From positions 1 through 34,886 of the forward strand of contig JAIXWJ010000005.1 of assembly GCA_027491335.1 (NCBI GenBank): 34,886 nucleotides of DNA, in the 5' to 3' direction. Positions 1 to 34,886 of this stretch are shown here, in pieces. The position numbers and the translations under genes are program-made. The notes beneath the pieces are model-generated. The model did no database searches, had not been told where the DNA came from, and saw nothing but the letters and a program-made list of their open reading frames with translations. This DNA is from Actinomycetes bacterium (lineage in GTDB: Bacteria; Actinomycetota; Acidimicrobiia; Acidimicrobiales; Ilumatobacteraceae). The stretch's first letter is position 1; every line of letters starts with the position of its first letter.

Positions 1-479
1 AACGCCACGGCGGTGGTGTCGGATCCGCCACGGCCGAGCGTGGTGATCTCGCGATCGGTGCTGACGCCCTGGAAACCGGCCACCACGCACACCTTGCCTT
101 GGGCCAGCGCCTCGCGGGCACGATCACCCTTCACTTCGAGGATCTTGGCCTTGGTGTGCACCGTGTCGGTGATGATGCCGACTTGGCTACCCGTGAAGCT
201 GACCGCCTCGATACCCAGATCGGCCAGAGCCATGCACACCAGTGCCATGGAGATGCGCTCGCCGGTGGTGAGCAGCATGTCCATTTCGCGGGCCGGCTGG
301 GTGGACGACACGTCGTTGGCCAACTTGATGAGGTTGTCGGTGGACTTGCCCATGGCCGAGACCACCACCACCACGTCGTTGCCGTGGCGCTTGGTGAAGG
401 CCACGTGTTCGGCCACGGCGCGAATGCGCTCGGGGTCCGCCACCGAGGTGCCACCGAATTTCTGAACAATCAACGCCAC
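1..479 (-). CDS. lysC: Aspartate kinase, N-terminal part (runs off the window)
   Basis: Aspartate kinase phosphorylates L-aspartate, the first step towards lysine, threonine, methionine and diaminopimelate. Reading from a GTG at 479, the protein begins [20 protein letters not shown], carrying the KFGGTSV nucleotide-binding signature at the expected N-terminal place. Further on are [17 protein letters not shown] and [11 protein letters not shown], all typical of the amino-acid kinase fold of LysC. About 159 codons are visible; the rest of the catalytic domain and the ACT regulatory domains lie beyond position 1. The GTG start is supported by the KFGGTSV position and by a TAGCCT -10-like box 9 nt upstream with no Shine-Dalgarno, suggesting a leaderless mRNA. 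It is divergent from the cyclophilin gene. Identification is secure; only completeness is unknown. Confidence 0.93.
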
Positions 480-488
480 AAGGGTGTC

Positions 489-494
489 AGGCTA
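489..494 (-). promoter_or_regulatory. -10 box of lysC, leaderless type
   Basis: TAGCCT on the minus strand ends 9 nt before the lysC GTG, matching the actinobacterial TANNNT -10 pattern. No Shine-Dalgarno lies between, so transcription probably starts at or very near the start codon. The opposite-facing gene has the same hexamer at the same 9-nt distance. Confidence 0.5.
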
Positions 495-526
495 CCCGCC
501 GATGGGCATCCAGAGCGTTGCACGGC

Positions 527-532
527 TAGCCT
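527..532 (+). promoter_or_regulatory. -10 box of the cyclophilin gene, leaderless type
   Basis: TAGCCT lies 9 nt upstream of the GTG at 542, mirroring the lysC side exactly. Only 32 nt separate the two hexamers, so the -35 regions of the two promoters must overlap. No ribosome binding site is visible. Confidence 0.5.
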
Positions 533-541
533 TTCCCACTC

Positions 542-1384
542 GTGGGAACCGCAAAACGCGAACGCAAGAAGTCCAACCGTCAGCTCGGCCGTGAGCAGCA
601 ACTCCAGGCCGCTCGTCGTCAGAAGACCAGTCGCACGATCATCCGCGCCGTCTCGGCCGTGATCATCATCGTGGCCATCTTCTTCGGCATCGCCTTCCTC
701 ACCGACGACGGCGAGGACGCCACACCCACCACCACGGTGACCCCCGCCGGCGACGTCACCACCACCCAGCCCGGTTCGACCGACAGCACCACCGCCCCGG
801 CCGAGTTCGTCTACGGCACCACCGAGTGCCCGCCGGCCGAGGGTGCCGCCGAGCAGACCCAGGAATTCGCGGACTCGTTCCAGCTGTGCATCGACCCGAC
901 CAAGACGTACACCGCCACCGTCACCACCAACTTCGGTGAGTACACCGCGGTGCTCGATCCGGACAAGGCCCCCGGCACGGTGAACAACTTCGTCAGCTTG
1001 GCCCGCTCCAAGTACTTCGACGGCACCAACTGCCACCGCGCCATCCCCGACTTCATGGTGCAGTGCGGTGACCCCACCGCCACCGGTTCGGGCGGTCCCG
1101 GCTACAAGTTCGCCGACGAATTGCCGGCCGCGGGCGAGTACAAGATCGGTTCGTTGGCCATGGCCAACTCCGGCCCGAACACCAACGGCAGCCAGTTCTT
1201 CGTCATCACCGGCGATCAGGGCGTCTCGCTGCCCCCGAGCTACACATTGTTCGGTCAGGTCACCGACGGTCTCGACACCACCGTGTTCGACATGAACATG
1301 GCCGGCAACGACGACCCCAGTGCCAACGGTGTTCCGCCCAAGGGCGAAATCAAGATCATCTCGGTCACCATCGCCGAATCCTGA
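542..1384 (+). CDS. Membrane-anchored cyclophilin-type peptidyl-prolyl isomerase
   Basis: Catalyses cis-trans isomerisation of Xaa-Pro bonds, probably assisting folding of exported proteins at the outer face of the membrane. The 280-residue protein has a strongly basic N-terminus (residues 1-35), one membrane segment at about 36-53, a Thr-rich linker (about 60-85) and a C-terminal cyclophilin domain (about 115-280). Active-site hallmarks are visible: HRAIPDFMVQCGD and NTNGSQFFV. The domain order matches actinobacterial PpiB-type proteins. The GTG start gives the basic cytoplasmic tail expected for a type II membrane protein. It is convergent with the next gene, with one base between the stops. 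Confidence 0.9.
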   Translation: MGTAKRERKKSNRQLGREQQLQAARRQKTSRTIIRAVSAVIIIVAIFFGIAFLTDDGEDATPTTTVTPAGDVTTTQPGSTDSTTAPAEFVYGTTECPPAEGAAEQTQEFADSFQLCIDPTKTYTATVTTNFGEYTAVLDPDKAPGTVNNFVSLARSKYFDGTNCHRAIPDFMVQCGDPTATGSGGPGYKFADELPAAGEYKIGSLAMANSGPNTNGSQFFVITGDQGVSLPPSYTLFGQVTDGLDTTVFDMNMAGNDDPSANGVPPKGEIKIISVTIAES

Positions 1385-1385
1385 G

Positions 1386-2465
1386 TTAGTTCAATCCGAA
1401 CTCGCTGATCGACACCGGGCGTCCCTCGTCGATGCTGCGGTGGGCCGCGACGCCCACGACGACGCTCCACAAGCCGTCGTTCACCGACACCTCGGCCCGG
1501 GTCCCATCACGCACGGCATCGCAGAAGCGCGCCACCTCCACGTAGCTGGCACCGAAATGGAAGCCGGCATGAGCCACCGAAGAATCCATGATCGCCGCCA
1601 TGCTCCGCACCGAACGGTCGGCTCGCGCACCCACGTGAACCAGCCCGTCACCGGGCAACGCGGTTTCGGCTTTGCCTCGTGAACCGACCGCCACGATCTC
1701 CTGCTCGTTGCGGCCGGCCTCGGCGAACATGCACAGATCCAGGCTGGCGCGCACGCCATTGTCGTAGTCCACGATCACGAAGGCGTTGTCCAGAATGTCG
1801 CTGCGCTCACCGTCGTACACCTCGTCGAGGTGGTTCACGTCCTGGCCTCCGCTGGCGTACACCCGCGACGGTCGCGCGCCCACGGCCAGATTCATCAGAT
1901 CGAAGAAGTGACAGCACTTCTCCACCAAGGTTCCGCCGGTGTTGCGACTGAAGCGATTCCAGTTGTCCACCTTCACCAGGAACGGGAAGCGGTGTTCGCG
2001 AATGGAGAGCATGCGCAACTCCCCCAACTCGTTCGAACGCACGACGTCCAGCAACGCCGCGATGGGCGCCATGTAGCGGTACTCCAGGCCGACCCAAGTG
2101 ATCGCCTCGCGTCGTCCGGCGCGTTCCACCACAGTCACGCAATCCTCGATCGTGGTGCACATCGGCTTCTCCACCAACACGGGCAGATCTCCCGCCAACA
2201 CATCGGCCAACACGGCCGCGTGCGTGTGGTTCGGCGAGGCCACGATCACCGCGTCCACCGCACCCGATGCCAAGAGTTCTCGATGATCATGGAAGAACGC
2301 CACCTCGGCCGAACGATCACCGAGATTGTCGCGTGCCCATCCGAGGGGCACGTCGTTCGGGTCGCTGACGGCCGTGATGGTGGCGCCCGGCAACGCGTTC
2401 ACGTTGCGGATGTGCTCGCACCCCATCATCCCGGTGCCGATCACACCGATTCGCAGGTCGGTCAT
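1386..2465 (-). CDS. Gfo/Idh/MocA-family NAD(P)-dependent oxidoreductase
   Basis: A dehydrogenase of the glucose-fructose oxidoreductase/inositol dehydrogenase family, usually acting on sugars, inositols or related cyclic substrates; the substrate cannot be read from sequence. The 359-residue protein has an N-terminal Rossmann motif (VIGTGMMG, residues 8-15), the family's EKP motif in LVEKPMCTT near residue 100 (the Lys is the usual catalytic residue), and the C-terminal alpha/beta domain containing GGTLVEKCCHFFDL, where the conserved His sits. Length is normal. The ATG follows a TACGGT box by 6 nt without a Shine-Dalgarno, so it is probably leaderless. It is separated from the gene upstream by a 17-bp hairpin and is likely monocistronic. 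Confidence 0.88.
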   Translation of the reverse strand: MTDLRIGVIGTGMMGCEHIRNVNALPGATITAVSDPNDVPLGWARDNLGDRSAEVAFFHDHRELLASGAVDAVIVASPNHTHAAVLADVLAGDLPVLVEKPMCTTIEDCVTVVERAGRREAITWVGLEYRYMAPIAALLDVVRSNELGELRMLSIREHRFPFLVKVDNWNRFSRNTGGTLVEKCCHFFDLMNLAVGARPSRVYASGGQDVNHLDEVYDGERSDILDNAFVIVDYDNGVRASLDLCMFAEAGRNEQEIVAVGSRGKAETALPGDGLVHVGARADRSVRSMAAIMDSSVAHAGFHFGASYVEVARFCDAVRDGTRAEVSVNDGLWSVVVGVAAHRSIDEGRPVSISEFGLN

Positions 2466-2471
2466 GTCCCA

Positions 2472-2477
2472 ACCGTA
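2472..2477 (-). promoter_or_regulatory. -10 box of the Gfo/Idh/MocA gene, leaderless type
   Basis: TACGGT on the minus strand, 6 nt before the ATG at 2465. It fits TANNNT and leaves no room for a ribosome binding site. It lies just downstream of the 2492-2529 hairpin, so this gene is transcribed independently. Confidence 0.5.
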
Positions 2478-2491
2478 CCCGTGAATGCGAA

Positions 2492-2529
2492 GAGGGGATG
2501 TTCCTCGGTCACCCGAGGAACATCCCCTC
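2492..2529. terminator. Perfect 17-bp hairpin, probable terminator
   Basis: Arms 2492-2508 (GAGGGGATGTTCCTCGG) and 2513-2529 are exact reverse complements around a 4-nt loop (TCAC). It begins about 23 nt after the stop of the propeller gene (transcribed leftwards). No T-run follows on the minus strand; U-tract-less terminators are common in high-G+C actinobacteria. Termination is inferred; the stem itself is seen directly. Confidence 0.75.
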
Positions 2530-2552
2530 CGAAACTCGCTGTCGCGTGACGA

Positions 2553-5162
2553 CTACTGGTTGAAGTATCCGTTCACGTCGACGATCAGGTGCGCCTTGCC
2601 GTACACGTAGAAGCACACCTTGCCTTGGCCGCTCACCGGAGCGATCACGGCGTTCGGGACCGTCTGACCGAACACGAAGTTCAGGCTGGACGCGTCCGGA
2701 CGAGTGCCGCACGGGTACACCGTCACGAAGCCACCCTCGTTGGGGGCCTCGCCGTCGACCACCGTCACGTTCAACGACACCGCGCCGACACCACTGGCCG
2801 GAACGTTGTTGCGGCCCGTCACCGTGAACTCCAGCGGGGTTCCGTTGCCGCGACCGTCACCGAACTTGGCGGTGCCCACACCACCGATGTTCTGACGCGT
2901 GTCGAACTGACGCGCGGGGGTCAGGGAATTGAAACCCGACGACCCGAAGTATCCGTTCACGTCGGCGATCAGGTGCGCCTTGCCGTACACGTAGAAGCAC
3001 ACCTTGCCAGCCTGGCTGACGGGCGTGATCACCGCGTTCGGGACCGTCTGACCGAAACGGAAGTTCAGGTTCGACGCGTCCGGACGAGTGCCGCACGGGT
3101 ACACCGTCACGAAGCCACCCTCGTCGGGGGCCTCACCGTCGACCACCGTCACGTTCAACGACACCGCGCCGACGCCACTGGCCGGAACGCCACCGTTGCC
3201 GGTCACCGTGAACTCCAGCGGGGTTCCGTTGCCACGACCGTCACCGATCTTGGCCGTACCCACACCACCGATGTTCTGACGCGTGTCCAACAGACGCGCG
3301 GGCGACACCGAGTTGAATCCCAGGCCGGAGGTGAAGTAGCCGTTCACGTCGGCCAGCAGGTGCGCCTTGCCGTACACGTAGAAGCACACCTTGCCTTGGG
3401 CGCTCACGGGGGTGATCACCGCGTTGGGGACCGTCTGACCGAAACGGAAGTTGAGGTTCGACGCGTCCGGACGAGTGCCGCACGGGTACACCGTCACGAA
3501 GCCACCCTCGTTGGGGGCCTCACCGTCGACCACCGTCACGTTCAACGACACCGCACCGATGGTCGAAGCCGAGGCGGGCAATCCACCCTTGTTCAGCACC
3601 GTGAACTCCAGCGGGGTTCCGTTGCCACGACCGTCACCGATCTTGGCCGTACCCACACCACCGATGTTCTGACGCGTGTCGAACACGCGCGTCGGAGCCA
3701 AAGCGGAGAAGGAGGAGGACGACGCCGTGAACGGCACCATGAACAAGTCGATGTCGGCGCTACCACCGCTGGCGCCACGAATGTTGCTGGCGCCCGAGGC
3801 AACCAACACCACGCCCTGACCAGTGGTCGCGTTGTAATCCAGATCGGCCAACGAGCTGTTCGCGTCGGCCGCGTTACCGGCGGCGTTCGACGAGATCAAC
3901 TGGGTCGTACGCAACACCGTGTCGTACAGGTACACGTCGAGGCGGTTGTTGCTGTCGTTGGCCGAGATGAAGTCGTCGTTGGACTCGTAGGCGATGAAGC
4001 GGCAGTCGGCCGAGATCCGCGGAGCGGTGGCCGAGGTGGCCGCCTGACCCGTGGTGATCTTGCTCACCAGACTGACCACCGGGCTCGCGCCGCGGTTGTC
4101 CCACAAGTACACGCCTTCGGCCGGACCGGAGTTGCCGGCCAACAAGTCGAAGCCGGAGTTGGCCTTGAACGCGATGCAATTGCCATCGGCGGAAATCGCT
4201 GGCGCGTACTCCGTGTCGATCAACGCCGACGTGGATGGTGTTCCGTTCGGCTTCACGCTGGCGTAAGCCACATCGGTCACCGACGAAGCACCCACCTCGC
4301 TGATCACCAGTCCACCCACGGTTCCCGACGAGCTGACCACGTCGACGGCGTCGGTCACGAAAGTCACCTTCGTTCCGTCAGTATTGAGTGCCGGCAAGTA
4401 GCCGCCGCCTTCGGCGCCACCGGAGGCGAACGCGCTCACCCACACCGCGGGCGTCGCGACGCTTCCGAGCGTGTTCACGTACACGTCGGGGGCGAAGTTC
4501 ATGTCGTCCACGTTGAAGTACTCGTCCGTCACGAACGCGACCTTGGTGCAGTCGCTGCTGAACCGCGGCGAGTACGCACCGTTGCTGGCAACGACGTTCT
4601 CCTCGAGATCCGTGTCGTACGAAATGCTCACCACGCTGACCGTCACGGCGTTGGCCGAAGCGAACTCGTCGAAGATGCCGTCGGCATCCGCGTCACGGTC
4701 GATCACGTACACGTCCGGTGCTCCGTTCGCATCGGCGATGTCGAACTCGTTCTCGGTCACGTACGCCACCTTGCGACCGGTGGAGCAGATCTCCGGGTCG
4801 TAACTGTTCAGACCGGATCCGCCTTCGGTGCCGTTCGCGGCGACGCTGAGTCGCGTGACCGCGGTGCCGTTGGTGACGAACACGTCGACGGCACCGTTGG
4901 TGTCACCGGCGACCAGGTCGCTCGACAACGACTCGAAGACCGTCCAGCGAACACCACCCGACGTCAACGTGGTGGACACGCCGCCGGCATCACCGACGCC
5001 GGCCTCGCCCACACCACCGTTGGGATCTCCGCCACCGGTGTCCAGAACCAATCGTGTGGCGGTGGCCAACGTGGCCGCCGAAGCGGGTGCGGACCCCACC
5101 GCACCCGCCCCGAGCGAACCCACGAGGCCGGCCACCACGAGATAACCGAAACTCTTCTTCAT
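2553..5162 (-). CDS. Secreted TolB/WD40-like beta-propeller protein with three C-terminal repeats
   Basis: An exported 869-residue protein of unknown function. Residues 1-29 form a signal peptide (MKK start, hydrophobic core, ends in APASAA). Residues about 45-480 contain repeated propeller-like units such as DTNGAVDVFVTNG, DANGAPDVYVIDRD and FISANDSNNRLDVYLYD, followed by phrases like ISADCRFIAYES, resembling TolB/PD40 blades. The C-terminal third consists of three tandem repeats of 131, 128 and 126 residues, each beginning Phe-(N/S)-x-(V/L)-x-P-(A/T)-R, then FDTRQNIGGVGTAK or similar, YPCGTRPDAS and KVCFYVYGKAHL, ending DVNGYF. Such repeats are found on large secreted actinobacterial proteins. 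A strong Shine-Dalgarno (AAGGAGG) sits just upstream of the ATG. It starts 35 nt after the PstS-like gene and is probably co-transcribed with it. Confidence 0.8.
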   Translation of the reverse strand: MKKSFGYLVVAGLVGSLGAGAVGSAPASAATLATATRLVLDTGGGDPNGGVGEAGVGDAGGVSTTLTSGGVRWTVFESLSSDLVAGDTNGAVDVFVTNGTAVTRLSVAANGTEGGSGLNSYDPEICSTGRKVAYVTENEFDIADANGAPDVYVIDRDADADGIFDEFASANAVTVSVVSISYDTDLEENVVASNGAYSPRFSSDCTKVAFVTDEYFNVDDMNFAPDVYVNTLGSVATPAVWVSAFASGGAEGGGYLPALNTDGTKVTFVTDAVDVVSSSGTVGGLVISEVGASSVTDVAYASVKPNGTPSTSALIDTEYAPAISADGNCIAFKANSGFDLLAGNSGPAEGVYLWDNRGASPVVSLVSKITTGQAATSATAPRISADCRFIAYESNDDFISANDSNNRLDVYLYDTVLRTTQLISSNAAGNAADANSSLADLDYNATTGQGVVLVASGASNIRGASGGSADIDLFMVPFTASSSSFSALAPTRVFDTRQNIGGVGTAKIGDGRGNGTPLEFTVLNKGGLPASASTIGAVSLNVTVVDGEAPNEGGFVTVYPCGTRPDASNLNFRFGQTVPNAVITPVSAQGKVCFYVYGKAHLLADVNGYFTSGLGFNSVSPARLLDTRQNIGGVGTAKIGDGRGNGTPLEFTVTGNGGVPASGVGAVSLNVTVVDGEAPDEGGFVTVYPCGTRPDASNLNFRFGQTVPNAVITPVSQAGKVCFYVYGKAHLIADVNGYFGSSGFNSLTPARQFDTRQNIGGVGTAKFGDGRGNGTPLEFTVTGRNNVPASGVGAVSLNVTVVDGEAPNEGGFVTVYPCGTRPDASSLNFVFGQTVPNAVIAPVSGQGKVCFYVYGKAHLIVDVNGYFNQ
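2556..2933 (-). repeat. C-terminal tandem repeat unit 3
   Basis: Third (last) of three in-frame repeats in the propeller protein, 126 codons. It differs from unit 2 mainly in FVFG for FRFG and in a few loop residues. Long stretches are identical at the DNA level, so recombination between copies is possible. Confidence 0.85.
2934..3317 (-). repeat. C-terminal tandem repeat unit 2
   Basis: Middle repeat, 128 codons, beginning FNSVSPARLLDTRQNIGG and ending DVNGYFGSSG. It carries the same two cysteines (YPCGT and KVCFY) as the other units, likely a disulfide in each repeat. Confidence 0.85.
3318..3710 (-). repeat. C-terminal tandem repeat unit 1
   Basis: First repeat, 131 codons, beginning FSALAPTRVFDTRQNIGG. 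It is the most divergent of the three (STIGAVSLN region three residues longer) yet still nearly identical across the YPCGTRPDASNLNFRFGQT segment. Confidence 0.85.
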
Positions 5163-5197
5163 CAGTCCTCCTTCAGGTTGATGATCGAACTGATGGG

Positions 5198-6817
5198 TCA
5201 GAGGGCCTTGTTCAGACGGCAGTAGGACTGTCCGAGCGCACCGTTGGTGGGATCGGTCGCGGCCAAGGGCAGCGGCTTCAAGCCATAGGCGGCGATGATC
5301 TTGCGCGCGGTGAGGTCGCCACAGATGAATCCGGGCACACCGCCAACGGCCACGTTCGTGTCGGCCGTGTCACCGTCGAAGTTGCAATCGTCGGCTCCAC
5401 CTTCGTTGCCATCACTGCAACCTGCGGGCTGAATGGACACGCCGACGAAGCGACGCGAGTCCTCGATGCGGGGATACAGGTTGCCCGTGGTCGAGCTGAG
5501 GCCGACGTAGTTGTAGACCAGACGAGTTCCCTCGAAACGCGACGTGGTCTCGTTGATGCTGCTGAACGACGGACGCTTGAGGTCGCCGGTGTTGGCGAAC
5601 TTGCCGAACACCGCACCGTTGCGCTTGTCGGTCTCCAGAGCCTTGGCCTGGATCACCCAGCGGCTGTATCCGTAGAAGCAGATCGCGTCGGGCTTGTTGG
5701 CGTCGGACACGTTGCGGCAGTCGTGCTCCTGCACCTGGGTGAAAGGAGTGAAGCTCGTGCCCGGGCGACCATCACGGTCGACACCACCGAAGCCGTCGCA
5801 GTTGGCGAGGAAGTCGTTGTCGTTGTTCGAAATCTTGCCAATGAGGGTGGTCGCTACGTCGGTGCCGGTGCCCGAACCCAACTGCACGCGATAGGCCCGA
5901 ATCGGATCGGTGTCGGTGGCGTTTCCGGTGACGTCGCCCCACAACGAGAACTCGGGATAACCGGGGATTCGGTCACCCACCTGATCGGCGGTGCCACTGC
6001 CGTTCGGATCGACTCGCGTGCCGGTGTAGCAGGTGTAGATCTTGCCCAGCTGTGTCTTCGTGAGGCCGGTCTGGGCCACACCATGATCGTTTCCGCTGAA
6101 GTAGGTCCAGTCGATGGCGTCGAGCGCGAAGGCCCAACCTTCCAACTTGACGCTCGTGGAACGCGACGACGAGCGGGCGATGTCGATGCACGCCGAACCA
6201 GCGGTAGCACCCGGGCTGTTGGCTCCGTTGTACGTCACACCGTTCTGAGCGGAACCTTCCACCGCGCCTCGACCGTTACCCGAACCGTTCGGGGGAACGA
6301 TTCCGAGGTACCAGGTCTCGCCCACATCGGTCGTGTCGGTGTCGCCGTTCAGGTCGGCCGTCGCGAGGGTTCCACCCTCGGGCGCCAAACCGGCCACCGC
6401 GGTACCGTCGGCGGTGTCACCGTCGGTGTTGTTGTCACGCGATCCGTAACCACCGAACACCATGTTCACCTTGCAGTCGTTGTCGGCCGGCAGAACGATG
6501 CCACCGGGCCAGGTCGAACGAGCATCGGCGAGCCATGCCTTGTTGGCCGACACCGCGGTCGACTCACCGCTCTCCACGTTCGGGTTGGCGGCCAACAACG
6601 GCGGGATGTTCACCGCGCGGTCCTTGTTGGGGTTGTAACGCGAGTTCGTGTTGTGAGCGGCCGACAAGGCCTCCATCACGAACGTCGTGGTGTCCGAACC
6701 CGCGATACCGAGGATGTCCTTCTGACTACCGTCGGCACCGGCGTTCACTTGAGCGGGCAGGGCGCACAGACTCAGTACCGATGCGATGCCCACTGCTGAA
6801 CCGAGCAGCTTCTTCAC
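5198..6817 (-). CDS. Secreted PstS-like substrate-binding protein
   Basis: Probable extracytoplasmic ligand-binding protein related to phosphate-binding PstS. The 539-residue product has a signal peptide (about residues 1-26, MKKLLGSAVGIAS...) and then GIAGSDTTTFVMEAL, the GSDTT phosphate-loop-like motif of actinobacterial PstS-like proteins. Further on, WAFALDAIDWTY and LTKTQLGKIYTCYTG correspond to the PstS region where the second lobe begins. It is longer than PstS (about 350-400) because of Asp/Gly/Thr-rich insertions such as the DNNTDGDTADG segment. No lipobox is convincing. GTG start with AGGAG 6 nt upstream. Its upstream region shares an 18-bp motif with the pstC promoter, arguing for co-regulation by phosphate. 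Ligand identity is inferred. Confidence 0.75.
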   Translation of the reverse strand: MKKLLGSAVGIASVLSLCALPAQVNAGADGSQKDILGIAGSDTTTFVMEALSAAHNTNSRYNPNKDRAVNIPPLLAANPNVESGESTAVSANKAWLADARSTWPGGIVLPADNDCKVNMVFGGYGSRDNNTDGDTADGTAVAGLAPEGGTLATADLNGDTDTTDVGETWYLGIVPPNGSGNGRGAVEGSAQNGVTYNGANSPGATAGSACIDIARSSSRSTSVKLEGWAFALDAIDWTYFSGNDHGVAQTGLTKTQLGKIYTCYTGTRVDPNGSGTADQVGDRIPGYPEFSLWGDVTGNATDTDPIRAYRVQLGSGTGTDVATTLIGKISNNDNDFLANCDGFGGVDRDGRPGTSFTPFTQVQEHDCRNVSDANKPDAICFYGYSRWVIQAKALETDKRNGAVFGKFANTGDLKRPSFSSINETTSRFEGTRLVYNYVGLSSTTGNLYPRIEDSRRFVGVSIQPAGCSDGNEGGADDCNFDGDTADTNVAVGGVPGFICGDLTARKIIAAYGLKPLPLAATDPTNGALGQSYCRLNKAL

Positions 6818-6900
6818 GTGTGTCTCCTAATGGGGTGAGAACGTCGAACGATTTCGACGCCTCATCCTCAAACACCAACGTGAACGCCCTCCGAGACGAA

Positions 6901-6918
6901 CCTGTCCTCTAGGTGAAC
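6901..6918 (-). promoter_or_regulatory. PHO-box-like motif upstream of the PstS-like gene
   Basis: On the minus strand 6918-6901 reads GTTCACCTAGAGGACAGG, identical at 16 of 18 bases to the sequence in front of pstC. A further half-site GTTCACG begins at 6885, exactly 33 nt (three 11-nt turns) downstream. The site is about 85-100 nt upstream of the GTG at 6817. GTTCACC is the core of the Streptomyces PhoP direct repeats; binding here is inferred. Confidence 0.55.
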
Positions 6919-6953
6919 AGTGTCTGTGCAGTTGGCGACCGAATCGACGGTGA

Positions 6954-7856
6954 TCAGAGCGAGCCCGGGCCGGTCAACGACAGCGCCGACCACACCTCGA
7001 CCACGATCCACATCGCGATCGGGACCACGATCATCCACCCCACGCGTCGTCCGACCTGAGCCAAGACGAAAGGAACCGAGATCGCGACCAACGCCGCCAA
7101 GAACAACCAACGAGCCATGGCACCCCACGAGCCGGTGTCGCCACTCGTGCCGAGTTCCTCCGTGGTGGTCGTGTGGTTCGCCGGCTCGCCGGCCGGGAAC
7201 ACCGACGACGTCAACGAGGCGCGCACCACGAGACGATCGGAATCGTCCAACATGGTGCTGAGGATCAACATGTGGCCCTCACCCTGGAAAGCCGCCATGT
7301 CCCGCGATGAACGAGTGGTGACATCGATGACTTCGTAGGTGTGAACACCCTGACCGGTGGTGGCGGTGATCTCGTCGCCCACCACCACCCGATCCAGATT
7401 CGCGAACTCCGCGCCGTGGTTTCGGCTACGAGCCAGAACGGCCGACACCCCGGGCTGACCCGGAAGCGCGGAACCAATCAGGTGGCCGGCGGCTTTCGAC
7501 AATTCGCGCGCCGTGGAACCCTCCACCACGACCGCGCGCAGGTCACGACTCTGCACCTCGATCAAGGCGACCGGCGTACCCAACGCGATGGGGTTCGACA
7601 CCGGTGCGACACCGTTCAACAAGTCCGAGGCCAACTTTTCCTCGAGCATCGCGGACTGACGTCCGTGAATGATCGGCGCCAAAACCGCTCCGAACACGAA
7701 CGAGCCGAACGAAAACACGAACAGCACCACGGCCAAGCGTCGCGCCAAACGAACGGTGCGGGACACCGACCGTGGGGACTCTTCGATGGTGGGTTCGTCG
7801 TCGAGAGCGAACACATCGGTGTTGCTCGACATGACGGGCGTGATGATGTCGCTCAT
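6954..7856 (-). CDS. Sortase-fold membrane protein lacking catalytic His and Cys
   Basis: A 300-residue protein: cytoplasmic N-terminus, membrane segment at about 41-63, an extracellular sortase-like domain (about 95-218), then two more membrane segments (about 247-268 and 272-292). The domain reads like class D/E sortases: GHLIGSALPGQPG, FANLDRVVVGDEI, HTYEVIDV and RLVVRA. However, the catalytic His of the usual AGHR motif is Ser144 (LARSRNHG), and the catalytic Cys of LTLTTC is Met202 (LILSTML). The conserved Arg (R208) remains. Neither change is a single-base error (AGC and ATG codons). It should therefore not act as a transpeptidase. The ATG overlaps the stop of the preceding anchored PstS-like gene (ATGA), so the two are translationally coupled and the products may interact. 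Confidence 0.75.
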   Translation of the reverse strand: MSDIITPVMSSNTDVFALDDEPTIEESPRSVSRTVRLARRLAVVLFVFSFGSFVFGAVLAPIIHGRQSAMLEEKLASDLLNGVAPVSNPIALGTPVALIEVQSRDLRAVVVEGSTARELSKAAGHLIGSALPGQPGVSAVLARSRNHGAEFANLDRVVVGDEITATTGQGVHTYEVIDVTTRSSRDMAAFQGEGHMLILSTMLDDSDRLVVRASLTSSVFPAGEPANHTTTTEELGTSGDTGSWGAMARWLFLAALVAISVPFVLAQVGRRVGWMIVVPIAMWIVVEVWSALSLTGPGSL

Positions 7857-9817
7857 GACTTCGCTTTCTTGCGCCGGTCGGCCCAACGGCGCCACGGTGC
7901 TGTGCCCAGGATCGCCGCCCCCGACAGTCCGCCGAGCCCGAGCATCAAGGCCGACGATCCACTCGTCGCTCCCATCGAACCATCGATGCGCGGTTCGGGA
8001 ACGGTGATGGGAGCAGGCTCGGTGGTGGTGGTTCGCGCGATCGTGGTCGACGTGGTCGACGACGTGGTGGTCGTCTCCTCCACGGCGATCGTGACGGACG
8101 GTCGATAACGCGGACGACTGGTGGTGGCTGTCGGGGCGCGGGTTGTCGTGGTCGCGGACGGAGCACCGATCGCCGCCACGATCGAACGAGTGGTCGCCCG
8201 CATGTTCTCGGGGAGTGCCACGTAGCCCGAGGGCAGCAACCCTTGTCCGTCACCGACCGCGTAGTTCAGAACGCGCTTCACATCGGCGATTTTCGCGGGG
8301 GTGTCGAAGGTCTTGGGCACCATGGCGTAGTCGACTTTCACCATCGGATACGCCAACGGATCCTCCGGTGTCGGATCGGCCACCAAAACACCCGACGGCG
8401 ACACGTCGGCGTCGGCAACTCCACGGGTGATCGAATCATCGGTGGGAAGAATCACCGAACCATCGGGCTTCAACAATCCCGCCACCTGCAGGCCGAATCG
8501 CTTCGCGGTGGGAAGATCGACGATGCCGATGAAACCGCGAGTACTGGTCGGTTCGGCCTGTGTTCCCGTCGGAGACACGCCGTAGAAGAGGCGCAACGCG
8601 ATGTTCTTCTGACCTTGACGAGGCAAATAGAACGGATCGGTGTCGACCAATTCGAAGGCGTCACGCGGATACGAGTAGCCGATGTACGGAGGGTTCAGAC
8701 CGACGCGCCACGTGTCGGTGTTGTCGAGGAACTTGCGGGCCTCGGGGTCGGCGGAAAACCACGAGGTGAGAATCGAGGCCGCCGCCGAGCGTTCGGCGCG
8801 CACCAGAACACGGCTGATGCCGTTGGATGGAAAGCGAACGTTCGGATTCAGGTTCAACAGCTCGCGGTCACGAACGAAGGTTTCGATGGAGGTGTTGGTG
8901 ACCAAGCGAGCGACCAACCGAGGGGACAGCACGAGATTGTTCACGCGCTGGCCGGAGAACGGATCGGTCAGGTTGTATGCCACCACCACCGCACTGGCCG
9001 CCACGGGTGCGTAGGAAAACTCGGGGTGATCCGGATGATGCGACAGTTCTTCGGCCGTCGCCGGAGCGCCCGTCACTCCGATGTCCACCAGGCCGGCCAG
9101 GAAGTTCTCGCGACCCGTGGTGCTCGAAGTCTCGGTGTAGTCGACGACCACCGCGTCCTGACCCTGGCAAATGCGGGCCGCCCACGAATAGAACAAGCCG
9201 GCCGATGTGGCCGACCCGTCGATTCGCACATCGAAGTCGGTGATGTTCGGACAGTCGGCCTGCGACGGAGCGAACGAGATCGGAATCACCACGCGCGCGG
9301 CCGGCAAGGTGCCGGGGGTGATGGGCTGAGCGTCGTTCTCGTACACGAGGATCGAGCACGGCGACGAGGCCGAACACGCCAACTGGGGAAGGTTGCTCGC
9401 CGGTCGAACTTCGAGCTGGGCCGAGCCGGTGCCATCGGACGCCGTGGAGTCGAGCAGTCGGTTGCCGTTCGAGAGGGCGGGGAAAGGTTCGGCGGTGTAG
9501 CAGTCGTCGAGGCTGGTGGGATTGGCTCGGCATTGAAGCACGATCACCGTGTACACGTTGGCCTGGGTCGTGGGACGGAAGCCCGACCACGAAACGGTCA
9601 CCACTTCGTTGGTGAGTTCGACTCCCGGTGACACCGAGGCCGAACGACCACCGGTTCCGGTGGCCGTCGCCACGGCCCGCGCCGGGGGCTCGGCCAAGAC
9701 GGTGTCGGCTCGACCGACGGTGGCCAAGGTCGACAGGGACAACACGGCCAGGGCGAGTGCCGCGGCTCGACGGAGCCGATCGAAGATTCGCGGGGAGGAA
9801 TGGGAGAGCTCGGTCAC
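7853..9817 (-). CDS. Large membrane-anchored PstS-like surface protein
   Basis: A 654-residue exported protein with a signal sequence (about 1-42), an Ig-like N-terminal region (about 55-180, containing VTVSWSGFRPTT), a PstS-like binding domain (about 190-560), a Thr-rich wall-spanning linker (about 560-615) and a C-terminal membrane helix (about 622-641) followed by a basic tail (RRWADRRKKAKS). PstS-like signatures are FLAGLVDIGVTGAPATAEEL and APVAASAVVVAYNL, matching the core of phosphate-binding proteins. The C-terminus looks like a sorting-signal layout without LPXTG. GTG start with no Shine-Dalgarno; TAGTTT at 9869-9874 is a possible -10. It diverges from pstC and is coupled to the inactive sortase-like gene. 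Phosphate binding is inferred from fold and context. Confidence 0.7.
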   Translation of the reverse strand: MTELSHSSPRIFDRLRRAAALALAVLSLSTLATVGRADTVLAEPPARAVATATGTGGRSASVSPGVELTNEVVTVSWSGFRPTTQANVYTVIVLQCRANPTSLDDCYTAEPFPALSNGNRLLDSTASDGTGSAQLEVRPASNLPQLACSASSPCSILVYENDAQPITPGTLPAARVVIPISFAPSQADCPNITDFDVRIDGSATSAGLFYSWAARICQGQDAVVVDYTETSSTTGRENFLAGLVDIGVTGAPATAEELSHHPDHPEFSYAPVAASAVVVAYNLTDPFSGQRVNNLVLSPRLVARLVTNTSIETFVRDRELLNLNPNVRFPSNGISRVLVRAERSAAASILTSWFSADPEARKFLDNTDTWRVGLNPPYIGYSYPRDAFELVDTDPFYLPRQGQKNIALRLFYGVSPTGTQAEPTSTRGFIGIVDLPTAKRFGLQVAGLLKPDGSVILPTDDSITRGVADADVSPSGVLVADPTPEDPLAYPMVKVDYAMVPKTFDTPAKIADVKRVLNYAVGDGQGLLPSGYVALPENMRATTRSIVAAIGAPSATTTTRAPTATTSRPRYRPSVTIAVEETTTTSSTTSTTIARTTTTEPAPITVPEPRIDGSMGATSGSSALMLGLGGLSGAAILGTAPWRRWADRRKKAKS

Positions 9818-9923
9818 GGCGAATGGGTCCTGTCGGTCGAGCGGGGGCTCGTTGGCGAAGTTGGTCCGAAACTAGAACCCGTCACCCGACACTGAAAGGG
9901 GCGTCGGGATGACTTGGCGTGAT

Positions 9924-9952
9924 GTTCAACTCGTGTTCACCTACCGGACAGG
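9924..9952 (+). promoter_or_regulatory. PHO-box-like direct repeats in front of pstC
   Basis: GTTCAACTCGT (9924-9934) is followed directly by GTTCACCTACC (9935-9945) and a degenerate third unit GGACAGG, giving an 11-nt period. Streptomyces PhoP boxes are 11-nt direct repeats with GTTCACC cores, so this is a good PHO-box candidate. It lies in the 138-bp gap between the divergent anchored PstS-like gene and pstC and could control both. Bases 9935-9952 recur upstream of the PstS-like gene at 6817. Confidence 0.65.
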
Positions 9953-9985
9953 CGAGTGACAGATCGCGCATCAAGGCTTGGCGCC

Positions 9986-10993
9986 GTGACGAGCACGACC
10001 CGTGAGAACGCCGTGAACCACGTCGACGAACCTCGGGTCACACCGGTCGTTCGTCGAAGCAAAGTGGACCGCGCCTACCGCGCCATCGCCACCATGTCGG
10101 GCTCGATCGTGTTCGTGGTCATGGCTCTCATCGGTGGATTCCTGCTGTATCGCGGAATCGACGCCCTGCGCATCTCGGGATGGGGCTTCATCACCGAGAG
10201 CCAGTGGGCGCCCGACATGGGTGGCGCCTTCGGAATCGCGGCCGTGCTCCCCTACACGGTCTCCATCGCTCTCGTGGCGCTGTTCCTCGCCGTGCCCATC
10301 TCGGTGGCCACCGCACTCTTCATCACCGAATACGCCCCCCGTCGACTGCGCCGGTTCCTCACCGCCACCATCGACCTGTTGGCCGCCGTGCCCAGCCTCA
10401 TCTACGGACTCTGGGGACTCTTCTACTTGCAGCCGCGTCTCATCACGTTGTCGAAGTGGCTCGCCGACAACCTCGGTTTCATCCCCTTCTTCAAGGTCAA
10501 CGAAGACTTCGGCACATCGCTCGGAGTGTTTCCCTCCTCCACGTTCGTGGCCGGCGTCATCGTCTCGCTGATGGTCATCCCCATCTGCACCTCGGTGATG
10601 CGAGAAGTGTTCGGCCAGGCTCCCCCCGGTGAGCGCGAGGGCGCCATGGCCCTCGGCGGCACCCGGTGGGGCGTGGTGCGTGACGTCGTGTTGCCCTTCG
10701 GACGCGGCGGAATCATCGGTGGATCGATGCTCGGACTGGGCCGCGCGTTGGGTGAAACGATCGCGGTGACCCTCATCATCTCGCCCTCGTTCGACGCCAA
10801 GTGGTCGATCCTCGAGCAGGGTTCGAACAGCATCGCCGCTCTCATCGCTCTGAAGTTCTCCGAATCCACCGAGACCGGCATCAGCGCGTTGATGGCCGCT
10901 GGTCTCGCGCTGTTCGTGATCACCCTTCTCGTGAACACCGCCGCATCGAGCGTGGTCAACCGCTCCCGATCAGGCTCGGCAACGGAGATCTGA
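9986..10993 (+). CDS. pstC: Phosphate ABC transporter permease PstC
   Basis: Inner-membrane subunit of the high-affinity phosphate importer PstSCAB, forming the translocation channel with PstA. The protein has a basic N-terminus (VVRRSKVDRAYRAIATMSG) and about six membrane helices. The permease EAA-type loop is EGAMALGGTRWGVVRDVVLP, followed by GRALGETIAVTLI. With GTG 9986 as start it is 335 residues, normal for PstC. GTG 9956 in the same frame is possible, but it lies only a few bases after the PHO-like repeats, which would leave no room for a -10 region; GTG 10013 is another option. First gene of pstC-pstA-pstB-pstS; pstA starts 4 nt after its stop. Confidence 0.9.
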   Translation: MTSTTRENAVNHVDEPRVTPVVRRSKVDRAYRAIATMSGSIVFVVMALIGGFLLYRGIDALRISGWGFITESQWAPDMGGAFGIAAVLPYTVSIALVALFLAVPISVATALFITEYAPRRLRRFLTATIDLLAAVPSLIYGLWGLFYLQPRLITLSKWLADNLGFIPFFKVNEDFGTSLGVFPSSTFVAGVIVSLMVIPICTSVMREVFGQAPPGEREGAMALGGTRWGVVRDVVLPFGRGGIIGGSMLGLGRALGETIAVTLIISPSFDAKWSILEQGSNSIAALIALKFSESTETGISALMAAGLALFVITLLVNTAASSVVNRSRSGSATEI

Positions 10994-10997
10994 CCTC

Positions 10998-12128
10998 ATG
11001 GCACTCACTCTGCGCCGCAACAAGAAGACGAACGACGTCGGTTCCATCGACGAGAAGATCCGCATCAAGTCGGTCGAATCCATCGACGTGACCGTGTTGA
11101 TCGGCTCGGCCATCTCGGCGTTCGCGCTCGTTCAACTCTTGTACGAAACCTTCCTTCCGCTCTCGGGCGCATTGGGATTCATCGTGGTTTGGTACGTGTT
11201 CTTCCTCGCCATCTCGTGGACCGCCGTGCGCGAGCTTCGTGGAAACGTGCGCGCCAAGGATCACCTGGCACGCGTGTTGGTGTGGAGCGGTGCTTCTTTG
11301 GCCATCGTTCCGCTCGTTCTCATCGTGCTGTACGTGATCGGGAAGGGTTACCACGCCCTTCGTCCGCAGTTCTTCACCGAAGACCAGCGCTACGTGGGTG
11401 CCTTGAGCGACTCCACCGAGGGTGGTGGCGCGCACGCCATCATCGGAACGATTCAGCAGGTCGGAATCGCGAGCCTCATCGCCGTCCCGCTCGGAATCAC
11501 CACCGCGGTGTATCTGAACGAGGTCAAGGGGCGACTCGCCAAACCGTTGCGCACGGTCGTCGATGCCATGAGCGCGGTGCCCTCGATCGTGGCGGGTCTG
11601 TTCATCTACGCCGCGTGGATCCTCGCGCTCGGCAACCAGCAGACCGGCCTCGCCGGATCGCTCGCACTGTCCGTTCTCTTCCTCCCCACGGTCACCCGCA
11701 CCGCCGAGGTCGTTCTGCGCCTCGTTCCCGGTGGTCTACGCGAGGCGTCGCTGGCTCTGGGCGGAACCGAATGGCGCACCACGTCGCGCGTGGTTCTTCC
11801 CACCTCGCGCTCGGGTCTCGTCACCGCCGTGATTCTCGGAGTCGCGCGCGTCATCGGCGAAACCGCTCCGCTCATCCTCACCGTTGGTGGAGCCTTCATC
11901 CTGAACTGGAATCCGCTGTCGGGCAAGCAGGACTCGCTTCCCTTCTTCGTGTTCCGTCTCATTCGGTTCCCGCAGGAATCCCAGATCGCTCGCGCCTGGA
12001 CCGGTGCTCTCGTTCTGATGATCCTCGTTCTGGTTCTCTTCGTCATCGCGCGAGCGATCGGCGGACGAGGCCCCGACCACATCGGCCGCTTCAAGAGGTG
12101 GCGTCTACAGAGAAAGGGTCTGGCATGA
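10998..12128 (+). CDS. pstA: Phosphate ABC transporter permease PstA
   Basis: Second channel subunit of the phosphate importer. The 376-residue protein is longer than E. coli PstA (296) because of an N-terminal extension with two extra hydrophobic segments (about residues 32-50 and 55-75) before the usual permease core. The core contains VIGTIQQVGIASLIAVPLGI and the EAA loop EASLALGGTEWRTTSRVVLP followed by GVARVIGETAPLI, equivalent to the PstC loop that contacts PstB. A 4-nt spacer separates it from pstC. Its stop overlaps the pstB ATG (ATGA), indicating translational coupling. Confidence 0.92.
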   Translation: MALTLRRNKKTNDVGSIDEKIRIKSVESIDVTVLIGSAISAFALVQLLYETFLPLSGALGFIVVWYVFFLAISWTAVRELRGNVRAKDHLARVLVWSGASLAIVPLVLIVLYVIGKGYHALRPQFFTEDQRYVGALSDSTEGGGAHAIIGTIQQVGIASLIAVPLGITTAVYLNEVKGRLAKPLRTVVDAMSAVPSIVAGLFIYAAWILALGNQQTGLAGSLALSVLFLPTVTRTAEVVLRLVPGGLREASLALGGTEWRTTSRVVLPTSRSGLVTAVILGVARVIGETAPLILTVGGAFILNWNPLSGKQDSLPFFVFRLIRFPQESQIARAWTGALVLMILVLVLFVIARAIGGRGPDHIGRFKRWRLQRKGLA

Positions 12129-12976
12129 CCGACCTGCGAATCACCACTCCGGTCCCCACGGTGGGGTCGAACGTGCAGACGATCGATGATGGTCTTCACG
12201 GCGCCGCCGGACTCACCGCGTCGAACGTCGCCTGCTGGTTCGGCACCAAGAAGGTGCTCGAGGGCGTCAGCCTCGACATGGCTCCCGGTCAGGTGACCGC
12301 GCTCATCGGACCGTCCGGATGCGGCAAGAGCACCTTCCTGCGAACGTTGAATCGCATGCACGAGTTGGTGCCTGGCGCCACGTTGGGCGGCGAGATCCTC
12401 ATCAACGGCGTCGACATTTACCGCGGTGCCATTCCGGTCACCGACGTGCGTCGACGCATCGGAATGGTGTTCCAGAAGCCGAACCCGTTCCCCGCCATGA
12501 CCGTGGCCGAGAACGTGGTGTCGGGTCTGAAGTTGTCGGGGCTCAAGGTCACCAAGTCCGAGCGCGAGGATCTCATCGAGTCCTGTCTCACCAAGGCCGG
12601 TTTGTGGAACGAGGTCAAGAACCGATTGGGTGACCCCGGTCGTGCGCTCTCGGGTGGACAGCAGCAGCGTTTGTGCATCGCACGATCGTTGGCCGTCAGC
12701 CCGCAGGTGTTGCTGATGGACGAGCCGTGCTCCGCGCTCGACCCCACGTCCACCCGACGCATCGAACAGACGATCAGCGAGATCTCCGAATCCGTGACCA
12801 TCGTGATCGTCACCCACAACATGCAACAGGCGCAGCGCGTTTCGGATCGTTGCGCGTTCTTCCTCGCCGCCGAGAACGAACCCGGTCGCATCATCGAGGA
12901 AGGCCCCACCAAGGACATCTTCACCAATCCGCGCGACTCGCGGACCGAGGACTATGTGAACGGACGATTCGGATGA
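12125..12976 (+). CDS. pstB: Phosphate ABC transporter ATP-binding protein PstB
   Basis: Cytoplasmic ATPase that powers phosphate import through PstC/PstA. The 283-residue protein has Walker A GPSGCGKST (residues 62-70), the Q-loop region IGMVFQKPNPFPAMT (the FQKPNPFP signature is specific to PstB), ABC signature LSGGQQQR, Walker B VLLMDEPCSALD and the switch His in VTHNM. It has about 25 extra residues at the N-terminus compared with E. coli PstB. The start is the ATG that overlaps the pstA stop; the stop in turn overlaps the pstS ATG. Confidence 0.96.
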   Translation: MTDLRITTPVPTVGSNVQTIDDGLHGAAGLTASNVACWFGTKKVLEGVSLDMAPGQVTALIGPSGCGKSTFLRTLNRMHELVPGATLGGEILINGVDIYRGAIPVTDVRRRIGMVFQKPNPFPAMTVAENVVSGLKLSGLKVTKSEREDLIESCLTKAGLWNEVKNRLGDPGRALSGGQQQRLCIARSLAVSPQVLLMDEPCSALDPTSTRRIEQTISEISESVTIVIVTHNMQQAQRVSDRCAFFLAAENEPGRIIEEGPTKDIFTNPRDSRTEDYVNGRFG

Positions 12977-14532
12977 ACAAGCTCGCTCGATTGGCGATTG
13001 CGTCGGCTCTCGCTTCCTCGTTGGCACTCTCGGCCAACATCGCACCCGCTTCGGCATCGGACCCGGTCGACGGTGCCGGTTCGACGTGGAGCCAGATCGC
13101 GGTCGACCAGTGGCGCGCCGATGTGGCTCGTCAAGGTCTGGTGGTGAACTACCAAGGCGTCGGTTCGACGGCCGGTCGTGTGGCCTACTACCAAGCACAA
13201 GTCGACTTCGCGGTGAGCGAGATCCCGTTCCAGTCGGCGCAATACGACCGACAGGGCAACTTGCTCGCCGACGAAACGCAGTTGGCCGCCTCGCGTCCCT
13301 ACGCCTATCTGCCGATCGTGGCCGGTGGCACCGCCTTCATGTACAACCTGAAGGCGAACGGCCAGCGCATCACCGACCTCAAGCTGTCCCCCACCACGGT
13401 GGCCAAGATCTTCACCGGTCAGATCAACATGTGGAACGATCCGGCGATCGTGGCCGACAACCCGCAACGCGTGATGCCGGCCACGCGCATCAAGCCCGTC
13501 ATTCGTTCCGACGGCTCGGGTACCACCGCGCAGTTCACCGCCTACATGGCCGAAGAAACGACGTCGGACTGGAACGTGCTGTGTCAGCGCGCCAACCTGG
13601 GTTCCTCGTGCCCGGCAACTTCGCTGTATCCGGACTTCCCCAACTCCGGTTTCGCCGCCCAACAGTTCTCCGACGGCGTGGCCAACTTCGTCGCCGCCCA
13701 GTACAACGACGGAGCGATCACGTACGTCGAATACGGCTACGCGAAGGAGCGCGGATTCCCGGTGGCCTCGCTCAAGAACGCGTCGGGTGCGTACACGCAA
13801 CCAACGGCCGTCAACGTGTCGGTGGCTCTCCAAGGTGCGCGCATCAACAGCGACGGAACCCAGGTGCTCCGTGGCGTGTACCGCAACACCGACGCGCGCG
13901 CGTATCCGATGTCGAGTTACTCGTACATGATCGTCCCCACGAGCGAAGTCGCTCCGTTCACCGCTTCCAAGGGACAAAGCCTGTCGGAGTACATCTTCTA
14001 CTTCCTGTGCGCCGGACAGCAGAAGGCCGAACAACTCGGCTACGCACCCCTGCCGCGCAACCTCGTGGAGTTCGGCTTCGCCGCCGTGGCTCGCATCCCC
14101 GGTGCGGTCGCCGCTCCGGCCATCGATTCGTGCTCGAATCCCACCATCACCGGTGGCTTCCTGGTGCCCAAGGCCACCACCGCAACGACGGCCGCGCCCG
14201 GTGCGAGCGGAGGATCGGGTGGAGCTTCTGGTGGAGCAGGTGGGTCTTCGTCGGGAACCACCGTTCCCGGTGCGACGACCGACTCCACCGTTCCCGGTGA
14301 GGCCGGCGAACCCGGGTCGAACGGTGCGACCGATGGCGGATCCGGTGATGCCAGCGGTGGCGGAGCGGCCATCGCCACGCCCGGAGTCGCCATGGCCACC
14401 AGCGTCGAGATCGACACCGACGGATCGGGCACGTCACCGATCATCTACGTGCTCATCACCTTGTTGATCATCGGTATCGCCGTCGGTCCGCCGATCGTGG
14501 CCGGACGTCTTCGTCCGTCCGTGAAGCAATAG
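12973..14532 (+). CDS. pstS: Phosphate-binding protein PstS with C-terminal membrane anchor
   Basis: Extracytoplasmic phosphate receptor of the importer. The 519-residue protein has a signal peptide (about 1-29, ending PASAS) and PstS motifs GAGSTW (34-39), YQGVGSTAGR (60-69), DFAVSE (78-83) and RSDGSGTTAQF, the last supplying the classic phosphate-loop contacts. Instead of the lipobox found in most Gram-positive PstS, there is a Gly/Ser/Thr-rich linker (about 400-480) and a C-terminal membrane helix (SPIIYVLITLLIIGIAVGPP) with a short basic tail, so the protein is probably tethered by its C-terminus. The gene is last in the pstCABS order, with ATGA overlap to pstB. Confidence 0.93.
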   Translation: MNKLARLAIASALASSLALSANIAPASASDPVDGAGSTWSQIAVDQWRADVARQGLVVNYQGVGSTAGRVAYYQAQVDFAVSEIPFQSAQYDRQGNLLADETQLAASRPYAYLPIVAGGTAFMYNLKANGQRITDLKLSPTTVAKIFTGQINMWNDPAIVADNPQRVMPATRIKPVIRSDGSGTTAQFTAYMAEETTSDWNVLCQRANLGSSCPATSLYPDFPNSGFAAQQFSDGVANFVAAQYNDGAITYVEYGYAKERGFPVASLKNASGAYTQPTAVNVSVALQGARINSDGTQVLRGVYRNTDARAYPMSSYSYMIVPTSEVAPFTASKGQSLSEYIFYFLCAGQQKAEQLGYAPLPRNLVEFGFAAVARIPGAVAAPAIDSCSNPTITGGFLVPKATTATTAAPGASGGSGGASGGAGGSSSGTTVPGATTDSTVPGEAGEPGSNGATDGGSGDASGGGAAIATPGVAMATSVEIDTDGSGTSPIIYVLITLLIIGIAVGPPIVAGRLRPSVKQ

Positions 14533-14558
14533 TCTTTCGACGACCCCATCGGAGACTC

Positions 14559-15095
14559 ATGAAGAAGCTCGTCCTCGTCCCCATCTTGATCGCGTCGACG
14601 CTCGGCGTCGTGGGCTGTTCGAGCGACGATGCGACGCCCACTCCGGATCGCGAACAAGTGGGCGCTCCCAACCCGCCCTTGCCGGCGGAGGTGAACGCGA
14701 TCCCTTTCACGGTTGGCGCGGTGGCCGCGGTCGGTAATGCCGACGTTCGCATGCAGTTGGCCGATGATGCGCCGACCACCGACGACGATGTTTTCGTTCT
14801 CGACGTGTGGGTGCAGAGTGGAGCCCTCGAGCCGTTCACGCTGCGCCCCGACATGTTCCGGGTGTACACGGTCGACGGCGTCTCGTACACGCCCGAGGCG
14901 ATCGGAGAGATTCCGCAATTCGGTGCGGCCACGCTGAACACCGGCGAGACCTACTCCGGTTTGCTCGCCGTCCGCATTCCCACCGGATCAGAACCGGCGA
15001 TGTTCTTGGTCGATCTCACCGATCTCGGGGATCGATTCTTCGCCGCGGCGTTTTCCGTGGATCCGAACTTCGTGCCCGTCGCCCCCGAGGGCTGA
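14559..15095 (+). CDS. Small lipoprotein, last gene of the pst cluster
   Basis: A 178-residue lipoprotein of unknown function. The signal peptide ends in the lipobox VVGC (Cys20) followed by an acidic/Pro-rich spacer. The remainder (about 55-170) is beta-rich, with FVLDVWVQSGALEPFTLRPDMFRVYTVDG and NTGETYSGLLAVRIP, reminiscent of the Ig-like DUF4352/Telokin-like lipoproteins of actinobacteria. GGAGA sits 3 nt before the ATG; the gap to pstS is 26 nt, so co-transcription is likely. Its stop abuts the stop of the opposite gene with no base between (TGATCA). Confidence 0.75.
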   Translation: MKKLVLVPILIASTLGVVGCSSDDATPTPDREQVGAPNPPLPAEVNAIPFTVGAVAAVGNADVRMQLADDAPTTDDDVFVLDVWVQSGALEPFTLRPDMFRVYTVDGVSYTPEAIGEIPQFGAATLNTGETYSGLLAVRIPTGSEPAMFLVDLTDLGDRFFAAAFSVDPNFVPVAPEG

Positions 15096-15770
15096 TCAAG
15101 CGGGAAGATCGCCGATGGTCTCGTTCGGGCCGATGGCTTCCCACTCTCCGCGTCGGTGAACGAGAGCCGACTCCGACGGCAGGAACACCACCGGCACGTT
15201 GGCCAACTTCTTCGTGCGGGCGTGACGATCGGGCGTGATCTTCTCGGCCTGAGCCACCACGGCCATGCCGGTCACCAGACCCAAACCCAGCGCCAGCGCT
15301 CCACCGCGCGGGTCGATCATCGGGTCGCACAACGCCGAGGCGGGTGCGCCGGCTCCGACCACCACTCCGCCCTCTTTCAACACGTGATGCAACGCGTCGA
15401 AGATGGGAGTGTCCTTGATGACGCTGCGCAGGTGAATGGGGTTGTCGCCCACCAGCCACACCGCATCGGCCTTGCGCACCACGTGAGCAGCGTCGGTCTC
15501 CATCGCCTCGACGCGACGCATCACCATCAAAGCATCGACCTCCACCCCGAGTCGCTCACCCCACGACATGGCCCCGGCGACGAGAACCTCCGGTCGTTCG
15601 AAAGCGTCGGCCGTGGGAAGAACCACCACCTTCTTCGCCTTGACGTCGGACAACATGCGTCGATCCAATTCGTCGTGCGCCGTGAATGCTCCCCCACCTT
15701 GAAAAACGATGGTGCCCTTGTTCACGGTGCCCTTGTTTGCGGAGTCGCTCATGTTCGGAGCGTACGACAT
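15096..15770 (-). CDS. Peptidase S51 / cyanophycinase-like protein, nucleophile Ser apparently absent
   Basis: A 224-residue class-I glutamine-amidotransferase-like protein related to peptidase E/cyanophycinase (family S51). Supporting features are FQGGGAFT (23-30), VVVLPTADAF (48-57), AVWLVGDNPIHL (103-114), DPMIDPRGGALALGLGLV (149-166) and DRHARTKKL (181-189), the counterpart of the DQHFxxRxR segment. The Ser of the usual GTSAGA nucleophile elbow is replaced: the local sequence is GAGAPA (139-144), with Gly at the Ser position. A nearby Ser145 could conceivably substitute. The ATG overlaps the stop of the phosphatase gene (TGATG), so the two are coupled. MSDSANKG at 15752 is an alternative start. 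Confidence 0.7.
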   Translation of the reverse strand: MSYAPNMSDSANKGTVNKGTIVFQGGGAFTAHDELDRRMLSDVKAKKVVVLPTADAFERPEVLVAGAMSWGERLGVEVDALMVMRRVEAMETDAAHVVRKADAVWLVGDNPIHLRSVIKDTPIFDALHHVLKEGGVVVGAGAPASALCDPMIDPRGGALALGLGLVTGMAVVAQAEKITPDRHARTKKLANVPVVFLPSESALVHRRGEWEAIGPNETIGDLPA

Positions 15771-16552
15771 CAGGTCGCTTCGAGTAGGTGCGCCTCCAGC
15801 GCGCGCCAGTGACCATCGTCGACCCCGATGGTCGCGCAGAACGACCGAACGTCACCATGTCGATCACGCAGGTCGCTCAACACGCCGACGATCGATTCCG
15901 GATGAGCCGCGTGGAACACCGCCGGCATCGATGCGAAACGTTCGGCCAATTCGGGCGAGGCCGAGATCGCCCACTCTCGCGTTCTCTCACCCGCCGCATG
16001 ACTGAGCGCGTAGTCGGCGGCCACGGTGTGATCGTCGACTCCGAGTCCCGACAACAGCAACCCGGCCACCAAACCCGTGCGATCCTTGCCCGCCGCGCAG
16101 TGGAACACCACCGGCGACGCGTCGGCATCGGCGATCACGCGCAACGCCGCGCCCACGTATTCGCCGCCTTGTTGGAGCATCAAGTGGTACTTGGCGCGCA
16201 AGAACTCGCTTTGGCGTTCCTCCCATTGGTGGGCTTCGTCAGTGTCCCACGTTCGATCGATGATCGAGAAGTGGTGGAAGTCCACCGGATGGCGTTCCAC
16301 GGGGAAAGTTCCTCGGTCCGCCAGTTCCTCGGCGGTGCGTAGGTCGATCACGGTGCGCAGTCCGAGGGGCCGCAGAGTTTCCACGTCCTCGGGAGTCAGC
16401 CGGTACAGACCGTCGGCGCGAAAGACCCGGCGCCACGCCACTCGTCGGCCGTCGCCGGTTTGGTATCCGCCGAGGTCACGGAAGTTGTGCACCGCCGTCA
16501 GCGGGATGTGGCGGTCGGGGTGGTCGATCACCCGGCGGATCGTAATGGTCAT
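15770..16552 (-). CDS. Tyrosine-type protein phosphatase, MptpB-like
   Basis: A 260-residue member of the Y_phosphatase3 family (MptpB of mycobacteria and relatives), which dephosphorylate phosphotyrosine/phosphoserine or phosphoinositides. The N-terminal signature NFRDLGGYQTGDGR (23-36) and the catalytic P-loop HCAAGKDRTG (151-160; nucleophile Cys152, with K156-D157-R158 typical of this family) are intact. The general-acid region follows IDRTWDTDEAHQW. The lack of a signal peptide indicates a cytoplasmic protein. It precedes and overlaps the S51-like gene and diverges from the hydroxybutyryl-CoA dehydrogenase gene. Confidence 0.88.
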   Translation of the reverse strand: MTITIRRVIDHPDRHIPLTAVHNFRDLGGYQTGDGRRVAWRRVFRADGLYRLTPEDVETLRPLGLRTVIDLRTAEELADRGTFPVERHPVDFHHFSIIDRTWDTDEAHQWEERQSEFLRAKYHLMLQQGGEYVGAALRVIADADASPVVFHCAAGKDRTGLVAGLLLSGLGVDDHTVAADYALSHAAGERTREWAISASPELAERFASMPAVFHAAHPESIVGVLSDLRDRHGDVRSFCATIGVDDGHWRALEAHLLEAT

Positions 16553-16568
16553 CCGTGAACGTCGGGCT

Positions 16569-16598
16569 TTGTCGCGGTTACCAAACGGTAACTATCCT
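16569..16598 (+). promoter_or_regulatory. Promoter and palindromic operator of the hydroxybutyryl-CoA dehydrogenase gene
   Basis: A -35-like TTGTCG (16569-16574) and -10 TATCCT (16593-16598) are spaced 18 nt. Between them lies the perfect palindrome GTTACC-AAAC-GGTAAC (16577-16592), placed where a repressor would block RNA polymerase. Palindromes of this size are typical of TetR- or GntR-type regulators of fatty-acid genes; the regulator is not in the window. Confidence 0.55.
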
Positions 16599-16641
16599 TC
16601 ACCCAACGCGGGATCACGTCCCCCTCTCAAGGAGCACCCAC

Positions 16642-17490
16642 ATGGCCATCACGACCGTCGGAGTTGTCGGATCCGGAATCATGGGTTCGGGTCTCGCCGA
16701 AGTCATCGCTCGCGGTGGCATGAACGTCATCGTTCGCTCTCGTAGCCAGGCCACCGCCGACGCGATGGTCGCCTCCGTGAGCAAGGGTCTGAGCAAGCAA
16801 GTGGAGAAGGGTCGTCTCACCGAGGACGAAAAAGGCGCCATTCTCGGTCGCATCACCGCGGTGAGCGACCTGTCCAAGTTGGCCGACTGCGATCTGGTCA
16901 TCGAAAGCGTCGTCGAGGACCTCGACACGAAGAAGTCGCTCTTCGCCGAACTCGACAAAGTCGTCAAGGCCGGAGCGATCATCGCCACCAACACCTCCAC
17001 CCTTCCGGTGATCGAACTGGCCATGAGCACCGGTCGTCCCGAGCTGGTGTGCGGTATCCACTTCTTCAACCCGGCCACCGCCATGCCCCTCGTCGAGATC
17101 GTGCGTCCCCTGTCGGCCAGCGACGACACCATCGCCGCCGCCACCGGTTTCGCCGAGGCCTGCGGCAAGCAGCCCGTGCAGGTGAAGGATCGTGCCGGCT
17201 TCATCGTGAACGCGTTGCTTTTCCCCTACCTGAACAACGCCATCCGCATGCTCGAGCAGGGCACGGCGAACATGGCCGACATCGACACGGCCATGAAGGG
17301 TGGATGCAACTTCCCGATGGGTCCGTTCGCTCTGCTCGACCTGGTCGGCCTCGACACCTCGTTGGCCATCCTCGACGCTCTGTACAACGAGTTCCGCGAT
17401 CCCAACTACGCCGCCATGCCGACGTTGCGCCGCATGGTGGCCGCCGGACAACTGGGTCGCAAGACCAAGTCCGGCTTCTACACCTACTGA
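16642..17490 (+). CDS. hbd: 3-hydroxybutyryl-CoA dehydrogenase
   Basis: NAD(P)-dependent oxidation/reduction between (S)-3-hydroxybutyryl-CoA and acetoacetyl-CoA, in short-chain fatty acid or polyhydroxybutyrate metabolism. The 282-residue protein has a Rossmann motif VVGSGIMGSG (8-17), the catalytic-His signature CGIHFFNPATAMPLVEIV and C-terminal GPFALLDLVGLDT, all typical of the single-domain HBD family. The start is fixed by AAGGAG (16629-16634) 7 nt before the ATG; the frame stays open upstream but lacks comparable support. The promoter carries a palindromic operator. aat follows after 5 nt. Confidence 0.93.
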   Translation: MAITTVGVVGSGIMGSGLAEVIARGGMNVIVRSRSQATADAMVASVSKGLSKQVEKGRLTEDEKGAILGRITAVSDLSKLADCDLVIESVVEDLDTKKSLFAELDKVVKAGAIIATNTSTLPVIELAMSTGRPELVCGIHFFNPATAMPLVEIVRPLSASDDTIAAATGFAEACGKQPVQVKDRAGFIVNALLFPYLNNAIRMLEQGTANMADIDTAMKGGCNFPMGPFALLDLVGLDTSLAILDALYNEFRDPNYAAMPTLRRMVAAGQLGRKTKSGFYTY

Positions 17491-17495
17491 GCGAG

Positions 17496-18182
17496 ATGAC
17501 CGCCGCGTGGTCGGTCGTCGACGCTGACGTCGCACGATTCACCGCGCCACAACGTGCGATTCCACCGACGGAGTGGGACTTCTCGGGAGTTCCGTTCGGT
17601 GACGACGACCTGATCGCCATCGGCGCCGACCTCGAGGTGGGCACCCTGCTGAACGCGTACTCGAACGGTCTTTTCCCCATGCCGTTGCGACGCAACGAAC
17701 TGGGCTGGTTCAGCCCGGTGCAACGCGGTGTCATCCCCATCGACGGGTTCCACGTGTCCGCGTCGTTGCGCAAGCACGCGCGCCGGTTCACGGTGAGCTT
17801 CGATACCCGCTTCACCGAGGTGATGACCGCCTGTGGCGACAAGAAGCGCGAACACGGTTGGATCAACGACGAGTTCATCCGCGCCTACACCGAGTTGCAC
17901 CACCTTGGCTGGGCTCACTCGTGCGAGGTATTCGCCGACGACGAATTGGTCGGTGGCGTGTACGGGGTGCGTATCGGCCGATTCTTCGCCGGAGAGAGCA
18001 TGTTCCATCGACGCACGGACGCATCCAAGGTCGCCCTGTGGGCTCTCACTGCCACCATGAAGGCCGCCGGCATCCGCTTGTTCGACGTGCAGTGGACCAC
18101 ACCCCACCTCGTGTCCCTCGGGGCCATCGACGTGCCCCGAGCGCAATACCTCGGACTTCTGTCCGAGGCGAAAAACGCCTGA
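17496..18182 (+). CDS. aat: Leucyl/phenylalanyl-tRNA-protein transferase
   Basis: Transfers Leu or Phe from tRNA to N-terminal Arg/Lys of proteins, tagging them for ClpS-ClpAP/ClpCP degradation (bacterial N-end rule). The 228-residue protein shows the family's core: LIAIGADLEVGTLLNAYSNGLFPM, GWFSPVQRGVIPIDGFHVSASLRK, WINDEFIRAYTELHHLGWAHSCEVF, GVRIGRFFAGESMFHR and FDVQWTTPHLVSLGAI. The ATG at 17496 lies 5 nt after the dehydrogenase stop, so it is probably translated from the same mRNA. Confidence 0.94.
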   Translation: MTAAWSVVDADVARFTAPQRAIPPTEWDFSGVPFGDDDLIAIGADLEVGTLLNAYSNGLFPMPLRRNELGWFSPVQRGVIPIDGFHVSASLRKHARRFTVSFDTRFTEVMTACGDKKREHGWINDEFIRAYTELHHLGWAHSCEVFADDELVGGVYGVRIGRFFAGESMFHRRTDASKVALWALTATMKAAGIRLFDVQWTTPHLVSLGAIDVPRAQYLGLLSEAKNA

Positions 18183-18203
18183 TTCTCCCGACAGACTGAC
18201 GCC

Positions 18204-20192
18204 ATGGCCGACGCTGCGAAGTCCGACATGCACAAGACCGACGTTCAGAAGAACAAGCGCGACGAACCCTGGTTGATGCGCACCTATTCGGGGCACTCCA
18301 CCGCCAAGGCATCGAACGAGCTGTACCGCACCAATCTGACCAAGGGACAGACCGGCCTGTCCATCGCTTTCGATCTTCCCACCCAGACCGGATACGACCC
18401 CGACTCTCCGATGGCCGCCGGCGAGGTGGGCAAGGTTGGTGTGCCGGTGGCGCACCTCGGTCACATGCGCACTCTGCTCGACGGCATCCCGCCCGGACAG
18501 ATGAACACGTCGATGACCATCAACGCCACGGCCGCGTGGTTGTTGGCTCTGTACGTGGCCAACGCCGAGGATCAGGGCGTCGCGCGCGCGGCGCTTCGCG
18601 GGACGACACAGAACGACATCGTGAAGGAATACCTCTCGCGCGGCACGTACATCTTCCCGCCGGTTCCGTCGCGCCGACTCATCGTCGACATGGTCGCGTG
18701 GTGCGCCAACAACGCACCCAAGTGGAACCCCATGAACGTGTGCTCGTATCACCTGCAAGAGGTGGGCGCCACACCGGTGCAAGAGATCGCGTACTCGTTG
18801 GCCACGGCCGTCGGCGTTCTCGACGCGGTTCGTGACTCCGGTCAGGTTCCACCCGAGCAGTTCGCTCAGGTCTTCGGAAGCATCTCGTTCTTCGTCAACG
18901 CCGGCATTCGCTTCATCGAGGAGATCTGCAAGATGCGGGCCTTCACCGAGTTGTGGGATCGCATCGGCCTCGAGCGCTACGGCGTCACCGATGCCAAGGC
19001 GCGTCGGTTCCGATACGGCGTGCAAGTGAACTCGCTCGGTCTCACCGAGGCCCAACCCGAGAACAACGTCCAGCGCATCGTGCTGGAGATGCTGGCCGTC
19101 TCGTTGTCGAAGAACGCGCGCGCTCGCAGCATTCAGTTGCCGGCCTGGAACGAGGCCCTCGGCCTTCCGCGGCCGTGGGATCAGCAATGGAGCCTGCGCA
19201 TGCAGCAGGTGTTGGCCTTCGAGACCGACTTGCTGGAGTACGCCGACATCTTCGACGGCTCCAAGGTGATCGAATCCAAGACCGCCGAATTGCGCGACGC
19301 GGCGTGGGCCGAGTTCGAGGACGTGTTGTCCCTGGGTGGCGCCTTCGAAGCCGTCGACACGCTGAAGGGTCGGCTGGTGAAGTCGATGGCCGAGCGCAGC
19401 CGCCGCATCGAGAGCGGCGAGCAGGTGGTCGTCGGAGTGAACAGCTACACCGAGTTCGAATCATCACCTCTGGGTGGCGAGGGCAACATCGTGAAGGTCG
19501 ACCCGGACGTGGAACGTCAGATGATCGACGACGCGAACGCGTGGCGAGCGAATCGCGACGAAGCGGCCGTGCGCGCGGCTCTCGACGAGTTGCGTCGGGC
19601 CGCTCAGGGATCCGACAACATCATGGAGCCCTCCATCGCGTTGGCCAAGGCCGGCGGCACCACCGGCGAATGGTCGGGCGTGTTGCGCGAGGTGTTCGGC
19701 GAGTACCGCGCGCCCACCGGCGTGGCCGCGGCCGTGGGCAAGCGTCCCGGCGAGTTGGCCGATGTCGCCGAATTCGTCCGCTCCATCCCCGGTGGCCCGC
19801 CCAAGATCCTGGTGGCCAAGCCCGGTCTCGATGGTCACAGCAGCGGCGCCGAGCAGATCGCGGTGGCCGCGCGCGATTCGGGCATGGAGGTCGTGTACTC
19901 GGGTATTCGCCTCACCCCCGAACAGATCGCCGCCAGCGCGCGTGACGAAGACCCCGACGTGATCGGTCTGTCCATCCTGTCGGGATCGCACATGGCGTTG
20001 GTCCCCGCGGTGTTGGCGCAGTTGCGCGCCCAGGGTGTTGACTCGCCGGTCGTCGTCGGTGGAATCATTCCCGAGGAAGACCGACCCAAACTGTTGGCGT
20101 CGGGCGTCACGGCGGTCTACACGCCCAAGGACTTCCAACTCAGCACCATCATGCGCGACATCGCCGAGATCGTCGCCGCCAATCGCGGCTGA
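18204..20192 (+). CDS. ecm: Ethylmalonyl-CoA mutase, MeaA-type (coenzyme B12-dependent)
   Basis: Adenosylcobalamin-dependent carbon-skeleton mutase of 662 residues. The N-terminal TIM barrel contains PWLMRTYSGHSTAKASNELY (23-42) and AFDLPTQTGYDPD (55-67), close to Streptomyces MeaA and ethylmalonyl-CoA mutases rather than methylmalonyl-CoA mutase. The C-terminal B12 domain has the DxHxxG motif (DGHSSG, 543-548), SILSGSH (about 591) and VVVGGIIP (about 616-623). MeaA/Ecm converts (2R)-ethylmalonyl-CoA to methylsuccinyl-CoA in the ethylmalonyl-CoA pathway. No crotonyl-CoA carboxylase is in the window. It follows aat by 21 nt. Substrate is assigned by similarity only. Confidence 0.85.
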   Translation: MADAAKSDMHKTDVQKNKRDEPWLMRTYSGHSTAKASNELYRTNLTKGQTGLSIAFDLPTQTGYDPDSPMAAGEVGKVGVPVAHLGHMRTLLDGIPPGQMNTSMTINATAAWLLALYVANAEDQGVARAALRGTTQNDIVKEYLSRGTYIFPPVPSRRLIVDMVAWCANNAPKWNPMNVCSYHLQEVGATPVQEIAYSLATAVGVLDAVRDSGQVPPEQFAQVFGSISFFVNAGIRFIEEICKMRAFTELWDRIGLERYGVTDAKARRFRYGVQVNSLGLTEAQPENNVQRIVLEMLAVSLSKNARARSIQLPAWNEALGLPRPWDQQWSLRMQQVLAFETDLLEYADIFDGSKVIESKTAELRDAAWAEFEDVLSLGGAFEAVDTLKGRLVKSMAERSRRIESGEQVVVGVNSYTEFESSPLGGEGNIVKVDPDVERQMIDDANAWRANRDEAAVRAALDELRRAAQGSDNIMEPSIALAKAGGTTGEWSGVLREVFGEYRAPTGVAAAVGKRPGELADVAEFVRSIPGGPPKILVAKPGLDGHSSGAEQIAVAARDSGMEVVYSGIRLTPEQIAASARDEDPDVIGLSILSGSHMALVPAVLAQLRAQGVDSPVVVGGIIPEEDRPKLLASGVTAVYTPKDFQLSTIMRDIAEIVAANRG

Positions 20193-20196
20193 GTCG

Positions 20197-20904
20197 TCAG
20201 GCGGCGCGTTCGGCGTCGATCCAGCGCTCGAGCACCGGGCCGCTCTCGAAACTGGTGATCAGCGCGTAGCGCGGGGTGTTCGCGTTGTGAACCACCACGT
20301 GCCACAGACGTTGGGTGTCCACCACGAATCGCGCACCACGATGCAACGGAACACGTCGTTCGGTGGAGCGATCGGGAAGTCCGTCGGCATCGTTGTCCAT
20401 GAGCAACATGTAACTGTCGGGCGAGTCGGTGAGTTCCACCCACGACCTCACCACCCAACCTTCGTCATCGGGATTGAACCGGTTGTTGTCATCGCGATGG
20501 ATGGACCGAATGGCGGTCTCGCGATCCTGCGGCTCGAGTTTGATGATGCGCACGCGACCGAAATTCGCACCCACCGCCGTCACGTAGTCGCGCAACGTGG
20601 GCGCCATGTCGGCGTTGCTGGTCCAGAGAGCGTCCTTGTCGGTTTTGCCCTTGTCCCAAAAACCCCGACAATCCAGTTGTCCGTCGGCCGACGCGAGGGG
20701 TGCGAAGTTGGTGTCGCCACCGCTCTTCCAGTCCATGTATTCGAGCGACTCCCACTCGTGCGACGGCACCTCGACGGGCATCGGCTTCAACATCACGAAA
20801 CCCGTCTCGGCCAAAGCCTTCGAACGCGGATGCGGTGTGTCGAGCGGAATCTTCACCGACCAGTGTTCGAGGTTGGGCCAGAACGGTGTCGTGCCGGTGC
20901 TCAT
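20197..20904 (-). CDS. Putative Fe(II)/2-oxoglutarate-dependent oxygenase-like protein
   Basis: A 235-residue protein with no firmly recognised family. The C-terminal half has the arrangement of a double-stranded beta-helix oxygenase: HRD at 136-138 (IRSIHRDDN) as the HxD metal ligands, LWHVVVHN with His202 or His206 as the distal metal ligand, and PRYALI with Arg212 where 2-oxoglutarate would bind. The N-terminal half (HWSVKIPLD..., HEWESLEYMDW) is unfamiliar. It could act on a small molecule or a residue in a protein. The start is supported by a TAGACT box 6 nt upstream. Its stop lies 4 nt from that of the mutase on the other strand. Confidence 0.55.
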   Translation of the reverse strand: MSTGTTPFWPNLEHWSVKIPLDTPHPRSKALAETGFVMLKPMPVEVPSHEWESLEYMDWKSGGDTNFAPLASADGQLDCRGFWDKGKTDKDALWTSNADMAPTLRDYVTAVGANFGRVRIIKLEPQDRETAIRSIHRDDNNRFNPDDEGWVVRSWVELTDSPDSYMLLMDNDADGLPDRSTERRVPLHRGARFVVDTQRLWHVVVHNANTPRYALITSFESGPVLERWIDAERAA

Positions 20905-20910
20905 GCGATC

Positions 20911-20916
20911 AGTCTA
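20911..20916 (-). promoter_or_regulatory. -10 box of the oxygenase-like gene, leaderless type
   Basis: TAGACT on the minus strand, 6 nt before the ATG at 20904; no Shine-Dalgarno between. Confidence 0.5.
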
Positions 20917-20960
20917 CGAATCAGTGTTCGCGCGTGCAGAGCACTTGGTCCCTCGCGCCA

Positions 20961-20974
20961 CCGCCGAACGGCGG
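20961..20974. terminator. Short G+C hairpin after the LysM gene
   Basis: CCGCC-GAAC-GGCGG, about 30 nt beyond the stop of the LysM lipoprotein gene on the minus strand. No T-run follows. A weak terminator candidate. Confidence 0.3.
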
Positions 20975-21003
20975 GTGAAAGAACGATTCGGGTCCGAGAT
21001 GAA

Positions 21004-21384
21004 TCAGGGTGTCACGACGACCGTGGTGGTCGTGAGCACCGGAGCCGCCGTGGTGGTGACCACGCCACCGGAGGGGATGACCACCTTTTGTCCGGCCTGA
21101 ATGTCATCGGGGTTCGCCAATCCATTGGCGGCGACGATCGCTTCGACGGTGACACCGAACTGACCGGCGATGTACGACAGCGTGTCGCCCTGCTGAATGG
21201 TGTACGTCTGTTCGCCCATCGCCACCGTGGTCGTGGTGGCGATCACGCCGTCGGGCGTGGTGGGAGCCACCGTCACCTGAGTTCCGAGCATGGGGAGCGA
21301 ATCCAGGCTGGAGTCACCTCCGCTTCCGCACGCGGAAAGGAGCACGATGGTCGGCAACGACACGAGGGCGAGAGAGCGCTTCAT
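21004..21384 (-). CDS. LysM-domain lipoprotein
   Basis: A 126-residue exported lipoprotein that probably binds peptidoglycan. From the ATG at 21384 the sequence begins MKRSLALVSLPTIVLLSACG, with lipobox LSAC (Cys19). A Thr-rich spacer follows, then one LysM domain from YTIQQGDTLSYIAGQFGV to GQKVVIP, and a Thr/Val-rich tail. The frame is open 17 codons further upstream, but that start would bury the lipobox signal; a TACGCT box 10 nt before 21384 also supports the shorter form. No catalytic domain is attached. Confidence 0.82.
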   Translation of the reverse strand: MKRSLALVSLPTIVLLSACGSGGDSSLDSLPMLGTQVTVAPTTPDGVIATTTTVAMGEQTYTIQQGDTLSYIAGQFGVTVEAIVAANGLANPDDIQAGQKVVIPSGGVVTTTAAPVLTTTTVVVTP

Positions 21385-21394
21385 CACGCCCCAC

Positions 21395-21400
21395 AGCGTA
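21395..21400 (-). promoter_or_regulatory. -10 box of the LysM lipoprotein gene
   Basis: TACGCT on the minus strand, 10 nt before the ATG at 21384. It fits TANNNT; the spacing is at the upper end for a leaderless or very short-leader transcript. Confidence 0.4.
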
Positions 21401-21452
21401 GGAGCACGTCGCCGAATTGCCACGAGGACCCTCATCGAGGAGAAAAGGTGGC

Positions 21453-22511
21453 TCAGGTCAGACGGTCGGTCACGTACAGGGCCAACGATTCCAGTTCGAC
21501 CTTGGCCGAGGGTTCGATCGGTGCGGCGGTCAGCGACGCGATGGCTTCGTCGCGCAATCGCAGGATCACCGACTCCATCTCGTCCAATGCCCCGCAGTCG
21601 ACGATGGCCTGTTGTGCCGCGGCCACCTGAGCATCGGTCAACTGCTCGCGACCCACCAGCGACAGAACCTCGCGTTGCGCACCGTTGGCTCGTTCCATGG
21701 CGATGGCCATCAACGGAGTGGGTTTGCCCTCGCGGAGATCGTCACCCACCGGCTTGCCGGTGATCGCCGTCTCGCCGAACGCACCCATCACGTCGTCGCG
21801 CATCTGGAAAGCGTCACCGAGCGGCAGGCCGTACGTGCTCAGCGCGGGCAACAACTCCGCCGCGCGGGACGGCGCCACCAACATGGCACCCAAATGCAAG
21901 GGGCGCTCGATGGTGTACTTGCCGCTCTTGTAACGACAGATACGTTCGGCCTTGAATCGGCGTCGCTCGTTGCGTGCGGACCCGATGAGGTCCAACAACT
22001 GGCCAACGTTCAACTCGATGCGCAACTCGTGCCAGATCTCGCGCGCTTGCGCCGACACTTCGGACATGAGGCGGTCGCTGTAGACGAACGCCAGGTCACC
22101 CACGAGGATGGCGATGCCGTCGCCGTAACGACGCGACTCACCGCTGCTGCCACTACGGCGATGCTCGTCGGCGAACACATCGTGCGTGACCGGCGCACCG
22201 CGACGCGAGGTGGATCCATCCATCACGTCGTCATGGAACAACGCGAACCCGTGCAGAAGTTCGAGGGCCGCACCCGCGTCGAGGCTGACCATGGAATCCG
22301 GGTCGCCGCCCGCACCCACGAATCCCCAATGACAAAAAGCCGGTCGCAGACGCTTGCCACCGGACGCCACCAGCCGTCGGATCTCGGCCACGGGTGACAC
22401 GAGGTCCTCGTCGAAGGCCGACCAACGTTGTTCCTCCGGCGCGAGGACATCGGAGATTCGTTGCTCCACCCGCGAGGCCAGAGCGACGAGAGAGGCCGGG
22501 GGCTTGGTCAC
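21453..22511 (-). CDS. Polyprenyl diphosphate synthase (IdsA/GrcC type)
   Basis: Trans-isoprenyl diphosphate synthase that extends allylic diphosphates with isopentenyl diphosphate, supplying precursors for menaquinone, carotenoids or lipids. The 352-residue protein has GGKRLRP, the first aspartate-rich motif HDDVMDGSTSRRG, and the second motif QMRDDVMGAFGE, in which the last Asp is Gly as in actinobacterial geranylgeranyl-type synthases (DDxxGxFG). Chain length cannot be read with certainty. GTG start preceded by TAACCT at 6 nt. It lies just downstream of xseB but has its own promoter. Confidence 0.88.
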   Translation of the reverse strand: MTKPPASLVALASRVEQRISDVLAPEEQRWSAFDEDLVSPVAEIRRLVASGGKRLRPAFCHWGFVGAGGDPDSMVSLDAGAALELLHGFALFHDDVMDGSTSRRGAPVTHDVFADEHRRSGSSGESRRYGDGIAILVGDLAFVYSDRLMSEVSAQAREIWHELRIELNVGQLLDLIGSARNERRRFKAERICRYKSGKYTIERPLHLGAMLVAPSRAAELLPALSTYGLPLGDAFQMRDDVMGAFGETAITGKPVGDDLREGKPTPLMAIAMERANGAQREVLSLVGREQLTDAQVAAAQQAIVDCGALDEMESVILRLRDEAIASLTAAPIEPSAKVELESLALYVTDRLT

Positions 22512-22517
22512 GTGATC

Positions 22518-22523
22518 AGGTTA
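22518..22523 (-). promoter_or_regulatory. -10 box of the polyprenyl synthase gene, leaderless type
   Basis: TAACCT on the minus strand, 6 nt before the GTG at 22511, squeezed into the 18-nt gap after xseB. No Shine-Dalgarno is present. Confidence 0.5.
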
Positions 22524-22529
22524 GGCCGA

Positions 22530-22736
22530 TCAGCCGTCGAGACCGCCCACGACGTCTTCGATTCGCGTGCGGGCGTTGCCGATTCGGTCACGGCACAACT
22601 TGATCAACTCGGAGGCGCGTTGCACTCGGGTGGCCAGCACGTCCACGTCGACGTCGGCCCGCTCCAGCTCGGCCAGGATTCTCTCGAGTTCCGCCAACGC
22701 GTCGGCATATCCGATTTCTTCGTCCTTCTTGGCCAT
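22530..22736 (-). CDS. xseB: Exodeoxyribonuclease VII small subunit
   Basis: Small subunit of exonuclease VII, which degrades single-stranded DNA from both ends together with XseA. The 68-residue protein (begins MAKKDEEIGYADALAELERI) contains the XseB helix-hairpin pattern with YADALAELERILAELE and ASELIKLCRDRI. The start is fixed by GAGGAGG 5 nt upstream of the ATG. The frame is open another 40 codons upstream, but that part is the overlap with the xseA tail in another frame. It follows xseA after 25 nt. Confidence 0.9.
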   Translation of the reverse strand: MAKKDEEIGYADALAELERILAELERADVDVDVLATRVQRASELIKLCRDRIGNARTRIEDVVGGLDG

Positions 22737-22761
22737 GTTTTCCTCCTCGAGAATGGGGTGA

Positions 22762-24090
22762 CTACGAACTCTTCCGCGGAACGTGCGCCGACGACGCGTC
22801 GACGACCGTGGACGACGCCGTTCCGTCGCGCAACGTGGTGACGATGGTGTCGCCAACCTTCACGTCGTCGACGGAACGCACCACGCGTCCGTCGGCCGCG
22901 CGGGTGATGGACCAACCACGAGCCAAGACGTTGACCGGATCCAACAGACTCACGCGCTTCTCCAGATTGTCGACGGCCAACGAGCGTTCGGCCAACAACT
23001 GAGGCGCGCGTCGACGAAGACGATCGATGCGATCGGACAAGCGCTCGTCGGCTCGATCAACCGCGGTCCGCGTGTGCACCGCGATCTCGCGGGCCACCTT
23101 CGACAGTCGGTGCCCGGACTCGTCCAACAACTGTCCGGCGCGCGACGCGATGTCGGACCACGCGCCCTCCACATCGTCGACGAACCTCGTGACGTGTTCG
23201 ATCAGGGCCACCGCGCAGGCCGTGGGTGTCTTGTGGCTCTCGTGAGCCACTTCGTCGGCCACGTGGACGTCGATCTGGTGTCCGATGCCGGTGAACACCG
23301 GTAACGGCGAATCCGCGATCGCCATCGCGATGAGTTCGGAGTCGAATGTGGCCAGATCGGTCTTGCTTCCGCCGCCACGGATGACGACGATCACATCGAT
23401 GTCGTCGCGTCGCCCCAACGCGCGGATGGCCGACGACACCTCCACGGGGGCGGTGTCGCCCTGCACGGTGACGTTGGCGATCTTGATGTCGAAGCCGAGG
23501 CCGGACTCTTCGATCTGCTGCAAGAAGTCGGTGATTCCGGCCGTCCCTTTGCTGCCCACGATGCCCAGTCGCAACGGCACCGGGTTCAGTTCGACCTCGC
23601 GGTTGCGCCCGTAGGCGCCGGTCTCTTTCAGTCGGCGAATCAGTTCCTCGCGCTGAAGCGCGATGTCGCCCAAGGTGTAGTTGGGGTCGATGCCCCGCAT
23701 GATGAGCGACAGCTTGCCGAAGCCGCCGTAGTAGTCGAGGTTTCCGAAGATGCGGATCTTGAGACCGTTGGCCAAATCGAGCCCGCTCTTCATGAGAGTG
23801 GGTCGCAGCTTTTTCATCTCGGTGCCCCACAGGTTCACGCTCACCTGCACCTTGCGACCACGTCCATCGACGTCGACCAAGTTGAAGTAGGTGTGGGGAT
23901 TCTTGAAGTTCAGGCCCGACACCTCGCCCCACACCCAGAGACCCTCGTCGAAATGATCGGCCAGCACCTCGTTGATCTCGTCGGCCAGTTCGGCGATGGA
24001 GAAGGTGCGCACCCCTCCGGGGCCATCGACGTCCTCGTCGGCGAACACATCGTCGAAGTCGTCGAGTTCGTCGATGTCGTCGTCGCTCAT
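22762..24090 (-). CDS. xseA: Exodeoxyribonuclease VII large subunit
   Basis: Catalytic subunit of exonuclease VII, acting on single-stranded DNA in repair and recombination. The 442-residue protein starts with an acidic tail (MSDDDIDELDDFDD), followed by the OB-fold (FSIAELADEINEVLADHF, VWGEVSGLNF), the catalytic core (LGIVGSKGTAGITDFLQQI, DVIVVIRGGGSKTDLATFD, PVFTGIGHQID, ADEVAHESHKTPTACA), then a coiled-coil C-terminus. The ATG at 24090 is preceded by GAAGGA; in-frame ATGs at 24111 and 24141 are less likely. Divergent from gpmA. The acidic extension is unusual but consistent with the frame. Confidence 0.93.
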   Translation of the reverse strand: MSDDDIDELDDFDDVFADEDVDGPGGVRTFSIAELADEINEVLADHFDEGLWVWGEVSGLNFKNPHTYFNLVDVDGRGRKVQVSVNLWGTEMKKLRPTLMKSGLDLANGLKIRIFGNLDYYGGFGKLSLIMRGIDPNYTLGDIALQREELIRRLKETGAYGRNREVELNPVPLRLGIVGSKGTAGITDFLQQIEESGLGFDIKIANVTVQGDTAPVEVSSAIRALGRRDDIDVIVVIRGGGSKTDLATFDSELIAMAIADSPLPVFTGIGHQIDVHVADEVAHESHKTPTACAVALIEHVTRFVDDVEGAWSDIASRAGQLLDESGHRLSKVAREIAVHTRTAVDRADERLSDRIDRLRRRAPQLLAERSLAVDNLEKRVSLLDPVNVLARGWSITRAADGRVVRSVDDVKVGDTIVTTLRDGTASSTVVDASSAHVPRKSS

Positions 24091-24143
24091 GGTCCTTCGA
24101 TTCTGCCTCATGACGAACCGTGCTCCGCAGGAGGCGCTCACAC

Positions 24144-24149
24144 TAAGTT
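24144..24149 (+). promoter_or_regulatory. -10 box of gpmA, leaderless type
   Basis: TAAGTT ends 6 nt before the gpmA GTG (24156), with no ribosome binding site between. Confidence 0.5.
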
Positions 24150-24155
24150 GGGCCC

Positions 24156-24902
24156 GTGACCGGCACCCTCGTCATCCTGCGCCACGGTGAGAGCACGTGG
24201 AATCAACAGAATCTCTTCACCGGATGGCACGACGTGCCCCTGTCCGAGAAAGGCCTCGCCGAGGCCGCTCAGGCCGGTGTCACCATGGCCGAGGCCGGGT
24301 TGTTCTTCGACGTGGCGCACACGTCGTTGCTGACCCGCGCCGTGATGACCTGCCATCTGGCGCTGAACGGCATGGGGCAGGTGTGGCTGCCCGTGGAACG
24401 TTCGTGGCGCCTGAACGAGCGGCATTACGGCGCGCTGCAGGGCCTCGACAAGAAGGCGACCACGGAGCTTCATGGTGCCGAGCAGACCAAGTTGTGGCGT
24501 CGCAGTTTCGACGTTCCGCCTCCGCCCGTGGGCACCGACAGCCCCGAGCATCCGGTGAACGACCGCCGCTACCGCCTGCTGGACCCGGCGGTTCTGCCGG
24601 CCGCCGAATGCCTGAAGGACGTGGTGACACGGGTGTTGCCGTATTGGAACGACGCCATCGTCCCCCAGTTGCGCGACGAACTGACCGTGCTGGTCACGGC
24701 GCACGGCAACAGCCTGCGCGCCCTCGTCATGCACCTCGAGGGCATTTCCGAGGACGACATCGCCGAACTGAACATCCCCACGGGAGCCCCGCGCCGGTAC
24801 ACCTTCGACGACGCGATGAGGGTGACGTCGGCCGAGTACCTCGGAGACGCCGCCGCCGTGGCCGCGGCCGCCGAGGCGGTCTCCAAGCAAGCCGGCGCCT
24901 GA
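24156..24902 (+). CDS. gpmA: 2,3-bisphosphoglycerate-dependent phosphoglycerate mutase
   Basis: Interconverts 3- and 2-phosphoglycerate in glycolysis and gluconeogenesis. The 248-residue protein carries the phosphohistidine motif LRHGES (His10), FTGWHDVPLSEKG, the loop SWRLNERHYGALQGLDK and the second catalytic His in TAHGNSLRAL. Length and motif spacing match GpmA. GTG start fixed by the RHG motif position and by the -10 box 6 nt upstream. A hairpin directly follows the stop. Confidence 0.95.
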   Translation: MTGTLVILRHGESTWNQQNLFTGWHDVPLSEKGLAEAAQAGVTMAEAGLFFDVAHTSLLTRAVMTCHLALNGMGQVWLPVERSWRLNERHYGALQGLDKKATTELHGAEQTKLWRRSFDVPPPPVGTDSPEHPVNDRRYRLLDPAVLPAAECLKDVVTRVLPYWNDAIVPQLRDELTVLVTAHGNSLRALVMHLEGISEDDIAELNIPTGAPRRYTFDDAMRVTSAEYLGDAAAVAAAAEAVSKQAGA

Positions 24903-24925
24903 CACCCGGCCCCGGACCCGGGTGT
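24901..24925 (+). terminator. Hairpin after gpmA
   Basis: ACACCCGG (24902-24909) pairs with CCGGGTGT (24918-24925) around an 8-nt loop, beginning at the gpmA stop. No T-run follows. Confidence 0.45.
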
Positions 24926-25011
24926 GTCGCCCGACTCAGGGGGGTGTCCGTCGGCTCAGCCCCGTGACGACCGGGACAATCACGGTGGTTCTCACATGTT
25001 CACGAGCGTTA

Positions 25012-25017
25012 TAGGGT
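25012..25017 (+). promoter_or_regulatory. -10 box of the cNMP-binding gene, leaderless type
   Basis: TAGGGT, 7 nt before the ATG at 25025. The upstream 24903-25011 stretch otherwise holds only the gpmA hairpin. Confidence 0.5.
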
Positions 25018-25024
25018 TCGGTTC

Positions 25025-25450
25025 ATGGCAAGCAAAAAGACTTATTTGGACAGCCTCCGTCGCGTTTCGTTGTTCTCCTCCTGCTCCACCAAGGATCTGG
25101 AGAAGATCGCCAAGGCCGGCGACGAGGTCACATTGGCCGCCGGAACCGTCATCGTGGATCAGGGTCAAACCGGTCGCGAGGCGTTCGTCATCATCAGTGG
25201 CTCGGCCACGGTGAAGCGCAACGGCAAGAAGGTCGCCACTTTGGGCGCCGGGTCCGTCGTGGGTGAACTCTCCCTCTTGGACCACGGTCCGCGCACCGCG
25301 ACCGTCGTGGCCGAGACCGAGTGCACGATGTTGGTCATCAGCCAGCGTCAGTTCCTCGCCGTGATCGACGCCATCCCGGCGATTTCGCACAAGCTTCTGG
25401 CCACCTTGGCCGGTCGTATCCGCGAACTCGACCGCCAGTACTTCGGCTGA
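25025..25450 (+). CDS. Stand-alone cyclic-nucleotide-binding domain protein
   Basis: A 141-residue protein consisting of one cNMP-binding (Crp/Fnr-type sensor) domain and no DNA-binding helix-turn-helix. The N-terminal helix YLDSLRRVSLFSSCSTKDLEKIAKAG precedes the beta-barrel; the phosphate-binding cassette is GELSLLDHGPRTATVVA, very close to the cAMP-binding consensus GE(L/I)ALL...R(T/S)A, with Glu and Arg present. It may act as a cAMP/cGMP-sensing partner for another protein; the target is unknown. Followed by a nested hairpin, so it is a single-gene transcript. Confidence 0.88.
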   Translation: MASKKTYLDSLRRVSLFSSCSTKDLEKIAKAGDEVTLAAGTVIVDQGQTGREAFVIISGSATVKRNGKKVATLGAGSVVGELSLLDHGPRTATVVAETECTMLVISQRQFLAVIDAIPAISHKLLATLAGRIRELDRQYFG

Positions 25451-25451
25451 A

Positions 25452-25500
25452 CCCCGACTCGACCGTTGTGCCCGACAGTGGGCACATAAGGCGGTCGGGG
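25452..25500 (+). terminator. Nested hairpin after the cNMP-binding gene
   Basis: An inner stem TGTGCCC/GGGCACA (25467-25473 with 25480-25486, 6-nt loop) sits inside an outer stem CCCCGAC/GTCGGGG (25452-25458 with 25494-25500). It immediately follows the stop. Terminator function inferred. Confidence 0.55.
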
Positions 25501-25525
25501 GTTCGCCCCGTCACCAACTTGCCAG

Positions 25526-25531
25526 TAGCGT
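25526..25531 (+). promoter_or_regulatory. -10 box of etfD, leaderless type
   Basis: TAGCGT, 9 nt before the ATG at 25541; no Shine-Dalgarno between. Confidence 0.45.
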
Positions 25532-25540
25532 TCTCCCTGC

Positions 25541-27811
25541 ATGGGAACGCACGCTGAGACTCCGGCCGCACCTTCGGGTTCGCGGCGCCTGAAGCCCTAC
25601 CAACTCTCGATCGCCATCGGTTCTTTCATGGCGGTGTTCATCATGGTGTCGGGCGTGTTGCCCCTCATCACCGGGTGGAAGAGCGACTCCCCCATCCACC
25701 GCGAAGTGTTCGGTGGAATCCCCGGCCCGCTGAAGCTGGCCTTCTACACGGTCATCCCGGTCTTCGTGCTGTGGGGATCGTTGCGTTTCGCCGATCGCAT
25801 CCGCAACTGGGAGCGCGGCGCACCCGATCGTCGTCGCACCACCGCGAAAAACGCGAAGCGCCGCCTGGCCGACTTCCGCGCCGGCGTGTACATGCGCACG
25901 CTGTTGCGCGATTCGGCGGCCGGCCTCATGCACTCGCTGATCTACTTCGGCTTCCTCATCCTGCTCGGCGTCACCACGGCCCTCGAACTCGATCACCAGT
26001 TGCCCGAAAGTCTGAAGTTCCTTCACGGTGACGTGTACCGCGGCTACGTGTTCGTGGGCGACTTCGCCGGACTGATGTTCACCGGTGGAGTCATCTGGGC
26101 CATCGTGCGTCGTTACGTGCAGCGCCCGTATCGCATCCGCATCAAGTCGAAGCCCGAGCACGCCGTCATCCTCGTCACTCTTCTCGCGATCGGCCTCACC
26201 GGTTTCGGCGCCGAGATGTTCCGCATCGCCGAGTCGACCGCCAGTGGCACGAACATGGATCACGAGAAGTGGTCGTTCGTCGGCTACCCGCTGGCCCAGA
26301 CCGTCGATGGTCTCGCTCCGCGCACGTTGGAGTTGTGGCACCAGGGTTGGTGGATCGCGCACGTTCTGACGTTCGTGGTGTTCCTGGCCATCCTGCCCAT
26401 CACGATGTTGCGCCACATCTTCACGTCGCCGCTGAACATGTACCTGAAGGACCGCGATCGTCCCAAGGGTGCGATGAAGGCCATGCCGAATCTCACCGAG
26501 ACGTCGCTCGAGTCGTTCGGCGCCGCGGTGGTGGAGGACTTCACGTGGAAGCAGTTGCTCGACACCGATGCCTGCACCATGTGTGGTCGTTGCACCAGCG
26601 TGTGTCCGGCTCACGCCACGGGCAAGCCGCTCGATCCGCGCGAGATCGTTCTGAAGACCGGCGAAGTGATGGCGGCCACCGCCGCTCACGCTCCCGGTGG
26701 CAAGGTGTCGCCTCCGTTGGGCACCGATCCCGAGATCACCATCGGCGCGAACTCGCTGTTCGAGCGCATCACCGCCGAGGAAGTCTGGAGCTGCACCTCG
26801 TGCAAGGCCTGTGACGAGATCTGCCCCGTGAACATCGAGATCCTCGACAAGATCCTCGACATGCGTCGCTATCTCTCGCTGATGGAGAGCAACTTCCCCG
26901 CCGAGTTGGGCAACGCCTACCGCTCGATGGAGAACCAGGGCAACCCGTGGGGTATGAACCAGGGCGAGCGCGCCGACTGGGCCAAGGATCTCCCCGTCGA
27001 CATCGTCGACCCGGGCGACGCGTTCTCGTACGAGTACCTCTACTGGGTCGGTTGCGCCGGTTCGTTCGACGACAAGAACAAGAAGGTCACCCAGTCGATG
27101 GCCAAGCTGTTGAAGCGAGCCGGCATCGACGTGGCGATCCTCGGACCCAGCGAGATGTGCACCGGTGACTCGGCCCGTCGTTCAGGCAACGAGTACTTGT
27201 TCCAGATGCTCGCCATCCCCAACGTCGACATGCTGAACGGCATGGGCGTGAAGAAGATCATCACGCAGTGCCCGCACTGCTTCAACACGCTGGCCAACGA
27301 GTACCCGCAGTTGGGTGGTCGCTACGAAGTGATCCACCACACGCAGTTGCTCGAGCAGCTCATCGACAGCGGACAGCTGGACGTGAGCAACGCGTCGCTC
27401 GAGGAGCGCATCACCTACCACGACTCCTGCTACCTCGGTCGTCACAACGACGTGTACCTCGCACCCCGCAAGGTGGTGGCGTCCATCAAGGGCATCGAGG
27501 TCGTGGAGATGCAGCGCAACGGCACCAAGGGAATGTGCTGCGGCGCCGGTGGCGCGCGCATGTGGATGGAGGAGTCCATCGGCACCAAGGTGAACGACGA
27601 ACGCGCTCGCGAGGCTCTGAGCACCGGAGCCAGCCGCGTGGCCACCGCGTGTCCGTTCTGCTACATCATGTTGGACGACGGCGTGAAGGCCGCGGGAGCC
27701 GAGGAAGATCAGGTGAAGGTGGCCGACATCGCCATCCACCTGTTGGAAGCCATCGAGAACGGCGAGAAGGCTCTGGCCAACCCCGCCGCTCCGCTCACCA
27801 CCTCCAACTGA
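25541..27811 (+). CDS. etfD: ETF:menaquinone oxidoreductase-type membrane Fe-S protein (EtfD/EMO)
   Basis: Takes electrons from electron-transfer flavoprotein during acyl-CoA oxidation and passes them to menaquinone. The 756-residue protein begins with a NarI-like cytochrome-b/membrane part (helices at about 21-45, 65-82, 128-148, 170-190, 207-222, 272-292). Two [4Fe-4S] ferredoxin motifs follow, Cys345/348/351/355 and Cys418/421/424/428. The C-terminal HdrD-like half has CCG-type cysteines (C505, C540, C577/C580, C630, C666/C667, C704/C707). The architecture matches mycobacterial EtfD (Rv0338c) and Syntrophomonas EMO. The ETF genes are not in the window. The gene is monocistronic, between two hairpins. 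Confidence 0.87.
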   Translation: MGTHAETPAAPSGSRRLKPYQLSIAIGSFMAVFIMVSGVLPLITGWKSDSPIHREVFGGIPGPLKLAFYTVIPVFVLWGSLRFADRIRNWERGAPDRRRTTAKNAKRRLADFRAGVYMRTLLRDSAAGLMHSLIYFGFLILLGVTTALELDHQLPESLKFLHGDVYRGYVFVGDFAGLMFTGGVIWAIVRRYVQRPYRIRIKSKPEHAVILVTLLAIGLTGFGAEMFRIAESTASGTNMDHEKWSFVGYPLAQTVDGLAPRTLELWHQGWWIAHVLTFVVFLAILPITMLRHIFTSPLNMYLKDRDRPKGAMKAMPNLTETSLESFGAAVVEDFTWKQLLDTDACTMCGRCTSVCPAHATGKPLDPREIVLKTGEVMAATAAHAPGGKVSPPLGTDPEITIGANSLFERITAEEVWSCTSCKACDEICPVNIEILDKILDMRRYLSLMESNFPAELGNAYRSMENQGNPWGMNQGERADWAKDLPVDIVDPGDAFSYEYLYWVGCAGSFDDKNKKVTQSMAKLLKRAGIDVAILGPSEMCTGDSARRSGNEYLFQMLAIPNVDMLNGMGVKKIITQCPHCFNTLANEYPQLGGRYEVIHHTQLLEQLIDSGQLDVSNASLEERITYHDSCYLGRHNDVYLAPRKVVASIKGIEVVEMQRNGTKGMCCGAGGARMWMEESIGTKVNDERAREALSTGASRVATACPFCYIMLDDGVKAAGAEEDQVKVADIAIHLLEAIENGEKALANPAAPLTTSN

Positions 27812-27822
27812 ACCCACGCGTT

Positions 27823-27865
27823 CTGGGCGGGTTTCGTGCGCCATGGCGTCACGAAACCCGCCCAG
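27823..27865. terminator. Bidirectional 16-bp hairpin between etfD and engB
   Basis: CTGGGCGGGTTTCGTG (27823-27838) is perfectly complementary to 27850-27865, with an 11-nt loop. It starts 12 nt after the etfD stop and ends 9 nt before the engB stop, so it can serve both convergent genes. No U-tract on either side. Confidence 0.8.
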
Positions 27866-27874
27866 TTCACATGA

Positions 27875-28459
27875 CTAGTTCAGGTGTCCGAGCACCAATG
27901 ATCGCAGGGTGTCGATGCCCACGCCCTTGCTGGCGCTGACCCACACGATGTCGCCGGGCTCCAACATGCATCCGGCGGCCAGATCTTTCTTGCGGGTCTG
28001 ACGTTTGGCCGACTTCACCTTGTCGTGTTTGGTGGCCACCACCGTGTGCGGAATGCCGTTGGCGCGCAACCACTCCAACATCTGCACGTCCAACTTCGTG
28101 GGGCCGATCTCACCGTCGACGAGCACGAAAACGTTGGCCAACTCCTCGCGATCGAGCAGATAGCCCTCGATCATCTTCTGCCACCCCTGCTTCACGCGAC
28201 CGGGAACCGCCGCGTATCCGTAGCCGGGCAGGTCCACCAGCGTGCTGCCATTGGGCAGAGCGAACATGTTGATCAACTGCGTGCGGCCCGGCGTGTTGGA
28301 CACGCGCGCCAACTGCTTGCGATTGGCCAACGCGTTGATGAGCGACGACTTGCCCACGTTGCTGCGTCCAACGAAAGCCACTTCGGCCGGCGAAGCGGGA
28401 AGCACCTTCGCGTCGACCGCCGACGTGACGAACTCGATGGACAACGGCGATGCGGTCAT
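27875..28459 (-). CDS. engB: Ribosome biogenesis GTP-binding protein EngB (YihA/YsxC)
   Basis: Essential GTPase involved in large-subunit ribosome assembly. The 194-residue protein has G1 GRSNVGKSS (31-39), G2 in NTPGRTQLINMF, G3 DLPGYGYA (76-83), G4 TKHDK and G5 SASKG, with the EngB-typical spacing and LPGYGYA sequence. ATG preceded by TACACT at 6 nt and no ribosome binding site, hence leaderless. It starts 15 nt downstream of the secreted propeller gene, which has the same orientation. Confidence 0.95.
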   Translation of the reverse strand: MTASPLSIEFVTSAVDAKVLPASPAEVAFVGRSNVGKSSLINALANRKQLARVSNTPGRTQLINMFALPNGSTLVDLPGYGYAAVPGRVKQGWQKMIEGYLLDREELANVFVLVDGEIGPTKLDVQMLEWLRANGIPHTVVATKHDKVKSAKRQTRKKDLAAGCMLEPGDIVWVSASKGVGIDTLRSLVLGHLN

Positions 28460-28465
28460 ACGACG

Positions 28466-28471
28466 AGTGTA
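28466..28471 (-). promoter_or_regulatory. -10 box of engB, leaderless type
   Basis: TACACT on the minus strand ends 6 nt before the engB ATG, within the 15-nt gap to the upstream gene. Confidence 0.5.
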
Positions 28472-28474
28472 CGG

Positions 28475-30406
28475 TCAGGGCAGGTCGTCCTCGAGGGTGG
28501 TTCCGGGGATGTCGAAGCGAATGTCGGCGATCTCGGCCAACGTCTCGAGGTCGTTCACCAACACTCCGCCCGCGCCGACGGTCACCAAACGATTCGATGC
28601 GATCATCGAACGACGAATGGGGAACCACTGCATGATGCGACCCTGTTCCACCAGTTCGTCACCTTGCAATCGCAACACGACCGCCGACTCGCAGCCGGGT
28701 CCACCGAACTCGACGCAGTTCATCTCCTTGGGGATCACGATCTGACCGGTGGGCTCCCACCACAAGAACGCGTGCGGATCCCAGGTGGCCTCGCTCCACT
28801 CGGCGATCTCGGCCGTCGCCACCTGGCGCGGCGCCGCCGGATCGGAGACGTCGAACAGTGAGACCTGAACGCCGGTGATCTGCCCGGTTTCGGTACCCGA
28901 CATACCGACGCCGATCAACCGATCACCTCCGATGGGCTTCAGATAGGTCGAGAAGCCGGGAATCTTCAACTCCCCCACCATCTCGGGGTTCGTGGGCTCC
29001 GAGAGATCGATCACGTAGAGCGGATCCACCTGACGGAAGGTGACCACGTATCCACGCGGGCCATCGAAGCGCACGCCCTGAATCTGTTCACCGCGACCCA
29101 GTCCGCGAACCGATCCGATTTCGACCAGTTCGGTGCCGTCGACACGCAACACGTGCACACCGTTGTCCTGGCCACCACCGAAGTCGTCGGAGTACGCCGT
29201 GGTGGCCACGCGCAGATCACCCTCGAACTCCGACATCGAGTACGAGTTCAACAACGTGCCGATCACTTCTCCGGATGCCACGTAGTCGACGCCCTCGACC
29301 AACGAGAAGCGGTGAATCGACGTGCGTGGTGATTCCGGATTGTTGGACACCCACTCCTGGTCGACGTCATCGTTCCAACGCGTCGTGGCGACGTACAAGC
29401 TCTCTTGCGAGGTGTAGGTGCTGCCGGCTTGGGTGATCAATCCGGTCGCGCCCACCGGGGCCGTTCCCGTGTCGCTCGTTCCCGAATCAATGGTCGCGAC
29501 CCAAGTGATTCCCCAACCGCTGAACTCACCGGGATGGCCCACTCGGGCGCAATCAATGGCCACCGATGGCGTGCCCCATGCACCGAGTGCCGACTCCTCG
29601 AAGGTGCGCGGTAGCAGATCCTCGGCGACCAGATTTTCGATCACTTCGATGTTGCGTTGCTTCGCCGACTTCTGCGCTTCCTCGGTGCCATCGCGCGGCG
29701 ACACGAAGTCCAGACGATTCGTGAGGCCGGCCTGCAACACCGTCTGAATCACGCCGTCGACGGCGCGCATCGACACCAGCGCACCCTCGAGGTGATCGCG
29801 TCGCACCAACGTGGGAACACCGTCGGCGATCGAGTACCGGGACACCACGGACGAATTGCTGCGCTCCCACACGTAGGTGACCACCACCAGAACGTCTCCG
29901 CTGAGAATCATCTGCGAGTCACCCGTGGGAACCTCGAGATCGGCGAGCACGGTGTTGGTGTCGAGGTCGACGCTTCGCAGCCGATGATCGATGAGGCTGT
30001 ACACGTAACGACCATCGGTCTCGGTGATGTCTCCCTCGTCCACACCCACCTCTTGGGTGTTCGTGCCCGAGGTGCCCGAATCATCGCCGGAGCCTTCGTC
30101 GGTGGAGGAATCACCCGCGGACGGGGCTTCGGTGGCCACCGGCGCGCCATCCATCCACGCCTCTTCTCGACCCCAATAGACCGGGTACATGTCGAGCCCG
30201 TAGGGCGTAACGCGCTTCAACATTTCGGTCTTGGTCCAGTCGACGACGTCGTCGCAGTCGTCGAACGCCGAATAGAGCGGAATCGCCTCGTTTCGGTCGG
30301 GTTCGAAGGAACTCACCGAGGTTGTGGATTCACCATCGCCCGAGCAAGCAAGACCCAACAGACTCAATGCCACGACTGTCGCAACGTACGGCGCACGATT
30401 GTTCAT
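28475..30406 (-). CDS. Secreted beta-propeller domain protein (PF09826-like)
   Basis: A 643-residue exported protein. The N-terminus has a signal sequence with a possible but weak lipobox (LGLAC, Cys21). A Ser/Asp-rich linker leads to the family signature TNTQEVGVDEGDITETDGRY (about residues 114-133), characteristic of the secreted beta-propeller family PF09826 found in archaea and Gram-positives. The rest is a series of blades, such as VDLDTNTVLADLEVP, VLRVDGTELVEIGSV, YVIDLSEPTNPEMVGELKIPGFSTYL and VSLFDVSDPAAPRQVATAEI. Function is unknown; surface binding or metal-dependent peptidase-like roles have been suggested for relatives. No obvious Shine-Dalgarno or -10 box near the ATG. Confidence 0.82.
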   Translation of the reverse strand: MNNRAPYVATVVALSLLGLACSGDGESTTSVSSFEPDRNEAIPLYSAFDDCDDVVDWTKTEMLKRVTPYGLDMYPVYWGREEAWMDGAPVATEAPSAGDSSTDEGSGDDSGTSGTNTQEVGVDEGDITETDGRYVYSLIDHRLRSVDLDTNTVLADLEVPTGDSQMILSGDVLVVVTYVWERSNSSVVSRYSIADGVPTLVRRDHLEGALVSMRAVDGVIQTVLQAGLTNRLDFVSPRDGTEEAQKSAKQRNIEVIENLVAEDLLPRTFEESALGAWGTPSVAIDCARVGHPGEFSGWGITWVATIDSGTSDTGTAPVGATGLITQAGSTYTSQESLYVATTRWNDDVDQEWVSNNPESPRTSIHRFSLVEGVDYVASGEVIGTLLNSYSMSEFEGDLRVATTAYSDDFGGGQDNGVHVLRVDGTELVEIGSVRGLGRGEQIQGVRFDGPRGYVVTFRQVDPLYVIDLSEPTNPEMVGELKIPGFSTYLKPIGGDRLIGVGMSGTETGQITGVQVSLFDVSDPAAPRQVATAEIAEWSEATWDPHAFLWWEPTGQIVIPKEMNCVEFGGPGCESAVVLRLQGDELVEQGRIMQWFPIRRSMIASNRLVTVGAGGVLVNDLETLAEIADIRFDIPGTTLEDDLP

Positions 30407-30418
30407 GCCCCATCAGAC

Positions 30419-30444
30419 GACACCCGAGGGTGTCGGGTTCCCGA
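30419..30444. terminator. Small palindromes after dcd
   Basis: GACACCC/GGGTGTC (30419-30425 with 30428-30434) partly overlaps TCGGG/CCCGA (30433-30437 with 30440-30444). Both lie within the 45-nt gap between the dcd stop and the propeller gene. A plausible but weak terminator. Confidence 0.35.
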
Positions 30445-30451
30445 ACAGATG

Positions 30452-31021
30452 TCAGTTCTTGTCGAAGTTCTCGAAGTATCGGCTCGGGGTGGGTCCGCGC
30501 TGACCGTGATACTTCGAACCACGGGCACCTTGTCCGTAGGGATTGTCGGCCGGGGTGGTCATCTGCATGAAGCTGACCTGGCCGATCTTCATGCCGGGAT
30601 ACAACGTGATGGGCAGACTGGCGACGTTCGCCAACTCGAGGGTGACGTGTCCGTCGAAACCCGCGTCGATGAAGCCGGCGGTGGAGTGAATGAGCAGACC
30701 GAGTCGGCCGAGAGAACTCTTGCCTTCGATGCGCGCCACCAGATCGTTGGGCACTCCCACGCGCTCGAGGGTGCTTCCCAGAACGAACTCACCGGGATGC
30801 AACATGAACACGCCGTCCTCGGGGATCTCGACCAACTCGGTGAGACCGGTCATGTCCTTCTTCACGTCGATCACGCCGGCGGTGTGGTTGCGGAAAACCC
30901 GGAACAGATGATGCAGACGCACGTCGATGGACGAGGGCTGGATCATCGCCTCGTCGAGCGGGTCGATGATGATGCGGCCGGCCGCGAGGGCCTCCCGCAG
31001 GCTGCGGTCGGACAGAATCAC
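30452..31021 (-). CDS. dcd: dCTP deaminase
   Basis: Deaminates dCTP to dUTP in pyrimidine deoxynucleotide synthesis; the actinobacterial form is often bifunctional, giving dUMP directly. The 189-residue protein has [44 protein letters not shown] and [17 protein letters not shown], the conserved trimer active site. The GTG at 31021 gives the standard VILSDR beginning and is preceded by TACGGT at 7 nt; the GTG at 31030 overlaps that box and is less likely. The long open frame further upstream is the antisense of the tRNA gene. Confidence 0.95.
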
Positions 31022-31028
31022 GACCCTC

Positions 31029-31034
31029 ACCGTA
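31029..31034 (-). promoter_or_regulatory. -10 box of dcd, leaderless type
   Basis: TACGGT on the minus strand, 7 nt before the GTG at 31021. It decides between the two adjacent GTG codons. Confidence 0.5.
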
Positions 31035-31099
31035 GTGGGTTCGGGGCCTCCGCCAGCAGGTGACGGCTCGCCCGACCCCCGATAATCTCGGGGCTGTCT

Positions 31100-31173
31100 G
31101 CGGGTGTAGTTCAATGGCAGAACATCAGCTTCCCAAGCTGAGAACGCGGGTTCGATTCCCGTCACCCGCTCCA
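31100..31173 (+). tRNA. tRNA-Gly (anticodon CCC)
   Basis: A complete cloverleaf: acceptor GCGGGTG/CACCCGC, D-arm GTTC...GAAC, anticodon stem TCAGC/GCTGA with loop TTCCCAA (anticodon CCC), 4-nt variable loop GAAC, T-arm GCGGG-TTCGATT-CCCGT, discriminator T and encoded CCA. It reads GGG codons. Base composition drops sharply right after its 3' end, so it is a likely integration site for the following segment. Confidence 0.95.
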
Positions 31174-31549
31174 CGGCGAATGGGCTTTGTTCCGCATGAC
31201 CAGTTCGATTGCCTCGTTGTTGGGTGTCGTCCCCAGGGTGCAAGGTCTGGGTAACAGATCAAACTCAGGGAGGATTCTGGGGGAGACTTGCGAAATCGAC
31301 GAGTGGACTCGTAGATAGCTTCATGCCAACGTCGCGGACGCACCAAGAACTTCGACCAAACTCGCACGGCGAAAACCTCGATGACTGGCTTCTGAGAATG
31401 TCCGCGGTTCAGCCCCATAGTGCTGGGGGCTCTCAGCACAGCCCTCACCTCGTCTGAGACGGTTCACACGAAACTCGAATGAATGACTGCTCATCTCGGT
31501 TCAGGAGCACTTTCTTGGAGAACTGCCCTTCCACATCAGAGCGACGTAG
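31174..31549. other. Gap between tRNA-Gly and the island genes, no convincing gene
   Basis: 376 nt without a supportable gene; open frames here are remnants or extensions of tRNA shadows. The segment contains overlapping hairpins: AGCCCC/GGGGCT (31411-31416 with 31426-31431) and GTGCTG/CAGCAC (31420-31425 with 31434-31439), about 110 nt after the end of the PLD gene. It probably holds the attachment junction of the island and the 3' end of its transcript. Confidence 0.5.
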
Positions 31550-33007
31550 TTAAACGTCTTCTCGCTGAGACTTGATCACTCCTTCAATACGAGCACACAA
31601 GTCGATGTATTTAGCGTCAACGATCCTGCTTTTTCGGATAACAGTGCTCTCTTCGTGACGGTACTCCTTAAACCGACTTCCTTGAAAGCTCAGCCAGTTG
31701 AAACTTCCCGAAATATGGACATCATCAAAAAGGAGTTGTTTCGAGTGGGTATTTCCCAGATTAGCCAACGTGAAATTCGAGAAACGATCCGCCATCTTCT
31801 TTAGTTTCTCTTCGGCCTTTTCATCTTCAAACGAAACTTTTCGATCGCCCGGCCGTTGATTTAGTCCGTACCCAATGTGCACTCGAACTCCTCGTTGGAG
31901 CAGCTGCCGAAGTTGCTCAAGGAATCCTTTGTTAACAACCTGTGCCGAAATCCAAGGAGAAAAAATCACCAATCGTTCTTTGGTCTCCGTAAGCGCACGC
32001 CGGAGATACGGTTGGTGTTCATAGGTGTCTATGAATTCAACCTGACTCGTACGCAGTCCAGTTGTCGTGTCAGTTACTGGTGAAATCACCTCGGGGCCCA
32101 TCGACTCTTGAGCTTCGAAAGTTGCGGCAATTCGAGCGAGTCTTTCCTGCTCACGTTGCTCCCGCGATGGTGCCTCAGCAACTAGGACCTGCGCGACTTG
32201 TTCGGAGTAATCCTCTTTCAACTTACTCATCGGCGGAGGAGCCGGCTTTCCAACTCCAATATCTAGGAACCCCAACCCTCCGAGCTGCAAAAGGGCGGTT
32301 TCATGTTCCTCCGATGGCCGCCCGTCGATTATCACTGCAAGTTGGGGGTCGCCCCCATCAAGGGATTCGAAAATTGCCAATTCTGCAGGAAGGAACATCC
32401 TGCTTCTGCGGTCGATTGAAGCAACAGCGAGCAGGAGTGGCTTTGCGCTCTTTGAGCGCAGCCCCTGGACCTCTCGATCGATTGAGTCAAGAGCCAGATC
32501 CGAATCTCGAACCTTCTGCTTCTTCTTTGGCTTCAACTCCAATCGGCCTTGCTCCTCCAACTCAATAGGCTTCAACAAATTGCCCTGAGCCGTAGCTGTA
32601 ATGTTCCAAAGCAATCGATCGAAACCGATTCGTACCTGCTCTCGCGATGGCGATTCTCGGTAAAACGACTCAAGGACAGCTGATCCATGTGTTGTCAGAC
32701 TCATTTCCCGGTATCCGTTAACGACAACTTGTTTAACCAAATCCTCTTTCTGAAGATCAACGAGCATTGAGGTAACGAGCTCTGAACTCACCCCTAGGAT
32801 TCCGGAGATTTCATTGACAGAAGTGAATCCTTCGCTAATCGCCTTCATCACAAATTCCTCAAGGGGACCAAGGGGCTTCCGGTCGATGATAAGAACCGTT
32901 GCCCTCAGAAGGAAAACTGGTATACCGCACTCAACAACTTCCAGAAGTCGATAACCGGGTCTGCTGACACTCAACCGCTCGAGAAACGACTCACGATCGA
33001 ACCTCAC
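31550..33007 (-). CDS. Winged-helix / phospholipase-D-like nuclease (Mokosh MkoB-like)
   Basis: A 485-residue protein. Residues about 60-112 look like a winged helix-turn-helix (SVNEISGILGVSSELVTSML...LTTHGSAVLE). A middle region with charged, Lys-rich stretches (157-168) follows. The C-terminal PLD-like domain (about 320-460) has VIFSPWIS and a single HKD motif HSKQLLFDD (His421, Lys423, Asp428) with GSFNWLS after it. A single HKD implies action as a dimer, as in Nuc/BfiI-type nucleases. The GTG start overlaps the helicase stop (GTGA), so the two are co-translated. Lower G+C and A/T-richer codons than the neighbours indicate transfer. A PLD partner of a COG1112-type helicase suggests the Mokosh defence system. 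Confidence 0.75.
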   Translation of the reverse strand: MRFDRESFLERLSVSRPGYRLLEVVECGIPVFLLRATVLIIDRKPLGPLEEFVMKAISEGFTSVNEISGILGVSSELVTSMLVDLQKEDLVKQVVVNGYREMSLTTHGSAVLESFYRESPSREQVRIGFDRLLWNITATAQGNLLKPIELEEQGRLELKPKKKQKVRDSDLALDSIDREVQGLRSKSAKPLLLAVASIDRRSRMFLPAELAIFESLDGGDPQLAVIIDGRPSEEHETALLQLGGLGFLDIGVGKPAPPPMSKLKEDYSEQVAQVLVAEAPSREQREQERLARIAATFEAQESMGPEVISPVTDTTTGLRTSQVEFIDTYEHQPYLRRALTETKERLVIFSPWISAQVVNKGFLEQLRQLLQRGVRVHIGYGLNQRPGDRKVSFEDEKAEEKLKKMADRFSNFTLANLGNTHSKQLLFDDVHISGSFNWLSFQGSRFKEYRHEESTVIRKSRIVDAKYIDLCARIEGVIKSQREDV

Positions 33008-34886
33008 TGTTCAACCTCCAAGTGAGCGCACGAATCTCTATGCCCACCCACATATTGAGCAACTTCGCGAAAAGGTGTCTCCGTTGCCCGACAAAATGCC
33101 ATGTCGCCGACTATGGCGAGACCCTTCTTCGCTCTCGACAAAGCGACGTTTGCTCGAGCATCAAGTTTCAGAAATCCAGCTTGTCCTTTTGGATTTGACC
33201 TAGTGACACTGAAGATCACGTAGTCCGCTTCTCGTCCTTGAACTGAGTCAACCGTCGCTACTTCGACCGAAACAGATTGAAGTTCGCCAATCTGATCCAC
33301 TTGCCGTCTCAACTCGCGAACCTGAGCCGAATATGGCGCAGCCACAAGCACTCTTGGGTGTTCATCTGAGTTCTGGAAATGAAGATCCAACTTTCGAACA
33401 AGTCTTGCTACGTGACGAGCCTCCAAGTTGTTAACAAAACTTGTTTCATGATTTGCCGAAGCACGTTCCCAGCGACTTTCAAGATTTGAGGTGTCGTGCC
33501 ATGTCACAGGTCGCGGGAAAACCTCTGGTACCGCAGGAGTCGAGGTCGCTCCTACCGAGACCAGCTCGCCGTCATAAAAGCATTCACTAATCAGATCCCC
33601 GATTGGCTTGACCATTCGGTGCTGCTCCCTGAGCAGTCTCTGATTCTCAGGAGGAAGACCTCGGGCCAGCCGACTGAACAAGGTCGTCTGCAGCTCTACC
33701 GAATCCAGTCCGTGCTCATTAATGATCTCCTCGTCGCGGAGAGCGTCTTCAACCATCGCCGGAAGCTGTCGCTCATCGCCGACAAGAACCCACTTCTTTG
33801 AGCGTGTCATGGGTACGAGAGTTTCAGTTGCAGTTGCTTTCGAGCACTCGTCGATGATGCAGAGATCGAACAAATGCTCAGAAAGTTCCCTAACAGCTGC
33901 TAGTCCCACACATGTGGCCCCGAGGACAGCCGAATCCTGAGCCAATGCGCTGATGAATCCCTCACCTCGACTAAGCCTCTGAAGCCAGTTCACTTGCAAT
34001 TGAACAAGGTTACGTAACTCCTGTGCGATTTCGCTTTTTCCTAGTATTGAGTCAGCGAGTTGATTGAGATGTAGATAGTTCTTGGAATCGATGTCTCCCT
34101 GATACTTTCTGGTCAATCCTGACTGGGTTCTTGCGAGCTGCTTCAGCAATTCAACAAGCTCCTGGATTTGATCCCGAAGGTCGCTCTTAGACTCCTCCAA
34201 CTCTTCGTTTGTGAGCTTCTCCTTCGAGAGTTGTTCAGCGCCTTGAAGACACGACTCAACTTCTCCGAGTTCCGACTCCAATCGCTTCAAACCCTCAAGA
34301 AGACCGGATACCTCACGCAGAAAACGGGACTCCGTCACGAGCCCCAATGAGACACCCCTGCCTTCTACCCAGGCTTCGATGAAAGCATTGCTTTTCGCTT
34401 CGGCCTCCTCCCTCCACCGCTTCAGTTGACCCTCAACTCGGAATCGTTCGGCTTCCGGCGCCACCTTTCCGAACTTCGGATCTGCGAGACGAATAATCCG
34501 TATGGGATTTGCGTCAGGCTGAGCTCTTTCGATCTGATCCAGCGCATTGTCAAGTGCGATATTCGTCTGAGACGAAATCAAGATTCGGGAATCTGGCTTG
34601 ATCTTTAGTTGCTGTGATACCAGCTCGGCAATGAAGGTCGTCTTTCCTGTCCCGGGAGGACCTTGTACGAGGAACAAGTCCTTGGAGCCGAGCGCTGACA
34701 TCACAGCTTCTTTTTTGCTTTGATCCAGATTCTCCCTGGTCCAGTCAGAGATGTTCACAGGCTCGGGTTTCTGACAAGTCTCAGGATTAAACAGCAGGTC
34801 ACCTAACTTCGGCTCAGCCGATTTAGCTGGTGCATGGGCGAGAATGTCTACTGCCATCTTCTCTCGCTGTATTTTTGCTTTGGACG
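33004..34886 (-). CDS. Upf1/DNA2-like superfamily 1 helicase (Mokosh MkoA-like), 5' end outside the window
   Basis: An ATP-dependent helicase of the Upf1/DNA2 (COG1112) type. Numbering from the in-frame ATG at 34857, motifs are: I GPPGTGKT (66-73), Ia SSQTNIALDNAL (95-106), II DECSK (336-340), III GDERQLP (360-366), IV LREQHRM (409-415), V DSVQGREADYV (537-547) and VI NVALSRAKKGLAIVGD (570-585). A long coiled-coil insertion (about 140-290) lies between motifs Ia and II. The frame stays open from that ATG to the window edge (SKAKIQREK), so the true start and any N-terminal domain are probably beyond 34886. In Mokosh type I the helicase carries an N-terminal Ser/Thr kinase; none is visible in what is present. 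It overlaps the PLD gene by 4 nt. Confidence 0.85.
   Translation of the reverse strand, partial: SKAKIQREKMAVDILAHAPAKSAEPKLGDLLFNPETCQKPEPVNISDWTRENLDQSKKEAVMSALGSKDLFLVQGPPGTGKTTFIAELVSQQLKIKPDSRILISSQTNIALDNALDQIERAQPDANPIRIIRLADPKFGKVAPEAERFRVEGQLKRWREEAEAKSNAFIEAWVEGRGVSLGLVTESRFLREVSGLLEGLKRLESELGEVESCLQGAEQLSKEKLTNEELEESKSDLRDQIQELVELLKQLARTQSGLTRKYQGDIDSKNYLHLNQLADSILGKSEIAQELRNLVQLQVNWLQRLSRGEGFISALAQDSAVLGATCVGLAAVRELSEHLFDLCIIDECSKATATETLVPMTRSKKWVLVGDERQLPAMVEDALRDEEIINEHGLDSVELQTTLFSRLARGLPPENQRLLREQHRMVKPIGDLISECFYDGELVSVGATSTPAVPEVFPRPVTWHDTSNLESRWERASANHETSFVNNLEARHVARLVRKLDLHFQNSDEHPRVLVAAPYSAQVRELRRQVDQIGELQSVSVEVATVDSVQGREADYVIFSVTRSNPKGQAGFLKLDARANVALSRAKKGLAIVGDMAFCRATETPFREVAQYVGGHRDSCAHLEVEQ

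What the first reader, a model, noticed from the sequence alone, without database searches (positions are those of the whole stretch)
31550..34886. Helicase plus winged-helix PLD nuclease pair resembling the Mokosh anti-phage system
Two overlapping genes encode a COG1112-type SF1 helicase and a single-HKD PLD nuclease. In established defence-system knowledge, an RNA-helicase-like COG1112 protein with a PLD protein defines Mokosh. Here the PLD protein also has an N-terminal winged-helix domain and a Lys-rich middle region, which may make it a variant. Placement next to a tRNA in foreign-looking DNA fits a defence island.
Basis: partly seen in the sequence, partly recalled or inferred. Interest (0 to 1): 0.72.

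Follow-up and report, generated by a model that had tools for sequence, protein, structure and literature searches.

The report
Type I Mokosh phage-defence genes in tRNA island
Two neighbouring genes at the end of this contig look like a copy of a known bacterial anti-phage system called Mokosh (type I), carried on a small foreign DNA island inserted at a glycine tRNA gene; it is a well-placed but ordinary member of a known family.

Summary
PADLOC names them MkoB (E 3.9e-66) and MkoA (E 1.4e-147). The helicase gene is cut by the contig end: only MkoA profile positions 570-1106 of 1112 are present. The winged helix is not a variant: the MkoB model covers it, and all 46 aligned sequences (window + 45 relatives) match that model. 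Of 80 homologous mkoB loci, 78 have the helicase within 1.5 kb upstream and 72 a kinase-helicase fusion. The missing kinase half very probably ends another contig of the same genome, C35. C35 also carries a perfect 50-bp copy of the 3' part of the window's tRNA-Gly; three same-genus relatives have the uninterrupted kynureninase-tRNA-dcd order. So this is a type I Mokosh locus on a roughly 6-kb tRNA-Gly island; no integrase was seen, but about 1 kb is unsequenced. New member of a known kind; anti-phage function is inferred, not tested.

The parts
31550..33007 (-). mkoB: wHTH + middle domain + single-HKD PLD nuclease, 485 aa, GTG start
   Evidence: PADLOC MkoB E 3.9e-66; AlphaFold pLDDT 89.4
33004..34886 (-). 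mkoA, C-terminal helicase half; open to the contig end, N-terminal half missing
   Evidence: PADLOC MkoA 1.4e-147, profile 570-1106/1112; AAA_11/AAA_12
31697..31747 (-). HKD motif of MkoB, residues 421-437
   Evidence: H421, K423, D428, S435, N437 invariant in 46 sequences; coordinates computed by hand
32657..32866 (-). winged-helix part of MkoB (about residues 48-117)
   Evidence: model secondary structure; Foldseek TrmBL2; covered by the MkoB profile
34636..34662 (-). Walker A of MkoA (GPPGTGKTT)
   Evidence: GPPGTGKT invariant in 9 and in 27 sequences; coordinates computed by hand
33841..33852 (-). Walker B/DExx of MkoA (DECS)
   Evidence: D345, E346, S348 invariant in 9 sequences; coordinates computed by hand
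31100..31173 (+). tRNA-Gly(ccc), integration target; intact copy
   Evidence: ARAGORN
31129..31178 (.). 50-bp repeat (45 bp of the tRNA 3' part + 5 bp); identical copy at contig C35:8230-8279, direct in the order C35(+) to window(-)
31179..34886 (.). low-GC island as far as this contig goes; continues on C35:8280-9670 after a gap of about 1 kb
30452..31036 (-). dcd (dCTP deaminase), chromosomal neighbour on the core side of the site
   Evidence: NCBIfam TIGR02274 219.6 bits, cut-off 92.8; synteny in relatives

Best explanation
It is a type I Mokosh anti-phage locus. MkoA is (by inference across an assembly gap) a Ser/Thr kinase fused to an Upf1-like helicase; MkoB is a winged-helix protein with a NucT/Zucchini-like single-HKD nuclease domain. 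The pair is the only coding content seen on a foreign, low-GC island of about 6.1 kb that entered the chromosome by site-specific recombination in the 3' part of tRNA-Gly(ccc), on the stretch between kynureninase and dcd. Shown: domain content, conserved catalytic residues, overlapping genes, pair conservation, the 50-bp repeat and the uninterrupted site in relatives. Inferred: the C35 kinase is the missing half of this MkoA; the helicase moves on phage RNA or single strands, the kinase switches the complex on or off, and the PLD domain cuts nucleic acid, more likely RNA than DNA.
For: PADLOC MkoA 491.9 bits and MkoB 222.6 bits; the next helicase-part match in this genome scores 28.9 bits with the MkoA model. 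46 of 46 MkoB sequences (window + 45 relatives) match the MkoB model. 78 of 80 loci have mkoA beside mkoB, 72 of 80 with the kinase in the same ORF. The same relative, L065, is the closest to both halves: 43.7% to the window's helicase half, highest of 34 MkoA rows compared, and the best BLAST match of the C35 kinase fragment. L065 MkoA matches the whole MkoA model, 6-1108 of 1112. Foldseek of the L065 MkoA model: Setx/Ighmbp2/Upf1 and PknB; of the window MkoB model: NucT and Zucchini. GC3 of mkoA 0.51, mkoB 0.50, kinase fragment 0.47, against 0.79-0.87 in four neighbouring genes. 50-bp direct repeat and uninterrupted sites.
Against: The two MkoA halves are not joined by sequence; 327-340 residues present in 8 homologues are missing. 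With the PADLOC MkoA model two other kinases of this genome score higher (138.9 and 131.1 bits) than the truncated C35 fragment (97.3 bits); with my own MkoA-kinase profile the fragment leads (160.7 against 144.3 and 125.2). The fragment joins L065 in the tree with only 88/90 support and on a long branch. MkoB identity to the 80 loci returned is at most 34%, so shared function is extrapolated. One review table (PMC10952713) lists a NERD domain for type I Mokosh; none was found in the window proteins, the C35 fragment or five full-length relatives. The listings showed no phage test of this clade. RNA as the target is not shown by anything here.
Confidence: 0.87

Rival explanations
1. Mokosh proteins are present, but the helicase is a shorter, kinase-free MkoA; the C35 kinase belongs to another gene of the same island.
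For: No sequence spans the gap; the open frame has an ATG at 34857; 6 of 80 loci have a helicase ORF without a kinase match in it.
Against: The helicase frame stays open past that ATG to the contig end. The kinase fragment aligns from MkoA residue 1 and points towards the gap, has the same GC3, shares its nearest relative with the helicase half, and the two contigs are neighbours by synteny. At least three of the six exceptions are contig-edge or frame-split cases: L080, L095, L102.
Confidence: 0.07
2. Mokosh here senses or cuts DNA (for example damaged or replicating phage DNA, as proposed for Hachiman) rather than RNA.
For: Dna2 is among the fold matches of MkoA; the winged helix resembles the DNA-binding TrmBL2.
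Against: The top helicase matches are RNA helicases (Setx, Ighmbp2, Upf1); Zucchini is also matched by MkoB; a Mycobacterium MkoB is annotated with an S1 RNA-binding domain. None of this is decisive.
Confidence: 0.3
3. The locus is a decaying remnant without function.
For: No integrase was seen and the contig breaks inside mkoA.
Against: The sequenced frames are open; HKD and Walker A/B motifs and the HRD and DFG motifs of the kinase fragment (sequence) are intact.
Confidence: 0.06
4. A housekeeping Upf1-like helicase beside an unrelated PLD gene.
For: The MkoA model also rings in 13 of 14 control genomes at E up to 1e-3.
Against: Score gap 491.6 against 28.9 bits for helicase-part matches in the own genome; MkoB in only 4 of 395 genomes of the class at E 1e-20; pair conservation.
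Confidence: 0.01

Closest known systems
Mokosh type I (MkoA + MkoB; PADLOC PDLC03920, PDLC03922)
   Same: Separate helicase and PLD genes, overlapping; kinase-helicase MkoA in the relatives; wHTH-PLD MkoB
   Different: The kinase half lies on another contig; at most 34% identity to the MkoBs returned by the scan
Mokosh type II (MkoC)
   Same: Helicase and PLD domains match the two parts of MkoC
   Different: Two genes here, one fused gene there
NucT and Zucchini/MitoPLD single-HKD nucleases
   Same: PLD fold, Foldseek E about 1e-6 and 1e-5, a match of that domain only (query TM about 0.22)
   Different: The matched chains are short (158-198 residues), without room for the winged helix and middle domain
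Upf1/Ighmbp2/Sen1 SF1 helicases
   Same: Helicase core
   Different: No kinase (recall); cellular RNA functions
CIME-type elements / additive flexible genomic islands at tRNA genes
   Same: tRNA 3'-end repeats at both ends, cargo, no integrase seen
   Different: Origin by decay of an ICE or IME cannot be shown; about 1 kb is unsequenced

Membership tests
Mokosh type I | COG1112/Upf1-like SF1 helicase gene (MkoA) | tested here: met
   PADLOC E 1.4e-147, AAA_11/AAA_12, Upf1-type matches
Mokosh type I | PLD nuclease in a separate gene (MkoB) | tested here: met
   PADLOC E 3.9e-66; HKD invariant in 46
Mokosh type I | Ser/Thr kinase domain (as stated in PMC11672841, passage seen) | tested here: inconclusive
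   Kinase fragment at the facing contig end, C35:9093-9670 (Pkinase 89.2 bits), fits MkoA residue 1 onward; the junction is not sequenced
Mokosh type I | NERD domain (listed for type I in a table of PMC10952713; not named in the passage of PMC11672841) | tested here: inconclusive
   Not found in the window half, the C35 fragment or five full-length relatives; the middle of MkoA is missing. The kinase-type MkoA model PDLC03920 fits L065 end to end, so I do not treat NERD as defining
Mokosh type I | Genes kept together across genomes | tested here: met
   78 of 80 loci; 8 of 8 plasmid loci opened, of 49 records matched
Mokosh type I | Protection against phages | not testable with these tools
   needs an experiment
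Mokosh type II | Helicase and PLD in one protein | tested here: not met
   Two ORFs with a stop between them
DISARM (DrmC PLD) | DrmC best match plus DISARM partners | tested here: not met
   DrmC only 22.6 bits over the PLD part; no further long ORF on the island part of the window was taken as a gene
CIME (integrase-less att-flanked element) | attL and attR kept | tested here: met
   50/50-bp direct repeat flanking the insert, given that C35 and C45 adjoin
CIME (integrase-less att-flanked element) | Integration and transfer genes lost | tested here: inconclusive
   No match in the limited tests of the flanks; the own genome has two PF00589 matches, both elsewhere and Xer-like; about 1 kb of the island is missing; transfer genes not searched
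CIME (integrase-less att-flanked element) | Derived from an ICE or IME | not testable with these tools
   no parent element found

The most novel reading that the evidence does not exclude
The tRNA-Gly(ccc)/dcd junction is a recurrent landing pad in this group where compact defence cassettes without their own integrase are swapped, moved by integrases that other elements supply. The Mokosh island here would be a two-gene, non-autonomous defence cassette. A GmrSD-RAMA plus methylase island with no integrase match on its contig (G043 C13, 5.8 kb) and an integrase-bearing 5.4-kb island (G039 C54) occupy the same kind of site in other families of the order.
Probability: 0.2. Interest if true: 0.5.

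Novelty: new member of a known kind. Interest (0 to 1): 0.28.

Why it matters
It adds a kinase-helicase/PLD Mokosh system to a group where it is rare (MkoB in 4 of 395 genomes of the class, this one included) and shows a clean case of how such a system can arrive: a small island at a tRNA gene, with relatives that keep the uninterrupted site. The alignments show that kinase, helicase, winged helix and HKD nuclease are mostly kept together, which makes the role of the kinase, and of the PP2C phosphatase found next to it in some alphaproteobacteria, directly testable.

Tried and rejected
Variant Mokosh because of the winged helix: rejected, the MkoB model covers residues 24-406 and all 46 aligned sequences match it. 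Lys-rich middle region as a special feature: I see only a local KPKKKQK stretch in the sequence, in a region mostly modelled with good confidence.

Phage or provirus origin: the viral-contig scan gave no relative (90 pattern matches, none confirmed); the phage collection gave one weak match over 26% of MkoB, the PLD part.

Integrase remnants in the island flanks: 8 short ORFs against PHROGs gave nothing; six-frame comparison with the one G039 integrase gave nothing. Shared integrase arm sites between the G000, G039 and G043 islands: local alignment scores of 300-base ends did not exceed the best of 100 shuffles in any of six pairs, so movement by the same integrase is not supported by sequence.

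tRNA-linked Mokosh islands elsewhere: in 80 loci, 8 tRNA genes were found in 5 loci, none with its 3' 25 bases repeated (up to 2 changes) in the same locus; ORFs similar to the G039 integrase were matched in 10 of 80 loci. These loci carry flanks of at most 7 kb.

Kinase tree: three rows that I had labelled 'other' (L112, L095, L102) are MkoA pieces that my filter missed, so the group counts of that tree mean nothing; I use only the placing of the C35 fragment.

VIA-align structural comparison was not available. The A4 alignment uses 45 of the 70 loci that passed my length and start filter, out of 80; A5 uses 26 of them.

Full report
Observation. The two ORFs exist at the stated place. mkoB, window:31550-33007(-), encodes 485 aa. 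The helicase frame, 33004-34886(-), stays open to the end of the window, and the window is one complete contig of 34886 bases, so the gene is cut. The genes overlap by four bases, GTGA, with GGAGG upstream. tRNA-Gly(ccc) is at 31100-31173. GC is 0.639 before it and 0.511 beyond it.

Identity. PADLOC: MkoB 222.6 bits (E 3.9e-66) and MkoA 491.9 bits (E 1.4e-147), the latter over profile positions 570-1106 of 1112. Pfam: AAA_11 and AAA_12 for the helicase; PLDc_2 at 26.7 bits, just under its cut-off of 27, for MkoB. The nearest solved helicases by sequence are Nam7/Upf1 and SMUBP-2. The MkoA model also matches in 13 of 14 control genomes at E up to 1e-3; in the own genome the next match to its helicase part reaches only 28.9 bits, while four places, the C35 fragment among them, match its kinase part.

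The winged helix is ordinary. The MkoB model covers residues 24-406. Alignment A4 holds the window and 45 relatives; all 46 match the MkoB model. The AlphaFold model of MkoB has mean pLDDT 89.4 and pTM 0.77. Foldseek matches parts of it to TrmBL2 (winged helix), NucT, vaccinia F13, FAM83, phospholipases and Zucchini; query TM-scores in the rows shown are 0.20-0.25, so these are domain matches, and the TrmBL2 superposition has a high rmsd. H421, K423, D428, S435 and N437 are invariant in A4.

Co-occurrence. The genome scan with a MkoB profile confirmed 150 relatives and returned the best 80. In 78 of 80 a helicase ORF lies upstream on the same strand within 1.5 kb (open frames overlapping in 69, within 300 bases in 8, further in 1), and in 72 of 80 the kinase is in the same ORF. 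The two without a helicase (L082, L083) have the mkoB frame 35 and 49 bases from the locus start, which is a contig start; of the six others at least L080, L095 and L102 are contig-edge or frame-split cases. The profile was built from plasmid loci that already had mkoA beside mkoB, so the sample leans towards the pair. In the plasmid collection 49 records matched; I opened 8, and all 8 have a gene annotated as kinase or AAA-domain protein directly upstream. PMC11672841 (passages seen) states that type I Mokosh has separate helicase and PLD genes with an added STK domain. PMC10925250 (passages) puts MkoA in the Upf1 subfamily. A table in PMC10952713 (passage) lists a NERD domain for type I; I found none in the window proteins, the C35 fragment or five full-length relatives. 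The founding paper (10.1016/j.chom.2022.09.017) is not held; I know it by recall only.

The missing half. In the own genome the MkoA model also matches a kinase at C35:9102-9665, five bases from the end of a 9670-base contig. It scores 97.3 bits there, less than two longer kinases elsewhere in the genome (138.9 and 131.1); with a profile of MkoA kinases it leads (160.7 against 144.3 and 125.2). Pfam calls it Pkinase, 89.2 bits. It begins at MkoA residue 1 in the alignment; eight homologues have 327-340 residues between its end and the start of the window's part. Its sequence carries the VAIK lysine, HRD and DFG motifs (motif names by recall). Its best BLAST match among the kinases compared is MkoA of L065, 40%, an Acidimicrobiia MAG by its record title. 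The window's helicase half is also closest to L065 MkoA: 43.7%, highest of 34 rows in two alignments, the next being 39.1%. The tree joins the fragment to L065 with 88/90 support on a long branch. GC3: fragment 0.47, mkoA 0.51, mkoB 0.50, against 0.83, 0.87, 0.80 and 0.79 in dcd, the window gene 25541-27811, kynureninase and the metallophosphatase. The L065 MkoA model (pLDDT 85.1) matches Setx/Ighmbp2/Upf1 and PknB, and L065 MkoA fits the PADLOC model end to end.

The island. C35:8230-8279 is identical over 50 bases to window 31129-31178: 45 bases of the tRNA 3' part plus five. It is direct in the order C35(+), gap, window(-). GC drops at this point on C35 as well. dcd (TIGR02274) was matched in 55 of 61 genomes, the own one included, at E up to 1e-3; I examined the 30 loci returned. 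ARAGORN found tRNA-Gly(ccc) in 14 of 30, the own one included. In six same-genus loci the homologue of the C35:5929-7083 gene (kynureninase by KYNU_C and TIGR01814, the latter at 221.5 bits under its cut-off of 246.4), tRNA-Gly and dcd lie together: L036, L038, L048 with 17, 12 and 27 bases between the kynureninase match and the tRNA match; L047, L050, L051 with about 270, 640 and 1160 bases. In seven others (L040-L043, L045, L046, L052) kynureninase and dcd are close but no tRNA was found between them. So C35 and the window contig are neighbours by synteny and the low-GC stretch is an insert. The metallophosphatase gene C35:7120-8112 (Metallophos) lies between kynureninase and the repeat in this genome; it is absent from the three uninterrupted sites, has host-like GC3, and how it came there is not explained. 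Among G000 to G023 (one genus), only G000 has two copies of the 44-base pattern with up to 3 changes.

No integrase was seen. The limited tests of the flanks found no match. The own genome has two tyrosine recombinase matches, on C28 and C19: the first passes the XerD model (330.1 bits, cut-off 329.6), the second is best with XerC (292.2 bits, under its cut-off of 335.15). The genome is 94.57% complete. Sequenced island length is 1391 + 3708 bases; with about 1 kb for the missing codons it is near 6.1 kb. That gap is not seen, and its size rests on the one-gene reading.

The same kind of site elsewhere. G039 C54 has two copies of the repeat 5.4 kb apart near dcd, with a tyrosine integrase between. 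G043 C13 has copies 5.8 kb apart near dcd, enclosing a GmrSD-RAMA protein, an Eco57I-type methylase and an NA37 protein; none of the 30 PF00589 matches of G043 is on C13. The ends of the three islands show no similarity above shuffles.

Rarity. MkoB at E 1e-20 or better was found in 4 of 395 genomes sampled from the class, G000 included. The match in G269 (same order) agrees in position with L065, which makes the window's genome a member of Acidimicrobiia by inference.

How it most likely works. Shown: fold families, intact catalytic motifs, fixed pairing. Inferred: MkoA scans RNA or single-stranded nucleic acid; its kinase domain gates the complex, perhaps by phosphorylating MkoA or MkoB; MkoB dimerises to form a full HKD site (usual for single-HKD nucleases, recall) and cuts nucleic acid. 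RNA is favoured because the closest helicases act on RNA; PMC11291487 (passages) says Mokosh degrades viral transcripts, but I read no experiment. I put RNA at about two in three.

Known kind and novelty. PMC5704250 (passage) defines CIMEs as elements that lost integration and transfer genes but keep attL and attR. PMC5217437 (passages) describes a CRISPR island at a Met-tRNA with a duplicated 3' end; PMC10872708 (passages) describes an additive island marked by repeats of a tRNA 3' end; PMC11389934 (passages) reviews elements that need helpers. A defence system in a tRNA island is therefore a known situation, and Mokosh type I is a known system. The searches run listed no paper on a Mokosh pair alone in such an island; I saw listings, and passages of eight papers only, so this is weak evidence of absence.

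Noticed in passing
L033 9421-10146; L088 8413-9144; L100 8341-9054; L115 8375-9073: A PP2C phosphatase gene overlaps mkoB in an Aminobacter plasmid, and similar ORFs lie at or just after the end of mkoB in 3 of 80 genome loci; it may oppose the MkoA kinase.
   Followed up: partly
L033 7965-9428: The MkoB of the Aminobacter plasmid lacks the HKD histidine and the SFNW stretch in the alignment, so its nuclease may be inactive.
   Followed up: no
L014 11950-13716: The MkoB homologue of a Mycobacterium gallinarum plasmid is annotated with an S1 RNA-binding domain and has a long C-terminal extension.
   Followed up: no
L178 259-6081 (G043 C13): A 5.8-kb insert between two copies of the tRNA-Gly repeat near dcd carries GmrSD-RAMA, an Eco57I-type methylase and NA37, with no integrase match on that contig.
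   Followed up: partly
L177 2110-7508 (G039 C54): A 5.4-kb insert at the same kind of site carries a tyrosine integrase.
   Followed up: partly
L015 7120-8112 (own contig C35): A metallophosphatase gene with host-like GC3 sits between kynureninase and the repeat in this genome, but not in the three relatives with the uninterrupted site.
   Followed up: partly
L074 3228-3301; L120 264-337; L140 8683-8756: Three Mokosh loci in other bacteria have a tRNA-Lys(ttt) gene within about 300 bases of the mkoAB frames, without a repeated tRNA end in the stretch held.
   Followed up: no
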